From Syntrophomonas sp. DTU018 (GTDB taxonomy: Bacteria; Bacillota; Syntrophomonadia; Syntrophomonadales; Syntrophomonadaceae), in assembly GCA_001513155.1 (NCBI GenBank), contig LFSR01000035.1, positions 26,072 to 90,071 on the forward strand: DNA of 64,000 bases, in the 5' to 3' direction. Position 1 is the stretch's first letter. Each line of letters opens with the position of its first letter. A program made the position numbers and the translations under genes. Shown here in pieces: positions 1-64,000 of the stretch. The notes beneath the pieces are model-generated. The model ran no database searches. It was not told where the DNA came from and saw nothing but the letters and a program-made list of their open reading frames with translations.

Positions 1-231
1 ATCTGCCAGAATAGCGCCTTTCACGGGCAGTTCTTCACTGAGCACTACTTCAAAAGGATACCCTTTGATCTTTGAAGTTATCGGACAAGCAAGTAATAGA
101 CCAGTTTTATGGTTATATGTTTTTGGAGAAAGAACTAAGGCTGGTCTTTTGCCCGCTTGTTCATGTCCGGCTTGCGGATTAAAATCCAGCCAAATAACGT
201 CCTCCCTTTGGGGAATATAATCTGCTACCAT
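1..231 (-). CDS. mazF: MazF-family endoribonuclease toxin, partial (C terminus outside window)
   Basis: The first 77 codons of a MazF/PemK-type mRNA interferase are visible and the C terminus runs off the window. The translation has the family's early strand (EDVIWLDFNP), the GKRPALVLSP stretch and the ACPITSK strand in the expected order. The ATG at 231-229 lies inside the end of the upstream antitoxin gene, so the two reading frames overlap by 7 bases, the usual translational coupling of toxin and antitoxin. In the family, the toxin cuts mRNA at short sequences and is held inactive by MazE. Whether the toxin is intact cannot be seen. Confidence 0.85.
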   Translation of the reverse strand, partial: MVADYIPQREDVIWLDFNPQAGHEQAGKRPALVLSPKTYNHKTGLLLACPITSKIKGYPFEVVLSEELPVKGAILAD

Positions 232-458
232 AGTTCTCTCCCCATAGGCAAACCAAGATCTATTTCCTGATGAAGATTATCCTGGGTAATGCCTTCCAAT
301 AATTCTTCTAAGGACAGTTTCTTTTTACGTATTATGATGAGCTCATCTTTGAAGCTTATGTCTACAACAACCCCATCGCTTATTTCGGCTTGTTCGGCTA
401 TCAATTGAGGTATCCGTAATCCAAGACTATTTCCCCATTTAGTTACTTTCGTTTGCAT
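225..458 (-). CDS. mazE: MazE-family antitoxin (AbrB/SpoVT fold)
   Basis: This 77-residue protein begins MQTKVTKWGNSLGLRIP, the typical swapped-hairpin DNA-binding start of MazE antitoxins (K-x-GNS-x-G-x-R-IP). The acidic C-terminal half (EELLEGI...HQEIDLG) is the part that wraps the toxin in the family. An AGGAG site lies 7 bases before the ATG. The gene overlaps mazF by 7 bases and begins 14 bases after the broken mutS2 reading frame. It probably neutralises MazF and represses its own promoter together with it. The promoter probably lies in the short stretch around 459-503, where the sequence is rich in TGTATACA-like inverted repeats. Confidence 0.85.
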   Translation of the reverse strand: MQTKVTKWGNSLGLRIPQLIAEQAEISDGVVVDISFKDELIIIRKKKLSLEELLEGITQDNLHQEIDLGLPMGRELW

Positions 459-472
459 GTTCCCACTCCTAC

Positions 473-1018
473 CTATCTGTTAATACATAGTGTATACATC
501 GCTAATATTTCATGCAGCTTTTGCCGGATACGTTCCTCCACCATGGCCATGCGCTTGCGGATCCGGTAAAGTTCGCTGCTGGCCCGGTCTGCTACCTCCT
601 GATTTACTATGGCAGCAGTGATTTCGCTGTACAGGTCATCCAAAACAAACATGGAATGAGCATAGGAAGCTAGACGGGGTGCCACCGCCTGCATGGTGTC
701 CATGTATTTTACCATTCGTTTTACCCCTTCCAGCAGCTTACCGCACGACTCCAGTTCCCGGGGAGTCAGCACAAAGCCCTTGCCCAGTTTAGCCATAACT
801 TCAGGAATGTTTTCCATAAGAGGCAAGGGAACACTGGAATTGGCCTCCAGCATGCTTCGGGCTTCGGTAGTCTCATCCATCCAGTTTTGAATCTGCCGCT
901 CATTAACTGAAGGTTTGAGCTGGCTCAAAAGCTTCCGGGCGGTTTCCGTAAGGGCAAAAGTTTTTATTTCATCCAGGATCTTATGGAACTCCAGCAGTTC
1001 CAGGGTGGTATTATTCAT
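473..1018 (-). pseudogene. mutS2: MutS2 N-terminal fragment, truncated
   Basis: The 181 residues match the N-terminal clamp/core part of MutS2 (MNNTTLELLEFHKILDEIKTFA..., then LTPRELESCGKLLEGVKRM and ...RIRKRMAMVEERIRQKLHEIL). Full MutS2 has about 780 residues with an ATPase and a C-terminal Smr nuclease domain, so over 600 residues are missing. Homology ends near 503 and is followed by ten unrelated codons and a stop, just before mazE. An intact AGGAGG ribosome site precedes the ATG. The fragment lacks the Walker motifs, so the normal recombination and ribosome-rescue role is unlikely. The rest could lie beyond the mazEF cassette to the left of the window. Confidence 0.7.
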
Positions 1019-1062
1019 TATTCATCCTCCTTAAGCCTTGTTGAAAAACGGGTTCCGCATAT

Positions 1063-1152
1063 GTCATCGCGAGGAGCGAAGGGACGTGGCGATCTGTAAA
1101 TCAAACCGTTAATTGACAAAGAGATTGCCACGCGCTGCGCGCTCGCAATGAC
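1063..1152. repeat. Dispersed palindromic repeat, copy 1
   Basis: A left arm (1063-1095, starting GTCATCGCGAGGAGCG and ending GTGGCGATCT) and a right arm (1122-1152, AGATTGCCACG to CTCGCAATGAC) form an imperfect inverted repeat around an AT-richer spacer. Related copies lie at 20715-20797 and 48794-48883. The spacer TCAAACCGTTA(A/G)TTGACA is shared with the second copy, so this is a mobile-type unit and not a chance hairpin. A 70-residue reading frame through it is an artefact of the repeat. Confidence 0.85.
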
Positions 1153-1256
1153 ACAATTGGGAGCCATTTTCACAGCAATGACACGCACAGTGATTTTTCG
1201 TTTCATCGTAGCCTGCACCACAGGTGACATCTCTCCCCTCTTAACCTCGCTGTAAA

Positions 1257-1303
1257 TAATAAAAAACCGGACTGCAGCAGAACTAACGGCTGTTCAGTCC
1301 GGT
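1257..1303 (-). terminator. Intrinsic terminator, minus strand
   Basis: On the minus strand ACCGGACTG pairs with CAGTCCGGT around an inner CAGC/GCTG pairing, followed at once by a run of six T and more AT. It is the second of two terminators in tandem after the small RNA at 1331-1529. It also separates that RNA from the mutS2 fragment. Confidence 0.75.
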
Positions 1304-1330
1304 ATCCACCCTGGTGCCAGAAAACCAGGA

Positions 1331-1357
1331 ATAAAAAAACCATGCCCATGCACGGTT
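1331..1357 (-). terminator. Intrinsic terminator of the small RNA
   Basis: On the minus strand an 8-bp stem (AACCGTGC with GCATGGTT, one G-U pair) and a 4-base loop are followed by seven consecutive T. Confidence 0.8.
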
Positions 1358-1529
1358 CCTGTCATTATTTATTCATAATGATAAGAATGCCTGCCGCTGT
1401 TGTTCTGCTGCAAACCCATACACCACCAGTCCCTGTCTGCAGGGACTTAGTGTACCGTTTGCAACCGTATTAAACTACGGTTAGTTGTGAACAACCTCGG
1501 ACATAAATGCATTCCTTTACCTTAACATT
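1331..1529 (-). ncRNA. Structured small RNA, about 200 nt, possibly 6S-like
   Basis: A promoter, a foldable 200-nt stretch without a reading frame and an intrinsic terminator occur in order on the minus strand. The fold is a long rod. AGGAATGC near the 5' end pairs with GCATTCTT near the 3' end, then CCGAGGTTGTTC pairs with GAACAACAGCGG. A bubble follows whose 5' side holds the hairpin AACCGTA/TACGGTT. Then GCAAAC/GTTTGC and the terminal hairpin AGTCCCTG/CAGGGACT close it. The 3' terminator is AACCGTGC-ATGG-GCATGGTT plus seven T (1331-1357). Size, rod shape and central bubble resemble 6S RNA, which binds RNA polymerase. The hairpin on the 5' side of the bubble is not the usual 6S layout, so the family is uncertain. 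Confidence 0.7.
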
Positions 1530-1535
1530 GGTTTA

Positions 1536-1564
1536 ATTGTATGACATCACAAGCAATGATTCAA
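1536..1564 (-). promoter_or_regulatory. Sigma-A promoter of the small RNA
   Basis: On the minus strand a TTGAAT -35 box (1559-1564) and a TACAAT -10 box (1536-1541) are separated by exactly 17 bases. Transcription would start near 1529, which fits the 5' end of the folded RNA. Confidence 0.75.
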
Positions 1565-1578
1565 GTCTCCTATTCATC

Positions 1579-2439
1579 CTAGCAATCACTAATCTTTGCC
1601 AGGGGGCCTTTTTCAAACAGGCATTCAATCAGTTCCGCTTCAGTGACCAGGCCCTGCACCTGGTGATCCTCGCTGATAACCACCACCAGCAGGTAATAGG
1701 TAGGACTGCTGGCCTGCAGAATGGTTTTCACTAAGGTCTCCGGCTTGCTGACATACTGCTGGGCGGGCAGGTGGCCATGTCTGGCCAGATCACCTTTTTT
1801 GTTGACCAGGTAGCGCATAAAGGAATAAGCCAGCAGCTGGCCCTCCCGCCGGGCTGACCAGAATAAAATTATTCCAGCCAGTATTAGATTTAAACCTGTC
1901 AACCAGCTGAGAGTCTCATAAATGCCCCAGATTATCAAAGCCGCGCCCGCTATCTGCCCCAACCGGGCCACTCTGGCAGTAGCCTTTTTATAACCCTGCC
2001 GCCGGGATAGCTGGGCTCGAAGTATTCTGCCTCCATCCAGAGGGAGGACAGGAAGCAGGTTAAACAATCCCAGGAACAAGTTTACAGTGGTAAAGAATTC
2101 TGCTTTGGCCATGGACAGGTAGGGAGTCAGAAAATAAAAAACTGCCGCCAGGGTTAAGCTGCAGGCTGGTCCGGTAACGGCAATAATGGTTTCCTTTTCT
2201 GGATCCAGTCCGGTAAAGTCTTCAACTTTAGCCTGCCCCCCAAAGGGCAGCAGTTCTACTTCTTCAACGGTTACCTGCAAACTGCGGGCCGCTACTAGGT
2301 GGGCCAGTTCATGCAGCAGAACAGCCGTCAAAACCAGCAGCACTTCCAGCCCCAGTCCCAGCCACACGTATACCAGGGCTAAAAGCAACAGCAGCGGATG
2401 GACCTTTAATCTTACCCCAGCCAGCCTGCCCAATCTCAT
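1579..2439 (-). CDS. spoIVFB: SpoIVFB-like intramembrane metalloprotease (M50 family)
   Basis: This 286-residue polytopic membrane protein has the site-2 protease zinc motif HELAH near residue 43 and the second motif NLLPVLPLDGGR near residue 127, both in hydrophobic segments. A C-terminal soluble part of about 75 residues resembles the CBS tail of SpoIVFB. In Bacillus this enzyme cleaves pro-sigma-K in the mother-cell forespore membrane. The gene starts 2 bases after the SpoIVFA-like gene and has no clear ribosome site, so coupled translation is likely. Its neighbourhood (mre, min and spoIVFAB in the same order as in Bacillus) supports the assignment. Confidence 0.85.
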   Translation of the reverse strand: MRLGRLAGVRLKVHPLLLLLALVYVWLGLGLEVLLVLTAVLLHELAHLVAARSLQVTVEEVELLPFGGQAKVEDFTGLDPEKETIIAVTGPACSLTLAAVFYFLTPYLSMAKAEFFTTVNLFLGLFNLLPVLPLDGGRILRAQLSRRQGYKKATARVARLGQIAGAALIIWGIYETLSWLTGLNLILAGIILFWSARREGQLLAYSFMRYLVNKKGDLARHGHLPAQQYVSKPETLVKTILQASSPTYYLLVVVISEDHQVQGLVTEAELIECLFEKGPLAKISDC

Positions 2440-2441
2440 GA

Positions 2442-3020
2442 TCAGGGAAAGAGACTTTGCGGATCCAAGGGCCCATGTTCGTCGCGCAGTTCAAAATAAA
2501 AGGTTTTCCCGGTCTTGCCCAAAATCTGGCTCTGATTCACCTGCTGGTTTTCCCTTACCAGCACTTCCTGCAAACCCTGATAGTAAGAGAACAGCTTTTG
2601 CCCGTGTTTGACCAGTATGGTTCTTCCCTCATCATTACGGGATACTTCCACCACTTCTCCAGACAAAACCGGGCGAACCGGAGTATTTTCCTTAACTATC
2701 AGGGTTACCCCGGGGTGAAATTCCTGTTTACGGCTGTCTTCGTTCCAGCTCCACCCATAACGCCGGGCTACGGTCAGGTAGCTGCAGGGAGTCTGCATCT
2801 GGCTGTCGGCTAAAACCGGCACTTCTTTATCCGTCATGCGGCTGCGGGTGTTCTTTATCAGCAGAGCCAGTTTTTCTTCCACTCCATAATCTTTCAGAAC
2901 ATAATTGCTCAATACCGCTTCTACCAGGTAGCGGCTGCTGTGATCTGACTGCAGGGACAATCCCACCAGCATAATGATTATGATCACCGCCAGCAGGCGT
3001 ATGCGAAAACTGCCTATCAT
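2442..3020 (-). CDS. spoIVFA: SpoIVFA-like M23-domain membrane protein
   Basis: The protein has a single N-terminal membrane segment (about residues 5-25, RLLAVIIIIMLVGLSL) and a C-terminal peptidase M23/LytM-like domain (PVRPVLSGEVVEVSRNDEG...LVKHGQKLFSYYQGL...FYFELRDEHGPLDPQSLFP). The usual M23 zinc ligands are not obvious, as in SpoIVFA, which is a regulator and not an active peptidase. I place the start at ATG 3020 because GAGGTG lies 6 bases upstream; a longer frame to 3074 lacks a ribosome site. It is directly upstream of the spoIVFB-like gene. In the family it anchors and inhibits SpoIVFB until sporulation signalling. Confidence 0.75.
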   Translation of the reverse strand: MIGSFRIRLLAVIIIIMLVGLSLQSDHSSRYLVEAVLSNYVLKDYGVEEKLALLIKNTRSRMTDKEVPVLADSQMQTPCSYLTVARRYGWSWNEDSRKQEFHPGVTLIVKENTPVRPVLSGEVVEVSRNDEGRTILVKHGQKLFSYYQGLQEVLVRENQQVNQSQILGKTGKTFYFELRDEHGPLDPQSLFP

Positions 3021-3216
3021 CCCTATCACCTCAGTGATCTTTTTGACCCCTTGTCCCGGCTGCAGCGAGCACAAACTTGAAAGAACCGGGCAGTAAAGTA
3101 TATCTTGTTAATGAGGAAAATATGACAGGGCTGCAGGGAGAAAAAGTTTTAGTGTTGAATAGTTTATTATTGTAATATTGTAATAGTAACAAATCTTTAA
3201 CACTGGGGGTATTGCC

Positions 3217-4191
3217 ATGAAAACCCGAATAACCGAATTGTTTGGTATCGAATACCCGATCATCTGCGGAGGAATGCTGTGGCTGGCTACGCCCGAACTT
3301 TGCGCCGCCATTTCCAATGCAGGAGGATTGGGTAATATTACTGCCTGCAACTACGACACCGGCGAGGAATTGCGCCAGGCTATCCAGCGTGCCCGGGAAC
3401 TGACCAGCAAGCCTATCGGCGTAAATATTACCCTCATGCCCTCCATGCGCTTCACCGATGAGATTTTTGATGATTTCTTTAAGGTATGTGCGGAAGAAAA
3501 AGTGGAAGTAATAGAAGTGTCAGGCAGGCCGGCAGTAAAATACCTGGATATGCTGCATAAAGCCGGTGTAAAGGTAATGCATAAGGTGGGAGCAGTTCGT
3601 CACGCCAAGAACATAGAGAGATATGGTTATGATGCTGTTATTGCCGCAGGTATCGAGGAAGGGGGACATCCCCTCAATGATGACGTTACCACCATGGTGC
3701 TGGTGCCCCGCATTGTGGAAAGTGTCAGCATACCAGTTATTGCTACAGGCGGAATTGCCGATGGCCGCGGATTGGCGGCAGCTCTGGCACTGGGGGCAGA
3801 GGGTGTGCTGATGGCTACCCGTTTCATCGCTACCAAGGAATGCGCCGTCCATCCCCGGGTATGGGAAGAACTCATCCAGCGCCAGGAGCATGAAACTACC
3901 CTCATCTGCAAAACAGTGGGTCTCCAGGGTCGTGCCTTGAAGAACAAACTGGCCGAGCAGGTATTGGAACTGGAGAGCAAAGGAGCCAGTTTGGCAGACT
4001 TGGTTCCCCTGCTGTCCGGCCAAAAAGCCAAGACTGCCTGGCAAACCGGTGAGGTGGATGATGCTGCTCTGATGGTGGGTCAGTCTATCGGTCTGGTAAA
4101 AGAAGTGACTACCTGCAAGGAGCTGATTGAGTCCATGGTGGAAGAAGCCCGTACTATTTTGGCCAATAATCTGGCTCGCTTTAATAACTAG
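3217..4191 (+). CDS. Nitronate monooxygenase / FabK-like FMN flavoprotein
   Basis: This 324-residue protein is a TIM-barrel flavoprotein of the 2-nitropropane dioxygenase family. It begins with the family pattern ITELFGIEYPIICGGM, followed by AGGLGNITA, GVNITL, and the phosphate-binding loop ATGGIADGRGLAAALALGAEGVLMATRF near residue 180. The HNA-type region reads EEGGHPLNDDVTT. Members oxidise nitronates or, as FabK, reduce enoyl-ACP; the sequence alone does not decide. A GGGGG site lies 8 bases before the ATG. It is the only plus-strand gene inside the shape and sporulation cluster and ends at a strong terminator (4217-4251), so it looks like an insertion into conserved gene order. Confidence 0.8.
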   Translation: MKTRITELFGIEYPIICGGMLWLATPELCAAISNAGGLGNITACNYDTGEELRQAIQRARELTSKPIGVNITLMPSMRFTDEIFDDFFKVCAEEKVEVIEVSGRPAVKYLDMLHKAGVKVMHKVGAVRHAKNIERYGYDAVIAAGIEEGGHPLNDDVTTMVLVPRIVESVSIPVIATGGIADGRGLAAALALGAEGVLMATRFIATKECAVHPRVWEELIQRQEHETTLICKTVGLQGRALKNKLAEQVLELESKGASLADLVPLLSGQKAKTAWQTGEVDDAALMVGQSIGLVKEVTTCKELIESMVEEARTILANNLARFNN

Positions 4192-4216
4192 TAATTAACA
4201 ATTAATTGACAAAGCA

Positions 4217-4251
4217 GCGTGCTGTGGGGAATAACCTGTCCCACAGCACGC
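4217..4251. terminator. Intrinsic terminator between convergent genes
   Basis: A perfect 12-bp stem, GCGTGCTGTGGG with CCCACAGCACGC, surrounds an 11-base loop and is followed by TTCCGTTT. It lies 26 bases after the nitronate monooxygenase-like gene and 48 bases beyond the end of the converging rodA, so it may serve both. Confidence 0.75.
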
Positions 4252-4298
4252 TTCCGTTTAAGCTCAGAATTGGCTTTTAGTATAGCCAGACAAGATAG

Positions 4299-5441
4299 TT
4301 AAAAAACCAGTTTGCGCCCTCTGATATTAACGCTCAAGATCAATCCCACCGCCACCAGATTGGTAAGCATGGAACTGCCTCCATAGCTTATGAAGGGCAA
4401 GGGTATACCGGTTATAGGCATGATGCCGATGGACATGCCAATGTTCTCAAAGATATGAAACAGCCACATGGCAGTAATACCGGATACCAGAAGGGTCCCA
4501 AACAAGTCTTTGGCTTGAAAACTGATATAGATAGCCCGCAGCAGCAGAATGGCATACAGCAGGATAACAGCGGCAGCGCCGATGAAGCCCATTTCCTCAC
4601 CGATAACTGCATAAATAAAGTCGGTGTGATGCTCGGGCAGAAAATTCAGCTGTACCTGGGTGCCCTTAAACAGACCCTGTCCGGTCAGTCCTCCGGCTCC
4701 TATGGCGATCAGAGACTGAATGGTATTCCATCCAGCCCCGCGGCCTCCCTGACCATCTTCATAGGGGTTAACGAAAACTGTCAGCCGTTTGATCTGGTAA
4801 TCCTCAAGAGGTAACCACATACCAAACTGAAAGTGCAGAAATAGCGCCAGGGCCACCATACCTGCTGCCGCAGCTATTAAACCGCACAGAACACGGGGAT
4901 TAGCTCCAGCCACAAACAGCATTACCAAGGTCATGGCGATGTAAACCAGCGCCGTACCCAGATCTGGCTGCATTAAAATCAGCAGAAAGGGTACTCCCAT
5001 ATATAAAAAGCAGGGTAAGATCTCGCTGAAAGTGGTGAGCATCCCTTTGCGACTGTTGAGAAAGTCTGCAAAGGTAATGGCCAGCATTACCTTGGTAAAT
5101 TCAGCCGGCTGAACCGCCGGCAGCGGACCCAGGCTAATCCAGCCGGTGGTACCACGTACTTCTTCCCCCATTACCAGCACTGCTATCAGCAGAAAAATAG
5201 AAAGCCCGTACAGGATAATGCTGTATCGCCTTAACTGGCTGTAATCATAGCGCATTATCAGCATAGCCGCTGCCAGACCGATCCCCACAAAGACAGCTTG
5301 TTTTTTCACATAGTAATAGGGATCCCCGGCGATGCTCTGACTGGCGCTGGACAATACTACCAGCCCAATGCCCATGATGAAAAATAAGCTTATGAGAAAT
5401 GGTTTATCTATGAACTTGAGCCGTTTTACATTCAAAGTCAA
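4299..5441 (-). CDS. rodA: RodA/FtsW/SpoVE-family peptidoglycan glycosyltransferase
   Basis: This 380-residue protein has about ten membrane segments and the SEDS-family signatures: GLAAAMLIMRYDY, the GWISLGPLPAVQPAEFTKV loop, the Asp-bearing LMQPDLGTALVYIAMT, FLPEHHTDFIYAVIGEEMGF and the C-terminal GIPLPFISYGGSSMLTNLVAVGLILSV. SEDS proteins polymerise lipid II together with a class B PBP; the partner is probably the PBP2 gene at 7576. The start is TTG at 5441 behind AGGAGG. It has its own promoter (5461-5490) and is separated from the min genes by a terminator. Confidence 0.9.
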   Translation of the reverse strand: MTLNVKRLKFIDKPFLISLFFIMGIGLVVLSSASQSIAGDPYYYVKKQAVFVGIGLAAAMLIMRYDYSQLRRYSIILYGLSIFLLIAVLVMGEEVRGTTGWISLGPLPAVQPAEFTKVMLAITFADFLNSRKGMLTTFSEILPCFLYMGVPFLLILMQPDLGTALVYIAMTLVMLFVAGANPRVLCGLIAAAAGMVALALFLHFQFGMWLPLEDYQIKRLTVFVNPYEDGQGGRGAGWNTIQSLIAIGAGGLTGQGLFKGTQVQLNFLPEHHTDFIYAVIGEEMGFIGAAAVILLYAILLLRAIYISFQAKDLFGTLLVSGITAMWLFHIFENIGMSIGIMPITGIPLPFISYGGSSMLTNLVAVGLILSVNIRGRKLVF

Positions 5442-5460
5442 ACTTCCTCCTGTCCCATTA

Positions 5461-5490
5461 ATTATATCGACACCAGTTCGCTGATGTCTA
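5461..5490 (-). promoter_or_regulatory. Sigma-A promoter of rodA
   Basis: On the minus strand TAGACA (5485-5490) and TATAAT (5461-5466) are 18 bases apart, just upstream of the AGGAGG site of rodA. Confidence 0.6.
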
Positions 5491-5535
5491 CCTGACTTCT
5501 TTAGGCAGATTCGGGAAGATCCGGGAAAATACCCG

Positions 5536-5600
5536 GCAAAAAAATTCGGGGACGTTAAAGCTGCCTTCTCACCAGGGAGAAGACAATTTAAACGTCCCCG
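5536..5600 (-). terminator. Intrinsic terminator after minE
   Basis: On the minus strand CGGGGACGTT pairs with AACGTCCCCG around a loop that itself forms CTTCTC/GAGAAG, followed by AA and seven T. It ends the minCDE transcript and explains why rodA has its own promoter. Confidence 0.8.
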
Positions 5601-5638
5601 TATCTTCCTTAAAAAAGCAAGGAGGGGAAAAGAGGGGG

Positions 5639-5911
5639 TTACTGGTTAACTGCCCGGCGAAAGCCTCGTACGGGTATGCTGGCAATTAGGGCCACGGAGT
5701 CATCCTCATTGGCCAGATCTACCACCAGGGCATCCTCATCTATATCCAGGTATTCTTTGATGACTCGAATTAAGTCTTCCTTCAAAGCGTTAAGCAGTTC
5801 CGGCGAGCTGGAGCTACGGTCATGTACCAGCACCAGGCGCAGGCGTTCCTTGGCGATGTCTTTGCTGGACATAGTCTCTCGATTAAAAATTCTGCTGATT
5901 ATATCAAACAA
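5639..5911 (-). CDS. minE: MinE, topological specificity factor of cell division
   Basis: This 90-residue protein fits the MinE family in length and pattern: an amphipathic start (MFDIISRIFN), the MinD-contact helix with SKDIAKERLRLVLVHDRS, and the dimerising C-terminal sheet ending in LIASIPVRGF. MinE drives MinCD off the membrane to place the septum at mid-cell. It follows minD by 17 bases and ends the min operon. The presence of MinE, and not only a DivIVA-type system, is common in Clostridia. Confidence 0.93.
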   Translation of the reverse strand: MFDIISRIFNRETMSSKDIAKERLRLVLVHDRSSSSPELLNALKEDLIRVIKEYLDIDEDALVVDLANEDDSVALIASIPVRGFRRAVNQ

Positions 5912-5928
5912 AGATCTCTCCTCCTTTG

Positions 5929-6729
5929 TTACCGGGCCAGTTTTATCATTTTCTTGAAACGTTCCACCAAATTGCCGGCTTCATCTCCTTGAAACAAAGG
6001 TACTTCCTCGCCCATGATCCTCCGGGCAATACGCCGGTAGGCGCCTCCAGCCCGGGAGTTATTGTCCAAAACGGCCGGCTCCCCTTTGTTAGTAGAAACT
6101 ATAATCATTTCATCCTCCGGAACCACCCCCAGCAGCTCTACAGACAGGATGTCAATTATATCATCAATATCCATCATGTCTCCCCGTTTAACCATAGATT
6201 TACGCAACCGGTTAATAATCAAGCGTGCCCGGGTCAATCCCGCTGCTTCCAATAAACCAATAATGCGATCAGCATCCCGCACCGCTGATACTTCCGGGGT
6301 TGCCACTATAATAGCATCATCCGCACCGGCAATAGCATTTCTGAATCCCTGTTCGATACCGGCGGGGCAGTCCACGAGAATAATATCAAATTCCTTGCGC
6401 AATTCATTGGTTAAGTTTTTCATCTGATGCGGGGTCACAGCGGTTTTGTCCTTGGTTTGAGCTGCCGGCAGCAAATACAAGCTTTCAAAACGCTTGTCCC
6501 TTATCAGAGCCTGTTTTAACTTGCAGTGTCCATTAACCACATCCACAATATCGAATACGATCCGGTTTTCCAGGCCCATCACTACATCCAGATTTCGCAA
6601 GCCAATATCCGTATCCACCAGGACAACCTTGTTCCCCATCATAGCTAAAGCAGTACCCAGATTGGCAGTAGTGGTGGTTTTTCCTACCCCTCCCTTGCCA
6701 GATGTTATTACAATGACTTTCCCCTTCAT
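5929..6729 (-). CDS. minD: MinD, septum-site ATPase
   Basis: The 266 residues carry the deviant Walker A motif SGKGGVGKTTTTANLG near residue 10, the switch regions LVDTDIGLRNLDVVMGLENR and VDCPAGIEQGF, and a C-terminal amphipathic membrane-targeting helix (LVERFKKMIKLAR). MinD binds the membrane as an ATP dimer and recruits MinC; MinE stimulates its ATPase. The gene sits between minC (13-base gap) and minE. Confidence 0.96.
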   Translation of the reverse strand: MKGKVIVITSGKGGVGKTTTTANLGTALAMMGNKVVLVDTDIGLRNLDVVMGLENRIVFDIVDVVNGHCKLKQALIRDKRFESLYLLPAAQTKDKTAVTPHQMKNLTNELRKEFDIILVDCPAGIEQGFRNAIAGADDAIIVATPEVSAVRDADRIIGLLEAAGLTRARLIINRLRKSMVKRGDMMDIDDIIDILSVELLGVVPEDEMIIVSTNKGEPAVLDNNSRAGGAYRRIARRIMGEEVPLFQGDEAGNLVERFKKMIKLAR

Positions 6730-6742
6730 GGTTTACCTCCCA

Positions 6743-7372
6743 TCATATTTTTAACTTCTCAATTATCACCTTGCCATCACGAATACGGGCTACCTCCGGG
6801 TCACTATTGGTCACCACCTCACCATCAGGCGGACGGGTAATATGATTGGCAATCCTAATCTGCGTGGGATTCAAACGATAGGCAGCCACAACTGCGCTGG
6901 TATCTCCGCCTGCACCGGCATGGGCTATACCGCGCAGGGATCCCATGACCAGAATGTTGCCTCTGGCTACCACCTCCGCCCCCGGATTGATGTCTCCCAG
7001 TATCACTAGATTGCCATTGCTGTATACTTTTTGGCCTGAACGGAGGTGGCGGCACAATAAAAGGGTTTCAGCATATTCCGGCATGCCCTCCAGAACCGGC
7101 TTGTCAGAGTTGGCTGTATCCCGGCTGTTACTTTTGCTGTTCATAAACCCCTTCAGGTGCAGTCCGTGATCCAGGAGTATGTCTTCAATCTCCCGCACCT
7201 GCTTTTCAGTCAATTGCTTGCTGCCTACATCGATGCTGACCAGGGTTCCCAGCAAGTAATCATCCAGAGAGTTAAGCTGTTTTACCAGACTCTCTTTCAT
7301 GGCACTGAAGGTCTTTTCCCCGCTTAGATCCACCCACAACTCCCCGTTGGCTTTTCTCAGGGTAGTAGACAC
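6743..7372 (-). CDS. minC: MinC, FtsZ-assembly inhibitor
   Basis: The C-terminal half has the MinC beta-helix: HLRSGQKVYSNGNLVILGDINPGAEVVARGNILVMGSLRGIAHAGAGGD, the MinD-binding region. The N-terminal half (VDLSGEKTFSAMKESLVKQL) is the FtsZ-inhibiting domain. I place the start at GTG 7372 because GGAGG lies 8 bases upstream; an in-frame ATG at 7426 would add 18 residues without a ribosome site. The upstream PBP2 gene is cut off by a terminator, so min genes should have a promoter in 7373-7470, but I see no convincing one. Confidence 0.9.
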   Translation of the reverse strand: MSTTLRKANGELWVDLSGEKTFSAMKESLVKQLNSLDDYLLGTLVSIDVGSKQLTEKQVREIEDILLDHGLHLKGFMNSKSNSRDTANSDKPVLEGMPEYAETLLLCRHLRSGQKVYSNGNLVILGDINPGAEVVARGNILVMGSLRGIAHAGAGGDTSAVVAAYRLNPTQIRIANHITRPPDGEVVTNSDPEVARIRDGKVIIEKLKI

Positions 7373-7469
7373 AGCCTTGCCCTCCATTCTCATATGCATC
7401 CAGAGTAAACTCGACAAGAGTATCATCCTATTAATTCAATTTATTCCATAATTTACCTTTGATGAAAAA

Positions 7470-7506
7470 CAAAAAAAGAGAAGTATTTTTCATGAAATAC
7501 CTCTCT
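7470..7506 (-). terminator. Intrinsic terminator after the PBP2 gene
   Basis: On the minus strand an AGAGAGGTATTT / AAATACTTCTCT stem with a 6-base loop is followed by seven T. It ends the mre-PBP2 transcript before minC. Confidence 0.75.
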
Positions 7507-7575
7507 TTGCGTCGTGCAGCCCAAAAAAAATCTCTCAAGGTTCGCCAGATTGATTCGACACTAGCATCCGGAAGG

Positions 7576-9786
7576 CTACAGAGGGTTATAATTCAGAATA
7601 GCTGTTCCATTTAAGGGTTCCTCATTCCACTGTTCTATGGCAGTCCCTTCCGGGTTTGGGATATCTGTTCCGGTCTCAACCGGTGTCTCCAGCACGTTCT
7701 CATTAGGAGTGTTTACTCCCCTATTAAGGGAAGGGTTGCTATTGGTCTGATTCTGGGTACCAGTTGCATCCTCAGCCAAATGATCCTTTATACCGAAGTA
7801 ATGTTCAAACACATCCCGGCATACCAGTCCTGCTGAGCCTCCGCCGCTGTACCCATATTCCACTACTCCGGCAAAGGCAATTTCCGGGTTATCAAAGGGG
7901 GCAAAGGCAATAAACACCCCATGGAATTCTTTTAATGGGTCGTCACCCCGACGTCCCGTCTGAGCAGTACCGGTCTTGGCTCCTACCTTTATGTTCTCGG
8001 GAAAATGAGCAAACAAAAAGTAGGCAGTTCCTCCCGGTTCCGTTACCGCCAGCATGGCTCGCTTGGTTTCAGCCAGGGTCCTGGGATCCACATCTACCCG
8101 ATGGCGCACCTTGGGTTTAACTTCTTTGAGGACTTTGCCGCTGGGGGAAACTATCTTTTTCAATATATGGGGTTCCATCAAAGAGCCGCCATTGGCAATA
8201 GTAGCTGCGTAGTTGGCCAATTGCATTACGGTATAGTCATTGTAGCCCTGGCCAATGGACATGTTATAGGTATCAAAAGGCTGCCAGGTAGTTTCAAAAT
8301 TATAGTCTATCTGGTACTGGGCCTCCAGCTGGGCTTTTTCGTTTTTCTTGCGCTTTTCGATTTCAGCCCGTTCCTCTTCGCTGGCTGCTTCCTTCAACAG
8401 CCGGTTATACTTTTCTTCCAACTCCTGGCGCAGTTTGTTATACTTCCGGTCGATCAACATTCCGTTTAATTCCTTTTTCCATTGGGAAGTTGGCAGCAGT
8501 CCGGAAATCTCGTGAGGCAGATCAACGCCTGTCCTCTGCCCCAGCCCAAACTGCTCGGCTATGTGAACTATCATTTCATTACCGGCACGGCGTCCCATTT
8601 CCTGAAAATAGGTATTGCAGGAAACTGCCATAGCCGAGTAGTAATTCACCTGGCCGTGGACTCCGGTACATTTAATATAGGGTGCCAGCCAGTAACGTCC
8701 TCCGCAGCTTACCGAGTGGTCTATGGGGTTCATGCTGCCCGATTCCAGGGCTGCCATACCCGTAACCGGCTTAAAGGTAGATCCGGGAGGATAACTGGCC
8801 TGAATAGCCCGGTTTAATGCGGCTCCGGGGTTCATAGGATCATAATCTCCCTGGGGAAAATAGTAAGCAGCTTTTTCGGTGCTGATATTTCCCTTCCAGT
8901 CATCCGGATTCAAAGCTGGCATACTGGTCATGGCCAGTACTTCACCCGTACGCACGTTCAGGACTACCGCCGATCCTACTTTAGCCTTGGGATAGGTTTT
9001 CTGCAGCTCTTCCAGGGTCTTTTTCATGCTTTTGTCCAGCACCTGCTGGAGTTCATAGTCTATACTGAGGTAAATGTTATTGCCCTGCTCCGGTTCCAGG
9101 GTAACCAGTTCCCGGATGGGCCGGCCGGCAGCATCAACCTCTACCCGGCGAGCCCCGTCCTTGCCCCGCAATACACTCTCATACTGTTTTTCTATTCCCG
9201 ATTTCCCTATCAAGCTGTTGATAGAATAGGTGCCATCTGACTGGGCCAGTTCCTCCTCACTGATAGAATGAATATAGCCCAGCAAGTGGCCTGCTAAATC
9301 CCCGCCCGGATAATAACGGAGCGGTTCTACGGTTATTAAAACCCCGGCCAGTTCCTGGCGGTTTTCTTCAAGTTTAACCACCAGTTCCCAGGGAATATCC
9401 CGTATGATTGTAATTGGTTCATACAGCCGGTGCTTCTGGATCTCAATCTTTTCTTCAATATCCTCCCGGGTGATTTCCGGATAGTACTCCTGCAATGCCT
9501 CCACCAGGCGGTCCAGAACACCTTCATCTACCTCATTATCCATGAAATACAGGTTCAGGGTATATACCAGCTTATTGGCGGCCAGGATATCACCGGAACT
9601 GGCGTAGATTTCTCCCCGGGGAGCTTTTATGGATATCAGGCGTATCCGGTTTTCTTTGGCCTGGGTTTGATAGCGCTCATTATCAAAGAGCTGTATAACC
9701 ATCAGCCGCACACATAAAACCACCATGAGGAGGATTACAATGTACGAGTATATTCGCAGTTTCCTTTTTAGTTCATCGGCTTTCAA
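7576..9786 (-). CDS. mrdA: Penicillin-binding protein 2, class B transpeptidase
   Basis: This 736-residue protein has one N-terminal membrane anchor (about residues 11-33), the PBP dimerisation region and a transpeptidase domain with all three active-site motifs: STFK (Ser336 by my count), SCN and KTGTAQ. It cross-links peptidoglycan for cell elongation with the RodA-like polymerase. The start is TTG at 9786, 7 bases after GGGGGAG, one base after mreD ends. Between SCN and KTG there is an extra charged, helix-forming stretch of about 55 residues (443-498, rich in K, E and R) that predicts a coiled coil. The tail after residue 680 is rich in N, T and P and looks disordered. Confidence 0.92.
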   Translation of the reverse strand: MKADELKRKLRIYSYIVILLMVVLCVRLMVIQLFDNERYQTQAKENRIRLISIKAPRGEIYASSGDILAANKLVYTLNLYFMDNEVDEGVLDRLVEALQEYYPEITREDIEEKIEIQKHRLYEPITIIRDIPWELVVKLEENRQELAGVLITVEPLRYYPGGDLAGHLLGYIHSISEEELAQSDGTYSINSLIGKSGIEKQYESVLRGKDGARRVEVDAAGRPIRELVTLEPEQGNNIYLSIDYELQQVLDKSMKKTLEELQKTYPKAKVGSAVVLNVRTGEVLAMTSMPALNPDDWKGNISTEKAAYYFPQGDYDPMNPGAALNRAIQASYPPGSTFKPVTGMAALESGSMNPIDHSVSCGGRYWLAPYIKCTGVHGQVNYYSAMAVSCNTYFQEMGRRAGNEMIVHIAEQFGLGQRTGVDLPHEISGLLPTSQWKKELNGMLIDRKYNKLRQELEEKYNRLLKEAASEEERAEIEKRKKNEKAQLEAQYQIDYNFETTWQPFDTYNMSIGQGYNDYTVMQLANYAATIANGGSLMEPHILKKIVSPSGKVLKEVKPKVRHRVDVDPRTLAETKRAMLAVTEPGGTAYFLFAHFPENIKVGAKTGTAQTGRRGDDPLKEFHGVFIAFAPFDNPEIAFAGVVEYGYSGGGSAGLVCRDVFEHYFGIKDHLAEDATGTQNQTNSNPSLNRGVNTPNENVLETPVETGTDIPNPEGTAIEQWNEEPLNGTAILNYNPL

Positions 9787-9787
9787 T

Positions 9788-10285
9788 TCAATTCTCCCCC
9801 GCTGCCCGCATCAGTCCATCATAAATGTAGTAATAATACCATATATATATAGGCCCAGCCAGTAGCAAGTTATATAAGCACTGGTAGAGAACACTATAGA
9901 CAACTTCCAGATCCAATACAGTGCCGTTAGCCATTAGCAAAACTGCTACCACCAAAGAGTTGATAAAAGTTCCTGCCACAACCGTTATAATGCCCACCCA
10001 TAAATTCTCTTTAAAGACATTGCCCTGGGCTTTACCCATTATATAACCGGTCAGGCCTTTGGCCAGCACATTCACACCTATAAAGCGACCAATATATAAA
10101 TCTTCCAGCAGACCGCAGAAAACCCCATAAAGGGTACCGCGTCTTTCACCGCGGAAAACAGCATGAAACACCACAAAGATCAACACCAGATCAGGTATCG
10201 AGCCTTTTATGCTGAAGTAATGAAAAATCGTTGATTGCAGAAAAATGGACAGAACAGGCAGTAATGCCAGGATAAAGTAGTACAC
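9788..10285 (-). CDS. mreD: MreD, rod-shape membrane protein
   Basis: This 165-residue protein has about five membrane segments, as expected for MreD (GSIPDLVLIFVVFHAVFRGERRGTLYGVFCGLLEDLYIG is the most recognisable block). It starts with GTG and lies directly between mreC and the PBP2 gene. MreD belongs to the elongasome that couples MreB filaments to wall synthesis. Confidence 0.9.
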   Translation of the reverse strand: MYYFILALLPVLSIFLQSTIFHYFSIKGSIPDLVLIFVVFHAVFRGERRGTLYGVFCGLLEDLYIGRFIGVNVLAKGLTGYIMGKAQGNVFKENLWVGIITVVAGTFINSLVVAVLLMANGTVLDLEVVYSVLYQCLYNLLLAGPIYIWYYYYIYDGLMRAAGEN

Positions 10286-10287
10286 CG

Positions 10288-11148
10288 TTATTCACCCGTT
10301 TCCTCATCCTCCACTGGAGGTGGATGGTAATTGGTGATTACGAGAACCTCTTCCAGGCGGTCAAAATCCACCGCCGGTTTCACTTCGGCACTTAGCAGCA
10401 GACCGCTGGGTTCCCGGTTAACCTTGCTGACTGTGCCTACAACTATACCCTTGGGATAATTGGCTGATAATCCGGAAGTGATTACCCTATCATTCTCCTC
10501 GATGGATGAATAGTAAGGAATGTTGTTCATGCGCAGCACATCGCTGCTCCCGGTACCTTCCACAATACCGTTGGTTTCCCGGGAGCGCTGCAGGATTACT
10601 CCTACCGCCATTTCCCGGTCGGTAATCAAGCTGACCTGAGCTGAATTCTGGCTTACACTGCTGATGCGCCCAACCAGGCCATCCGGGTGAATAACCGGCA
10701 TGCCTCGTTGGATGCCGGCATTTGCTCCCACATTGATCAGCACGGTTTTATTCCAGTTGTTAGGGCTGCGAGCTATAATCGCCGCGGCTTGCAAATCGTA
10801 AATATCCAGGTTATCTTCCTTAAACTCCAGTAGTTCCTGTAAGCGTTTGGCTTGAGCTTCATATTCCCGCAGGGCTTGATTGTCAATAGCCATCTGGATG
10901 TTACGCTTTTCCAGTTCATTAATACGATTTTGCAGAGTCCGTTTATCACTTACCAGATCGCCGATGTAACCCCAGTGACCTCTGATATCATTTATACCAT
11001 TTTGCAGGGGTGTATATATGCCATGAACTGCTTTTTCCAGTAAGGTTATGTCCTCACGCGGCAAGGATGTCTGGTTCATGGTGATGAAGGCACCAATTAC
11101 CACCACCAGAATCAACCAGAACCATTTGCTTTTCAGCAGTTTAAACAA
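10288..11148 (-). CDS. mreC: MreC, rod-shape scaffold protein
   Basis: The 286-residue protein has an N-terminal membrane segment (WFWLILVVVIGAFIT), a coiled coil at about residues 65-110 and the periplasmic-type double beta-barrel domain (AAIIARSPNNWNKTVLINVGANAGIQRGMPVIHPDGLVGRI...). It follows mreB by 19 bases and begins with TTG behind GAGGAG. MreC links MreB to PBP2 and RodA in the family. Confidence 0.93.
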   Translation of the reverse strand: MFKLLKSKWFWLILVVVIGAFITMNQTSLPREDITLLEKAVHGIYTPLQNGINDIRGHWGYIGDLVSDKRTLQNRINELEKRNIQMAIDNQALREYEAQAKRLQELLEFKEDNLDIYDLQAAAIIARSPNNWNKTVLINVGANAGIQRGMPVIHPDGLVGRISSVSQNSAQVSLITDREMAVGVILQRSRETNGIVEGTGSSDVLRMNNIPYYSSIEENDRVITSGLSANYPKGIVVGTVSKVNREPSGLLLSAEVKPAVDFDRLEEVLVITNYHPPPVEDEETGE

Positions 11149-11167
11149 TTCTCCTCACCCGAGTTTC

Positions 11168-12187
11168 TTATATTAATTTCTTGGGGCCAATCAATACCTT
11201 TTTCAATACCTCAATATTCTCCAATACTTTGCCGGTACCCAAGGCTACTGCCAGGAGGGGATCTTCACAAAGATAAACGGGCATATTGGTTTCCCGGCTG
11301 ATCAGTTTGTCCAGCCCTCTTAACAGCGCACCTCCACCTGCCAAAACAATTCCTCGATCCATAATATCAGCAGCCAGTTCAGGAGGAGTCTTTTCCAAAC
11401 AAACCCTGATACCGTCCATCATTTCCTCTACGGTCTCCCGCAAGGCTTCCTGGATCTCCAGGGAAGTTACCTTTATGGTCTTAGGCAAGCCGGTAACCAG
11501 ATCCCGGCCGCGTACCTCATAATATTCCTCTGGGCCTTCCCACAAAGCCGAGCCGATGGAGATCTTGATATCTTCAGCTGTGCGCTCTCCGATGAGCAGG
11601 TTATAATTCTTTTTCAGATGCTGCAGAATGGCATCATCCATGTTGTCTCCGGCAACTCTCACCGACCGGGAAGTTACTACTCCCCCTAAGGAGATGACTG
11701 CCACTTCGGTGGTCCCGCCGCCGATATCTACAATCATGTTGCCGGTGGGTTCATGTACCGGCAGTCCGGCGCCGATAGCTGCTGCCATTGGTTCCTCAAT
11801 CAGATAAGCTTCCTTGGCCCCCGCCTGCAGCGCTGCTTCGCGGACCGCTCTTTCTTCTACGGTAGTACAGCCTGAGGGTATGCTGATGATGACCCGCGGG
11901 CGAACTACGCCCATACGCTGACCTAAGACCCGGTTTATAAAATATTTGATCATAGTCTGGGTAACGTCAAAATCGGCAATTACTCCATCCTTCATAGGGC
12001 GTATGGCTACAATATTGCCGGGGGTGCGCCCTATCATCCGTTTGGCTTCCTCTCCTACCGCCAGAACCTTGCCGGTGTCATTTTGTATAGCAACTACGGA
12101 GGGTTCCCGGAGCACAATACCTTTGCCGCGCAAATGCACCAGAGTATTAGCTGTGCCAAGATCAATTCCCAAATCTTTGCTAAACAC
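11168..12187 (-). CDS. mreB: MreB, actin-like rod-shape protein
   Basis: The 339 residues show the actin-fold nucleotide motifs: phosphate 1 [13 protein letters not shown], the [14 protein letters not shown] region, phosphate 2 [20 protein letters not shown] and the adenosine motif [15 protein letters not shown]. MreB polymerises under the membrane and guides lateral wall synthesis. It is the first gene of the mreBCD-PBP2 block. Confidence 0.97.
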
Positions 12188-12231
12188 TTTCGTTATCCTC
12201 CTTCAAACCAAAAACCAATCGCAGTTTATAT

Positions 12232-12921
12232 TTATATAAGACCTAGACTTTTTAAACTGCAATACTTCTGTTCTCCAATTATAATGTGATCTAATACATC
12301 AATACCTAACAGCTTTCCGGCCTCTACCAGGCGCCGGGTTATATCTATGTCCTCAGCGCTGGGATTAGGGTCACCGCTGGGATGGTTGTGAACCAGAATT
12401 ACCGAAGCAGCGCTTCTTTTGATGGCGGTCTTGAATACCTCCCGGGGGTGAACAATAGCGCTGTGTAACCCCCCTTTGCTAACATCCTCAATAAAGATGA
12501 TGCCTCCTTTACGGTCCAGGTACAGTACCCGGAAATGCTCCTGGGGCAGGAACCGCATGTCCTCCATCACCAGGTTTTTAACATCATCAGGAGATTTTAT
12601 CACTATTTTCTGTTTAACATCCGCAGATATACGCTTGCCTATTTCCACCGCCGCTTTCAGCAAAGCAGCTTTGGCCGGACCTATCCCCGGATGGCTGGTA
12701 AGCTCTTCAATACTGATATCCCTCAGAAAACGCAAACTGCCATCATGAGCTGCTAATACCTGCTGAGCCAGCTCCAGGGCATTTAAACCGCTAGTGCCTC
12801 CTCTAATTAAAATGGCCAGCAATTCTGCATCGCTTAAAGTTGATTCCCCGAAACGCAGCAATTTTTCCCGGGGTCGCATATTCTCCGGCAGCATTTTGAT
12901 AGCTACATGATACTCCCCCAT
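12232..12921 (-). CDS. radC: RadC-family (JAB/MPN) protein
   Basis: The 229-residue protein has an N-terminal helix-hairpin-helix part (HPGIGPAKAALLKAAVEIGKRI) and the C-terminal JAB-type metal motif: EVFKTAIKRSAASVILVHNHPSGDPNPSAEDIDITRRL. The RPREKLLRFGESTLSDAELLAILIRGG start is the family signature. Despite the name, a repair role is not proved for the family. An AGGGGAGG site precedes ATG 12921. Its place between maf and mreB is the conserved Firmicute order. Confidence 0.95.
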   Translation of the reverse strand: MGEYHVAIKMLPENMRPREKLLRFGESTLSDAELLAILIRGGTSGLNALELAQQVLAAHDGSLRFLRDISIEELTSHPGIGPAKAALLKAAVEIGKRISADVKQKIVIKSPDDVKNLVMEDMRFLPQEHFRVLYLDRKGGIIFIEDVSKGGLHSAIVHPREVFKTAIKRSAASVILVHNHPSGDPNPSAEDIDITRRLVEAGKLLGIDVLDHIIIGEQKYCSLKSLGLI

Positions 12922-13029
12922 GAAAGCCTCCCCTTAAATTGTAGCTTTTATTGGAACCATTATGTTGCTCATCATTATAGGAAATACGAAAGCTAGACAG
13001 TAATCCTTACCTGCTAATCAAAAATCCTT

Positions 13030-13677
13030 CTAATTAGACAGGGCAGCATTTAGAATATCCAGCCCGAAATTTTTCAGAGTCTGGGCCAGTTTAAACAGGG
13101 GCAGACCCACTACATTTAAGTAATCCCCATGTATTTCCTTTACAAACAGCGCCCCCAAGCCCTGAATGGCATAAGCCCCGGCCTTCCCTAAGGGTTCTCC
13201 CGTGGCAATGTAACGCCTTGCTTCTTCCTCGGTAAAGGAACGGAAAACTACCGCCGTGTGATCATAATCTACCTCAGTTTTTCCACTGGCAGCATCAATA
13301 ACCGCATAGCCTGAATAAACCGAATGTTCCCGCCCCTGCAGGGTTAGCAACATTGCTAAAGCATCCTCATGGTTGGAGGGTTTGCCCAGTATCACATTGT
13401 CTACTACTACAACGGTATCCGCCCCGATAATTAATCCCTGGGTATAATGGGGCGCTACCGCCGCTGCCTTTCTCAGGGCTAAAGTTTTTACTGCTTCGTG
13501 AGGTTTCAGGTTTCTGTCTACTGATTCGTCCACATCCGCACTGTCAACGGTAAAGCTGAGCCCCATTCGGCTTAATATTTCATAGCGCCGGGGTGAAGAC
13601 GATGCCAGGATAACAGGCGGGTACTTATCACGGTTATTGGTTCTTTCAAGGGATTCCGTCTGCAATTTGATTGCCAA
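13030..13677 (-). CDS. maf: Maf-family nucleotide pyrophosphatase
   Basis: The 215 residues include the family start VILASSSPRRYEILSRMG, the catalytic IIGADTVVVVDN and GKPSNHEDALAML and the GKAGAYAIQGLGALFVKEIHGDYLNVVGLPL end. Maf proteins hydrolyse non-canonical nucleoside triphosphates such as dTTP/UTP or modified forms. The start is TTG at 13677 or at a TTG four codons later. It sits 5 bases after the DUF4321 gene and upstream of radC. Confidence 0.93.
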   Translation of the reverse strand: MAIKLQTESLERTNNRDKYPPVILASSSPRRYEILSRMGLSFTVDSADVDESVDRNLKPHEAVKTLALRKAAAVAPHYTQGLIIGADTVVVVDNVILGKPSNHEDALAMLLTLQGREHSVYSGYAVIDAASGKTEVDYDHTAVVFRSFTEEEARRYIATGEPLGKAGAYAIQGLGALFVKEIHGDYLNVVGLPLFKLAQTLKNFGLDILNAALSN

Positions 13678-13682
13678 CCACC

Positions 13683-13943
13683 TTACATTTTACGATATAT
13701 CAGATAAGCCAGGACGAAACCAATCAAAGTAAACCCGCTGATTTTAAGCATAAAGCCAAAAGAAACAGTAAATACCTCTAAATCTAAAGTAAAGTTGGGT
13801 ATCCCCAGGCTCCGGGCATTATCTAACACTGCCAGAGAGGGCCATATGTGAGTTAAAGCTTGGCCCAGCCAGCCTCCGGCAATTCCTCCCAAGACTAAAA
13901 GGATTACCAGAACTGGCCACCCAGGGGAACGTGATCCTTTCAT
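13683..13943 (-). CDS. DUF4321-type small membrane protein
   Basis: This 86-residue protein has two hydrophobic segments (about residues 9-30 and 62-83) joined by a short polar loop with the pattern PNFTLDLEVFTVSFGFMLKISGFTLIGF that I recognise from DUF4321 proteins encoded next to maf in Clostridia. The function is unknown. GGAGG lies 10 bases before the ATG. It is probably the first gene of the maf-radC-mre transcript. Confidence 0.75.
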   Translation of the reverse strand: MKGSRSPGWPVLVILLVLGGIAGGWLGQALTHIWPSLAVLDNARSLGIPNFTLDLEVFTVSFGFMLKISGFTLIGFVLAYLIYRKM

Positions 13944-14012
13944 GGCTGTGAATCCTCCGGCTTAACTTTTTTCAAGTTTAGCACTCCCCTATGGTTAAAA
14001 CAAGGAAGGAAA

Positions 14013-14042
14013 AAAAGAAGAAAGCTCTCTAAAGGAGCTTTC
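14013..14042 (-). terminator. Intrinsic terminator after rex
   Basis: On the minus strand GAAAGCTC pairs with GAGCTTTC around a 7-base loop, followed by TTCTTTTTTTCC. It isolates rex from the maf-mre cluster. Confidence 0.75.
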
Positions 14043-14067
14043 CGGTGATACTATAGTTAACAAAGTG

Positions 14068-14697
14068 TTATCGGTTTAAGGCCAGATTGAAGCTTAAGAC
14101 TTCCAGGTTTACTGACAGATCCACATTGCGCAGAATAACTGAATTGGGGACCTTTAAAATCCGGGGAGAAAAGTTCAATATAGCCTTAATGCCTGCCTGC
14201 ACCAGACGATCGGTGACATCCTGGGCAGCGGAAGCAGGTACGGTAACAACCCCCACCCGGATATTGTTCTCTTTAACCCTATCCTGCAGCACTTCAAGAG
14301 GTTCCACTTCTACATTGCCCAGCTTGGTACCGATCCTGGCAGGATCAACATCCAAGATAGTACTGATATGAAATCCTCTTTCCGCAAATCCTTGATATAA
14401 GGCTAAAGCTGATCCCAGCTTACCTGCTCCAATCAAAACAATATTCCAGGTTTGGTCAAGACCCAGTATTTTCATTAAGTGCCCATACAACTCATCAACT
14501 CGATAGCCTACCCCACGGGTACCAAATTCTCCGAAATAAGCCAAATCCTTGCGTACCTGAGCCGAACTAACTCCCACGCCCTTGGCAATATCCCCAGAGG
14601 AAACTGTAGCAACACCTTCGTCAATCAACTGGTGTAAAAAACGGGAATAAACAGAGAGCCTCATTACCGTTGCTTCGGGTATCTTATAGATCTTCAA
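14068..14697 (-). CDS. rex: Rex, NADH/NAD+-sensing transcriptional repressor
   Basis: The 209-residue protein has the Rex winged helix at the N terminus (IPEATVMRLSVYSRFL...VSSGDIAKGVGVSSAQVRKDLAYFGEFGTRGVGY) and a Rossmann NAD(H)-binding domain (IVLIGAGKLGSALALYQGF, then DVDPARIGTKLGN). I choose TTG 14697 as the start because AAGGAG lies 7 bases upstream; the longer frame to 14733 has no site. Rex represses fermentative and redox genes when NAD+ is high and lets go when NADH binds. A Rex-type palindrome overlaps its own promoter (14765-14782). Confidence 0.95.
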   Translation of the reverse strand: MKIYKIPEATVMRLSVYSRFLHQLIDEGVATVSSGDIAKGVGVSSAQVRKDLAYFGEFGTRGVGYRVDELYGHLMKILGLDQTWNIVLIGAGKLGSALALYQGFAERGFHISTILDVDPARIGTKLGNVEVEPLEVLQDRVKENNIRVGVVTVPASAAQDVTDRLVQAGIKAILNFSPRILKVPNSVILRNVDLSVNLEVLSFNLALNR

Positions 14698-14752
14698 GCT
14701 CCCACTCCTTAGAAATAATTCAATAAAGCTCATTATTTAATTTTTATCTATA

Positions 14753-14782
14753 ATTGTACCATTTTTGTGAAATAGTTCGCAA
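14753..14782 (-). promoter_or_regulatory. rex promoter with overlapping Rex operator
   Basis: On the minus strand TTGCGA (14777-14782) and TACAAT (14753-14758) are 18 bases apart. The palindrome TTGTGAAATAGTTCGCAA (14765-14782) overlaps the -35 box and differs by one base from the known Rex pattern TTGTGAA-N4-TTCACAA. This predicts self-repression. Confidence 0.75.
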
Positions 14783-14800
14783 TTATAACCAGAAATAATG

Positions 14801-14841
14801 AAAAACAAAAAACTCTCGCCTGTAGAATCATGGGAAGAGAG
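14801..14841 (-). terminator. Intrinsic terminator after the phosphate transporter
   Basis: On the minus strand a CTCTC/GAGAG stem extended by weaker pairs is followed by GTT and a T-rich tract (TTTTTTG). It lies about 10 bases after the stop of the transporter gene. Confidence 0.55.
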
Positions 14842-14850
14842 CTTGTCTTA

Positions 14851-15840
14851 TTATATAAATATATTTATCAACTTGTAAAACAGCAATGCTACCAGGGCAG
14901 ATGAAGGAATGGTGACAAACCAGGCAATAACTATTTGGCGGGCGATATTCCAGCGCACTCCCCGCAGCCGCTTGGCGGCTCCTACACCCATGATAGCTGA
15001 AGAAACCACATGGGTAGTGCTCACCGGAACACCTAAGAGACTGGCACTATAGATGACTGATGAAGCAGTGAAATCAGCAGCAAAACCATTGATGGGCTCA
15101 ATGCGGAAAATTTTGCCCCCCATAGTGCGAATGATTTTCCATCCGCCCATAGCCGTGCCGGCAGCCATAGCCAGGGCACAGGCCACCTTTACCCATAAGG
15201 GGACCTGAAAAGTACTTAAAAAGCCTTCACCTACTAAAACCATAGTTATTATTCCCATGGTTTTCTGGGCATCATTGGATCCATGAGCAAAAGAGGCCAT
15301 ACAGGCTGAGACCATTTGCAGCTTGCGAAACTTGTTGTTGATCAGAGCAGGGGATCCTCCCCGGAAAATCCAGAACAGGAGAGTCATTACCAGGCTGCCT
15401 GCCACTAGTCCTACCACTGGTGAAATAACCAGTCCGGCAAAAATCTGCACAAACCCCATCCAATTTACATGATGTAAGCTGAATCCGGCTATTACTGCGC
15501 CTACCAGTCCTCCGATCAAGGCATGGGAGGAACTGCTGGGGATACCAAAATACCAGGTAAACAGATTCCAGAATATAGCTCCAATCAGGGCAGCAGTCAT
15601 CACCGAAGGGGTAACCAGTTCCGGGGAAATTATGTTCTTTCCTATAGTGGCAGCAACGGCTGTTCCGCTTAATGCTCCGAGGAAATTCAGGGTTGCAGCG
15701 ATCATGATGGCATTGCGAGGGGATAAGGCCTTGGTAGAAACCGAAGTAGCTATGGCGTTGGCGGTATCATGAAAACCATTGATATAGTCAAAAGCAAGAG
15801 CTAATATGACTACTAGTACGACTAAACCAAGACTAAACAT
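14851..15840 (-). CDS. pit: PiT-family inorganic phosphate transporter
   Basis: The 329-residue membrane protein has the duplicated PiT signature: GFHDTANAIATSVSTKAL near residue 22 and SFAHGSNDAQKTMGIITMVLV near residue 195, plus GIPSSSSHALIGGLVGA and GVPVSTTHVVSSAIMG. It carries phosphate driven by protons or sodium, often as a metal-phosphate. Its ATG overlaps the end of the DUF47 gene by 8 bases, so the two are coupled. Confidence 0.93.
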   Translation of the reverse strand: MFSLGLVVLVVILALAFDYINGFHDTANAIATSVSTKALSPRNAIMIAATLNFLGALSGTAVAATIGKNIISPELVTPSVMTAALIGAIFWNLFTWYFGIPSSSSHALIGGLVGAVIAGFSLHHVNWMGFVQIFAGLVISPVVGLVAGSLVMTLLFWIFRGGSPALINNKFRKLQMVSACMASFAHGSNDAQKTMGIITMVLVGEGFLSTFQVPLWVKVACALAMAAGTAMGGWKIIRTMGGKIFRIEPINGFAADFTASSVIYSASLLGVPVSTTHVVSSAIMGVGAAKRLRGVRWNIARQIVIAWFVTIPSSALVALLFYKLINIFI

Positions 15841-16465
15841 ATTTTACAGCGACTCCCTTTAGTAGGTTACTTACATTTTCACAATAATCCAGAGTTGTTT
15901 CCAGATGTTCGTAAATCTCTTTCCATTTTATTATATCAATTACGTTTTCGGTGTTCTCAAAAAGAAGGGCTATTCCTGCTCGATACAGGTAATCCCCTTC
16001 ATGTTCATAAGCGCGGATGGCTTCACAGGATTCAATGATTTCCCGGTGCTTATTACGTATGTCCGGCAGCAGATCAACGGCAGCCTTTATTTCCTCAGCG
16101 GCAGCCTGGAGAACATATACCAGTTTTAGCACATTGACATGTTTGGGGCGGCCTGCTTTATAGAGAATGACCTTTTCCATAGTCCCTTGTATATGGTCCA
16201 GAACATTGTTAAGTTCCCGGGCCAGCAATAAAATATCCTCCCGGTCAAAAGGAGTAACAAAGGAATCATTGATCTCGTTCATTACCACGGCTAAAACCTG
16301 GTCGCCGCGTTCTTCAACTTCCTTAATCATGTCCAATGTCTCGGAAGGATCCTGGGGATTTTCAAAAAACCGCTTGAGGATTTCTGCTGCTTCCAAAATA
16401 GACTCCGACAATTGGTTGAAATAGGTGAAGAATTTTTCATCCCGTGGTTTCAAGCGAAAACCCAC
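15833..16465 (-). CDS. DUF47/PhoU-like partner of the phosphate transporter
   Basis: The 210-residue all-helical protein matches the DUF47 (TIGR00153) family: PRDEKFFTYFNQLSESILEAAEILKRFF, EVEERGDQVLAVVMNEINDSFVTPFDREDILLLARELNNVLDHI and YEHEGDYLYRAGIALLF. These proteins resemble PhoU and are nearly always encoded with a PiT transporter, which they probably control. The start is GTG at 16465, 7 bases after AAGGAGG. It overlaps the transporter gene by 8 bases. Confidence 0.9.
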   Translation of the reverse strand: MGFRLKPRDEKFFTYFNQLSESILEAAEILKRFFENPQDPSETLDMIKEVEERGDQVLAVVMNEINDSFVTPFDREDILLLARELNNVLDHIQGTMEKVILYKAGRPKHVNVLKLVYVLQAAAEEIKAAVDLLPDIRNKHREIIESCEAIRAYEHEGDYLYRAGIALLFENTENVIDIIKWKEIYEHLETTLDYCENVSNLLKGVAVKYV

Positions 16466-16560
16466 CTGAATACCTCCTTAGTTAAAATCTTCTGTAATCT
16501 GCACATTCATTATAGCAAATATCCACTTAGTTCCGTTGTTAATAATTTGTTAACAAAATA

Positions 16561-17778
16561 TTAATCAGCGGTAAAATACCGTCGTGCCTGGTCCAGCACA
16601 TAAAAAGAACCAGTAACCAGCATATACTGATTGTCCTGGAGATAATGGATTCCCTGTTCAACAGCCTCTACAATGTTTTCCGTGGCTTGCACCGGAATTT
16701 CAGGGAATAGTTCTTTCCAGGCTTCATAAACTCGATACCAATTGGAGCCACGTTCACCCTTAGGCCGGGTAATTACGCAGCGGCAGGTATTCTGGCCGAG
16801 ATACTTCAGAGTATTCCAGGCATCTTTGTCATTTACCATGCCGCATACCAGTACCCGGTCGCGGTCAGGCAGCAGGTCATGCAATGACCGGGACATGGAC
16901 CGGGCAGCATGAGGATTGTGAGCAGCATCAACCAAAACCAGTGGTTCACGGCTGACCATTTCCAATCTTCCCGGAATATAAGCATCATAAAGAGCATTTA
17001 AAATATGCTGGTCCGTCACTTTCCATCCCTGCCCTTCCAGCACCGATATAGCAGTGAGAGCACAGGCCAGATTCTCCCGCTGATAAGCCCCCGGCAGGGA
17101 AAACCAGACTTGATCCAGACTATGGGTAGGGGCGGCGATATTAACATATTGCCCGGTCAGGGTTTGCCGCTCTCCAACCACAACCTGGCTCAAGGCAGAA
17201 CTGTACAGGGGAGCCTGCATATCCGCAGCATAATCTGCCACCACTCGCAGGGCTGGTTCAGGCAGGGGCCCGATTACAGCGGGAACACCTCTTTTTATAA
17301 TCCCAGCCTTGTTGTAGGCTATTTCTTCTAAAGTATTCCCCAAAACTGCGGTATGATCATAGTCTATGCTGGTTATAACTGAAAGGAGAGGTTCAATAAC
17401 ATTGGTGGAGTCGTAACGCCCGCCCAGCCCCGTCTCCATGACCGCAATATCCACTTTCTGATCAGCAAAGTACTGATAGGCCACAGCGGTCAAAACTTCA
17501 AACTCGGTGGGATGTTCCTTTCCGTTGGCGCGCATTCTGGCTATGCAGTTATCAATGACATCCAAGTAGTGATTAAAATCGCAGCCGGATATCTCCTGTC
17601 CATTTATGGTGATACGTTCAAAATAGGAATGGAGATGGGGAGAAGTAAAACGGCCCACCCGGTAACCGGCACTGGCCAAAATAGCTGATATCAACAAAGA
17701 AGTCGATCCCTTGCCATTGGTACCTGCCACATGAACACATGGTATTGCCAGCTGGGGATTTCCCAATTCATCCAACAA
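16561..17778 (-). CDS. folC: Folylpolyglutamate synthase / dihydrofolate synthase
   Basis: The Mur-ligase fold is clear: VHVAGTNGKGSTSLLISAILASAGYRVGRFTSPHL (ATP loop), ETGLGGRYDSTN, SIDYDHTAVLGNT and LVDAAHNPHAARSM. The enzyme adds glutamate to folates. The first ordinary in-frame start is TTG at 17778, but homology to FolC continues upstream in the same frame to about 17860 ([12 protein letters not shown] and FGSRPGLERIKALL). That extension lies partly inside the end of valS and has no ATG, GTG or TTG; the frame is closed by TAA at 17887-17889. The true start is therefore either a non-standard codon or affected by a frameshift. The gene overlaps or abuts valS, as in other Firmicutes. Confidence 0.88.
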   Translation of the reverse strand: MLDELGNPQLAIPCVHVAGTNGKGSTSLLISAILASAGYRVGRFTSPHLHSYFERITINGQEISGCDFNHYLDVIDNCIARMRANGKEHPTEFEVLTAVAYQYFADQKVDIAVMETGLGGRYDSTNVIEPLLSVITSIDYDHTAVLGNTLEEIAYNKAGIIKRGVPAVIGPLPEPALRVVADYAADMQAPLYSSALSQVVVGERQTLTGQYVNIAAPTHSLDQVWFSLPGAYQRENLACALTAISVLEGQGWKVTDQHILNALYDAYIPGRLEMVSREPLVLVDAAHNPHAARSMSRSLHDLLPDRDRVLVCGMVNDKDAWNTLKYLGQNTCRCVITRPKGERGSNWYRVYEAWKELFPEIPVQATENIVEAVEQGIHYLQDNQYMLVTGSFYVLDQARRYFTAD

Positions 17779-17840
17779 AGCCTTTATTCTCTCTAAACCC
17801 GGGCGACTGCCGAAAGTCCCCAGCCTGGCTAGTTTATCCT

Positions 17841-20489
17841 CTATGACTGTTTCAAAATCTCTAGACGTTGCAAAATACCCTCCTTTTTAACCCTGGCTTC
17901 CTCAGCTTTGGCTTTTTCCTTGGCAATAACTTCCTCAGGAGCCCGGGCCAAAAAAGTGGCATTGGCCAGTTTGGACTCGGCCTTCTGCAGGTCAGTTTCT
18001 GCTGCCTTCAGTTCTTTTTCCAGTCTTAAAATTTCCCGTTCGATATCAATGACGCCTTCCAGGGGTACATAAATCTCGGACCAGGCGGTCAGAGCTGAAC
18101 CCGCTTGAGACGGTTTGGAATCCAGAGTATTTACTATCTCGATTCTTTCAACCTGGGCCAGCCTGCGGATATATTCCTTGTTTTCCTCAAACAGGGGCAT
18201 CCTGGCTGGGTCCTTCACCACCAGAATAGTATTTATCCGGGTACCAGGCGCAATGTTAAACTCAGCCCGTATATTGCGCAGGCTGCGAATAACACTCATC
18301 AGCTGCTGCATATCCTCCATAGCCTGGGGCCAAGATTTATCCTTGACCGGCCAGGGGTCAAGCATGATGGTTTCATTATGCACAGGCATATTCTGGTAAA
18401 TCTCCTCGGTAATAAAGGGCATGAAAGGATGCAGCAGGCGCAGTATGTCAATCAGCACCTGGTGTAGGACATTCTGGGCAATCTGGCGCGCCTTGGGATC
18501 AGCGTTCTGCCCTAATCGCAATTTGACCATTTCAATATACCAGTCACAGAATTCATCCCAAATAAAATCGTAAAGGGTCTTGGCCGCTTCACCCAGGTCA
18601 TATCTTTCCAGCATCCGGGTAACTTCTTCCGCAGTTATACCCAAACGGGATAGGATCCAGCGGTCGGCCAGGGTCAAATCCTGCTCAGCAATGGTCTGGG
18701 GCTGGAAGCCTTCCATATTCATCAGCACAAACCGAGCTGCATTCCAGATTTTGTTGGCAAAGTTGCGGGTGTTCTCTACCTTTTCCCAGTGGAAACGAAC
18801 ATCATTGCCGGGGGTGACACCGGTGATGAGGGAAAACCGGAGAGTATCGGCCCCATACTTCTCAATTACCTCAATGGGATCTATGCCATTGCCTAACGAT
18901 TTGCTCATTTTGCGGCCCTGGGCATCCAGTATTAACCCATGAATGTTCACATCATAGAAAGGAACCTGGCCGGTATGCTCCAGACCAGAGAATATCATGC
19001 GGGCCACCCAGAAGAAAATAATATCCCGGCCGGTAACCAAGACACTGGTCGGGTAAAAGGTCTGCAGATCAGGAGTGTCATCCGGCCAGCCCATAGTGGA
19101 AAAGGGCCACAGGGCACTGCTGAACCAGGTGTCCAGAACATCCTCATCCTGGCGCAGTTTATCATTTTTACAGCTGGGACAATGATCAGGGTCAGTCTTG
19201 CTGCATATCACTTCACCGCATTCATCACAATACCATACCGGTATACGATGGCCCCACCATAGCTGGCGGGAAATACACCAATCACGGATGTTTTCCATCC
19301 AGTTCAAATATATCTTGGTGAAGCGCTCCGGCACAAAGCGGATATCTCCGTCTTTTACCCGTTGAATAGCCGGCTCAGCCAGGGGTTTCATGCGGACAAA
19401 CCACTGTTTGGAGATCATAGGTTCAATAATCGTATCACAGCGCTGGCAGTGACCAACCGCATGCTGGTGGTCTTCAATCTTTTCCAGCAAACCTAAACCT
19501 TCCAGATCAGCTACTACACGCTTGCGGCACTCAAAACGGTCCAAGCCCTGGTAAGGTCCGGCATTTTCATTCATAACGCCCGTGTCGGTCATTACCGTAA
19601 TTTGCTCCAGGTTATGGCGCAGCCCCATTTCAAAGTCATTGGGGTCATGAGCAGGAGTAACCTTTACGGCACCAGTACCAAATTCCTTGTCCACATACTC
19701 ATCAGCTATCACCGGTATGGCCCGGTTCATCAGGGGCAGAATCACATTGCGTCCTATCAGATGGCGGTATCTTTCATCTTCCGGATGTACTGCCACTCCC
19801 GTATCGCCCAGCATGGTCTCCGGGCGGGTGGTAGCTACCACCAGGTATTCATCACTGTTCTCCACAGGATAGCGAATGTACCACAGCCTGCCTGCCGTAT
19901 CCTCATGCTCTACTTCAATATCGGAAATGGCTGTCTTACACTTGGGGCACCAGTTAATTATGTAATCCCCCTGGTATATCAGCCCTTTGTTGTACAGGTT
20001 AACGAACACTTCCCGTACAGCTCTGGAGCACCCTTCATCCATGGTAAACCTTTCCCGGGTCCAGTCGCAGGAAGAGCCCAGCAGGCTTAACTGCTCGGTA
20101 ATCCTGCTGCCGTATAAGTGCTTCCACTCCCAAACTCTTTCCACAAATTTTTCCCGCCCCAGGTCGTAACGGCTTAATCCCTCCTGGGCCAGAGCTTCTT
20201 CCACTTTAGCTTGAGTGGCTATACCCGCATGGTCGGTTCCCGGAAGCCATAAAACATTGTAACCCTGCATTCGTCTCCACCGGATCAGGATGTCCTGCAG
20301 GGTGTTATCTAAAGCATGGCCCAGATGCAGAGATCCAGTAACATTGGGCGGGGGCATTACTATGGAAAACGCAGGTTTATCGGTATCTCCGCTGGGAGCA
20401 AAGTAATTGCGTTCTTTCCAGAATTTATACCATTTGTGTTCCACCTGACCAGGATCATACACAGGCGGTAGTTGGGGAGTTGTCGACAT
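17841..20489 (-). CDS. valS: Valyl-tRNA synthetase
   Basis: The 882-residue class I synthetase has the HIGH-type motif [15 protein letters not shown] near residue 46 and [12 protein letters not shown] for KMSKS near residue 520. It also has the editing domain ([23 protein letters not shown]), the zinc-finger-like pairs CPKC, CDEC and CPSC, and a C-terminal coiled coil ([21 protein letters not shown] type). It charges tRNA-Val. GGAGG precedes ATG 20489. No T-box leader is visible in the 370 bases upstream. folC follows directly. Confidence 0.97.
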
Positions 20490-20866
20490 GAAACTGGCCT
20501 CCTTATCGGTAAAAACCTCTATTATTTATTAATGTAGCTATCCAAAGTATTTGCCTGGTAATATCCTAATTATAAATAACAAATAACCAACATTTGCTGA
20601 TTATACATTCTCAATTTTACTTAATAGTTAATCCAGCAGCAAGTTTATTCAGCAAAACACCCTGCTTATGTTAACCTAGATTTAGTTACTGCTGTGAAAA
20701 CGGCTTCCTTTTCTGTCATCGCGAGGAGCGAAGCGACGTGGCGATCTGTTAACTCAAACCGTTAGTTGACATAGAGATTGCCTGCGCGCGCGATGACACA
20801 TAAGGTGACTTTTCACTCATCGTGGTCTGTTCTACTGGTGACAATTGCTAGAAAGGAATGTTGAAT
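20490..20866. other. Divergent intergenic region between valS and the desulfhydrase gene
   Basis: This stretch holds a copy of the dispersed palindromic repeat (20715-20797). The rest is AT-rich sequence in which I see no gene, no T-box and no strong terminator. Confidence 0.6.
20715..20797. repeat. Dispersed palindromic repeat, copy 2
   Basis: The left arm (20715-20747) differs from copy 1 by a single base. The spacer is nearly the same, and the right arm (20775-20797) is shortened to AGATTGCC, a CG-rich run and CGATGAC. It lies about 70 bases before the start of the next gene. Confidence 0.85.
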
Positions 20867-21838
20867 ATGACTCCAACCCCGTCACGCATATCCCTTGGTT
20901 TTTTCCCTACTCCGCTGCATGAATTGAAAAATCTTTCCGCTCATATGGGCGGGCCCCGCATATGGATAAAAAGAGATGACTGCACCGGTCTGGCTCTGGG
21001 CGGAAACAAGGTGCGCAAACTGGAGTATATTCTGGCCGATGCCCTCCAGAAAAAGGCCGACGTTCTGATTACTGTGGGGGCAGTTACCTCCAACCACGCC
21101 CGCCAAACGGCAGCCGCAGCGGCTGTGCTGGGACTGGAATGTCACCTGGTACTTATCGGCCGCCCTCCGGAAGTTAAGCAGGGGAATTACCTGCTGGATG
21201 ATCTGCTGGGAGCTAAAACCGTCTGTGCCCCCAGCCGGATGGTGGACGATACGGTGGCCCGGCTGATAGAAGAATACCGTGAGCAAGGGAAAAATCCTTA
21301 TTATATACCTGCAGGCGGCCATAATATCTGGGGAGCTCTGGCTTATAAAGATGGGTTTCAGGAGTTGGTTGATCAGGCTGATTTTCAGATTGATGCTGTT
21401 TTCAATGCTATCGGTACCGGCACAACTCACGCCGGGCTGGTACTGGGAAAAAACAGCCTGCAGCATCCTGCTGAAATAATCGGTATCAGTGTGGGCGGAT
21501 CCCACACCTGGTGTTCCGAGCAAATACTGGAGGTGCTCCACGAAGGGGAAAGGATGCTGGGGTTGACCCCTACTCCAGCAACAGACCTGCATATTGAAGA
21601 GGGCTATGTGGGAGAAGGTTATACCCGTCCCTATCCGGAATTACGGGAAACCATAAGACTGCTGGCCCGCACGGAAGGCATACTGCTGGATCCGGTCTAT
21701 ACAGGCAAAGCCATGGTGGGAATGCTGGACCTGATTCGCCAGGGCCGCTTTGCCCGGGAGCAGAACATAGTTTTTTGGCACACCGGCGGAGCACCGGAAC
21801 TGTTCACCAATAGTCAATACCTGTGCAGCCTGATATAA
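20867..21838 (+). CDS. PLP-dependent D-cysteine desulfhydrase / ACC deaminase family enzyme
   Basis: The 323-residue protein is a fold-type II PLP enzyme. IKRDDCTGLALGGNKVRKLEYILADAL holds the PLP lysine (GNKVRK), TVGAVTSNHARQTAAAA is the substrate loop and FNAIGTGTTHAGLVLG is the phosphate loop. Members convert D-cysteine to pyruvate, sulfide and ammonia, or open ACC; the sequence does not decide. I choose ATG 20867, 9 bases after AAAGGA, over ATG 20858, which touches the site. It is a single gene, divergent from valS. Confidence 0.85.
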   Translation: MTPTPSRISLGFFPTPLHELKNLSAHMGGPRIWIKRDDCTGLALGGNKVRKLEYILADALQKKADVLITVGAVTSNHARQTAAAAAVLGLECHLVLIGRPPEVKQGNYLLDDLLGAKTVCAPSRMVDDTVARLIEEYREQGKNPYYIPAGGHNIWGALAYKDGFQELVDQADFQIDAVFNAIGTGTTHAGLVLGKNSLQHPAEIIGISVGGSHTWCSEQILEVLHEGERMLGLTPTPATDLHIEEGYVGEGYTRPYPELRETIRLLARTEGILLDPVYTGKAMVGMLDLIRQGRFAREQNIVFWHTGGAPELFTNSQYLCSLI

Positions 21839-21861
21839 GGCAATATACGAGACGGAAAGCA

Positions 21862-21915
21862 GAGAAAAAATAGGCCCTGCCCCTGCCTCACACAACCAGA
21901 GGCCAGAACAGGGCC
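21862..21915 (-). terminator. Intrinsic terminator after the beta-oxidation operon
   Basis: On the minus strand GGCCCTG and CAGGGCC bracket a partly paired loop (GGCCTCTGG...) and are followed by TATTTTTTCTCT. It would end the operon that starts at the sigma-54 promoter near 27536. Confidence 0.7.
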
Positions 21916-21928
21916 GTACCTAAATCTT

Positions 21929-23758
21929 TTACCTGCCCAATGATTCTTCCATGACGGTTAGGGCAGTATCATCTCCGTACTGCAAAATGGATTCCAGGTG
22001 CATAATTGCCGGCACATGGTTGCGAATATAGAAACGAGCGGCATCTATTTTGCCCTGATAAAAAGCCAGATCCCAGTGCTCCCGGCCCAGTTCCTTAATC
22101 TTGTCCGCTGCTACGGCTGCCTGGTCCAGCAGCAATGTACCGCAGCACAGCTGGGCGGTGGCATGTAATATGCGGGTAGCATACAGGGGCAGCATCTCCC
22201 CCCGGCCCTGCTGTCTGAATTCATCCATCATAGCTTTGATGCGTTTATAGGAAGCCAGACCTTTCCCCATTATGGCACTTTCAGCGGTGAAATCATCTCT
22301 GCTGGCTATGGTATTTATGATACATTCCATATCCTGCAGCCAATCCGCGAAAACCTGGCCCTGCTTCAGATTCCATTTCCTGTTCACCAAGTCCATGGAT
22401 TGAATGTAATTGGTTCCTTCCCATATGGAGTAGATTTTACAATCCCGCGCCAGCTGAGCCAGAGGGTACTCTTCGGAAAAACCGTAACCGCCGTAAAGCT
22501 GGATGGCATCTCCCACCAAAGGCCATACCATATCGGAACAATAAGCTTTGACCAGCGGGGTCATGACCTCGATACGATCCCGGGCTTTCTGGCGCTCCTC
22601 CTTATCGGTACTGTGGCGGCTTACATCGAAATAATAGTAGGTCTTGAAAGCCATGGCCCGCATCCCTTCAGTACAGGCTTTCAGGTTGAGCAGAATCCGC
22701 CTGATATCCGCATGTTTTATGATAGGAACCCGGTTGCCTTGCGGATCGTTATAGGGTCTTCCCTGCACTCGTTCCCGGGCATATTCAGCGGCATGGAAAT
22801 AAGCCATGGAAGCCAAGGTATAGCCTGCCATGCCCGTGTCCATGCGGGCTCCGTTCATCATCTGAAACATCTGGGCTATCCCTTCGCCCTTTCCCTCAAC
22901 AGGGGGATTCCCCACCAGTATCCCCCGGCAGTTATCATTCTCACCGAAGTTGAGGGCAGCCGTTGCCGAGCCTTTAAGGCCCAGTTTGTGCTCAATTCCC
23001 ACAGTAGTCACGTCATTGTCTTCTCCCAGACTTCCGTCAGGATTCACCCAGATTTTAGGGACAATAAACAGCGATAGTCCTTTGGTGCCGGGCAATGAAC
23101 CTTCTATGCGGGCCAGAACCATATGAATTATATTGGAGCAGATATCATGGTCTCCCGCAGTTATAAATATTTTCGAGCCTTTGATTTTGTAAATCCCCGG
23201 TTCGCTGGTGGGATATGCTTTGGTCAGGATGTCTCCTACATCCGAGCCACTGCTGGCTTCGGTCAGGCACATGGTACCGCTCCACTCGCCCCTGCACAAT
23301 GGAGGCAGAAAGGTTTCTTTGTCCCACTCCCGTCCAAAAGTCTGGATCAGTTCCAGAACACCCCCGGACAGGTTCAGATAAGGGATAAAAGCGGGATTGC
23401 CTGCGGTAATCATTTCAATGATCGCAGAATACAGCACCTGGGGCAAAGTGCCTTCCCCGTCCTCCAGCAAATTTGCAATCCCCCAGCCTTCCTGATTCAA
23501 AAACCGGTAAAGGGAATGAAAAGAAGGCGGTACTGTTACTTTTCCCTTTTCAAAACGGGCCTGAATGGTATCTCCTTCTTTATTGGTAGGGGCCACCTTT
23601 TCCGTGACAATTTTCAAGGCTTGATCCAGTATGATATCAATATCGTCATGACTATAGTAATCTCGATATTTATCAAAACTAAATATTTTATCGGTATCCA
23701 ACCATTCCCCGATAATAAACTTTAAGTCCCTATTTGAATAAATAAAGTCGCCAGCCAT
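21929..23758 (-). CDS. Long-form acyl-CoA dehydrogenase (about 600 residues, DmdC-like)
   Basis: The 609-residue protein has the short N-terminal extension of the long family (FIYSNRDLKFIIGEWLDTDKIF), the FAD-dependent core (GEWSGTMCLTEASSGSDVGDILTKA) and the catalytic Glu in IWEGTNYIQSMDLV. An extra C-terminal helical domain follows. The enzyme oxidises acyl-CoA to enoyl-CoA and passes electrons to Etf. I start it at ATG 23758 behind GGGGGGAAA; this gives the same N terminus as the paralogue at 61843. It is the last gene of the ligase-crotonase-thiolase operon. Confidence 0.93.
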   Translation of the reverse strand: MAGDFIYSNRDLKFIIGEWLDTDKIFSFDKYRDYYSHDDIDIILDQALKIVTEKVAPTNKEGDTIQARFEKGKVTVPPSFHSLYRFLNQEGWGIANLLEDGEGTLPQVLYSAIIEMITAGNPAFIPYLNLSGGVLELIQTFGREWDKETFLPPLCRGEWSGTMCLTEASSGSDVGDILTKAYPTSEPGIYKIKGSKIFITAGDHDICSNIIHMVLARIEGSLPGTKGLSLFIVPKIWVNPDGSLGEDNDVTTVGIEHKLGLKGSATAALNFGENDNCRGILVGNPPVEGKGEGIAQMFQMMNGARMDTGMAGYTLASMAYFHAAEYARERVQGRPYNDPQGNRVPIIKHADIRRILLNLKACTEGMRAMAFKTYYYFDVSRHSTDKEERQKARDRIEVMTPLVKAYCSDMVWPLVGDAIQLYGGYGFSEEYPLAQLARDCKIYSIWEGTNYIQSMDLVNRKWNLKQGQVFADWLQDMECIINTIASRDDFTAESAIMGKGLASYKRIKAMMDEFRQQGRGEMLPLYATRILHATAQLCCGTLLLDQAAVAADKIKELGREHWDLAFYQGKIDAARFYIRNHVPAIMHLESILQYGDDTALTVMEESLGR

Positions 23759-23778
23759 GATTTCCCCCCCACTGGTTA

Positions 23779-24963
23779 CTAGTTGATGTTTTCTATGATG
23801 AAAGCGCAAGCAGGCCCGCCGCTGGCGCACATGGTAGAGCAGGCATACCGCTCGCCCCGCCTTTTTAGCTCATTGATAGCCGCCAGAATAATTCGGGCAC
23901 CGGTCATGCCCACCGGATGGCCTAAAGAAATCCCTGATCCGTTTGCATTGCAGCGCTCCACAGGAACGTTCAGTTCCTGCATGCAGGCTAAGGCCTGGGC
24001 AGCAAAGGCTTCATTGATCTCCCAGTAGTCAATGTCATTTAAAGTCATACCTGCGTATTTCAAAGCCCTAAGGGTAGCCGGTACCGGTCCCATCCCCATA
24101 ATCTTCGGTTCCACAGCAGCGGAAGCAGAAGCAACCACCCGGGCCAGTGGCTTTATTCCCAGCTTTTTGGCCTTCTCCTCTGCCATCAGGATCAAAGCTG
24201 CGGCACCATCGTTGATGCCGGAAGCATTGAAGGCTGTTACAGTCCCCTCTTTCTTAAATACCGGTTTTAACTTGGCTGCCATTTCCATGCTGGCGTTGGC
24301 ATTAGGGTGCTCGTCAGTATCGACCACCTGAATGCCCTTTTTGGTTTTAACTTCTACAGGAATGATTTCATCCTTAAACAGCCCGTCGGCTATGGCCTTG
24401 CAGGCCCGCTGGTGACTGAGCAAAGCATATTCATCCTGCTGTTCCCGGGTGATGTGATATAACTCAGCAATATTCTCGGCGGTAACCCCCATATGATAGC
24501 CTTCAAAGGCACAGATCAGTCCTCCCAGCATCAGGCTGTCCTGGACCACTTCACCATCATTGAGGCGGTAACCCTTGCGAGCTCCAAACAGCAAATAGGG
24601 TGCATTGTTCATGCTCTCGTACCCCACTGCAGCTGCTGTTTCGATCCTGCCCAGCATTATCTCCTGGGAGAGAATATCTGCCGCCCGCATGGAGGAAGGG
24701 CACTGCTGGTGAACGGTAGTGGAAACCGTTTCCACCGGCAGACCAGCATTTATGGTCACCCAGCGGGCTGAGTTGCCGGGGGAGCCATACTGGTTGCACT
24801 GGCCGCCGATCACCTCTTCTATCAGGTTGGGGGCTATGCCATATTTGTCGATAGTTCCTTTAAGAGCCAATGCACCCAGTTCATGGCCCTTGAGACCGGA
24901 CAGGGAACCCATAAAATCCCCGATCGCTGTCCGGGCTGCCGCTACAATAACTGCCTTTTGCAT
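23779..24963 (-). CDS. Acetyl-CoA acetyltransferase / 3-ketoacyl-CoA thiolase
   Basis: The 394 residues carry the thiolase motifs: the nucleophilic Cys in VHQQCPSSMRAAD, NEAFAAQALA, GHPVGMTGARI, and the second Cys in CSTMCASGGPACAFI. It cleaves 3-ketoacyl-CoA to acetyl-CoA in beta-oxidation. It lies between the crotonase and the long acyl-CoA dehydrogenase genes. Confidence 0.95.
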   Translation of the reverse strand: MQKAVIVAAARTAIGDFMGSLSGLKGHELGALALKGTIDKYGIAPNLIEEVIGGQCNQYGSPGNSARWVTINAGLPVETVSTTVHQQCPSSMRAADILSQEIMLGRIETAAAVGYESMNNAPYLLFGARKGYRLNDGEVVQDSLMLGGLICAFEGYHMGVTAENIAELYHITREQQDEYALLSHQRACKAIADGLFKDEIIPVEVKTKKGIQVVDTDEHPNANASMEMAAKLKPVFKKEGTVTAFNASGINDGAAALILMAEEKAKKLGIKPLARVVASASAAVEPKIMGMGPVPATLRALKYAGMTLNDIDYWEINEAFAAQALACMQELNVPVERCNANGSGISLGHPVGMTGARIILAAINELKRRGERYACSTMCASGGPACAFIIENIN

Positions 24964-24984
24964 ATTTCCTGCTCCTTTCCCTGT

Positions 24985-25749
24985 TTAAGTTCCTGTAAAT
25001 TCCGGTTTTCTCTTTTCTATAAAAGCTTTCATTCCCTCCCGCTGATCCCGGGTAGCAAAACAGCTGGCCCAGGCGACGGATTCAAACTCGATCGCCTTGA
25101 CCCCATCCATGTCAAAAGCCTGGTTGATGCACTGTTTGGCCAGTTTCAGAGCTACAGGCGGTTTGCTGGCCAGCATTTCAGCGGTTTGGATTGCTTCTGC
25201 CAGTGCATCATCTGCCAGTTGATTGATTAACCCGTACTCCAAAGCCTGTTGAGCATTTATAGGCTTCCCGCTGAAGATCATCTCTTTTGCCCGGGCTGCT
25301 CCTATCAGCCGCGGTAAACGCAGGGTTCCTCCTGCTCCCGGGAAAATACCCAGGTTAATCTCCGGCAGGCCTAACCGGGCGGTGTTGTCGGCAATCCGCC
25401 AGTCACACACCAGAGCCAATTCCAGCCCTCCTCCCAGAGCAAAACCGGAGATGGCCGCCAGCACTGGTTTGGGAAAGGCTTCGATCCGGGCAAAACAATG
25501 CCGGAAGGAAAAAGCCCGGGCTTGTTCCGGATTGAAATCCAGCATGTCATTGATGTCCGCACCTGCTGCAAAGTGTTTTTCCCCGGTAATTATGACCGCC
25601 TTGACTTTTTCGTCTGTTTCCAGTTCCATAAAGACCTGTTCCAATTCTTCAATCATCTGGTGATTCAAGGCATTCAAGGCTTGCGGCCTTTGCAGCGTGA
25701 CAATCCCGATCATTTCATGTCTGGTAAGAGAAATACAGTCATAGGCCAA
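24985..25749 (-). CDS. Enoyl-CoA hydratase (crotonase)
   Basis: The 254-residue crotonase has the oxyanion loop AAGADINDM, the first catalytic Glu in GFALGGGLELALVCDWRIA and the second in LPEINLGIFPGAGGTLRLPRLIG. It hydrates crotonyl-CoA-type substrates. I place the start at TTG 25749 (MAYDCISLTRHE...), because the frame to 25788 overlaps the ligase gene and lacks a good site; GGGGGTG lies upstream of 25749. It is the second gene of the operon. Confidence 0.92.
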   Translation of the reverse strand: MAYDCISLTRHEMIGIVTLQRPQALNALNHQMIEELEQVFMELETDEKVKAVIITGEKHFAAGADINDMLDFNPEQARAFSFRHCFARIEAFPKPVLAAISGFALGGGLELALVCDWRIADNTARLGLPEINLGIFPGAGGTLRLPRLIGAARAKEMIFSGKPINAQQALEYGLINQLADDALAEAIQTAEMLASKPPVALKLAKQCINQAFDMDGVKAIEFESVAWASCFATRDQREGMKAFIEKRKPEFTGT

Positions 25750-25784
25750 TATCTCAACACCCCCTGCCGCATCTATTGCCGGGC

Positions 25785-27470
25785 TCAAACCTGCTGCCCG
25801 GCAACCATGGCTTTCAAACTCTTGCGGTCAGGTTTGCCCACAGGTGTACGGGGCAGATCACTTAAGAATTCAACCTCTTTAGGCACTTTGTAAGGGGCCA
25901 GTTTTTCCCGGCAGCGTGCTATCACTTCTTCTTCACTGAGCTTGGCTCCCGGTTTCAGAACTATAAATGTCTTGGCCACTTCACCGCGCTTGGCATGAGG
26001 TATGCCAACGGTGCAGGCATCCTGAACCTCAGGCATGGCGTAGCATACTTCATCAATCTCCCGGGGGTATACATTGAAACCGCTGCTGACTATGATGTCT
26101 TTCTTCCGGTCCACGATATAAAAGAATCCATCTTCGTCCATATAGCCGATGTCACCGGTATAAAACCATCCATCCCTCATTGCCTTGGCAGTTTCTTCCG
26201 GGTTATTCCAGTATTCGCGCATCAGCTGAGGCCCGCGGAAGATAATTTCTCCGGGCTGACCGGGAGGCATAATCTCCACCCCGTTAACACTGTCAACCAC
26301 CAGCACATCTGTATCCACCCAAGGTACTCCCACACTGCCGATCTTGCGAGTGTGATGGGCTGAATTTGAAGTTATCTGCTGGCAGCTTTCCGACATACCA
26401 TAACCTTCTACAATGCGGCATTTGCATTTTTCCTCAAACTGGCGAATAATTTCTTCCGGCAAAGCTGACCCGCCGCAGAATATACCGCCCCGGAAGCAGG
26501 AAAAATCCGTTTGCTGAAAACGGGGGTGGTTCATCAGCAGGATGAGCAAGGTGGGAACAGCCGGGAGAGTAGCCGGTTTGTACCTTTCAATAGCATCAAA
26601 TATGGCATCCGGGTCAGGCACCGGAACAGTAACCAAACTGCCGCCGCATACGAAATTGAATCCTACAGCAGCCATAAAACCAAAGATATGGCTTATAGGA
26701 ATAATGGACAATGCTCTTATATCCCCGGCTTTCATGGTAGTGTAATTGTTGGTTACCCACTGGCCTATGCGAACCGCTTTGGACATGACGTTGTGATTGG
26801 TTAGGACGCAGCCTTTGGGAACACCGGTTGTTCCGCCAGTGTATTGCAGGCGGACAATGTCATCGGGAGTCAGTTCCGTATCTGGCTCAGTGTTGTCAGC
26901 TGCTGCAATGATTTCATTAAAATCATAAATCGTATCACCTTTTTCCACTTCAACCGGCATAGTGGGTACCTGAAATACAATGATCCGTTTCACCGGGGAG
27001 TCCGGCTCTTTCATAACTTCGATGGCTTTTTCTGCGAACATAGCCATGACTATAATCGTTTCAGCACCGCTGTCCTTGACCTGGATTGATATTTCCCGGA
27101 CAGTGTAAAGGGGATTGGTGGGTACCTCAATGGCCCCGATTTTAAGGAGTGCTTGGATAGACAGTACATATTGGGGCAGGTTGGGGGATATTATGGCCAC
27201 CCGGTCACCCTTTTTTACTCCCAGACTGGTGAGAGCATTAGCCAGACGGCGGGCTATATCGTTGGCCAAACCATAGGTGATCACCGTTTCCCCCTGCATG
27301 ACATAAGGCTTACCCGGATACTCTTCCGCCCACTTGTTAAACCACCATTTCGGGGGTTCCGTGGGGTACCGGGGGGACAGTTCGATCTTGTCGTCATAGT
27401 TTGCCTGCCACAGAGGCCGCAGCCTGGCAACTTCTTCCTCAAAAGCTTTTAACCATGGTTTTTCAGACAT
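25785..27470 (-). CDS. AMP-forming acyl-CoA synthetase (fatty-acid CoA ligase)
   Basis: The 561-residue adenylate-forming enzyme has the P-loop-like LQYTGGTTGVPKGCVLTNHN, the GYGMSESCQQ motif, the GDIGYMDEDGFFYIVDRKKDII hinge and the C-terminal lysine in RTPVGKPDRKSL. It activates fatty acids with ATP and CoA. ATG 27470 has GGAGG 7 bases upstream. It is the first gene after the sigma-54 promoter at 27536-27550, so it should open the operon acs-crotonase-thiolase-dehydrogenase. Confidence 0.94.
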   Translation of the reverse strand: MSEKPWLKAFEEEVARLRPLWQANYDDKIELSPRYPTEPPKWWFNKWAEEYPGKPYVMQGETVITYGLANDIARRLANALTSLGVKKGDRVAIISPNLPQYVLSIQALLKIGAIEVPTNPLYTVREISIQVKDSGAETIIVMAMFAEKAIEVMKEPDSPVKRIIVFQVPTMPVEVEKGDTIYDFNEIIAAADNTEPDTELTPDDIVRLQYTGGTTGVPKGCVLTNHNVMSKAVRIGQWVTNNYTTMKAGDIRALSIIPISHIFGFMAAVGFNFVCGGSLVTVPVPDPDAIFDAIERYKPATLPAVPTLLILLMNHPRFQQTDFSCFRGGIFCGGSALPEEIIRQFEEKCKCRIVEGYGMSESCQQITSNSAHHTRKIGSVGVPWVDTDVLVVDSVNGVEIMPPGQPGEIIFRGPQLMREYWNNPEETAKAMRDGWFYTGDIGYMDEDGFFYIVDRKKDIIVSSGFNVYPREIDEVCYAMPEVQDACTVGIPHAKRGEVAKTFIVLKPGAKLSEEEVIARCREKLAPYKVPKEVEFLSDLPRTPVGKPDRKSLKAMVAGQQV

Positions 27471-27535
27471 AGACACCCTCCTCACCAAATAATCCCTTGT
27501 TAGCTCAAACAGTTCCTCCTGCTGGTTTTCTGAAC

Positions 27536-27550
27536 GCAACATTCATGCCA
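27536..27550 (-). promoter_or_regulatory. Sigma-54 promoter of the beta-oxidation operon
   Basis: On the minus strand TGGCATGAATGTTGC matches the sigma-54 pattern TGGCAYG-N4-TTGC, with the -24 GG at 27548-27549 and the -12 GC at 27536-27537. The ligase start codon is 66 bases downstream. Confidence 0.85.
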
Positions 27551-27630
27551 GGCTGCTCCAGGCCCGCAGATCAGGGCTGCGGCGGCTCCCGCCAGGATAA
27601 ACCCTTCTTCATGGCCCAGAATCTTATGGG

Positions 27631-27654
27631 TTTTGATACATAATTGTATCAAAA
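27631..27654. promoter_or_regulatory. Activator binding palindrome 1
   Basis: TTTTGATACA and TGTATCAAAA are perfect inverted repeats around TAAT. The centre is about 115 bases upstream of the predicted sigma-54 start, a usual place for enhancer sites. Confidence 0.75.
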
Positions 27655-27717
27655 CCAGGTTAGACAGGTGCCGCAAGCAGAAAAATCCTTTAGTCGTATT
27701 CAGATTATTTAGAAAAT

Positions 27718-27735
27718 TGATACACCTGTGTATCA
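27718..27735. promoter_or_regulatory. Activator binding palindrome 2
   Basis: TGATACA-CCTG-TGTATCA has the same 7-base half-sites and the same 4-base spacing as palindrome 1. It is also 115 bases before the activator's own start codon, so it may take part in self-control. Confidence 0.75.
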
Positions 27736-27849
27736 TTGAATAAAACCATATTTTCTTTGGATGTGGCTCCTTTTATCCATTTTTTGATTCACTTTAGTAT
27801 CATTACAATATAGCCAAGGTTGAACTGTATTTCTTTGGGGGTTTTAACC

Positions 27850-30060
27850 GTGAATTTGGAAAGAGAAAAGTGGCTGGCGGTGGCTGAATATCTGTCACAC
27901 CTGGGCAGGGATCTGAAAATTAAGTCCTCCTTGAAAGTAAAAGATTTCATGCGCCAGGACCCGGAACTGCTGACGGCAGAAGACAGCATAAAGTCGGCGG
28001 TAGAAATCATGGTCAGCAATAATATTGACGCAGTCCCTATTGTGGATGAAGCAGGCAATCTTCAGGGTTTGGTTACAAAAACCCTGGTTCTGCGGGAAGT
28101 ATTAAACGGCACTGATCTGGAGCAGCCCATCGGTAAAATTATGATCAGCCAGATACAATCCATTGGTCCGGAAGAAGATGTGGCAAAGCTGATTACTATC
28201 AATGTGGGCAATCTGCCTGTTTTAAGCAATCAAAAGGTCGACGGGATGGTAACCCTGTCAGATACCATCAGAGCTTATTTCAGTTCATTAATTGCCCTGC
28301 ACGCAGAACTAACCGCGGTAATCAATTCCACCCATAACGGCATCCTGACGGTAAATGAAGCCGGGGAAATAAGCCTGGTCAACAAAGCTGCTGAACTGCT
28401 CCTGGGCATTAAACAGGAAGAGGTGGCAGGCAAAAAGATCAGTCAGGTTTTACCTCAAAGCAAGCTGCCGGAGATATTGGCCAGCGGGAAAGAGCGCCTG
28501 GGACAAAAGGTGGTTTACAACGAGAAAGTATTTATCTCCAACCTGACCCCGGTAATGGGCGATAAACAGATTATCGGAGCAGTGGAAGTTTTTCAGGATA
28601 TTTCCGAACTGGAAATGATATCCGAAGAGCTCAACTATACCAAGCAAATGAAGGAAGAGCTTTTGGCTATCATCGATTCCTCCTTCGACGGTTTTCACAT
28701 AACTGACAGTGAGGGCAAAACCCTGCGCATCAACAAAGCCTTTGAGCGGATCACAGCCATACCTTTCAAGGATTTAATAGGCAAAACCATAGCGGAATTA
28801 ACAGAGGAGGGGGTATACTCTCAGGATCTCCTAAAACTGGTGCAAAAGAAACGTGAACCGGTAACCATCTCCCAGGAATCAAAACCGGGAAATACGGTTA
28901 TGGTCACAGCCAACCCGGTGGTTGATGAACAGGGCAATTTGTTCAGAGTGGTTATCAATGTGCGGGATATATCGGAGCTTAATGAGTTAAGACAACAGCT
29001 GGAACAAGCCCGGACCCTAAGCCATCACTACCAGGGAGAGCTGAAGCGCTATAACCTGGCGGATCAATTTGTCGTTCGCTCCAAAGAAACCAGAGATCTG
29101 GTGGATCTCTGCGTGCGGCTGGGACAGGTTGATGCCACGGTGCTGATCAAAGGTGAATCCGGGGTGGGCAAAGAATTCGCTGCCCAGATAATCCACTCCA
29201 ACAGCAAGCGCTGGGACAAACCTATGATAAAAGTAAACTGTGCCGCTATTCCGGAAAACCTGTTTGAATCAGAACTTTTCGGCTATGAACCGGGGGCTTT
29301 CACCGGTGCCAGCAAAGAAGGCAAACCGGGATTGTTTGAGGTAGCCCACGGCGGTACCCTGTTTCTGGATGAAATTGGGGAAATGCCTTTAAATACTCAA
29401 GCCAAACTGCTCCGGGCCATACAGGATAAAGAGATTACCCGGGTAGGGGGTACCAAACCCATCAAGGTAGATGTCCGCATTATTGCGGCTACCAACCGCA
29501 ACCTGCAGGAAATGGTGCAGAACAAGGAGTTTCGCCGGGATCTTTTCTTCCGGCTGAATGTCATTCCGGTAACCGTCCCTCCTTTAAGGGAACGCAAGTC
29601 GGAAATCCCCTTTCTGGTAGATCATTTTGTTAAAAAGTTCAACGCCAAGTATAATTTTAAGAAACGCATTGATGAACGCCAGATAAAAGCTTTGATGAAC
29701 TATGACTGGCCAGGTAATGTTCGGGAACTGGAAAACTTGATTGAGAGAGTACTGGTCACCTCTCCCGGAAATATAATCCGCCATATCGATCTTATCGATC
29801 ATTATGAGGCTGAGCAAAGGGATTATAAAGCGATTAATTATGAAAAGTATATCGGCTGCAAGCTGCAGGATGCAGTAGAACAACTGGAAAAATTCCTGAT
29901 TCAGAATTCCTTGGAAACCCTGGGTACCACCCGCAGAGCAGCCCAGGAATTGGGGGTAAGTCAACCTACCATAGTACGCAAAGCTGCCAAATACAATATC
30001 CCGCTGAAGAACAAAAAAGAAGGGAATCATCTTGGGGGCGGTACAACTGGAGGATTTTAA
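27850..30060 (+). CDS. Sigma-54-dependent activator with CBS and PAS sensor domains
   Basis: The 736-residue protein has two CBS domains (about residues 30-150), two PAS domains (about 155-265 and 275-390) and a sigma-54 AAA+ domain. That domain has Walker A GESGVGKE near 435, the GAFTGA loop near 482 and [10 protein letters not shown] for Walker B. A Fis-type helix-turn-helix ([20 protein letters not shown]) lies near 690. I choose GTG 27850, 8 bases after TGGGGG. The CBS pair suggests sensing of adenine nucleotides or a CoA-type ligand; this is an inference. It is divergent from the ligase operon and is the best candidate to activate it. A SEC-C gene follows after 25 bases. Confidence 0.92.
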
Positions 30061-30085
30061 TTTGCACAGAACTGGGAGGTATAAC

Positions 30086-31333
30086 ATGAGCTGGAAAGTT
30101 GGGCGCAATGATCCCTGCCCCTGCGGCAGCGGCAAAAAATATAAGAAATGCTGCGGTTTACTGGGTGATATCCGCAACGCTTCTTTGGATCCCTTTGCCA
30201 GGTACAATGAACTCCTAACCGAAATAAAATTTAAATTAGACCGCTATTTTGCCGGTACCATAAAAAGGGTGCGTCGCGAAAACCTGCAATATTTTCTGCA
30301 TTATACCGTTAACCGCAGCCTGCCTCCGGAACATGAATCACTATACTCTGACTGGCTTTGGTTTGATCGCCCTTTACCGGATCGTCCTTCCTATGCCGAA
30401 CTCTACCTGCAGGAAAATGCTGAGTTTATGGAAGTTCCCCTGCGGGAGTGCCTGCAAGCCTTAGTTGATTCGTCCCTTTCTATATATCACGTAATGGAAG
30501 CCCAGGATATGATTCTAAAGGTTTGCGACCTGTTCACCGGTGAGGAACGGGAAGTGTTATTAAAAGAACCCTGGCAGGGGTCTTTGGATCGACCGGTGCT
30601 TATTCTGGGACGATTGGTCAAGATAGACCAGGGGCAGCTGTTTTCAGGAATGGTCTTGTTGAGTGAAGACCCCGATGGTCAAAAGGCGGAATTCCTCAGA
30701 GCTCATTATGATTATTGCCAGCAGTTAGGGCTTTACCCGGCAGGACTGCCTGCCGAAGTGAACTACGGTCTGTTCGACCATGCTCATAAGAAAAAACTGT
30801 TCAGCCTGCGGGATATGCGCAGCGCCGCGGTGAACGCCGATACTGCTCAAAACCTGCACCGCCAGTTAGCTGAGCTGGAGCAGTTTACCTTAGCTCATTG
30901 TACCGAACAGGTGGCCTGGTTCATGCCATGCCGGGAACACTATGGATATGTACGAGTAGCAGTTGGCCCCGATTTCGTCGCCGCTGCTGCTGACGTAATA
31001 GATGACGTAATATACCTGCAGCAACAGCTAACTGCCCTATTTCCCCATCTGAAAATGGATCTGGTGCATAGCTCCCTGCGCCGTTCCCACCCGCCAGCCG
31101 ATAAAGCCTCCATCTGGCTGACCATAATGAAAGACCAGCATACAGAAATTTGGCTGGATACACCCCACGAGGAATTAGAAGGACAAACTCCCCGCCAGTT
31201 GCTGGATGACATTGAAGGCCGGAAGCGTCTCCTGGATATGCTCCGTGAATTTTCGGCATCGGTTCAATCTGAAGACCAGCTGGAATTCATCAATTTCATG
31301 AAAGCCCGGGTGGAGGGGTCTGGAAAGCCGTAA
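30086..31333 (+). CDS. SEC-C metal-binding protein of unknown function
   Basis: The 415-residue protein begins with a complete SEC-C zinc motif ([17 protein letters not shown]). A long helical part (about 40-330) and the C-terminal motif [31 protein letters not shown] follow; the latter resembles the MbcA/ParS/Xre tail (HxxLxGxTPxxxL). The same arrangement recurs in the 967-residue protein at 40566. GGGAGG lies 6 bases before ATG 30086. It is probably co-transcribed with the sigma-54 activator. Its end overlaps the converging engB gene by 38 bases. I do not know its function. Confidence 0.8.
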
Positions 31334-31907
31334 TTTCATCCAGGGACTGAAGAAGCTCATTTATGCCTTCACCACTGACGGAAGATACACCTAGAGGGAT
31401 CTGCTCTACAGGAAGCTGCAGTTCTTTGCGGATCATAGCCAAATTCCTCTGCCGTGCTGACCGGGACAGCTTGTCGGCTTTGGTAGCCACTACCATGTAG
31501 GGTATCTGGTGATGCTCCAGCCAATCTTTCATAAGCCGGTCATCTTGGGAAGGAGGATGGCGAATATCCACCAGCAGGATGACACCCCGCAGGGTTTTCC
31601 GGCTGGTCAGGTAACCTTCTATCATTTTAGCCCAGCGAGCTTTCTCGCTGCGGGAGACTTTAGCGAAACCATAGCCGGGCAAATCCACCAGATACCAGGA
31701 ATTATTAAAGCAGTAGTAATTGATAGAGCGGGTTTTGCCAGGAGTGGAACTGGTCTTGGCCAGATTTTTCCGGTTGGCCAGGCGGTTGATCAAAGAGGAT
31801 TTGCCCACATTGGAACGTCCCACAATAGCAACTTCCGGCAGCCCGGCAGCCGGAAGCTGGTTCACATCCACATATACCCCTACAAAATCAACTTGTTTGA
31901 CTTTCAT
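31296..31907 (-). CDS. engB: EngB/YsxC ribosome-biogenesis GTPase
   Basis: The 203-residue GTPase has G1 [15 protein letters not shown]2 [15 protein letters not shown]3 [13 protein letters not shown]4 TKADKL and the G5-like SSVSGEGI. It helps assemble the 50S subunit. I choose ATG 31907 ([10 protein letters not shown]) because family members start there and GAAGG lies upstream; the open frame reaches 31982. It lies downstream of lon, as in Bacillus (lonA-ysxC), and overlaps the SEC-C gene tail to tail. Confidence 0.94.
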
Positions 31908-31974
31908 ACCTTCACCCATTGTTCTTCGCTGCATAAAGCAATTCCTAAATCTGAGAGTCCTTTGCCGCAGCCAC

Positions 31975-32005
31975 GAAAACACTCCTGCATAGCTTAGGCA
32001 GGAGT
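31975..32005 (-). terminator. Weak terminator-like hairpin after lon
   Basis: On the minus strand ACTCCTGC pairs with GCAGGAGT around a 9-base loop, followed by GTTTTCG. The T-run is short, so read-through into engB is likely. Confidence 0.4.
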
Positions 32006-32110
32006 ATTAGACGGTCGAGTGACCTACGGCGAGCCGTTGCAACCCACGGCGAAACTGCGGGCGGCGAAGGGAAGCGAGAAACAGGAGGTTTCGAGCAGAT
32101 GGAATTGCTC
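32006..32110. other. GC-rich spacer between lon and engB, possible dispersed element
   Basis: This 105-base gap is much richer in GC and purines than its surroundings on the plus strand (runs such as GCGGGCGGCGAAGGGAAGCG). It contains no sensible gene. The composition and its plus-strand translation resemble a short sequence I believe is scattered in Peptococcaceae-type genomes, but this is memory and not proof. Confidence 0.3.
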
Positions 32111-34435
32111 TTACTCATTGATAAGGGTTTCCTTCAGCACCTCATCCATATGTGCAACCGGGATAAACCTCATTTTACGCCGCACATTGGCCGGTATATC
32201 CACCAGATCCTTTTCGTTTTCCACCGGCAGGATTACGGTGTCGATACCAGCCCGGTGAGCGGCCAGAACCTTTTCTTTCAAACCGCCAATGGGCAATACG
32301 CGACCCCGCAGGGTTATCTCGCCGGTCATGGCTACGTCTTTCCGGACCAGTTTGCCCGACATAGCCGAAGCCAGGGCGGTAGCTATCGTTATCCCGGCGG
32401 ATGGGCCATCCTTGGGGATTGCCCCTTCCGGCACGTGCAAGTGGATATCATAATTCTCCCGGATATCATCAGGAATACCCAGTTCATCAGCCCGGGAACG
32501 CACATAGGTCAGGGCAGCCTGGGCTGATTCTTTCATAACGTCGCCCAGCTTACCGGTTAAAGTTAAATTACCTTTGCCTTTCAACAGGGCTACCTCTATG
32601 GAGAGTATATCTCCTCCCGCTTCAGTCCAGGCCAAGCCGGTAGCCACACCCACCTGGTGTTCTTTTTCCGCCACCCCAAAACGATACCGGGGTTTGCCCA
32701 AAAACTTGCTCAGGTTACCCGCAGTAACACTCACCATAGTATGGGGATCTTCCACTACCTGGCGGGCAACCTTGCGGCACACGGAGGCAATCTCTCTTTC
32801 CAGATTTCTTACCCCCGCTTCCCGGGTATACTCCCGGATAATCTTGCGAATAGCCCCCTCGGAAAAGGTTATATGATGTTCCTTTAACCCGTGCTCTTTG
32901 ATCTGCTTGGGTATAAGGTGATCCATGGCTATGTGTACCTTGTCTTCCTCAGTGTAGCCACTGATTTCAATAACTTCCATACGATCCAGAAGCGGTTTGG
33001 GAATGGTATGGGTAGAATTGGCCGTGGTTATAAACATTACCTTGGAAAGATCGAAAGCCGTTTCCAGGTAATGATCGCTGAAATTGGAATTTTGCTCGGG
33101 ATCCAGAACTTCCAACAACGCGGCGGCAGGATCCCCCCGGAAATCCATGGTCATTTTATCTATTTCGTCCAATAAAAATACGGGATTTCGCGAACCGGCC
33201 TGCTTCATACCCTGCAGCACCCGGCCCGGCATGGAACCTACATAAGTGCGCCGGTGACCTCTTATTTCCGCCTCATCGCGAATTCCTCCCAGAGACATGC
33301 GCACAAATTTCCGGTTCAGTGAGCGGGCCACTGACTTGCCCAGGGAAGTCTTGCCCACTCCGGGAGGTCCAACCAGGCACAAAATGGGCCCTTTCATCTT
33401 TTTGGCCAGTTTGCGGATAGCCAGGTACTCCAGAATGCGTTCCTTGGGTTTTTCCAGTCCATAATGATCCTCATCCAGAATCTGCTGGGCCTTCTTTAAA
33501 TCCAGACGGTCTTTGGTTTCTACCGACCAGGGCAAAGACAAAAGCCAATCCAGGTAGTTGCGGACTACTACCGCTTCTGCCACCATGGGCGGCATTTTTT
33601 CCAAACGTTCTAATTCCTTATAGGCTTTCTCATAGGCTTCTTTGGGCAATTTGGCGTTATTAATACGTTCTCTTAATTCCTCAACTTCAGCTGCCCGTTC
33701 GTCTTTGTCGCCTAATTCCTTCTGAATGGCTTTCATCTGCTCACGCAGGTAATATTCCTTCTGGGTTTTCTCCATCTGCTTGCGGACCCGGATGTTGATC
33801 TTGCGTTCCAATTCAAGAACTTCCATTTCCTTGGCCAGCATCTCACATAATATCTCCAGACGCTGGGGTATGCTCCGGGCTTCCAAAATTCTCTGCTTAT
33901 CCGGGATGCGCAGGGATAGATGGGAAGCGATAACATCCGCCAGACGGCCAGGTTCCTCAATGGCTACTACTGCGACTACCGTTTCCGGAGGTATCTTCTT
34001 GCTCAAGCGGACGTACTGTTCGAACTCGGAAATAAGAGCTCGCATGAGAGCATCCAATTCCGGAGTTTTCTCCACATCGTCTTCTTTAAATTCCTCAACC
34101 TGGACCCGTATATAGGGATCGGTAAATACAACCCCTTTTACCTCGGCCCGGTGCAAACCTTCTACCAGCACCCGCATAGTGCCTCCGGGCATCTTTAAAA
34201 CCTGGCGGATTTCCGCTATGGTACCAGCGGCATATATGTCATCAATTTCCGGTTCATCAGTCTGAGCTTCTTTCTGAGTAGCCAGAAATATTTCCTTGTT
34301 ATTCATCATCGCCTCTTCGATGGCATTAACGGATTTTTTCCTGCCTACATCCAAATGAATAACCATATATGGGAAAACAAGCACCCCACGAAGAGGCAGC
34401 ATGGGAATCTCGCGGTAGGTGGTCTGATTTTCCAT
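32111..34435 (-). CDS. lon: Lon ATP-dependent protease (LonA)
   Basis: The 774-residue protease has the N-terminal substrate domain ([25 protein letters not shown]), the AAA+ domain with Walker [16 protein letters not shown] near residue 355 and the C-terminal Ser-Lys protease domain ([23 protein letters not shown], then [15 protein letters not shown]). It degrades misfolded and regulatory proteins. GGAGG precedes ATG 34435. It sits 31 bases after lonB, and the order lonB-lonA-engB is conserved in Bacillus. Confidence 0.97.
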
Positions 34436-34466
34436 TTTTCAAACACCTCCAAGCACATTCATTCTA

Positions 34467-36185
34467 CTATATGTCGTTATCGGGCGCAATAAGGCCTCCC
34501 ATGTGCTTTGGTCCGTGCCAACGGCATTTGGCCTGCAGGGCAGTTTTCTTTTTTACCTCACCTACCAAAGCCCGGCTTAACACTTCATCCAGATTTCTTA
34601 CAGGAATTATTTCCATATCATCAATGCTCTCCAGGGTGGCCATCCAATTATCAGCGGGAATAATAACCCGCTTGATGCCAGCTCTCCGGGCAGCATCAAT
34701 TTTGCTCAATATCCCTCCCACCGGGCGAACCAATCCCTGTACTGACAGTTCCCCGGTCATGGCCAATAGATTATCCACCGGCTGATCGGTAATAGACGAA
34801 TAGACGGCAGTTGCCATACTGATCCCTGCCGATGGTCCATCTACCGGGATCCCGCCGGGAAAGTTCAAATGAATGTCATAGTTGCGGGTATTTATTCCAT
34901 AACGGGAGCGCAGTACTGTCAGTACGTTTTCTACTGCCCCTTTGGCCATGCTCTTACGGGTATAGCTATGACCAGCTCCACCTACCTGTTCCTCCTCGAT
35001 GACTCCAGTCACGGTCCAGGTTCCCTTCCCCGCGGCTGCGGGAATACTGGTTGCTTCCACTTCAATAATAGTCCCAGCCGTTGCTCCGTAAACCGCTAAC
35101 CCATTTACCACTCCCACTGTAGGCCGTTCCTTGGGTTTTATATCCGGACGGGGAGAAAAACGCCCGTTGTTTAGGACTTTTTCCACTATAGGTTTGGTAA
35201 TCCGTAATTTCAGTTCCATTTGGGCTATCCCGGCAGCAAGCTGCACCATATTCACCGCCTCCCGGCCGTTGGAAGCAAATCTGGTTATCTCCGTCAGGGC
35301 ATCATCGTCTATTTCGAAATTCAGCCTCTCCAAAGCATTAAGCACTATGCGCTGGATATGTTCTTTCTCCAATGGCTTGAAGAATATCTCCAGGCAGCGG
35401 GACCTCAGCGCCGGAGGCAGTTCCTCCGGGTTACGGGTAGTGGCCCCCACCAGGCGAAAATCGGCGGGGAGTCCGTTGCGGAAAATATCATGAATATGTG
35501 CCGGTATATTGGGATCATTTTCGTTGTAATAAGCACTTTCCAGAAGCACTTTGCGGTCTTCCAAAACCTTTAACAATTTATTCATCTGCATGGGATGCAG
35601 TTCGCCAATCTCATCAATAAACAAAATACCGCCATGAGCTTTGGTACACGCTCCCGGTTTGGGCTGGGGAATGCCTGCTGAGCCCATAGCTCCAGCACCC
35701 TGGTAAATAGGATCGTGCACTGATCCGATCAGAGGATCGGCGATATTGCGCTCATCAAAGCGCATAATGGTAGCATCAACTTCTACGAATTTGGAATCAG
35801 CGTTGAAGGGTGACCAGGGATTGGCCTTGGCTTCTTCCAGCACCAGACGAGCGGCAGCCGTTTTCCCTACTCCCGGAGGTCCATAAATGATGACATGCTG
35901 GGGATTGGCACCGCAGAGGGCCGAGCGCAGCATGTCTATTCCTTCCTCCTGGCCGATCACATCCGCCAGACTTTTAGGCCGGGTCAGGCTGGATAAAGGC
36001 TCACTGAGTTTTATGCTGCGCATCTGTTTAAGCTTAATAGTTTCCTTTTCCGACTCCCTGAACATTACAGTCTTTCTGCTCTGTTGGCCTTTGAGCAAAT
36101 TCCAGAAGTATAACCCGATGATTACCGCAAAGATGAACTGGACAATATACAGGATGCCGCCATATTGCAGGAAGAAATCATTCAT
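34467..36185 (-). CDS. lonB: LonB, membrane-anchored Lon-type protease
   Basis: The 572-residue protein starts with a membrane segment (residues 10-28) and lacks the long LonA N-terminal domain. It has a Walker [19 protein letters not shown] and ILFIDEIGELHPMQMNKLLKVLED, and the Lon protease end with the catalytic serine in GGIPVDGPSAGISMATAVYS and lysine in GGILSKIDAARRAGI. In Bacillus LonB is forespore-specific and under sigma-F. That fits a spore-former, but I could not recognise a sigma-F promoter upstream. Confidence 0.93.
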   Translation of the reverse strand: MNDFFLQYGGILYIVQFIFAVIIGLYFWNLLKGQQSRKTVMFRESEKETIKLKQMRSIKLSEPLSSLTRPKSLADVIGQEEGIDMLRSALCGANPQHVIIYGPPGVGKTAAARLVLEEAKANPWSPFNADSKFVEVDATIMRFDERNIADPLIGSVHDPIYQGAGAMGSAGIPQPKPGACTKAHGGILFIDEIGELHPMQMNKLLKVLEDRKVLLESAYYNENDPNIPAHIHDIFRNGLPADFRLVGATTRNPEELPPALRSRCLEIFFKPLEKEHIQRIVLNALERLNFEIDDDALTEITRFASNGREAVNMVQLAAGIAQMELKLRITKPIVEKVLNNGRFSPRPDIKPKERPTVGVVNGLAVYGATAGTIIEVEATSIPAAAGKGTWTVTGVIEEEQVGGAGHSYTRKSMAKGAVENVLTVLRSRYGINTRNYDIHLNFPGGIPVDGPSAGISMATAVYSSITDQPVDNLLAMTGELSVQGLVRPVGGILSKIDAARRAGIKRVIIPADNWMATLESIDDMEIIPVRNLDEVLSRALVGEVKKKTALQAKCRWHGPKHMGGLIAPDNDI

Positions 36186-36261
36186 AACCGCAACTGTTCC
36201 TTTCTATCGTACTGCACCTATTATTCCCGCGGCATCTGCAGAGAATGAAAGTTTGCCAGCA

Positions 36262-36291
36262 GTAAAAAAAGGTAGCTTTCGCTACCTTTTT
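36262..36291 (-). terminator. Intrinsic terminator after clpX
   Basis: AAAAAGGTAGC and GCTACCTTTTT form an 11-bp stem around a 4-base loop. On the minus strand it continues into TTT, so it should end the clpX transcript before lonB. Confidence 0.75.
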
Positions 36292-36319
36292 CCTGTTCAG
36301 TATAGATTTATTAAGTTGC

Positions 36320-37570
36320 CTAGTTTACCCGCCGTTTGGCATCCACCGTTACTAACAGCGGCTTTTCCTTTTTCAGGATAACATCTCTGGTGATCACTAC
36401 TTTGGTTACATCCATGCGGGAAGGTACTTCGTACATAACATCCAGCATGATGTCCTCGATGATGGCTCTTAAACCCCGGGCTCCCGTATTGCGGCGCAGA
36501 GCTTCCTCAGCTACCGCATGGAGAGCATCGTCGGTGAACTCCAGATCTACACCATCCAGCTCAAACAGCTTCTTGTACTGTTTGACCAGGGCATTCTTAG
36601 GTTCGGTCAGAATGCTCACCAGGGCATCGATATCCAGGGCATCCAGAGTGACAATGATGGGCACCCGGCCGACAAACTCAGGAATAAGCCCATAACGCAG
36701 CAGGTCCTGGGGAAGTATCATATTCAGTATCTCACCAATGCTCTTTTCGCCTTTGCTCTTGATATCGGCTCCAAAGCCCATCACTTTTTGATTGACCCGG
36801 CTTTGAATAATCTTGTCAATACCCTCAAAGGCTCCGCCGCAGATAAACAGGATATTGCTGGTATCTATTTGGATAAACTCCTGATGGGGGTGCTTGCGTC
36901 CGCCTTGAGGCGGTACACTGGCAACTGTTCCCTCCAGGATTTTCAGCAGAGCCTGCTGAACTCCTTCACCGGAAACATCCCTGGTTATGCTGGGATTATC
37001 GGTCTTGCGAGCTATTTTATCTATTTCATCGATATAAACTATACCCTTTTCTGCTTTCTCTATATCGTAATCAGCGGCTTGAATTAATTTCAGCAGGATG
37101 TTCTCTACGTCTTCACCCACATAACCAGCTTCAGTTAATGATGTGGCATCGGCAATAGCAAAAGGAACATTTAATATCCGGGCCAAGGTCTGGGCCAGCA
37201 GAGTCTTACCGCTGCCGGTAGGCCCCAACATCAATATGTTGCTCTTTTGCAGTTCCACATCATCCAGCTTGGTACCCAGGTTGATACGCTTGTAATGATT
37301 ATATACAGCCACAGACAGAGCCTTTTTGGCCCGATCCTGACTGATTACGTATTCATCCAAAATCTCGCGGATCTCCTGGGGCTTAGGAATATCCCCTAAT
37401 TCAAACCCCAGATCATCAGCCAATTCTTCTTCGATTATTTCATTGCATAGTTCAATGCACTCATCACAAATGTATACTCCAGGTCCAGCTACGAGCTTCT
37501 TAACTTGATCCTGGGTTTTACCGCAGAAGGAACATTTCAGTTGTCCTTTATCGTCTCCATATTTATGCAT
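36320..37570 (-). CDS. clpX: ClpX, ATPase subunit of the ClpXP protease
   Basis: The 416-residue unfoldase has the N-terminal zinc domain (CSFCGKTQ...CDECIELC), the Walker [19 protein letters not shown] near residue 118, YIDEIDKIA and the C-terminal [22 protein letters not shown]. The IGF-type ClpP contact reads VMGFG. It unfolds tagged proteins for ClpP. It lies 26 bases after clpP. Confidence 0.97.
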
Positions 37571-37596
37571 CTGTTCACCTCTTTTGCCCTAGAGAA

Positions 37597-38196
37597 CTAC
37601 TTCTTGGATTTCTTGGGCTGGGTCATTACCTCATCAATAATGCCATATTCCTTAGCTTCCCATGCTGTCATAAAATAATCCCTATCTGTATCTTTTTTGA
37701 TTCTCTCCAGGGGTTGCCCGGTACGCTCTGCTAAAATTTTGTCCAAATTATCCTTCAAGGCCATAATCCGGCGAGCATGAATCTCGATGTCTACGGCCTG
37801 CCCCTGGGTGCCGCCCAACGGCTGGTGTATCATTATCTCAGCATTGGGCAGAGCAAAGCGTTTGCCTTTTTCTCCGGCAGCCAACAGGAATGCTCCCATA
37901 CTAGCCGCCAGACCTACACATATGGTAGATACGTCGGGCCGGATATGCTGCATGGTATCATAAATAGCCAGACCAGCACTTATAGATCCTCCCGGACTGT
38001 TTATATAAAGATTGATGTCTTTATCTGGATCTTCGGCTTCCAAAAACAGCAACTGGGCTATGATCAGATTGGCTACGTTGTCATCAATAGGGCTGCCGAG
38101 GAAAATGATGCGATCTTTAAGAAGACGAGAATATATATCATAGGAACGTTCGCCCCGGTTGGTCTGTTCTACAACAATTGGCACTAAATAGGACAT
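37597..38196 (-). CDS. clpP: ClpP, serine protease subunit
   Basis: The 199-residue protein starts [34 protein letters not shown] and has the active-site Ser in [15 protein letters not shown] and the His in [19 protein letters not shown] choose ATG 38196, 7 bases after GGGGTG. It forms the double-heptamer chamber that works with ClpX. The tig-clpP-clpX order is standard. Confidence 0.97.
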
Positions 38197-38253
38197 GTTT
38201 TTCACCCCTTATTAAAAGCTATTCTTAGTTACATTATCGTATTCAAACACAAC

Positions 38254-39636
38254 TTACTCATTACCTGCTGTATCAGATTCATTTTCATTATTTTCAGCTT
38301 CGGCTTCTGCATCTGCTTCAGCCTCGGCTTGGTCAGCTTGAGAAGGACCGTATTCCTCTATTTTGGCATGGTCTATTAAGTACTGCACTGCTTTATCCAT
38401 TTTTACACTGTATTCCAGTCTGTCCATAATCCCGGCCAGGTTTTGTTTGGCCTGTTCGGGATCAACTCCCATGCTCTTGGCAGCCTCTTCAATCTGCTTA
38501 TTCATTTCTTCATCTGAAACTTCAATACCTTTTTCTTCAACTAACTTTTCCAAAAGGAAATTGACTTTAAGAGTTCTTTCCGCTTCCGGGCGCAGGTCAT
38601 TCTCAACTTCTTCCTGGTTACTGCCCGTAAACTTGTAATACTGCTCCAGACTTAACCCCTGAGAGGCCAAGCGCTGGGCAAACTGCTGCAGCATGAGCTC
38701 GATTTGAGCGCGCACCACTGATTCTGCCAAAGGAATCTCCGTGGCCGCAATAGCTTTGTCCAGGACTTCCTGCTTCAGCAATTCTTTCTTCCTGGCTTCC
38801 ATCACCAGCACCAGATTGTTGCGTATATCTTCACGGAATTCAGCCAGGGTGTCAAACTGACTGACTTCCTGAGCAAACTCATCATCCAGTTCTCTAAGTT
38901 TACGCGTTTCGATACTCTTTACTTTCACTTTGAACAATGCTTCCCGGCCAGCCAGATTTTCATTATGGTATTCTTCCGGGAAAGTAACGTTGACTTCCTT
39001 TTCCTCGCCGGCCTTTACTCCTATCAGCTGTTCCTCGAATCCAGGAATAAAGGTATTGGAGCCTAGTTCCAGAGAATAGTCTTCTCCGCTGCCGCCTTCA
39101 AAGGCTTCCCCATCAATATAACCGGTAAAGTCAATGGTAACTACGTCACCTTTTTCTGCAGGCTCATCAGTCTTTTCCACCAGCTGAGCATAACGGGAAC
39201 GTATATCTTCCAGACGACGCTCCACATCCGCGTCGGTAACTTCCAAGCGAGGGATTCGGACTTCCAGGCCCTCTACCTGGCCCAGTTTGATGTCTGGTTT
39301 AACCGCTACCCGCACCTTAACTTGTACCGGTTCTCCTTCGTTTATTTCCTGTACATCAAAATCCGGCTGGGCAATAGGCTCAATATTGAGTTCGGTTAAA
39401 GCCTCTTCATAGGCAGCCGGAACAACATATTCCAAAGCATCCTGGTAGAGAATTTCTTTGCCAAAATGAGCTTCCAACAGCGGGCGGGGAACTTTGCCCC
39501 GGCGGAAACCTGGGATGCTAACATGTTTGACCACTTTGCGGTAAGCATGTTCCAAACCCTGCTCGAATTTTTCGGGGGCCACTTCAATGGCGATGTAAGC
39601 CTCACTGTTTTCTATCTTTTCTAATACAGCTCCCAT
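38254..39636 (-). CDS. tig: Trigger factor, ribosome-bound chaperone
   Basis: The 460-residue protein has the ribosome-binding signature VSIPGFRRGKVPRPLLEAHFG near residue 40, the FKBP-like prolyl isomerase domain (GDVVTIDFTGYIDGEAFEGG...FIPGFEEQLIGVKAGEEKEVNVTFPEEYH) and the C-terminal chaperone arms. After about residue 430 it ends in a low-complexity acidic tail of Ala, Glu, Asp and Asn that is longer than in Bacillus. Confidence 0.96.
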   Translation of the reverse strand: MGAVLEKIENSEAYIAIEVAPEKFEQGLEHAYRKVVKHVSIPGFRRGKVPRPLLEAHFGKEILYQDALEYVVPAAYEEALTELNIEPIAQPDFDVQEINEGEPVQVKVRVAVKPDIKLGQVEGLEVRIPRLEVTDADVERRLEDIRSRYAQLVEKTDEPAEKGDVVTIDFTGYIDGEAFEGGSGEDYSLELGSNTFIPGFEEQLIGVKAGEEKEVNVTFPEEYHNENLAGREALFKVKVKSIETRKLRELDDEFAQEVSQFDTLAEFREDIRNNLVLVMEARKKELLKQEVLDKAIAATEIPLAESVVRAQIELMLQQFAQRLASQGLSLEQYYKFTGSNQEEVENDLRPEAERTLKVNFLLEKLVEEKGIEVSDEEMNKQIEEAAKSMGVDPEQAKQNLAGIMDRLEYSVKMDKAVQYLIDHAKIEEYGPSQADQAEAEADAEAEAENNENESDTAGNE

Positions 39637-39741
39637 TTATGCTCCTCCTATCTAATACTGATCGGCTAAAAACCTTAATTTGATGCTCTTGCGAAGCCAT
39701 CCAGAATAATCCTCTTAAAAATGTAACCTATTATTACTTAA

Positions 39742-39771
39742 AACACAACACCTCGGCAATGTTGCCGAGGT
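39742..39771 (-). terminator. Intrinsic terminator after tRNA-Gly
   Basis: On the minus strand ACCTCGGCAA pairs perfectly with TTGCCGAGGT around CA, followed by GTTGTGTTTT. Confidence 0.75.
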
Positions 39772-39784
39772 ATAAATTTCATTA

Positions 39785-39859
39785 TGGAGCGGAAGACGAG
39801 ATTCGAACTCGCGGCCCTCGCCTTGGCAAGGCGATGCTCTACCACTGAGCTACTTCCGC
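39785..39859 (-). tRNA. tRNA-Gly (anticodon GCC)
   Basis: The minus strand folds as a full cloverleaf. The acceptor stem is GCGGAAG/CTTCCGC, the D stem GCTC/GAGC, the anticodon stem TCGCC/GGCGA with loop TTGCCAA, and the T stem GCGAG/CTCGT with loop TTCGAAT. CCA is encoded at the 3' end. The anticodon GCC reads glycine codons GGC and GGU. Confidence 0.97.
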
Positions 39860-39933
39860 ACATAATTCTATCGTTATATAGAATAATGAATAAAACCGCT
39901 TTCGTCAAGTAGTGTTGCCCAATCTTCGCCATA

Positions 39934-40524
39934 TTATAAATCCCGGTCTTCCAGCAAAGCTTTAATGGTGGCGGCATCAAGTTCACCCGTAGCGGGCAAT
40001 CCCTGATCACGCTGAAAATCCCGCAAAGCATTGGCAAATTCACTTTTATCTGCAGGTTTGCCTGATAAATAGCCCTCTGCAATTAAACGGCTGACAAACC
40101 GGTCCAACTCTTCCTCACTGAGAAACTGATAGGAAATCACCCTGTCATCATAAGCAGTGGAGTAGGAGGAGTAAGGCCTGGGCTGAGAGCTGTTACCGGA
40201 CTGAGAGCCAGTATGAGAACTGACACCGGAACCAGGCTGAGAGCCGGAAACATTAGGCTGCGCCCCATACTTCCAATGCTTTAGTTCCTGAATATCTTCA
40301 TTATACTGGGCGGACGAACTGGAGCTATTGGATATATCAGCGATGATTTCCGCATCGCCGGGAAACTCTTTTTTCTGCTCAGCAGCAGTTGTCTCAGCAG
40401 GAACATTGGTTTGAGCAGGTCTTGTTTCCGGGTTGCTGCTGCAGCCTGTCAGCGTAATACCAAAAACAACTCCTGCCAGAATACCCGTTAAAACAAGTCG
40501 ATTAATAACTGTGGCAACCCGCAT
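39934..40524 (-). CDS. Lipoprotein with a C-terminal peptidoglycan-binding-like domain
   Basis: The 196-residue protein has a lipoprotein signal ending in the lipobox LTGC (Cys at about residue 27). A long Ser/Gln/Pro/Gly-rich linker with SGSQPGSG-like repeats (about 85-120) follows, then a C-terminal domain with FANALRDFQRDQGLPATGELDAATIKALL, the PG_binding_1 pattern. It is probably anchored to the outer face of the membrane and touches the wall. I choose ATG 40524 over a TTG at 40530. The next gene upstream is the giant SEC-C gene, 41 bases away. Confidence 0.75.
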   Translation of the reverse strand: MRVATVINRLVLTGILAGVVFGITLTGCSSNPETRPAQTNVPAETTAAEQKKEFPGDAEIIADISNSSSSSAQYNEDIQELKHWKYGAQPNVSGSQPGSGVSSHTGSQSGNSSQPRPYSSYSTAYDDRVISYQFLSEEELDRFVSRLIAEGYLSGKPADKSEFANALRDFQRDQGLPATGELDAATIKALLEDRDL

Positions 40525-40565
40525 AGCCAATCAACACCATTTTTACTAATACATCATAAGGATAA

Positions 40566-43469
40566 TTACTGGGGCTTTTGACCACGGTGCTGGTCCAAAT
40601 ACTCCATTAATAAGGTACCTAGCTTCAAGATGAATATTCCCTGGGCCCATTCCAAATCCGCATCGCCCAGTTCATCCTGGCGCAGCAGTACCAGCGACAG
40701 ATCAGGATTAGTGTTAAAAAACTGGGCCAGGTCGGCGATCATCTGATACTCCAGTTCCTTAAGGGTCAAGAGGCCATGATCTGCCAAACGAAAGGCAACC
40801 ACTATATCAGCACTCTTAAGGGTTCTCCTGATATCCCGGATAAACTTTTCCAGATCTTTTCCGGGAATAGTAGTAATCATTATCTGCTCTTTTTCTATTT
40901 CTATAATAACATAACCCCATTGATACTGACTCTGGTGATTGTAACTTAACCATAAAAAGCTGGCCCGCTTATCATCCTCATACAGCAAGCGGAAACGGCG
41001 GTTTTGTTTTAAAATTTCCTGGCATAAACGGGGATTGCTCACCCTGGCTGTCTGCCAGTCAATCTTCAAGGGCTGGTTTATCATCCGCAGGGTATTCTGT
41101 TCCATTTCATCCAGGGACAGTATATAAGCCTTGACAATCTTTTCCCCGCGTAGCTTGAGGTATCTGATATCTGTTTCATCATGAGGATGCAGTTTTTCCA
41201 TCAGCATATGCAGGTTGTGATCAAAAATTTCAATTAGATCAGGTAAGACCACAAACATGGGATCGCTTACCCAATAGCGTTCCCCCATGGGAAGCAAACG
41301 GGTTATGCTGATCATACCGGGAACAATGTTCTCATGGACCCGGTTTCCGAACCTGCCGTAGACTTCGCAGCGCTCCCCGCTGAATATATCCTCAAAGATC
41401 AGGGAGTTAGCGCCTTTGGGATACACCCGGTAGGCTCCTACGTAGCTCATCATCAAATTGAAGGAGGCGGTTTTTAAATAGGGAGGGAAGCGGCGAGCCT
41501 GGTTTTCCCAGAAAAGGTTAGCGATAGTAGTATGATTGCTGTTAATATCATCCATGCAATAATGAGCCCGGAAAAACTGCTCGTAGACCCGGCGGGTAGG
41601 TTCATCCCAAAAACGGCCGGCAGTATTAACCAATTCAAAATACTCTTTCCGCGAATCCTGTTCAGACTGGTTCCACACTTGTTTAATGCCGTAAGCAAAC
41701 ATTTGCAGGTGCTGCAGGACTTCCTCATAGGCACTGACCTTTTCCCGATCATCCAGTTCTTCCCAAGCCGGATAGGACACTATTTCTTTAGAGAAATCCA
41801 AAGGATAGCGCTTAAAATGCCGTTCTATCAATTGGGTATGCTTGCTGATCAGACCGGTGGGCAGACCGAATCGCTTGGCAGTACGGGCAAAGCTAACCCT
41901 CTGGTTGGACAGCCGCAGGTAGGTATGTTCCAAAGCTGCCAGCCAGCCTCTCACTTTCGATACCTTAGGCTGGTAAATGGTAGCAAATTCGTTCCACATG
42001 TATAGTATCCAGGCCAAGGTAACATAGTCACGATTGCTGCTGTACAGATCGAAGGCGGTGGAGGCTACCCGGCGCAGTTCTTCATTGGGCCAGTTATAGG
42101 CGGTAATGAAAGAGCTCAGTTCCTGGCGGTCGCGATGCTTTCTCACTTTTATAGCTATGGCTTCAGGCTGCAGAAGTTCCTGCTGCAGGCGGCTTTTATC
42201 CAAGTTTAACTTGGTTCGGATTACCGAAGTGGGAAAGAAATACTCACCGCGGCTTTTAGCCAGCAGTTCCAGGGCTTCCATATCATTCAGCAGTGACTCC
42301 AGCAGTACCCGGCCGCGGACATCCTCCAGGGCCTGCAACGGGGTCATGCCCTCCAATTCCTGATGGGCAGTGTGCAGCCATTCTTCCAGGTATTTGTCAT
42401 GGAGTATCTCGGCAATTATTTCTTCAGCTTCTTCTTCACTGGCAAAATCATACCCTTCTGCCCAGCGATAGGGGGCCGTTAAGCTGACTCTTTCCAGCAT
42501 GCCCTTCAGCATCTGGGTTGCCCAGTTCAGATCATTATGGTCTTCCGAGGCGATTATAATACTGGCGCTGGTCAAATAGAGGCGGCGCAGCAATCCCCGC
42601 CCCACACCCCAGGTGAACTTGAACCAGCGGTCGTTACGCTCCAAAAGGGTGAATTCCCGGCCTGCCAGCAGGCTCTCCCGCATGGCCAGGCGGTCTTCTT
42701 CGCTTAAGTGCAGGGTGCGGGATTTCATACGGGATTTTTTTATGCCATGGGTAAGATCAATAACCAGACCGCATAAAACCTCAGCATATTCTTTCAAGAA
42801 TACGCAAGGATCATTAACGCCTTCATATACCCTTAAGGAATTAACCTCTTCCAGGAGGTAGTTTTTATGTTCGGAATAAACCAGGAAGGGGCGCCCCAGC
42901 ATCATGGGGGTATTGGCTATCTGCACAATGCGGGTCAAGAGCAGCATGCCTTCTTCTACCAACCGGGTATGGGGGCCAAAGTCCCGTTCCACCACATACT
43001 GGCGATGGCAGAAAATATCGCGAATACCTACGGCATTGTTTTTTATCCACTGGACCTGGTAAATAGACAGGTAGGACTCTTTAAGGGCAGTAAAAACAGG
43101 ACGAAGATATTCGTCCATTTCCTCTTCTTTTTCAGCCATGTAGAATTCTATAATCGGCGATACGTCGCGATGGAAGCGGTAATCAATAACATACCAATTC
43201 CAGAACAGGTTAAAAAAACCCTCAGGTATGTCCTGGGATTGGGAATATGAAGTAAACCGGGCTTTTCCCGAAGCTTCCCAATTATAAAAATAACGGCGGG
43301 CATAACTTATCAAATCGGACAGCGCTGCTTCCAGCTGCGCACCATAATTCTTCTTTTTCGCCCGAGGAAAGTGAATCACCAGACATCCGCTGTTTGCACC
43401 GCAACACTGTTCATAGGATTTACCGCTGCCACAGGTGCACAGGGTCTGGTGACTTTGGATATTCGCCAT
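40566..43469 (-). CDS. Giant SEC-C protein of unknown function
   Basis: The 967-residue protein starts with a SEC-C motif (LCTCGSGKSYEQCCG, residues 10-24). Its first 400 residues parallel the smaller protein at 30086: the ESYLSIYQV block near 140, and EEWLHTAHQELEGMTPLQALEDVRGRVLLESLL near 365, an MbcA/ParS-like tail motif. About 560 more residues follow, mostly helical and then a mixed domain (SNPRLCQEILKQNRRFRLLYEDDKRASFLWL, VVAFRLADHGLLTLKELE), which I do not recognise. ATG 43469 is chosen because GGGGGG lies 7 bases upstream. No signal peptide or membrane segment is seen. Confidence 0.75.
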   Translation of the reverse strand: MANIQSHQTLCTCGSGKSYEQCCGANSGCLVIHFPRAKKKNYGAQLEAALSDLISYARRYFYNWEASGKARFTSYSQSQDIPEGFFNLFWNWYVIDYRFHRDVSPIIEFYMAEKEEEMDEYLRPVFTALKESYLSIYQVQWIKNNAVGIRDIFCHRQYVVERDFGPHTRLVEEGMLLLTRIVQIANTPMMLGRPFLVYSEHKNYLLEEVNSLRVYEGVNDPCVFLKEYAEVLCGLVIDLTHGIKKSRMKSRTLHLSEEDRLAMRESLLAGREFTLLERNDRWFKFTWGVGRGLLRRLYLTSASIIIASEDHNDLNWATQMLKGMLERVSLTAPYRWAEGYDFASEEEAEEIIAEILHDKYLEEWLHTAHQELEGMTPLQALEDVRGRVLLESLLNDMEALELLAKSRGEYFFPTSVIRTKLNLDKSRLQQELLQPEAIAIKVRKHRDRQELSSFITAYNWPNEELRRVASTAFDLYSSNRDYVTLAWILYMWNEFATIYQPKVSKVRGWLAALEHTYLRLSNQRVSFARTAKRFGLPTGLISKHTQLIERHFKRYPLDFSKEIVSYPAWEELDDREKVSAYEEVLQHLQMFAYGIKQVWNQSEQDSRKEYFELVNTAGRFWDEPTRRVYEQFFRAHYCMDDINSNHTTIANLFWENQARRFPPYLKTASFNLMMSYVGAYRVYPKGANSLIFEDIFSGERCEVYGRFGNRVHENIVPGMISITRLLPMGERYWVSDPMFVVLPDLIEIFDHNLHMLMEKLHPHDETDIRYLKLRGEKIVKAYILSLDEMEQNTLRMINQPLKIDWQTARVSNPRLCQEILKQNRRFRLLYEDDKRASFLWLSYNHQSQYQWGYVIIEIEKEQIMITTIPGKDLEKFIRDIRRTLKSADIVVAFRLADHGLLTLKELEYQMIADLAQFFNTNPDLSLVLLRQDELGDADLEWAQGIFILKLGTLLMEYLDQHRGQKPQ

Positions 43470-43671
43470 GCCGTATCCCCCCGCGATACAGGCTTGCTCC
43501 AAAGCATGGATGAAAAGTCAGGCAACCCCAAGCCACATACACTCATCGTCCTAAAATTAGGCCATGTTTGGTCTATCTATTAACATCATAGCAGATAATT
43601 CCCCTAGCGAAAATAAATTTTCTGACTTTTATAAACAATATCCAACCAACCCAAGGTTACCTGACAGTCCA

Positions 43672-44856
43672 TTATTGCTGCTGCATGATACTCTGGTATA
43701 AGCTGGAGGATAGGTAGCCGCTGTGGGGATCCCATTCTGTCAAACGCTGCAGGGTTTCCCTGGCTAACTGGGGACGGCCGGTATAATGGTAGGTACAGGC
43801 CAAATAGAAAAGACTGTCATCATAATAGTTGGAGTCAGGGAATGATTCTAAATAGAGCAGGTAATATTTTTCTGCTTCAGCATAATTTTTCTGGAGAAAG
43901 TGAATACGGGCCAGGTAATACAGGGCTTCCCGGTTTAAATAACTGCCCGATTGCATGGACACTACTACTCCCAAATTGCTGATGGCCGTTTGCCAATCCT
44001 TATCCAAATAAGCCTGATACCCAGTTCGGTAGTAATGCTCTTCTTGCTCTGTATCATACGCCGAACCTTCCATGGAAACTTCCTCAACTGCTGCCGCAGG
44101 TACGGTTTCTTCAGGGGTCTGGTTCTGCTGATCCAGCATACTGGTCAACTGCTGAATGCGCTGCTGCAGTACTTCGGTATATTCCGCGTTCTGCCGCTGG
44201 TTGCTTAGCAAGACATGTACTTGCAGCAAGAGCACCAGGCATATCGCTCCCATCAGAATCAGCAGGCGCCGCTGGGTAAAAATGGGGCGCTTTTGTGTCT
44301 GGACAGATGTTTCTTCATTAATTAGGTGTTTTTTCCGGCTCTCCGGCAAGGCCAGGTATTTTTTCAGGGTACTGTTTTGCTTATCAATTTCCAGGCCTTT
44401 GCGCCATACCCGATGAGCTTCCGGCCGGTTACCCTCTGCCAGATAGCTCAGCCCCAGCACCTGGTACAATGACACATATTCATCATGTTCCTCCATCAGT
44501 TGCCGCAGCAACTCCTGGGCTTCACTAAATTTCTTCTTTTCCAGCAGGGCTAAAGCTTCCTTATATCTTTTGAGCCAAAATTGAAAAGCAGGCTGGCGCA
44601 GCTCTTTTAAGTTGGTTTCTGCCACATTATTCTCAGGGTCCAGGCGAAGGGCTTCCTCCCAGCAGCGTTCCGCCCGTTCAAATTCCCCCAGGATCTGATA
44701 ACACCTGCCCGTCATATTCAGTACCAGAGTATTGTCAGGCTGGATCTGGTAAGCCTGTACCAGCTTATCCAGGGCACCGCTGATATCATGCTCCTGCATC
44801 CGCGCGGCGGCAGAGGAAAGCAAATCGTCAATTTGATTGATATCAGACCTTTTCAT
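43672..44856 (-). CDS. TPR-repeat protein with one membrane segment
   Basis: The 394-residue protein has TPR helices at about 10-170 (LVQAYQIQPDNTLVLNMTG, FERAERCWEEALRLDPEN), a membrane segment near 199-217 (LLILMGAICLVLLLQVHVLL), a coiled coil with Q-rich repeats at 223-245 and a second TPR or Sel1-like block at 275-390 (YYLARIHFLQKNYAEAEKYYLLYLESFPDSNYYDDSLFYLA). The first TPR block should be inside the cell and the second outside. It probably scaffolds envelope proteins, and is divergent from an L,D-transpeptidase gene. Confidence 0.75.
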   Translation of the reverse strand: MKRSDINQIDDLLSSAAARMQEHDISGALDKLVQAYQIQPDNTLVLNMTGRCYQILGEFERAERCWEEALRLDPENNVAETNLKELRQPAFQFWLKRYKEALALLEKKKFSEAQELLRQLMEEHDEYVSLYQVLGLSYLAEGNRPEAHRVWRKGLEIDKQNSTLKKYLALPESRKKHLINEETSVQTQKRPIFTQRRLLILMGAICLVLLLQVHVLLSNQRQNAEYTEVLQQRIQQLTSMLDQQNQTPEETVPAAAVEEVSMEGSAYDTEQEEHYYRTGYQAYLDKDWQTAISNLGVVVSMQSGSYLNREALYYLARIHFLQKNYAEAEKYYLLYLESFPDSNYYDDSLFYLACTYHYTGRPQLARETLQRLTEWDPHSGYLSSSLYQSIMQQQ

Positions 44857-45037
44857 AAAACCATGTCACACCCTCAATCCTGTTTTTGGTTGTACAATTC
44901 TCCATTTACTGGAAATTACCTTCCAAAATATGTAAATTTTATTCCTGGCAAGATTCTTCTTAATTGGCAATAGTCTACTGGGTCGTCGTTTAAGCTAACT
45001 CCATATGCTGTTAATAAAACACTTGAGGTGACATACT

Positions 45038-45889
45038 TTGGTATATGCCAGCCGCTGCTTGCGCTTGATGCCTGAACCTATGCAAGGCCCTGACGTGGCA
45101 TTAGTGCAGCAAATTCTCCAGGAAACCAATATATATGCCGGCACTGTTACCGGGGTTTTCAATGAGGCCTGTGACAAGGCGGTAAGAGAGTTTCAAAGAC
45201 GGGAAGGCCTTAAACCAGATGGAGTAGTAGGAGTAAAGACATGGAGCCGGCTGCTCACTAAATCCTGCTCTCATATGGAAAATCCAGCCATCCAGCAAAG
45301 CCCCGGCGTTCTGATCACCATAAACCTGGATAAACGCAGATTATATTTCAGTGTTCCCGGTCGTCCCACCAAAACTTATCCGGTGGCAATCGGCAAAGCA
45401 TCCACTCCCACACCCCTGGGCAACTGGACCATCGTAGCCAAAGCAGTCGACCCGGGCGGTCCTTTTGGGGTCCGCTGGATGCGTCTTTCCGTACCCTGGG
45501 GCGGATACGGAATTCACGGGACCAATAACCCCAAGTCTATCGGCAAGGCTGTCAGCCATGGCTGTATCAGGCTATACAATGAGGATGTAATTGAAATGTA
45601 TGACCAGACGCCTTTGGGAACACCAGTTATGATAATGGGCCGGGCTTATACGGGCAGGATACTGAGAAAAGGAGATCGGGGCAGTGATGTTCGCTTTGTC
45701 CAGAGTATTTTGAAGGAATTAGGATATTACCGGTTCAAGCTGGATTCCTATTTTGGCAGTCGAACGGAAGAAGCGGTATTAGCCTTTCAAACAGCTGAAG
45801 GTATTCTGGCCGACGGCATAGTAGGCCCGGAAACTTTAAATGCACTCCAGCAAGCCCGGGACATCAAGCGGGGAAATGTGGACCCTTAA
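45038..45889 (+). CDS. L,D-transpeptidase flanked by two peptidoglycan-binding domains
   Basis: The 283-residue protein has a PG_binding_1 domain (about 15-75), a YkuD catalytic domain (about 90-205) with the motif IHGTNNPKSIGKAVSHGCIRLYN that holds the catalytic His and Cys, and a second PG_binding_1 domain (about 215-275). It would cross-link or attach to peptidoglycan. There is no clear signal peptide, so export or spore localisation is open. The start is TTG at 45038 behind GAGGTG. Its stop overlaps the end of the converging ferredoxin gene by 4 bases. Confidence 0.88.
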   Translation: MVYASRCLRLMPEPMQGPDVALVQQILQETNIYAGTVTGVFNEACDKAVREFQRREGLKPDGVVGVKTWSRLLTKSCSHMENPAIQQSPGVLITINLDKRRLYFSVPGRPTKTYPVAIGKASTPTPLGNWTIVAKAVDPGGPFGVRWMRLSVPWGGYGIHGTNNPKSIGKAVSHGCIRLYNEDVIEMYDQTPLGTPVMIMGRAYTGRILRKGDRGSDVRFVQSILKELGYYRFKLDSYFGSRTEEAVLAFQTAEGILADGIVGPETLNALQQARDIKRGNVDP

Positions 45890-46065
45890 TCCTGTTCATA
45901 AGGCTGAATAGCCTCCGCTGGGCAGCTATCAGCGCATTCGCCGCAACCCGTACAGATGGCTGGGTCAATTGTATATTTACCTGCTGAACTGATGGCGCTG
46001 ACCGGGCAAACATCCTCGCACAGTCCGCAAACAGCGCAATCTTCTTCGATAATCACGTATATCAT
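45886..46065 (-). CDS. 2[4Fe-4S] ferredoxin
   Basis: This 59-residue reading frame has two cluster motifs: CAVCGLCEDVCP (Cys 10, 13, 16, 20) and CTGCGECADSCP, with the standard -x2-x2-x3-CP spacing. AGGAGA lies 7 bases before ATG 46065. It starts 14 bases after the acyl-CoA dehydrogenase gene ends, so both probably belong to one transcript. A ferredoxin tied to an acyl-CoA dehydrogenase suggests a private electron acceptor route; this is inference. Confidence 0.9.
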   Translation of the reverse strand: MIYVIIEEDCAVCGLCEDVCPVSAISSAGKYTIDPAICTGCGECADSCPAEAIQPYEQD

Positions 46066-46079
46066 GAATAAGTCTCCTG

Positions 46080-47213
46080 TTAAAGCTGGGAGGAAATGAC
46101 CATCCTCTGAATATGGTTGGTGCCTTCAATAGTGGACAAAACCCGGGCATCCCGTACCAATTGTTCAATCAGGGTTCCCTTGATATATCCCCGGGCTCCC
46201 ATAATATCCGCAGCCAGGCAGGTAACCTCTTGAGCGATGGTGCTGGATGCCAGTTTGGCCATGGCGGAAGCAACACTGTAATCCCCTCCCCGGTCGATCA
46301 GCCAGCAGGCCTTCCAGGTCATTAACCGGGCCATTTCAATCCTGGTGGCCATATCCGCCAGGGCAAAGGATACCGCCTGGTGTTTTTTAATAGGAACCCC
46401 AGATTGGAGGCGATTTTCGGCAAAATTAAGGGCCTCTTCCAGGGCGGCCCGGGCTATACCCACAGCCAGTGCGCTGACCAGAGCCCGGCCTACATCAAAG
46501 GTCTGGGTAAGCAGCAAATACCCGCTGCCAGCCTCCCGGCTCTTTATTACATGCTCGCCAACAATATTGACATCCGCAAACCTTATCCGTCCCACCGGCG
46601 CCAGATTTATGCCTGAGGTATGATAAATCTCTTCGATTTTCACTCCTGCAGCGTGGTGGGGAACCAGAAAGATGCGCAAGGAGGCCTTTTTTTTAAACAT
46701 ATCAGTGGCAGCAACCACCGTTATAAAACGAGCTATACCGGCATTGATCACATAATCCTTACAGCCGTTAAGCAAATAGCCGTTGTGGTCAGCGGCAGCC
46801 TGAGTGCTGATAATATTAAGGTCAGAGCCTCCTTCGGGTTCGGTTAGGGCAAAGGCCGCCGCTCCTGCTTGGGCACCGGTCAAAAGCGGCAGGAATTCCT
46901 TTTTCTGCTGCTCGTTTCCTGCCAAAATAATAGGCTCAGCAGCATGCAAGGTAGCTGCTACAATAGCAGCCAATCCAGGCGAAACCGCAGCCAGCTCTTC
47001 CACCACCAGGGCAGTGGAAAACAAATCCAGCCCCAGGCCGCCGAACTCCTTGGGAACAGTGGGGCACAGCAAATTCATCCGTGCCAGCGAGATCAGCATT
47101 TTCTCCCGGTGGATACCCTCCTCCTGCAAGGCAAAAGGCGTGATCTCCTGAGCCGCCATGGATTTAACGGATTCAATCAATTCCTGCTGTTTTTTAGTTA
47201 ATGAAAAATCCAA
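46080..47213 (-). CDS. Acyl-CoA dehydrogenase
   Basis: The 377-residue enzyme has the family start LDFSLTKKQQELIESV, the FAD/substrate motif AFALTEPEGGSDLNIIST, and the catalytic Glu in STIEGTNHIQRMVI at the MCAD/SCAD position. I place the start at TTG 47213 because the family start aligns there and AGGGGGG lies 8 bases upstream; the open frame reaches 47240. It lies 2 bases after an XRE regulator gene and before a ferredoxin gene. Confidence 0.92.
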   Translation of the reverse strand: MDFSLTKKQQELIESVKSMAAQEITPFALQEEGIHREKMLISLARMNLLCPTVPKEFGGLGLDLFSTALVVEELAAVSPGLAAIVAATLHAAEPIILAGNEQQKKEFLPLLTGAQAGAAAFALTEPEGGSDLNIISTQAAADHNGYLLNGCKDYVINAGIARFITVVAATDMFKKKASLRIFLVPHHAAGVKIEEIYHTSGINLAPVGRIRFADVNIVGEHVIKSREAGSGYLLLTQTFDVGRALVSALAVGIARAALEEALNFAENRLQSGVPIKKHQAVSFALADMATRIEMARLMTWKACWLIDRGGDYSVASAMAKLASSTIAQEVTCLAADIMGARGYIKGTLIEQLVRDARVLSTIEGTNHIQRMVISSQL

Positions 47214-47215
47214 CT

Positions 47216-47572
47216 TCAACTCCCCCCTGACCTTTTCCACTCCAGGTACTCAATGTATCTCATTACCTCATTGATCTCCTCATCGCTGAGCCGGCCCAGG
47301 AGATTTACCAGCTTAACAAAGCGTTCATCCCGGTCACTGGAGGTCGGCTGTGGAGGATGGCTGCTGCTCAGCGAGTCTACAAAATACTCCAGAGGCTTGT
47401 CTAATACTTCGGCCATTTTCTCCAACTGAGACAGGTAAAGACGACGCTTGCCTTTTTCATAATTGGAAAGAGCCGATTGAGAACAGCCCACCAAGCGAGC
47501 TAGTTGTTCCTGGCTCAGCCCTTTTTCTTCTCGGGCAGCTTGAATCTTCATACCAATATCCCGGAAACTCAT
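47216..47572 (-). CDS. XRE-family transcriptional regulator
   Basis: The 118-residue protein has an N-terminal helix-turn-helix of the Cro/C1 type (IGMKIQAAREEKGLSQEQLARLVGCSQSALSNYEKGKRRLYLSQLEKMAEVLDKPLEYFV) and a C-terminal helix that may dimerise (DEEINEVMRYIEYLEWK). Its gene is first in an apparent three-gene operon with an acyl-CoA dehydrogenase and a ferredoxin, so it may control them. A TATAAT box lies about 20 bases upstream of the start, without a good -35. Confidence 0.88.
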   Translation of the reverse strand: MSFRDIGMKIQAAREEKGLSQEQLARLVGCSQSALSNYEKGKRRLYLSQLEKMAEVLDKPLEYFVDSLSSSHPPQPTSSDRDERFVKLVNLLGRLSDEEINEVMRYIEYLEWKRSGGS

Positions 47573-47714
47573 GGTACAACCTCCATCTCCATCTTATTAT
47601 AAAATGTGGGCAGATCTCAATTGTTGACCCGGAGAATCTCCGTAACCTGTAACCAGCTTTATTTTCAGCCCCGGGTAAGTTAGACTGAATAAAGCGAGAG
47701 CAAAGGAGCCGGCT

Positions 47715-48194
47715 ATGAAGTATCGCATTATATCCGTGGGCAAAATCCGCGAGCCTTTTTTCCTTGACGGTATCAATGAGTACCTGAAGCGCTTGCGCCC
47801 TTACACCAGTATTGAGCTAGTAGATGGCTTAGAAGAAAAGACCAATCCGAAAGCATCGGAAAAAGAGATTCAAAGGGTGCTGGACAAAGAAGGAGAACGT
47901 GTACTGGCTTTGGTGTCTCCAGACGAGCTGCTGGTGGCTCTGGACAGCCAAGGCCGGCAGTTAAGCTCTGAGCAGTTTGCCGCTTACATTGATAAGTGGA
48001 ATGCTTCCGGGCTGGCCCGGGTCAACCTGGTGGTAGGTGGTTCCCATGGCCTGTCCCCTGCCGTCAAGGAAAGAGCTGATTTTATCTTGTCCTTTTCTCC
48101 CATGACTTTTCTGCACCAGATGGCCGTGTTGATTCTGACCGAACAGATCTACCGCGCCTTTAAGATTATCCGAGGTGAACCTTACCACAAGTAG
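47715..48194 (+). CDS. rlmH: RlmH, 23S rRNA pseudouridine-1915 N3-methyltransferase
   Basis: The 159-residue SPOUT methyltransferase matches the family over its full length: YRIISVGKIREPFFLDGINEYLKRL, ALDSQGRQLSSEQFAAYI, LVVGGSHGLSPAVKERADFILSFSPMTFLHQMAVLILTEQIYRAFKIIRGEPYHK. It methylates the pseudouridine at 1915 in helix 69. AAAGGAG lies 6 bases before the ATG. It is divergent from the XRE gene. Confidence 0.97.
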   Translation: MKYRIISVGKIREPFFLDGINEYLKRLRPYTSIELVDGLEEKTNPKASEKEIQRVLDKEGERVLALVSPDELLVALDSQGRQLSSEQFAAYIDKWNASGLARVNLVVGGSHGLSPAVKERADFILSFSPMTFLHQMAVLILTEQIYRAFKIIRGEPYHK

Positions 48195-48232
48195 TTTGCT
48201 GGGAAGCAATTTTTACAGAGGAGAAACCGCCT

Positions 48233-48727
48233 ATGAGTATCACCTTCCAAGCTATTAAACCTGAACATTTGCCATATGTACATGATATTTATACTCATTA
48301 TGTGCTGAACAGCACCGCCACTTTTCAAATTGTTCCTCCCACCCTGGAGGAAATGGCGGAAATGGTCTTTTTTGATAACCCCAGGTACCAGACTTTTGTA
48401 ATTCTTGACGGTGAGGTTATCTGCGGCTATGTTCTGCTGACCCGGTTCCATAAACGGGAAGCCTATAACCGTACTGCTGAAGTAACTATTTATCTGCATC
48501 CTGACCATACCGGCAAAGGCATCGGCACCCAGGCCCTGCAGCATATTGAGGAATTTGCCCGTGCCCAGGATATCCATGTGCTGGTGGCATTAGTCTCCGG
48601 TGAAAACCAGCCCAGCATTAAACTGTTTTCCCGCCAGGGATACAGCCAGTGTGCCTGCTACCGGCAGGTAGGAGAAAAATTCGGCCGGCTGCTGGATATG
48701 GTAGCTTATCAAAAAATACTGGATTAA
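48233..48727 (+). CDS. GNAT-family N-acetyltransferase (PAT/YncA type)
   Basis: The 164-residue protein has the acetyl-CoA loop in VTIYLHPDHTGKGIGTQALQHIEEFA and the NQPSIKLFSRQGYSQCACYRQVGEKFGRLLDMVAYQK end typical of phosphinothricin or methionine-sulfone acetyltransferases. It probably acetylates the amino group of a small amino acid analogue. GAGGAGA lies upstream. It ends 4 bases before a nested palindromic element. Confidence 0.88.
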   Translation: MSITFQAIKPEHLPYVHDIYTHYVLNSTATFQIVPPTLEEMAEMVFFDNPRYQTFVILDGEVICGYVLLTRFHKREAYNRTAEVTIYLHPDHTGKGIGTQALQHIEEFARAQDIHVLVALVSGENQPSIKLFSRQGYSQCACYRQVGEKFGRLLDMVAYQKILD

Positions 48728-48731
48728 CAAA

Positions 48732-48935
48732 AGCGGGTGCCATTTCTGACACCCGCTCAGACTGTCAAAGAAGTATATTAGCGGTTAGACGTTCGAGATT
48801 GCCACGCCCCTCCGGGGCTCGCAATGACACATAAGATGGCCTTTTGGTATGTCATCGCGAGGAGCGTAGCGACGTGGCGATCTCTTTTAGCAACTTTTTT
48901 GACACTCTCAGCGGGTGCCATTTCTGACACCCGCT
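48732..48935. repeat. Nested palindromic element with identical 26-bp ends and repeat copy 3
   Basis: Both ends carry the same 26-bp sequence, itself a hairpin (AGCGGGTG / CACCCGCT with a 10-base loop), at 48732-48757 and 48910-48935. Next to them CTGTCAAAGAAG and its near complement (CTTTTTTGACA) face each other. The centre holds the two arms of the dispersed repeat (48794-48830 and 48851-48883) in the reverse order to copies 1 and 2. The first end hairpin may also terminate the GNAT transcript. Confidence 0.85.
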
Positions 48936-48942
48936 GTACTGC

Positions 48943-50256
48943 TTAGCGCAGGTAGCCTAACTTGCGAGCCTCAAATGTCAGCCAGTCTCTGAAATCAGGA
49001 TGGGCAACCTTTATTAAAGACTCTGCCCTCTGTTTGAGGTTAAAACCTTTCAGCCAGGCAACTCCGTACTCAGTGACAATGTATTGCACATCGTTGCGAG
49101 TGGTAGTTATCATGGCGTTGGCCTGCAGGGAAGGTACGATACGCGACCGCACTTCCCCATCCTTGGTTTCGTAGGTGGAATACAAGGCCAGGAAAGCTTG
49201 TCCGCCTTTGGAACGCCAGGCCCCTTCAATGAAGTCCATCTGTCCCCCGGCCCCGGAATACTGCCGGTTGCCGATGGCATCCGAAGCACATTGCCCGGTC
49301 AGATCCACCTCCAGAGTGGAGTTTATGGACACCACATTGTCATTGAGACCAATGTTGTAAGGATCGTTGACGAATTCCGAGTCATGCATTTCCACCATGG
49401 GGTTATCGGCAATGAAATCATACAAGCGTTTGGTGCCGAAAGCGAAACTGGCTACCCATTTACGCGGCATCAGTTTCTTGCGGGCGCCGGTTATGACTCC
49501 TGCTTCATAAAGATCCACCATACTGTCACACAGCATTTCCGAATGGATGCCCAGATCTTTCTTGTTGGTCAGATACTTGGCCACCGCATTGGGTATGTTA
49601 CCGATTCCCAACTGCAGACAGGCTCCATCCGGGACTCTCTCGGCTATATACTGGCCGATTAATTCATCTTTTTCAGTTAAGGGGAAAGTGGGAAGTTCCA
49701 CCAGGGGTTGGTCGTTTTCAATAATAGCAGTCAGTTCTGAGATGTGGAAATGATTATTGCCATAAGCACGGGGCATATATTTATTTACTTCTGCCAGAAT
49801 GACACATCCCGGATTGCGGCGTATAAATCCGTAAACATAGTCAGGATTGACTCCGGTACTGAAAAATCCGTGCCGGTCCATGGGCGAGACCACCATCACA
49901 GCGGCATCCAGCCCAACCCGGGCAGTCATCATGGGACCATCAAACAGTCGATGAGGAACATAGGAATAGAAACCCTGGTCCAAGAAATAGCGCTCCAGGG
50001 GCCCGGCATACATGGCGTCTATCATATTGCCGTTGGCGATGATTTTTTCCAGCAGCTCGGGATTATGCATGGTGGTAGGCCGGGCAGACAATGAACACAA
50101 AAACCTTACATTCTTCAGGTCTCCTGATGCCATTCTAAGACCAATTGCACTTTGCAGTGCAGCTGCCTGGGCGTTTATCGCACCTGAAGCTACTAGCATG
50201 CCGTCCTTAATGAACTTAGCCGCTTCCTCGGCGGACATAAGCTTGCTTTTATACAT
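48943..50256 (-). CDS. Acetyl-CoA hydrolase/transferase-family CoA transferase
   Basis: The 437-residue enzyme matches the class I 4-hydroxybutyrate/butyryl-CoA:acetate CoA transferase group: the HSEMLCDSMVDLYEAG loop with the catalytic Glu, LQLGIGNIPNAVAKYL, DLTGQCASDAIGNRQYSGAGGQMDFIEGA and VTEYGVAWLKG. It moves CoA between acyl groups and acetate and so saves ATP in activation. It lies 41 bases after an acyl-CoA dehydrogenase gene, probably in one transcript. Confidence 0.9.
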   Translation of the reverse strand: MYKSKLMSAEEAAKFIKDGMLVASGAINAQAAALQSAIGLRMASGDLKNVRFLCSLSARPTTMHNPELLEKIIANGNMIDAMYAGPLERYFLDQGFYSYVPHRLFDGPMMTARVGLDAAVMVVSPMDRHGFFSTGVNPDYVYGFIRRNPGCVILAEVNKYMPRAYGNNHFHISELTAIIENDQPLVELPTFPLTEKDELIGQYIAERVPDGACLQLGIGNIPNAVAKYLTNKKDLGIHSEMLCDSMVDLYEAGVITGARKKLMPRKWVASFAFGTKRLYDFIADNPMVEMHDSEFVNDPYNIGLNDNVVSINSTLEVDLTGQCASDAIGNRQYSGAGGQMDFIEGAWRSKGGQAFLALYSTYETKDGEVRSRIVPSLQANAMITTTRNDVQYIVTEYGVAWLKGFNLKQRAESLIKVAHPDFRDWLTFEARKLGYLR

Positions 50257-50297
50257 CTCCTGCCACTTTTTTCCATATTATTCCCCTCCCCGGTTGC

Positions 50298-51545
50298 TTA
50301 CTCGTACACTTTTTCTCCTTCTGCGAAGGCACTGAACGCATCCAGTTCACTGTTGCGCTTGCTGTTGGAGGCAATCTCCTCAGCTCTCTCCTTATACCAC
50401 TCATGCTGGATAATAGAATTCATAATTTCATTGGTACCTACCCAGATCATGGACAGGCGCAGATCCCGCACGATTTTTTCGATGGGATAAACATCGGTGT
50501 AACCAATTCCGCCCATAACCTGCATAGCCAGATTGGCTACATCCCAGCATTGTTCACTCACAAAACGCTTACATTCAGAGGCCATGCGCCGGCAGCGGCT
50601 AGGTTTTACTTTCCCGCTGTCCAGAGCCAGAGCAGTAGTGTAAATCATAGCCCGGCAGGTATCCAGTTTGATAACCATGTCCGCAATCTTGAAGTTTACT
50701 CCCTGGAAGTTCTTTATGGTGGTACCAAAAGCTTTGCGCTTGGTGCTGTAGTCTGTGGCTATTTCCAGAGCCGGCCGGGCAGCGCCGATGGTCATGGCCG
50801 CAGTGCCAAAACGTTCGGGAATCATCATCTGGGAAAACACTGCATAGGCTCCGTTGACTTCTCCTATGACGTTTTCCTTGGGAACCCGGACATTTTCGAA
50901 CACAACCCGGGCGGTTCCTCCTCCTCTTGATCCCATCAGGTTGTAGAGGTATTCAGTCTTTACTCCCATTTCTCTCTCCACCATAAAGCAGGTTATTGAT
51001 TTGTGAGGTGGAGCCTCGGGATCAGTTTTGGCATAGACCAGGAAGAAATCAGCCCCTTCTCCGCCTACAATAAAGCGCTTTTGCCCGTTCAGAATGAAAT
51101 CATCGCCATCACGGCGGGCTATGGTAGTAGCCCCAAAAAAGTCCGATCCCCCCCGGGGTTCAGTCAGACACTCCGCTGCAAATTTTTCGCCTTTGCAAAT
51201 AGGAGGCAGATACTTTCGCTTCTGCTCTTCTGTTCCAAAATGAACCAGGGCTTCCGTCACCACATCTCCGCTGACCCCCCAGGTGCAGCCAAAGATGTAA
51301 CCCGGTACACATATCTCCTCGGCTACAATAATATCGTCCTGCCATTGCCCCCCGCGTCCGCCGTATTCTTTGGGCACCCTGATGCCGATCAGATTGCGGC
51401 GCCCTGCTTCTTGCATAAATTCTTTGGGGTACCTGATTTTGTCAGCATCCATGTCCAGGATGTACTCCCGGGGCAGGGATTTTATCAGATCCCGGGTTTC
51501 ATCCCGCAGTTTTAACTGTTCGGGTGTCATCAGATAATCAAACAT
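50298..51545 (-). CDS. Acyl-CoA dehydrogenase with relocated catalytic glutamate
   Basis: The 415-residue enzyme has the usual fold (ECLTEPRGGSDFFGATTIARR, RKAFGTTIKNFQGVNFKIADMVIK). At the usual catalytic site it reads IWVGTNEIM, with Val in place of Glu. A Glu occurs in MMIPERFGTAAM (residue 244), the place where isovaleryl- and long-chain acyl-CoA dehydrogenases carry their base, so it is probably active on another substrate class. ATG 51545 has a GGGAAAGGA site. It is paired with a CoA transferase. Confidence 0.9.
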   Translation of the reverse strand: MFDYLMTPEQLKLRDETRDLIKSLPREYILDMDADKIRYPKEFMQEAGRRNLIGIRVPKEYGGRGGQWQDDIIVAEEICVPGYIFGCTWGVSGDVVTEALVHFGTEEQKRKYLPPICKGEKFAAECLTEPRGGSDFFGATTIARRDGDDFILNGQKRFIVGGEGADFFLVYAKTDPEAPPHKSITCFMVEREMGVKTEYLYNLMGSRGGGTARVVFENVRVPKENVIGEVNGAYAVFSQMMIPERFGTAAMTIGAARPALEIATDYSTKRKAFGTTIKNFQGVNFKIADMVIKLDTCRAMIYTTALALDSGKVKPSRCRRMASECKRFVSEQCWDVANLAMQVMGGIGYTDVYPIEKIVRDLRLSMIWVGTNEIMNSIIQHEWYKERAEEIASNSKRNSELDAFSAFAEGEKVYE

Positions 51546-51664
51546 GCGATCATCCTTTCCCTCTTATGATGTTTTGATATAATTTTATCACGTTTGTAAT
51601 AAGTTGTGGTAAAAAAATCCCGGAATACTTAAAAGATTAGCTAAGTGGGAAGGCAAGGGCGGGA

Positions 51665-52456
51665 TTAATCCAGTTTAAAATCCATGCTGAACAGTTCTTC
51701 ATCAGCACATTCCATTATGTCATTATTGCCCAGCCAAGTCAGGGTTAAAGTACCCCGGCCGTCCAGAGTCCAGATAGTCTGCTGCAAAGAAGAGGAAAAT
51801 TCGTAGGAAAAGCGGGGCGGATTAGCCAGCCGGGCCCGGGTAAGACCCTGAATAGTGTCAGCCAAGCAGGCCGATCCGGTTACATTTATCATTAATTCCG
51901 GATTGTTCAGATGTCCGAAGATTTCATCGGCTATCAAAGCCATGCGCACTGCCAGGAACAAGGACAGGCACTTTTCCTGGTGGTGTGCCAAAGCCTGGCG
52001 CAGCAATCTATCCTGCTGGGAGGTACGAGTTTTGCCGGGGAAATAGGGAGTACGGGGCGAGAAGACAATATCATTTTCAAAATAAGGTTTTATATCCAGA
52101 ACGGGAGTACCGTTAACTGCATCCAGACGCTCCAAGTACAGCTTATTGTTCTCTACTCTTATCAGCCTGGCCAGGGACAAAGCAATGGGATTAGGCCGCG
52201 CGGGTGAGCGGATAGCAAACACTCCATATTCGGGCATGTGCAGGTTTCCCCGGGGGTGGGCGGTCAGTTTGTCACGCTGTGCCTGGTGAAACCAGGTCTG
52301 AACCCATATATGAGAGTTCTCCTCTAAGCGCAGCAGGCCAGGCTGGTACTGGGGCAATACCTCAATCTGGGCCGCTACCCCTCCCGGCGGCATGTCCTTT
52401 ACCTCCGATACCGGTGAAACAACGTATCCGATCGGATAAAGAGTAATAGTCTCCAT
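51665..52456 (-). CDS. trmO: TrmO-like tRNA t6A37 N6-methyltransferase with extra C-terminal domain
   Basis: Residues 1-145 match the TsaA/TrmO beta-barrel: TLYPIGYVVSPVSEV, SHIWVQTWFHQAQR, HPRGNLHMPEYGVFAIRSPARPNPIALSLARLIRVENNKLYLERLDAVNGTPVLDIKPY. TrmO methylates t6A at position 37 of some tRNAs. About 120 more residues (LSLFLAVRMALIADEIFGHL...NVTGSACLADTIQGLTRARLANPPRFSYEF...) form a second part that I do not recognise. The gene stands alone. Confidence 0.85.
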   Translation of the reverse strand: METITLYPIGYVVSPVSEVKDMPPGGVAAQIEVLPQYQPGLLRLEENSHIWVQTWFHQAQRDKLTAHPRGNLHMPEYGVFAIRSPARPNPIALSLARLIRVENNKLYLERLDAVNGTPVLDIKPYFENDIVFSPRTPYFPGKTRTSQQDRLLRQALAHHQEKCLSLFLAVRMALIADEIFGHLNNPELMINVTGSACLADTIQGLTRARLANPPRFSYEFSSSLQQTIWTLDGRGTLTLTWLGNNDIMECADEELFSMDFKLD

Positions 52457-52682
52457 GATGCCCCTCCCCCTGATTGCTTTACTTTATAATACAATAACAG
52501 TTATGTATATGATAGTTGTACCTAATCATTATTGACATCTAAACTCTCCATGACACCATTGGAAAACCAGGCGGGTGTTGTTCGGTTTGGCAGAGCTTTT
52601 GGTTCTGGACCAGAAGACATACAATTTCAATTGACTCGGGAAATTTATTCCCCAAAACAAGAAGTCCCTCCATTGAGAGGGA

Positions 52683-52901
52683 TTATTTCATTTTATTAAA
52701 GTATTCTTGAGTTACTTGCAGTTGCCTGGTCAATATGAATTTCCATAAAGACTTGGGTATTTCACCAGAGCTGTTGGATACTTTGGTTAGCTTTAATGTT
52801 CCGTCAGGCATCAGCTTGCGATAATAGAAATGATCGGTTGTTTTATAAAGCTCCCAGCCATCGCGCTCGCAAAACCTTTTCAGTTCAGACCATTTAGGCA
52901 T
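52683..52901 (-). CDS. HicA-like mRNA interferase toxin
   Basis: The 72-residue protein has the small double-stranded-RNA-binding fold pattern of HicA: KWSELKRFCERDGWELYKTTDHFYYRK, with the likely catalytic His in TDHFYY, then PKSLWKFILTRQLQVT. Its ATG overlaps the end of the antitoxin gene by 8 bases. The antitoxin-first order is less usual than hicA-hicB. Confidence 0.75.
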   Translation of the reverse strand: MPKWSELKRFCERDGWELYKTTDHFYYRKLMPDGTLKLTKVSNSSGEIPKSLWKFILTRQLQVTQEYFNKMK

Positions 52902-53301
52902 GTATAAAACCTTTGATCTCGTCTATTGACGATGCTAAAAGAGTTTTCAGGACATAAGGGTAATGGCTTCTCCGGTTGGGAGAATTGTAAAACAGCTTAA
53001 AATCATTGACGTAATCTTGCGCATATTCCAGCAAACCTTCAGCTAATTTATGAATAACCTCCTGCTCAGATTCCCCATAAACAACTATATCAAAACCATC
53101 CAATGTTCCAACAATCATGTCATCTTCTTTATATAATTCGGCTTTAACTGTAAGATTGTTCAGCAAATCTTTTACCATTTGCTCGGATAAAAACAATAGT
53201 ACGTCCCTGTTGCGTTTAACAGCAATAGGTTTTTCTCTTACTACGGTGTCAATGTAATAGCTGAAATTATTTCTAACCTCGGTAGCATTAACCGTCTGCA
53301 T
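52894..53301 (-). CDS. Hybrid Phd/HicB-like antitoxin
   Basis: The first 50 residues resemble Phd/YefM antitoxins (TVNATEVRNNFSYYIDTVVREKPIAVKRNRDVLLFLSE), and residues 60-100 resemble the HicB fold (GTLDGFDIVVYGESEQEVIHKLAEGLLEYAQDY). I choose ATG 53301, 8 bases after AAGGAG, over the frame to 53310. It should bind the toxin through the HicB part and DNA through the Phd part. A perfect palindrome overlies its promoter (53327-53348). Confidence 0.75.
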   Translation of the reverse strand: MQTVNATEVRNNFSYYIDTVVREKPIAVKRNRDVLLFLSEQMVKDLLNNLTVKAELYKEDDMIVGTLDGFDIVVYGESEQEVIHKLAEGLLEYAQDYVNDFKLFYNSPNRRSHYPYVLKTLLASSIDEIKGFIHA

Positions 53302-53323
53302 ATACAACACTCCTTCCCCCCTT

Positions 53324-53352
53324 ATCGTACATTATGTACATAATGTACGCAA
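53324..53352 (-). promoter_or_regulatory. Toxin-antitoxin promoter with palindromic operator
   Basis: On the minus strand TTGCGT (53347-53352) and TACGAT (53324-53329) are 17 bases apart. A perfect 22-base palindrome with half-site GTACATTATGT (53327-53348) fills the spacer and touches both boxes, so a bound antitoxin would block the polymerase. Confidence 0.75.
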
Positions 53353-53439
53353 GAAGAGTGATATTTATACCTTATGGAGAGGCCCTGTTCAATTCATCAC
53401 CTGACCTTCTGACTAGGGGGTACGGGGTTTATTATATGC

Positions 53440-54591
53440 TTACGGCAATGGGATTACTATTGCTTTTTTGTCTTTTAACTCTTCGGGCATTTGGCCTATT
53501 TGCCAACCAACGTCTGTAGTTTCCAGGTAATAATACCTGGTATTGTTTACCTCGAAATAATAACCCTCTATAGACGGATCTCCCTTGACTCCTACCGCAC
53601 AGTGATCATCGAAGAAGATCAAAGCTGCTCCATATCCCAGATGTCTGAGCAGTACAGCAGTAAGCATGGCGGTATCTTCACAATCTCCCTTGCGCTCCAA
53701 AAGCGTCTCTATAGGATAGCGAGGATATTCGTCATAGCCGGCTGATATGGAATCGGACACATACTCAAGACTCTGAACGAAGGCAATTACAATATAAGGT
53801 ATTTCTCTCTCTGCAAAACCGCTATTTCTGGCACCACTTCGCATGACCTCGGCTACCTTTGATAACACTGCCGAAGAATCTTTATCCATACAATAAGTCA
53901 AAATGTAGTCATATTGGGAACTATGGGGGTGGGGCTTATAGTTCCTGTAATACTCGAGAACAGATTCAACCATATATTGAGGTATTGGCGGGGCCCAGGT
54001 CCATGTTCCGCCCTTGTATTCCCACTTATACGGCGGTATGGGTGTTTCATCTCTTTCTCCTCTGACTGCTTTATTTTCCAGATCGAGGATCGGTGCCGTT
54101 ACTTGTGGCTGTACGGGATAAATGACCGAGCTTCTGATATGCACTTCTCTGGTTTGCGGTACCCATTCAACTTGGTAACCAAATTGTTCTGCTACATACC
54201 TGGCCGGAAGGAATACCCTGTCATAGTAAATTACAGGAGCGACATCCATGGGAATGGATATGCCCGGGCTGCGATACATAATAGGATTTCCCACCTGCAA
54301 TCGCAGGGTTATACCCGGTTTTTCCAGGGTCACTGTAAGGTCTTGAGCATCCCATATCACGCCCTCACCTTCGGGTAACAGCATATGGGCCAAATACCTT
54401 AGGGGTACATATACCCGTCCATTTTCTATGAACGGGGATACATCCATGGAATAGATAACATTGTCTATGGTATATCTGTTATCCCCAACTTTAAAAACTC
54501 CGTGGGTCATTTGCTGGGCTTGGACTGAAAAGGGAAAGGCCATTACTCCAAGTACTGCAACAAGGAACAACAGCAATAACTTCCTGAACAT
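53440..54591 (-). CDS. Exported protein: copper-amine-oxidase-N-like and transglutaminase-like domains
   Basis: The 383-residue protein has a signal peptide (MFRKLLLLFLVAVLGVMAFPFSVQAQ), a stalk domain of the Cu_amine_oxidN1 type (about 30-150; FIENGRVYVPLRYLAHML, VIYYDRVFLPARYVAEQFGY) and a transglutaminase-like domain with the Cys in ERKGDCEDTAML, His in DDHCAVGV and a following Asp or Asn. Such stalk domains are common in surface proteins of Clostridia and do not bind copper. It may be a wall-associated cross-linking or cysteine-peptidase enzyme. ATG 54591 has AGGAGG 6 bases upstream. Confidence 0.82.
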   Translation of the reverse strand: MFRKLLLLFLVAVLGVMAFPFSVQAQQMTHGVFKVGDNRYTIDNVIYSMDVSPFIENGRVYVPLRYLAHMLLPEGEGVIWDAQDLTVTLEKPGITLRLQVGNPIMYRSPGISIPMDVAPVIYYDRVFLPARYVAEQFGYQVEWVPQTREVHIRSSVIYPVQPQVTAPILDLENKAVRGERDETPIPPYKWEYKGGTWTWAPPIPQYMVESVLEYYRNYKPHPHSSQYDYILTYCMDKDSSAVLSKVAEVMRSGARNSGFAEREIPYIVIAFVQSLEYVSDSISAGYDEYPRYPIETLLERKGDCEDTAMLTAVLLRHLGYGAALIFFDDHCAVGVKGDPSIEGYYFEVNNTRYYYLETTDVGWQIGQMPEELKDKKAIVIPLP

Positions 54592-54611
54592 TGTTTCCCT
54601 CCTTTGCAACA

Positions 54612-54752
54612 TGTTCCAGGGTTGTTAGCCAATCGCGATCTCACGGTATCATCATCCTGCAGCCTTATGGCACCAAGAAGGAAGTTGAAGAACTGGTAAA
54701 TGAACTGAACAGCCTGGAAGGCGTAACGGCACGGTATATTGATTTAAATTAA
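54612..54752 (+). pseudogene. 3' remnant of a small ACT-like regulator gene
   Basis: A plus-strand frame without a start reads SRSHGIIILQPYGTKKEV and EELVNELNSLEGV and then ends at TAA 54750-54752. The strand-helix-strand pattern and HGII start resemble the end of the TM1266-type, ACT-like regulators found with iron hydrogenases. A strong terminator follows 30 bases later, as for a real gene. The 5' part is missing and is replaced by the promoter side of the transglutaminase-like gene. The family call is a guess. Confidence 0.4.
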
Positions 54753-54781
54753 AACCGGGGTTTGGAAACTGTTGCCGGTCT

Positions 54782-54828
54782 AACCTTCACAGGACATTTA
54801 TTTATGTGCCTGTGAAGGTTTAGTTTTA
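54782..54828. terminator. Strong intrinsic terminator
   Basis: AACCTTCACAGG and CCTGTGAAGGTT form a perfect 12-bp stem around a 15-base loop, followed by TAGTTTTATA on the plus strand. It suits the plus-strand remnant and, read the other way, the sigma-54 activator gene that ends at 54929. Confidence 0.7.
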
Positions 54829-54928
54829 TAAACACTCTGGGCGGACAGCCAGGTTGGATCGGGCAACACCTTTTATGTTTCCCTGCCCCTGGCCTGATTT
54901 CAGGTAGTCAACATTGCAGCCCGACAGA

Positions 54929-56332
54929 TCACTTTTTACCTTCATAATGAGTCAGGTTGTGCTTTTTCAGCAGGCGAAACAGGGTAGCCCGGGATATTCC
55001 CAGTCTCTTGGCAGCTTCCTCCCGGTCTTTTTCTACCAAATCAAGAGTCTGTACAAGTACCTGTCTTTCAAATCGTTCCATGGCTTCCCGGTAGTTTGCC
55101 GGCGGACAGGCATTTTTGCGAATATGCAGGGGAAGATCTTCCGGAGCTATCTCCGGGTTCTGGCAGAAGTTCATGGCCATCTCCAGTACATTGCTGAGCT
55201 CGCGCACATTGCCCGGCCAATCATACTCCAGCAGTAACCTCTTGGCTTCCTCGGATATGCCATAGACATTCAGTCCCAGTTGGGTATTCAGCTTTTGTAT
55301 AAAATACTCGGCCAGAGGAATGATATCTTGTTTGCGCTCCCTCAGGGGCGGTATATACAGTTTGACTACGTTTAACCGGTAATACAGGTCATGGCGGAAC
55401 TTGCCGTCTGCCACCAGTTGTTCCAGGTCGGCGTTGGTAGCCGATATGATGCGCACATCTACCCTGCGCGGTTTGTTATCCCCCACTCTTTCGATTTCTT
55501 TTTCCTGTAACACCCGCAAAAGCTTGGCTTGCATAGACCAGGGCATTTCCCCTATCTCGTCCAGAAAAATAGTACCTCTATTGGCTAGTTCAAACTTGCC
55601 CATTTTCCCGCCTTTGCGTGCTCCAGTAAAAGCCCCGTCAACATAGCCAAACAGCTCGCTTTCCAGCAGATTCTCAGGGATGGCCGCACAGTTCACCTTA
55701 ACAAAAGGCTCATGGGAACGATCACTGTGGAAATGAATGGCATTGGCATAGAGCTCTTTGCCTACCCCGCTTTCCCCGGTAATCAGAACAGAAGAAGTAG
55801 AATTTGCCAGTCGCATGACCATTTCTTTTAAATGTTTCTGACTGCTGCCGATAATAGCTTCGATGCCTGATACAGCAGTATTGCTGCGCTGAAAGTCTTC
55901 CCGGTAGGCATTCAGTTCGGTAAACAAGCGGCTGGTTTGAATCATAATGTCTCTTATTCTGATGCGGGAGACTATTTTAAGAAAATCTTCCCTATCCCAT
56001 AATTTTTGTTTCAGGGCATAGGTATCCAGAGCCACGTAGCGCCCCAAAGCCCCTATCAGCCGGTCGTTATGAAAAACCGGCTGACGGGACACCAGCAGCC
56101 TGGCTTCCGGGTAATAGGATAAAAGGTCAGGATCACCGGTTTGGATGGTCTCCAGCAGGCCGGTATCGAGATTGTGCTGGGATAGATGGGTATTCAACAA
56201 ATCCTCATCAGTCAGACCTGTATAGGTCTTAAAGGCGGTATTGGCAAAGCGAATATAACCCTCACTATCGATGAATATAATTCCCTCATACGGCGTGTTC
56301 ATCATCAGGATAGGATCTTCACAAGTATTCAT
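54929..56332 (-). CDS. Sigma-54-dependent activator with a PAS sensor
   Basis: The 467-residue protein has one PAS domain (about 12-100; MMNTPYEGIIFIDSEGYIRFANTAFKTYTGL), a sigma-54 AAA+ domain with Walker A GESGVGKE near 190, GAFTGA near 235, LDEIGEMPW and [15 protein letters not shown], and a Fis-type helix-turn-helix at the end (REEAAKRLGISRATLFRLLKK). ATG 56332 lies 8 bases after GGGGGG. It is divergent from a thiolase operon with its own sigma-54 promoter and is its likely activator. It lacks the CBS pair of the activator at 27850. Confidence 0.93.
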   Translation of the reverse strand: MNTCEDPILMMNTPYEGIIFIDSEGYIRFANTAFKTYTGLTDEDLLNTHLSQHNLDTGLLETIQTGDPDLLSYYPEARLLVSRQPVFHNDRLIGALGRYVALDTYALKQKLWDREDFLKIVSRIRIRDIMIQTSRLFTELNAYREDFQRSNTAVSGIEAIIGSSQKHLKEMVMRLANSTSSVLITGESGVGKELYANAIHFHSDRSHEPFVKVNCAAIPENLLESELFGYVDGAFTGARKGGKMGKFELANRGTIFLDEIGEMPWSMQAKLLRVLQEKEIERVGDNKPRRVDVRIISATNADLEQLVADGKFRHDLYYRLNVVKLYIPPLRERKQDIIPLAEYFIQKLNTQLGLNVYGISEEAKRLLLEYDWPGNVRELSNVLEMAMNFCQNPEIAPEDLPLHIRKNACPPANYREAMERFERQVLVQTLDLVEKDREEAAKRLGISRATLFRLLKKHNLTHYEGKK

Positions 56333-56357
56333 GAAGATCACCCCCCTTTAACCGGCA

Positions 56358-56380
56358 GTCTCAAATCTGATACTTGAGAC
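56358..56380. promoter_or_regulatory. Candidate activator site upstream of the second sigma-54 promoter
   Basis: GTCTCAA and TTGAGAC are perfect inverted repeats 9 bases apart. Further half-sites TTTTTGAGA (from 56385) and AGTCTCA (from 56449) lie toward the promoter. The centre is about 160 bases upstream of the predicted start. Confidence 0.6.
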
Positions 56381-56505
56381 ATCATTTTTGAGATTAGGGA
56401 CCCACGGCTAATTTCAATAATGAATTGGTATCTCTTGTCAGCTATCCAGTCTCATAAATGATATTAAAACAGCTTCACACCCTATTACTACTTATTATGA
56501 ACTCC

Positions 56506-56521
56506 TGGTATGTATCTTGCA
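56506..56521 (+). promoter_or_regulatory. Sigma-54 promoter of the thiolase operon
   Basis: TGGTATGTATCTTGCA fits TGGYAYG-N4-TTGCA, with -24 GG at 56507-56508 and -12 GC at 56519-56520. The open frame of the thiolase runs through it, so the protein must start further downstream. Confidence 0.8.
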
Positions 56522-56617
56522 ACCACCAATGGCAAGAGGCCTCTTTTCATAACCAATCTGCTTGACAAGGGTGTAATTACACCTGGATTGGCACATTATG
56601 CAAGGAGGGATTGGCAA

Positions 56618-57904
56618 TTGAAAGCAGTTTATGTGATCGGGGCATTTTCAACCAAATTCGGCAAACGCATTGAAGATACCCATAAGGATCTTACCCGGGA
56701 GACTTATCTGGGAGTATTGCAAGACGCGGGTATCGAAGCCAAGGATATCGAAACCCTATGGTTTTCCAACTGCGGCTGGGGTCTGACAGTTCCTCCCACC
56801 GAAGATGACCCGGGAATTCAGGGGCAGCAGAATGTGCGGGGCCATGTGGCTTTTGCTCCCCTGGTAAATGAAGGTTTATTCCCCAAACGAGTGCCCTGCA
56901 TCAATGTTGAAGGCGCCTGTGCCAGTGGTTCGCTGGCATTTCATGGAGCCTGGAAAGATATTCTCAGCGGTTTGGTGCATGTTTCCCTGGCGTTAGGAGT
57001 AGAAAAAACCGTATACCCCAAGTACCCCAGCATGGTAATACAAGCCTTTGCCGGCGGAGTTGACCTTTCGGAAATACATCGTCTCATTGAACAATACAAA
57101 AAGGTGGCCCAGGAATGTGGCAAGGAATGGAAAGACGGGGTAAGTCACACCATTTTTATGGATACCTATGCCACCCAGGCAGCCTGGCATATGTGGAAAT
57201 ATGGCACTACCAGAGAGCAACTGGCTATAGCCGCCTCCAAAAACCACTTCCATGGGTCCCTCAATCCTCTGGCCCAGTACCAGTTTGAAATCCCGGTGGG
57301 AAAAGTGTTAGCGGACTATGAAGTCAGCTGGCCCCTGACCCGGTCAATGTGCGCCCCCATGGGTGATGGCGGTGCAGCAGCAATTCTCTGCTCGGAGGAA
57401 TACCTCAAGGGGCTTCCCGACAGCATCAAAAGAAGAGCGGTAAAGGTGCTGGCCTCAGTTATATCCAGCGGACATGAGCGCAATATAGCCGAACCTTCCC
57501 TCAGCCACTGGGCCGCCCAAAGAGCTTATCAAATTGCAGGCATCGGACCCAAAGACATTGACTGCGCTGAAGTCCATGATGCCACCGCCTTCTCGGAAAT
57601 TTACCAGGCAGAAATGATGGGGTTCTGTCCCATCGGTGAAGGCGGAAAACTTGTGGAATCAGGCGCTACCCGTTTCGATGGTTCTATTCCCATTAATACT
57701 TCCGGAGGATTGGAATCAAAAGGCCATCCTATCGGCGCCACCGGCCTGTCCATGATACATGAAATAGTCATGCAGCTTCGCGGTGAAGCCGGAAAACGCC
57801 AGGTAAAAGACGCTGAATTCGGCTTGGTGGAAAATGGGGGCGGAGTTGTATCCTTTGAAGAATTCTGCTGCGGCGTCACCATTCTGCAAAAGGGCAATTT
57901 CTAA
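56618..57904 (+). CDS. SCP-x/SCP2-type thiolase-fold protein
   Basis: The 428-residue protein has the nucleophilic Cys in INVEGACASGSLAFHGA, the HDATAFSEIYQAE motif in place of the NEAF motif and the SKGHPIGATGLSM motif. These are features of the non-specific lipid-transfer (SCP-x) thiolases. It probably cleaves a branched or unusual 3-ketoacyl-CoA. I start it at TTG 56618, 9 bases after AAGGAGG, because the longer frame from 56510 overlaps the sigma-54 promoter. It is the first gene of a four-gene operon. Confidence 0.88.
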   Translation: MKAVYVIGAFSTKFGKRIEDTHKDLTRETYLGVLQDAGIEAKDIETLWFSNCGWGLTVPPTEDDPGIQGQQNVRGHVAFAPLVNEGLFPKRVPCINVEGACASGSLAFHGAWKDILSGLVHVSLALGVEKTVYPKYPSMVIQAFAGGVDLSEIHRLIEQYKKVAQECGKEWKDGVSHTIFMDTYATQAAWHMWKYGTTREQLAIAASKNHFHGSLNPLAQYQFEIPVGKVLADYEVSWPLTRSMCAPMGDGGAAAILCSEEYLKGLPDSIKRRAVKVLASVISSGHERNIAEPSLSHWAAQRAYQIAGIGPKDIDCAEVHDATAFSEIYQAEMMGFCPIGEGGKLVESGATRFDGSIPINTSGGLESKGHPIGATGLSMIHEIVMQLRGEAGKRQVKDAEFGLVENGGGVVSFEEFCCGVTILQKGNF

Positions 57905-57970
57905 TAAGCACTTGTTAACCGGTTTCTTTTGCCTATTTGGTATTTAGCCGGTGACAAGGAGGAGAGTCAT

Positions 57971-59269
57971 GTGAATAGGTATAAGGAAATGTATAAGCAA
58001 AAGCTGACCACCCCGGAAGAAGCTGTCAAGTTGGTCCAGGATGGCTGGAGAGTAACTTGGCCGGTAGCAGTAGGGCAGCCTCCGGTTTTGATCAATGCTT
58101 TGGCCAAGCGCAAGGATGAATTTACCCACCTGGAAGTCCTCACCGTAGTAGACGTATATCCTACTGAATTATTGAACCTCACCAAAGATGATCCCATTAA
58201 ACCTGACTACTGCTACTGCATTATCAGCCGCCGCGGTGTACAGGAAGGACGCTTTACCTACACCCCGGCCCGGTTATCACAGATTCCCAGGTATATCGAC
58301 ATGGGGCGGCCTTATCAGTGCGTTATGATGCAGGTCTCCCCAATGGATGAATTCGGCTTTTTCAGTATGGGACTATCCTGTGACTATGCCTTCCCCGTAG
58401 CGAAAAAAGCGGAAAAGATTATAGTTCAGGTGAATGAAAACATGCCCCGCACCTTCGGGCGCAATTTCTGGCATGTCAGTGAAGTGGACGCCATTGTGGA
58501 AGCCAACACCCCGCTGACCGCTCTGCCGGTATTACCTCCCAACGAGAACGAAAAATTGATTGGTAACTACATTGCTGAATTAGTGGAGGATGGTTCCACC
58601 CTCCAGCTGGGAATAGGTTCTATACCCAGTGCAGTGGCTCTGGCTCTGGAAAATAAAAAAGACTTGGGCGTGCATACGGAAATGTTCCCCGATGCTTTGA
58701 AAATTCTCTGGGAAAAAGGAGTCGTAACCAACCGCAAAAAGACCTACCATCCGGATATAGGTATTGCATCTTTTGCTCTTGGTTCGGAAGATTTGTACAA
58801 ATGGTTTAACAATAATCCCTCGGTGCATTTCTATGCTGTTGATCAAGTCCTGGATCCTTATATTCTCGCCAGGAACGACAAAATGGTCTGTATAAACAGC
58901 GGTATTGAAGTAGATTTGACCGGCCAGGTCAATTCCGAATCCATCGGTCACAAACAATTCAGTCATACCGGTGGTCAGCAGGATCTGATAATGGGTGCCT
59001 TCATGTCCAAGGGCGGCAAGGGTATTATTGCCATGGAATCCACGGTAGAAACCAAGCAGGGAAGAAAGTCCAAAATAGTCCCCCATCTGACTCCGGGTTC
59101 CTTCGTAAGCACCGGCCGCAATGATGTTCATTATGTGGTAACCGAATACGGAATTGCCGATTTGAAGATCTGGTCGGTACGGGAAAGGGCCAAGAGGCTA
59201 ATCAACATTGCCCATCCTGATTTTCGTGACGAACTCAGGTTTGAGGCAGAAAAAGCTGGATTCATATAA
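57971..59269 (+). CDS. Acetyl-CoA hydrolase/transferase-family CoA transferase
   Basis: The 432-residue enzyme is a paralogue of the one at 48943: LQLGIGSIPSAVALAL, HTEMFPDALKILWEKG with the catalytic Glu, DLTGQVNSESIGHKQFSHTGGQQDLIMGA and VTEYGIADLKIWSVRERA. GTG 57971 lies 8 bases after AAGGAGG; the open frame reaches 57929. It would activate a fatty acid with the CoA of an acetyl- or acyl-CoA. Confidence 0.9.
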   Translation: MNRYKEMYKQKLTTPEEAVKLVQDGWRVTWPVAVGQPPVLINALAKRKDEFTHLEVLTVVDVYPTELLNLTKDDPIKPDYCYCIISRRGVQEGRFTYTPARLSQIPRYIDMGRPYQCVMMQVSPMDEFGFFSMGLSCDYAFPVAKKAEKIIVQVNENMPRTFGRNFWHVSEVDAIVEANTPLTALPVLPPNENEKLIGNYIAELVEDGSTLQLGIGSIPSAVALALENKKDLGVHTEMFPDALKILWEKGVVTNRKKTYHPDIGIASFALGSEDLYKWFNNNPSVHFYAVDQVLDPYILARNDKMVCINSGIEVDLTGQVNSESIGHKQFSHTGGQQDLIMGAFMSKGGKGIIAMESTVETKQGRKSKIVPHLTPGSFVSTGRNDVHYVVTEYGIADLKIWSVRERAKRLINIAHPDFRDELRFEAEKAGFI

Positions 59270-59300
59270 TTGAAAAATTATGAGATAGGGGGAGATGTTA

Positions 59301-60482
59301 ATGCCCAGAAACGTTGTTATTGTAAGCGCTGTGAGAACAGCGGTCGGAACCTTCGGCGGTTCCCTTAGGGGCGTACACATTCGCAATTTAGGGGCGATAG
59401 TAATAAAAGAAGCCGTTAAGCGGGCTGGCATTAATCCGGAGATTATCGATGAAGTAATCATGGGAAATGTCAATCCTCCGGCTACCTGCTTGAATGTAGC
59501 CAAAGAGGCTGCTCTGAAAGCTGAAATTCCTTTTTCCGTTCCCTGTTTCACAATAAACCGCTTGTGCGGCTCATCCCTGCAGGCGATTAACCTGGCCAGT
59601 ATGATGATCATGTCCGGAGAAGCTGACGTAGTGCTGGCGGGCGGAGTGGAAAACATGAGTGATTACCCCTACGCAGTGTTTGGTGCCCGCTGGGGGACCA
59701 GATTCGGCGATGCCTTGATGATTGATGAAGCCGCAGCCACCCTGCGGGACGAAGAAACCGGTATCACTTCCGGCATGGCTGCTGAGTTCCTGCAGGAAAA
59801 ATACCAGATATCCCGGGAAGAACAGGATGAATTTGCCTACAACAGCCAGATGAAGGCCAAAAAAGCCATAGAATCCGGCCGGTTTAAAGATGAGATTGTG
59901 CCGGTACCTATTCGGGTAAAAAAAGAGACAGTCCTTTTTGAAGTAGACGAACACCCCAAATTCAATACCACCGTGGAGAAACTGGCCAAACTGCCGCCGG
60001 TTTTCAAGGCGGGCGGAACAGTTACTGCCGGCAACTCCTGCGGTATGAATGATGGGGCCTCAGCTCTGATTCTGATGTCGGAAGAAAAAGCCCAAGAACT
60101 GCAAGTGCAGCCCATGGCCCGAATTGTATCCTTCGCTACGGGAAGCTTGGATCCCAAATATTTCGGAGAAGCACCAGTTCTGGGCATAAACATGGCTCTG
60201 AAAAAAGCCGGGTTAACCATTGACCAGATAGATTTGATCGAATGCAACGAAGCTTTCGCTGTCCAGACTATCGCCGTGGCACGGCAGGTAAAATGGGATG
60301 ATGCCAAATTAAATGTGAACGGAGGCGCCATTGCCCTGGGCCATGCCTTAGGATCCACGGGCGGCAGACTGATGACCACATTGCTCTATGAGCTGAAAAA
60401 GAGAGACGGCAAGTACGGTTTGGCTACTGCCTGTACCGGCGGTGGAATGGGAGTTGCCACTATCGTAGAGAATCTGAAGTAA
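59301..60482 (+). CDS. Acetyl-CoA acetyltransferase / 3-ketoacyl-CoA thiolase
   Basis: The 393-residue thiolase has the nucleophilic Cys in TINRLCGSSLQAINLA, the NEAFAVQTIAVA motif, GGAIALGHALGSTG and the second Cys in ATACTGGGMGVATI. I choose ATG 59301, with GGGGGAG ending 6 bases upstream, over ATG 59295 that touches the site. It lies between a CoA transferase and an acyl-CoA dehydrogenase. Confidence 0.95.
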   Translation: MPRNVVIVSAVRTAVGTFGGSLRGVHIRNLGAIVIKEAVKRAGINPEIIDEVIMGNVNPPATCLNVAKEAALKAEIPFSVPCFTINRLCGSSLQAINLASMMIMSGEADVVLAGGVENMSDYPYAVFGARWGTRFGDALMIDEAAATLRDEETGITSGMAAEFLQEKYQISREEQDEFAYNSQMKAKKAIESGRFKDEIVPVPIRVKKETVLFEVDEHPKFNTTVEKLAKLPPVFKAGGTVTAGNSCGMNDGASALILMSEEKAQELQVQPMARIVSFATGSLDPKYFGEAPVLGINMALKKAGLTIDQIDLIECNEAFAVQTIAVARQVKWDDAKLNVNGGAIALGHALGSTGGRLMTTLLYELKKRDGKYGLATACTGGGMGVATIVENLK

Positions 60483-60550
60483 CAGGCTCTCCAGCCTGCC
60501 AGCATGGCACCAACGGCACGGCCGGCATGCCCAGGGAAAGGAGGCATAAG

Positions 60551-61699
60551 ATGGAGCGCATCCTGCCATTTACTGAGGAGCACATGATGTTCCGCCAGGC
60601 TTTTGGACGCTTTTTGGATCAGGAAATAGTGCCCCACTTCGAACAATGGGAAGAAGATGGGATTGTACCCCGGGAGATTTTTAAAAAATTCGGTGATCAT
60701 GGCTACCTATGCACCTGGGCTGAGGAAGAGTACGGGGGAGCCAATGCTGACTTTCTTTACTCGGTTATTGCTGTGGAAGAAACGGTTGCCAGAGGTCTGA
60801 CCGCACTGTTTACCTTTTTGCACAGCGATATTGTGGCACCTTACTTGGCATCTTATGCTACTCCGGAACAGAAAAAACGCTGGCTGCCTAAATGTGTTAG
60901 CGGTGAAAGCATTTTGGCCATAGCCATGACCGAGCCTGAGGCAGGTTCCGACTTGCAGGCTATGCGAACCCGGGCTGAAAAAGTAGGCAGTGAATATGTA
61001 CTTAACGGCAGCAAGACTTTTATATCCTGCGGCATTAATGCGGATCTGGTAGTGGTAGCAGCCAAGACTGATCCCAACGCCCAGCCATCTTACAAATCCG
61101 TAAGTCTTTTTGTAGTCGAAAGAGGAACACCGGGGTTTGAAAGAGGCCGGGCAATTAAAAAAATCGGACTGCATGCTCAGGACACTGCCGAGTTATTCTT
61201 TGACAACTGCCGGATACCTCAGGAAAATCTCCTGGGGGAAGAAGGCATGGGATTCATCTATTTAATGGAGAAACTCCAGCAAGAAAGACTGATAGCAGCC
61301 TTAGGCGGGATTGTCACTGCAGAAGCTTGCCTGAAATTGACCATTGATTATGTCAAAGAAAGAAAACTGTTCGGCAGACCTTTAAGCAAGTTCCAGAATA
61401 CTCAGTTTGAGTTAGCTAAAATAGCCAGCGCAGCCCAGGCCGGACGCTGTTTTGTGGATCAGCTGATTCTGGCGCATATGGCTGGCCATAACATAGTACA
61501 AGAAGTCAGTATGGCCAAGTACTGGTGCTGTGAGCTGGGCCACCGGGCCGCAGACCGGTGTCTGCAGCTATTCGGGGGCTATGGCTATTGCAAGGAGTAC
61601 CCTATTTCCCGGCACTTTGTAGATTCCAGAATAAGCACCATTTTTGCAGGAGCTTCAGAAGTAATGCTTTCCCTAGTTGCACGGAACTTGGGACTCTAG
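60551..61699 (+). CDS. Acyl-CoA dehydrogenase with long-chain-type catalytic glutamate position
   Basis: The 382-residue enzyme has IAMTEPEAGSDLQAMRTRA, a Glu in LMEKLQQERLIAAL (residue 245), RKLFGRPLSKFQNTQFELAKI, and FAGASEVMLSLVAR at the place where the usual EGT Glu would be. The base is therefore at the LCAD/IVD position. ATG 60551 lies 6 bases after AAAGGAGG. It ends the sigma-54-driven plus-strand operon. Confidence 0.92.
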   Translation: MERILPFTEEHMMFRQAFGRFLDQEIVPHFEQWEEDGIVPREIFKKFGDHGYLCTWAEEEYGGANADFLYSVIAVEETVARGLTALFTFLHSDIVAPYLASYATPEQKKRWLPKCVSGESILAIAMTEPEAGSDLQAMRTRAEKVGSEYVLNGSKTFISCGINADLVVVAAKTDPNAQPSYKSVSLFVVERGTPGFERGRAIKKIGLHAQDTAELFFDNCRIPQENLLGEEGMGFIYLMEKLQQERLIAALGGIVTAEACLKLTIDYVKERKLFGRPLSKFQNTQFELAKIASAAQAGRCFVDQLILAHMAGHNIVQEVSMAKYWCCELGHRAADRCLQLFGGYGYCKEYPISRHFVDSRISTIFAGASEVMLSLVARNLGL

Positions 61700-61761
61700 G
61701 TTTATAAATCTATGATTATGAAATTAAGCAACTCTATCTTTCCCCCTTAATTTCCCAAACT

Positions 61762-61797
61762 AAAACCCGCGCAGATTGCGCGGGTTTTAGTTTTTCT
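61762..61797. terminator. Bidirectional intrinsic terminator
   Basis: AAAACCCGCGCA and TGCGCGGGTTTT form a 12-bp stem around GAT, with A and T runs on both sides and TAGTTTTT on the plus strand. It stands between the converging operons. Confidence 0.85.
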
Positions 61798-61842
61798 GGT
61801 GCTGTATTGTATAAGGAGGGGAAAGGGCCCAGAAAACTCTGC

Positions 61843-63675
61843 CTAGTATTCAAAGGCTTCTATGGGCACATCCAATACAGAGGTGTCACCAGTTTTGACT
61901 ATCTCGGCTGCAGCCCAAACATTGGGAACTACATTCAAAAGATAATATCTGGCTGCAGCTACTTTTCCCGCATAAAAACCGTAGTCGAAATGATCCTCAC
62001 CAATCTCCTGCAGCTTCTTCTGGGCTAACAGGGCCTGGGACAGGATCACCATTCCGCAGTACAGCTGAGCGGTAGCTGTGAGTATACGCCGGGCATAAAG
62101 AGGCATCATCCCGTATTGCTTGTTGCCAAAATAAGTTCCAATGGTCATCTGAATCTCCATATAGCTGTTCAAAGCCCGTTCCAAGTTGGCAAACTCTCGT
62201 TCGAACCCGGGAGTATTCTCATTCTCCTTAATAAAATCACGAATATCCTGGAGCCAGGCAGCAAAAGCTGCTCCTTTCTTCATAGTCCACTTGCGGCCGA
62301 TCAGATCCATGGATTGGATATAGTTGGTGCCCTCCCATATGGACAGTACCTTTACATCCCGGGCAGCCTGAGCAACCGGGTAGTCTTCACAGTATCCATA
62401 TCCGCCGTAGACCTGGATACAGTCGGCAATTATCGGCCAGGCCTCATCGGAGCAGTACGCTTTTATGAGAGGAGTAAGTACTTCCACCCGGTCTGATGCT
62501 TTTGTACGCGCCTCCTCGTCGGGGTCATTGTCGCGGACATCCAGATAGAAATAGGTCTGGAAAATCATACCTCGCATAGCTTCCACATGAGCTTTGGCAT
62601 TTAGCAGCATTCTCTTGATATCTTCGTGATTGATTATAGCTACCCGATCCCCTTTGGGATTGGTGATAGGACGCCCCTGCACTCTTTCCTTAGCATACTG
62701 GGCGGCATTAAAGTAGGCATTGGCGGTAATGGCTTGGGCTACATGTCCGGTCTGGGCCCGGGCTTCATTCATCATTTTGAACATTTGCGCCATGCCTTCA
62801 CCTTTGCCGTCATTTTCCCGGGGATCCACCCCCAACAGCCAGCCCCGGCAGTTATTGTTTTCGCCAAAGGTCACAGCGGTAGTGGCGGAACCCTTCATAC
62901 CCATTTTGTGCTCGACTCCCAGGGCTTGAATATCATTGTCTTCCAGGCTTCCATCCTCATTGACCCAATACTTGGGTACGATAAACAAGGATATGCCCTG
63001 GGTTCCCGGACGGGCGCCTTCCACCCGGGCCAGTACCATATTCACAATGTTCTCACACATATCATGCTCCACACCAGTTATAAACTGCTTGGATCCTTTG
63101 ATCTTGAATATGCGGGGATGCTCGGTAGGATACGCTTTGGTCAGGATATCACCTACATCAGAACCCGCAGTAGGTTCGGTCAGGCACATGGTTCCCGACC
63201 ATTGGCCGGAAAACATCTTGGGCAGGAAAATTTCCTTGAGTTTTTCATCGGCAAAGGCTTGAATAAGACCAGCCGCACCAGTAGTCAGAGCTACATAAGG
63301 TGCCCAGCCGGGATTGGCCGAAGCCAGCATTTCCTGTATGGCGGCATATACTACCAAAGGCAGTGCCCCTTCCGCCTTCTCATCAAAATTGGAAGAACCA
63401 AATCCGTTTTCCTGGATATAGTGAAATATCTTAGCAAAGGATTCCGGCAGTATAACCTTGCCGTTTTCAAAACGGGCCGGCTGTGCCTCCCCATCGTCAT
63501 TGGCCGGAGCAATCATTTCTTTAGCTATCTTAAAAACCGGATCAATGATCATTTTGATATCATCTTTGCTATAGTAATCCCGGAAACGTTCATAGGCGAA
63601 AATACGCTCCGTAGGCAGCCATTCTTGCAGGATAAATTCAAAATCCCGGGTATTGTAAGCCCAGTTGAATGCCAT
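61843..63675 (-). CDS. Long-form acyl-CoA dehydrogenase (about 610 residues, DmdC-like)
   Basis: The 610-residue enzyme is a close paralogue of the one at 21929 along its whole length: WAYNTRDFEFILQEWLPTERIF, GQWSGTMCLTEPTAGSDVGDILTKA, IWEGTNYIQSMDLIGRKW with the catalytic Glu and the C-terminal helical domain. GGGGCGAG lies before ATG 63675. It is separated from the upstream etfA by 27 bases, so electrons likely pass to that Etf. Confidence 0.94.
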   Translation of the reverse strand: MAFNWAYNTRDFEFILQEWLPTERIFAYERFRDYYSKDDIKMIIDPVFKIAKEMIAPANDDGEAQPARFENGKVILPESFAKIFHYIQENGFGSSNFDEKAEGALPLVVYAAIQEMLASANPGWAPYVALTTGAAGLIQAFADEKLKEIFLPKMFSGQWSGTMCLTEPTAGSDVGDILTKAYPTEHPRIFKIKGSKQFITGVEHDMCENIVNMVLARVEGARPGTQGISLFIVPKYWVNEDGSLEDNDIQALGVEHKMGMKGSATTAVTFGENNNCRGWLLGVDPRENDGKGEGMAQMFKMMNEARAQTGHVAQAITANAYFNAAQYAKERVQGRPITNPKGDRVAIINHEDIKRMLLNAKAHVEAMRGMIFQTYFYLDVRDNDPDEEARTKASDRVEVLTPLIKAYCSDEAWPIIADCIQVYGGYGYCEDYPVAQAARDVKVLSIWEGTNYIQSMDLIGRKWTMKKGAAFAAWLQDIRDFIKENENTPGFEREFANLERALNSYMEIQMTIGTYFGNKQYGMMPLYARRILTATAQLYCGMVILSQALLAQKKLQEIGEDHFDYGFYAGKVAAARYYLLNVVPNVWAAAEIVKTGDTSVLDVPIEAFEY

Positions 63676-63702
63676 AACTACTCGCCCCTTTTCTCAATAT
63701 TC

Positions 63703-64000
63703 TTATCCTAACAACCGGTTCAGTTCAGGAATGACTTCATGCATATCCGCAGTCAGAATATAATCGGCCATTTGATTGATAGTAGCATTTTCATCGGTAT
63801 TTACCGCCACAATGGTTTTAGCATCCCTGATGCCAACGGTAAACTGAACCTGTCCGGAAATACCGAACAGAAGCGCCAGATCCGGTTTGCATTGCTTGCC
63901 TGACAAACCAATAACCCGGTCTTCAGGCAGCCATTTCTTGTCGGTGGCCACCGGTTTGGAGCAGGCAATAACTCCTCCCAATGATCGAGCCAGGGCTTCT
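63703..64000 (-). CDS. etfA: Electron transfer flavoprotein alpha subunit, partial (N terminus outside window)
   Basis: About 98 C-terminal residues are visible and the frame stays open to the window edge. They form the FAD-binding end of EtfA: ACSKPVATDKKWLPEDRVIGLSGKQCKPDLALLFGISGQVQFTVGI, then KTIVAVNTDENATINQMADYIL and HEVIPELNRLL. EtfAB takes electrons from acyl-CoA dehydrogenases; the gene directly precedes a long acyl-CoA dehydrogenase. An etfB is expected further to the right. Confidence 0.93.
   Translation of the reverse strand, partial: EALARSLGGVIACSKPVATDKKWLPEDRVIGLSGKQCKPDLALLFGISGQVQFTVGIRDAKTIVAVNTDENATINQMADYILTADMHEVIPELNRLLG

Follow-up and report, generated by a model that had tools for sequence, protein, structure and literature searches.

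In clostridia, a butyrate operon is under sigma-54 control by CrbR, with multiple UAS sites and with CBS domains in activators (PMC6615313). Most activators in that study control a single neighbouring operon, and the UAS lie mostly 100-250 bp upstream; Syntrophomonas is absent from its main text. Beta-oxidation genes are enriched among sigma-54 targets in Clostridia and Bacilli (PMC12316311). PAS/sigma-54 regulators of S. wolfei have been detected by proteomics, among them Swol_0456, which was found only in butyrate-grown coculture (PMC4324140).

We analysed a gene cluster that belongs to an uncultured relative of Syntrophomonas, within a stretch of 64,000 nucleotides referred to as the window. 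The CrbR system is alike in that a C4 acyl-CoA operon has a sigma-54 promoter, several UAS and an activator. However, the CrbR operon makes butyrate whereas the window operon starts with a fatty-acid ligase, and the CrbR motif pairs TGT and ACA as inverted repeats 10-12 bp apart whereas the window motif is TGATAC-N6-GTATCA. Compared by site sequence, the window sites do not fit TGT-N10-12-ACA (PMC6615313), the pattern expected of a CrbR orthologue. PrdR, the proline reductase activator, is the best NCBIfam match and covers the second PAS, AAA+ and HTH regions, but the score is below the cut-off (NF041552, 510 bits versus 795), the targets differ, and this identity was rejected. TyrR-type regulators share the HTH_50 domain, and the window palindrome has a 6-6-6 layout like that of the TyrR box (TGTAAA-N6-TTTACA). 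The half-site is nevertheless a different one, the window activator has a CBS-CBS-PAS-PAS front end, and TyrR itself was rejected at 282 bits for the equivalog NF008085 (cut-off 576). AcuB is similar in the fold of its CBS pair (the top matches include AcuB structures with AMP, ADP, ATP and Ap4A) but is not a sigma-54 activator, and CcpN is likewise a CBS-pair regulator but a repressor of different architecture. The S. wolfei regulators come from the same bacterial family and are likened here by their general domain make-up; the study that detected them proposed neither a promoter nor an enhancer site nor a target (PMC4324140).

The acyl-CoA operon and the divergent activator gene

The locus comprises the following features (window coordinates).

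21929..23758, minus strand: FadE-like acyl-CoA dehydrogenase of about 610 aa, last gene of the operon (profile match)
23779..24963, minus strand: acetyl-CoA C-acyltransferase (thiolase) (profile match)
24985..25758, minus strand: enoyl-CoA hydratase, start approximate (profile match)
25785..27470, minus strand: long-chain fatty-acid--CoA ligase family, first gene of the operon (profile match, homology)
27535..27550, minus strand: sigma-54 promoter (-24/-12), TGGCATG-AATG-TTGCG (sequence; kept in orthologous loci L011-L014)
27634..27651, no strand: UAS1, TGATACA-TAAT-TGTATCA, perfect, candidate enhancer site (sequence and orthologues)
27718..27735, no strand: UAS2, TGATACA-CCTG-TGTATCA, perfect, candidate enhancer site (sequence and orthologues)
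27785..27802, no strand: UAS3, TGATTCA-CTTT-AGTATCA, two mismatches, candidate enhancer site (sequence and orthologues)
27850..30060, plus strand: activator gene, GTG start, CBS-CBS-PAS-PAS-Sigma54_activat-AAA_lid-HTH_50 (domains; start set by orthologue homology)

The gene order ligase-crotonase-thiolase-dehydrogenase, as read in a first-pass annotation of the sequence, is right. The operon gaps are inferred to be 20-26 bp, and the gene that follows the acyl-CoA dehydrogenase is convergent. We placed the ligase start at 27470, which has a ribosome-binding site, because the homology starts exactly there; the mechanical ORF start at 27542 was discarded. The earlier description as a whole beta-oxidation operon is too strong, because the operon is without genes for 3-hydroxyacyl-CoA dehydrogenase, one of the four cycle enzymes (none within 21929-27470), and for ETF. 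Eight matches to PF00725 (3-hydroxyacyl-CoA dehydrogenase) lie elsewhere in the genome.

The sigma-54 promoter and the candidate enhancer sites

The near-consensus sigma-54 promoter predicted ahead of the ligase operon is present at 27550-27535 on the minus strand, with a 10-nt GG..GC spacing, and transcription would be expected to start near 27525. When two mismatches were allowed in the 12-base core, the 64-kb window gave 19 matches versus 21 expected. This score is no better than chance, and we therefore relied on exact counts across the genome and on conservation. The exact core, TGGCAYG-N4-TTGC, is rare, with 9 copies in the 2.56-Mb genome versus at most 1 for the reversed control. The first-pass annotation had named the absence of a sigma-54 gene as grounds for abandoning its proposal; we looked for the gene, and rpoN is present (PF04552 at G000:C8:55750, E 9e-66).

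The intergenic region 27471-27849 lies between two divergent transcription units. Two palindromes with the same half-site had been placed about 115 and 200 bases upstream, and both are exact, with the centres of UAS1 and UAS2 ~117 and ~201 bp from the expected start site. A genome scan for TGATACA-N4-TGTATCA, proposed at the same time, returned these two as the sole copies with 0-1 mismatch in 2.56 Mb. The sites are not twins, as there are three: the one at 27785-27802, UAS3, had been overlooked. UAS3 lies 48 bp ahead of the activator start, has one mismatch in the orthologues, where it is the most conserved of the three sites, and is possibly autoregulatory for the activator gene. A sigma-70 promoter of the activator at UAS3 gave no match at threshold, so we only infer autoregulation. 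Copies with two mismatches elsewhere in the genome number six versus about four control matches, so we do not claim a wider regulon, with the exception of one lead, abfD, which is considered below.

Four orthologous loci (L011-L014, 80-86% protein identity) all contain the three sites and the promoter. The distance from the start of UAS1 to the 5' end of the promoter is 84 bp in the window and 84-87 bp in the orthologues, whereas the UAS2 and UAS3 distances differ between species. Synteny of the operon behind the promoter is seen in L011, L012 and L014; L013 stops short of the operon. At a 65%-identical locus (L028) the divergent gene is a thiolase, and several sites of the type TGATRC-N6-GYATCA are accompanied by a promoter match that is weak, at 9/12. 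Altogether, the window-type pattern (pattern A) accounts for 16 sites in 6 loci versus 0.01 expected from dinucleotide shuffles.

The activator protein

The divergent gene product was classed as a bacterial enhancer-binding protein by its Sigma54_activat domain (PF00158, 238 bits), by its intact Walker A, Walker B, GAFTGA loop and arginine finger, and by the presence of rpoN in the genome. It had been described as a CBS-CBS-PAS-PAS-AAA+-Fis protein. We retain the architecture up to the AAA+ domain, with the second CBS domain scoring weakly in Pfam, but the helix-turn-helix is HTH_50 (42.6 bits, cut-off 27) and not Fis (HTH_8, PF02954, 17.7 bits, under the cut-off of 22). The genome carries 20 full sigma-54 activators. 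A second sigma-54 activator of the window (54954-56521, minus strand) is encoded near CoA-transferase and acyl-CoA dehydrogenase genes, and a promoter match, TGGTATG-TATC-TTGCA, lies on the plus strand just upstream of it. Elsewhere in the window, two Lon-type proteases, which we named LonA and LonB by eye, are encoded in tandem at 32111-36185 beside clpX- and clpP-like genes.

Activator subfamilies and their candidate sites

A family-level search found relatives in 54 out of 54 genomes, and the majority of genomes have full-length relatives of the CBS-PAS type; on sequence comparison, activators of CBS-CBS-PAS-PAS-AAA+-HTH architecture form a family that has expanded in Syntrophomonadaceae. 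Acyl-CoA genes lie near all 19 family loci fetched versus 2 out of 17 arbitrary regions, which were picked by hand and several of which are short. Among the other activators of the window's genome, 13 out of 17 also have acyl-CoA neighbours, so this association is not special to the CBS type. A sigma-54 promoter (≥ 10 of 12 consensus bases, within 600 bp) follows 28 out of 29 downstream-reading activators, versus 0.36 in shuffled sequence and 0 on the reverse strand. At the fetched activator loci of the window's genome, a promoter of this class (≥ 10 of 12) lies within 700 bp of 16 out of 31 leading acyl-CoA genes (15 out of 28 once three that overlap the window are removed) versus 5 out of 116 control ORFs; these loci were selected for their activators, so the figure is not a whole-genome rate.

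We distinguished subfamilies by sequence and neighbourhood. Subfamily A is the window type. Subfamily B precedes the core butyrate operon, with thiolase, hydroxybutyryl-CoA dehydrogenase, crotonase, butyryl-CoA dehydrogenase and CoA-transferase genes, and a sigma-54 promoter is found at 14 out of 14 of these THL-HBD-ECH-BCD operons. Subfamily C precedes a 4-hydroxybutyryl-CoA dehydratase-like gene, and subfamily D (L165) adjoins a CoA-transferase. In the tree, A and C are neighbours with modest support. At one B-type locus of the window's genome (L164:7763-16884, G000:C53), a sigma-54 promoter comes after the activator gene and leads into an operon with the complete thiolase-HBD-crotonase-BCD-CoA-transferase set; directly upstream lie genes that were named by eye, from translations, as type III CRISPR (RAMP-like).

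The subfamilies share one 18-bp geometry (7-4-7), and the half-sites differ, with TGATAC in A and TGTTGC in B. The B palindrome, TGTTGCA-N4-TGCAACA, occurs at 13 out of 14 B loci; the A pattern was found in no B locus and the B pattern in no A locus. The patterns were derived from the same loci, so we scored a held-out set, in which 10 B sites fall in 7 out of 15 loci versus 0.1 expected from mononucleotide shuffles. The recognition helix has SQPT in subfamilies A and C; in B it is (N/D)AST in most cases. Half-site and recognition helix thus appear to change in parallel, a correlation that comprises few independent changes. No recognisable B site was found at the B-type loci L177, L138 and L146. 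Downstream of the activator, L138 has two TGTTCC-N6-GGAACR palindromes where its relatives have TGTTGC, and its helix is AAST. We found no shared palindrome at six loci of other subfamilies (L015-L018, L139 and L145).

The CBS pair and its signal

The second CBS domain contains the motif GMVTLSD, which corresponds to the G-h-h-T-x-x-D ribose motif and whose T and D do not vary across alignment A2. The motif is retained in A and in most B members and lost in three C members (L168, L173 and L182); the first CBS domain is without the motif aspartate throughout A, B and C. As modelled with AlphaFold2 (pLDDT 84.5), the pair most resembles AcuB with AMP or ADP, and MJ0100 (SAM/MTA) is also close. 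An adenine nucleotide is the likeliest ligand class. An adenylate signal through the pair is plausible given the conserved CBS2 motif and the AcuB-like fold, whereas nothing specific speaks for acyl-CoA, which had also been suggested. The idea that CBS domains are a new input for sigma-54 activators is not supported, because they were already listed in 2019 for Clostridiales activators (PMC6615313) and the architecture recurs throughout the family.

The proposed circuit and alternative explanations

We consider it highly probable, from the parts, their spacing, their conservation and the family-wide association, that the activator, the three palindromes, the promoter and the divergent acyl-CoA operon form a local sigma-54 switch. 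In this switch, the activator would be a one-component enhancer-binding protein whose HTH_50 domain binds the three 18-bp palindromes (core TGATAC-N6-GTATCA). Activator at the ~117 and ~201 bp sites would loop onto sigma-54 RNA polymerase at 27550-27535. Release by the sensor domains would let ATP be spent through the GAFTGA loop and the promoter open, and the sign of control would be positive: the ligase, hydratase, thiolase and acyl-CoA dehydrogenase genes would be switched on. An adenine nucleotide is the most likely ligand of the CBS pair, a second signal may enter through the PAS pair, and the third site, beside the activator start, probably serves autoregulation. The promoter, palindromes and divergent activator of the complete circuit proposed at first pass are borne out by phylogenetic footprinting and genome-wide rarity; the whole operon, the twin sites, the Fis domain and the CBS novelty are not.

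The same palindromes might instead be operators of an unrelated repressor (a TetR- or GntR-like FadR analogue), with another activator driving the promoter. Fatty-acid operons are classically under repressors, long perfect palindromes are typical of operators, and the genome has 20 full activators to choose from. However, no repressor gene adjoins the sites, which accompany the activator gene in related loci and keep the UAS1-promoter distance at 84-87 bp, and sister activators have the same 7-4-7 geometry in other letters with a parallel shift of the recognition helix. We regard a repressor as very unlikely. Slightly less credible still is a fortuitous promoter match, with a housekeeping sigma factor transcribing the operon. 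The chance frequency of two-mismatch matches in the window and the weak sigma-70-like hexamers in the intergenic region would fit such a reading, but no good sigma-70 promoter precedes the ligase on its strand, the exact consensus is scarce in the genome (9 versus 0-1 in the control), and the orthologues keep the motif while much of the intergenic sequence around it is not kept.

A third alternative touches the reach of the switch. The activator may also control abfD (contig C6) in trans and would then serve a small regulon and not a local switch.

L166:5080-5261 (G000:C6:100079-100260): abfD-like gene (HpaB/4-hydroxybutyryl-CoA dehydratase family) with its promoter and site

This gene has a 12/12 sigma-54 promoter with TGATCCA-TAAA-TGAATCA 167 bp upstream, and there is no activator gene within the fetched 11 kb around it. 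A similar site lies at equal distance in G004, and related sites occur where a subfamily C activator adjoins abfD. Against this, the site has two mismatches, a class whose other genome copies are near the control level, and abfD could be served by another of the 20 activators. Control in trans is thus a possibility that we hold to be somewhat unlikely, and we prefer the local switch.

Discussion

Syntrophic fatty-acid oxidisers live close to the thermodynamic limit. They have many paralogues per beta-oxidation step, and the abundance of these shifts with growth condition (PMC4324140). We found no account of how syntrophs choose among them in the papers searched. Nor did the literature searched describe these activators as a family, their sites or their connection with syntroph operons, which is weak evidence because subscription journals fell mostly outside it. 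Each Syntrophomonadaceae subfamily would pair a half-site of its own with a particular acyl-CoA operon. We give an even chance to the broader view that sigma-54 serves mainly acyl-CoA catabolism in Syntrophomonadaceae, and that the CBS-CBS-PAS-PAS set, expanded in this lineage, reads adenylate status and a second cue while half-sites in an 18-bp frame (TGATAC, TGTTGC, TGTTCC and others) act as a code that selects the paralogous beta-oxidation operon. If this is true, the operons chosen by the half-site code would include the core butyrate-oxidation operon of syntrophy. A family of sigma-54 activators, each with a readable enhancer site and an energy-type sensor, would yield predictions that can be tested operon by operon, and would be a natural choice for working out a protein-DNA recognition code. 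Close relatives of the switch beside acyl-CoA genes across the family may offer a testable answer to how methane-feeding bacteria choose among fatty-acid pathways.
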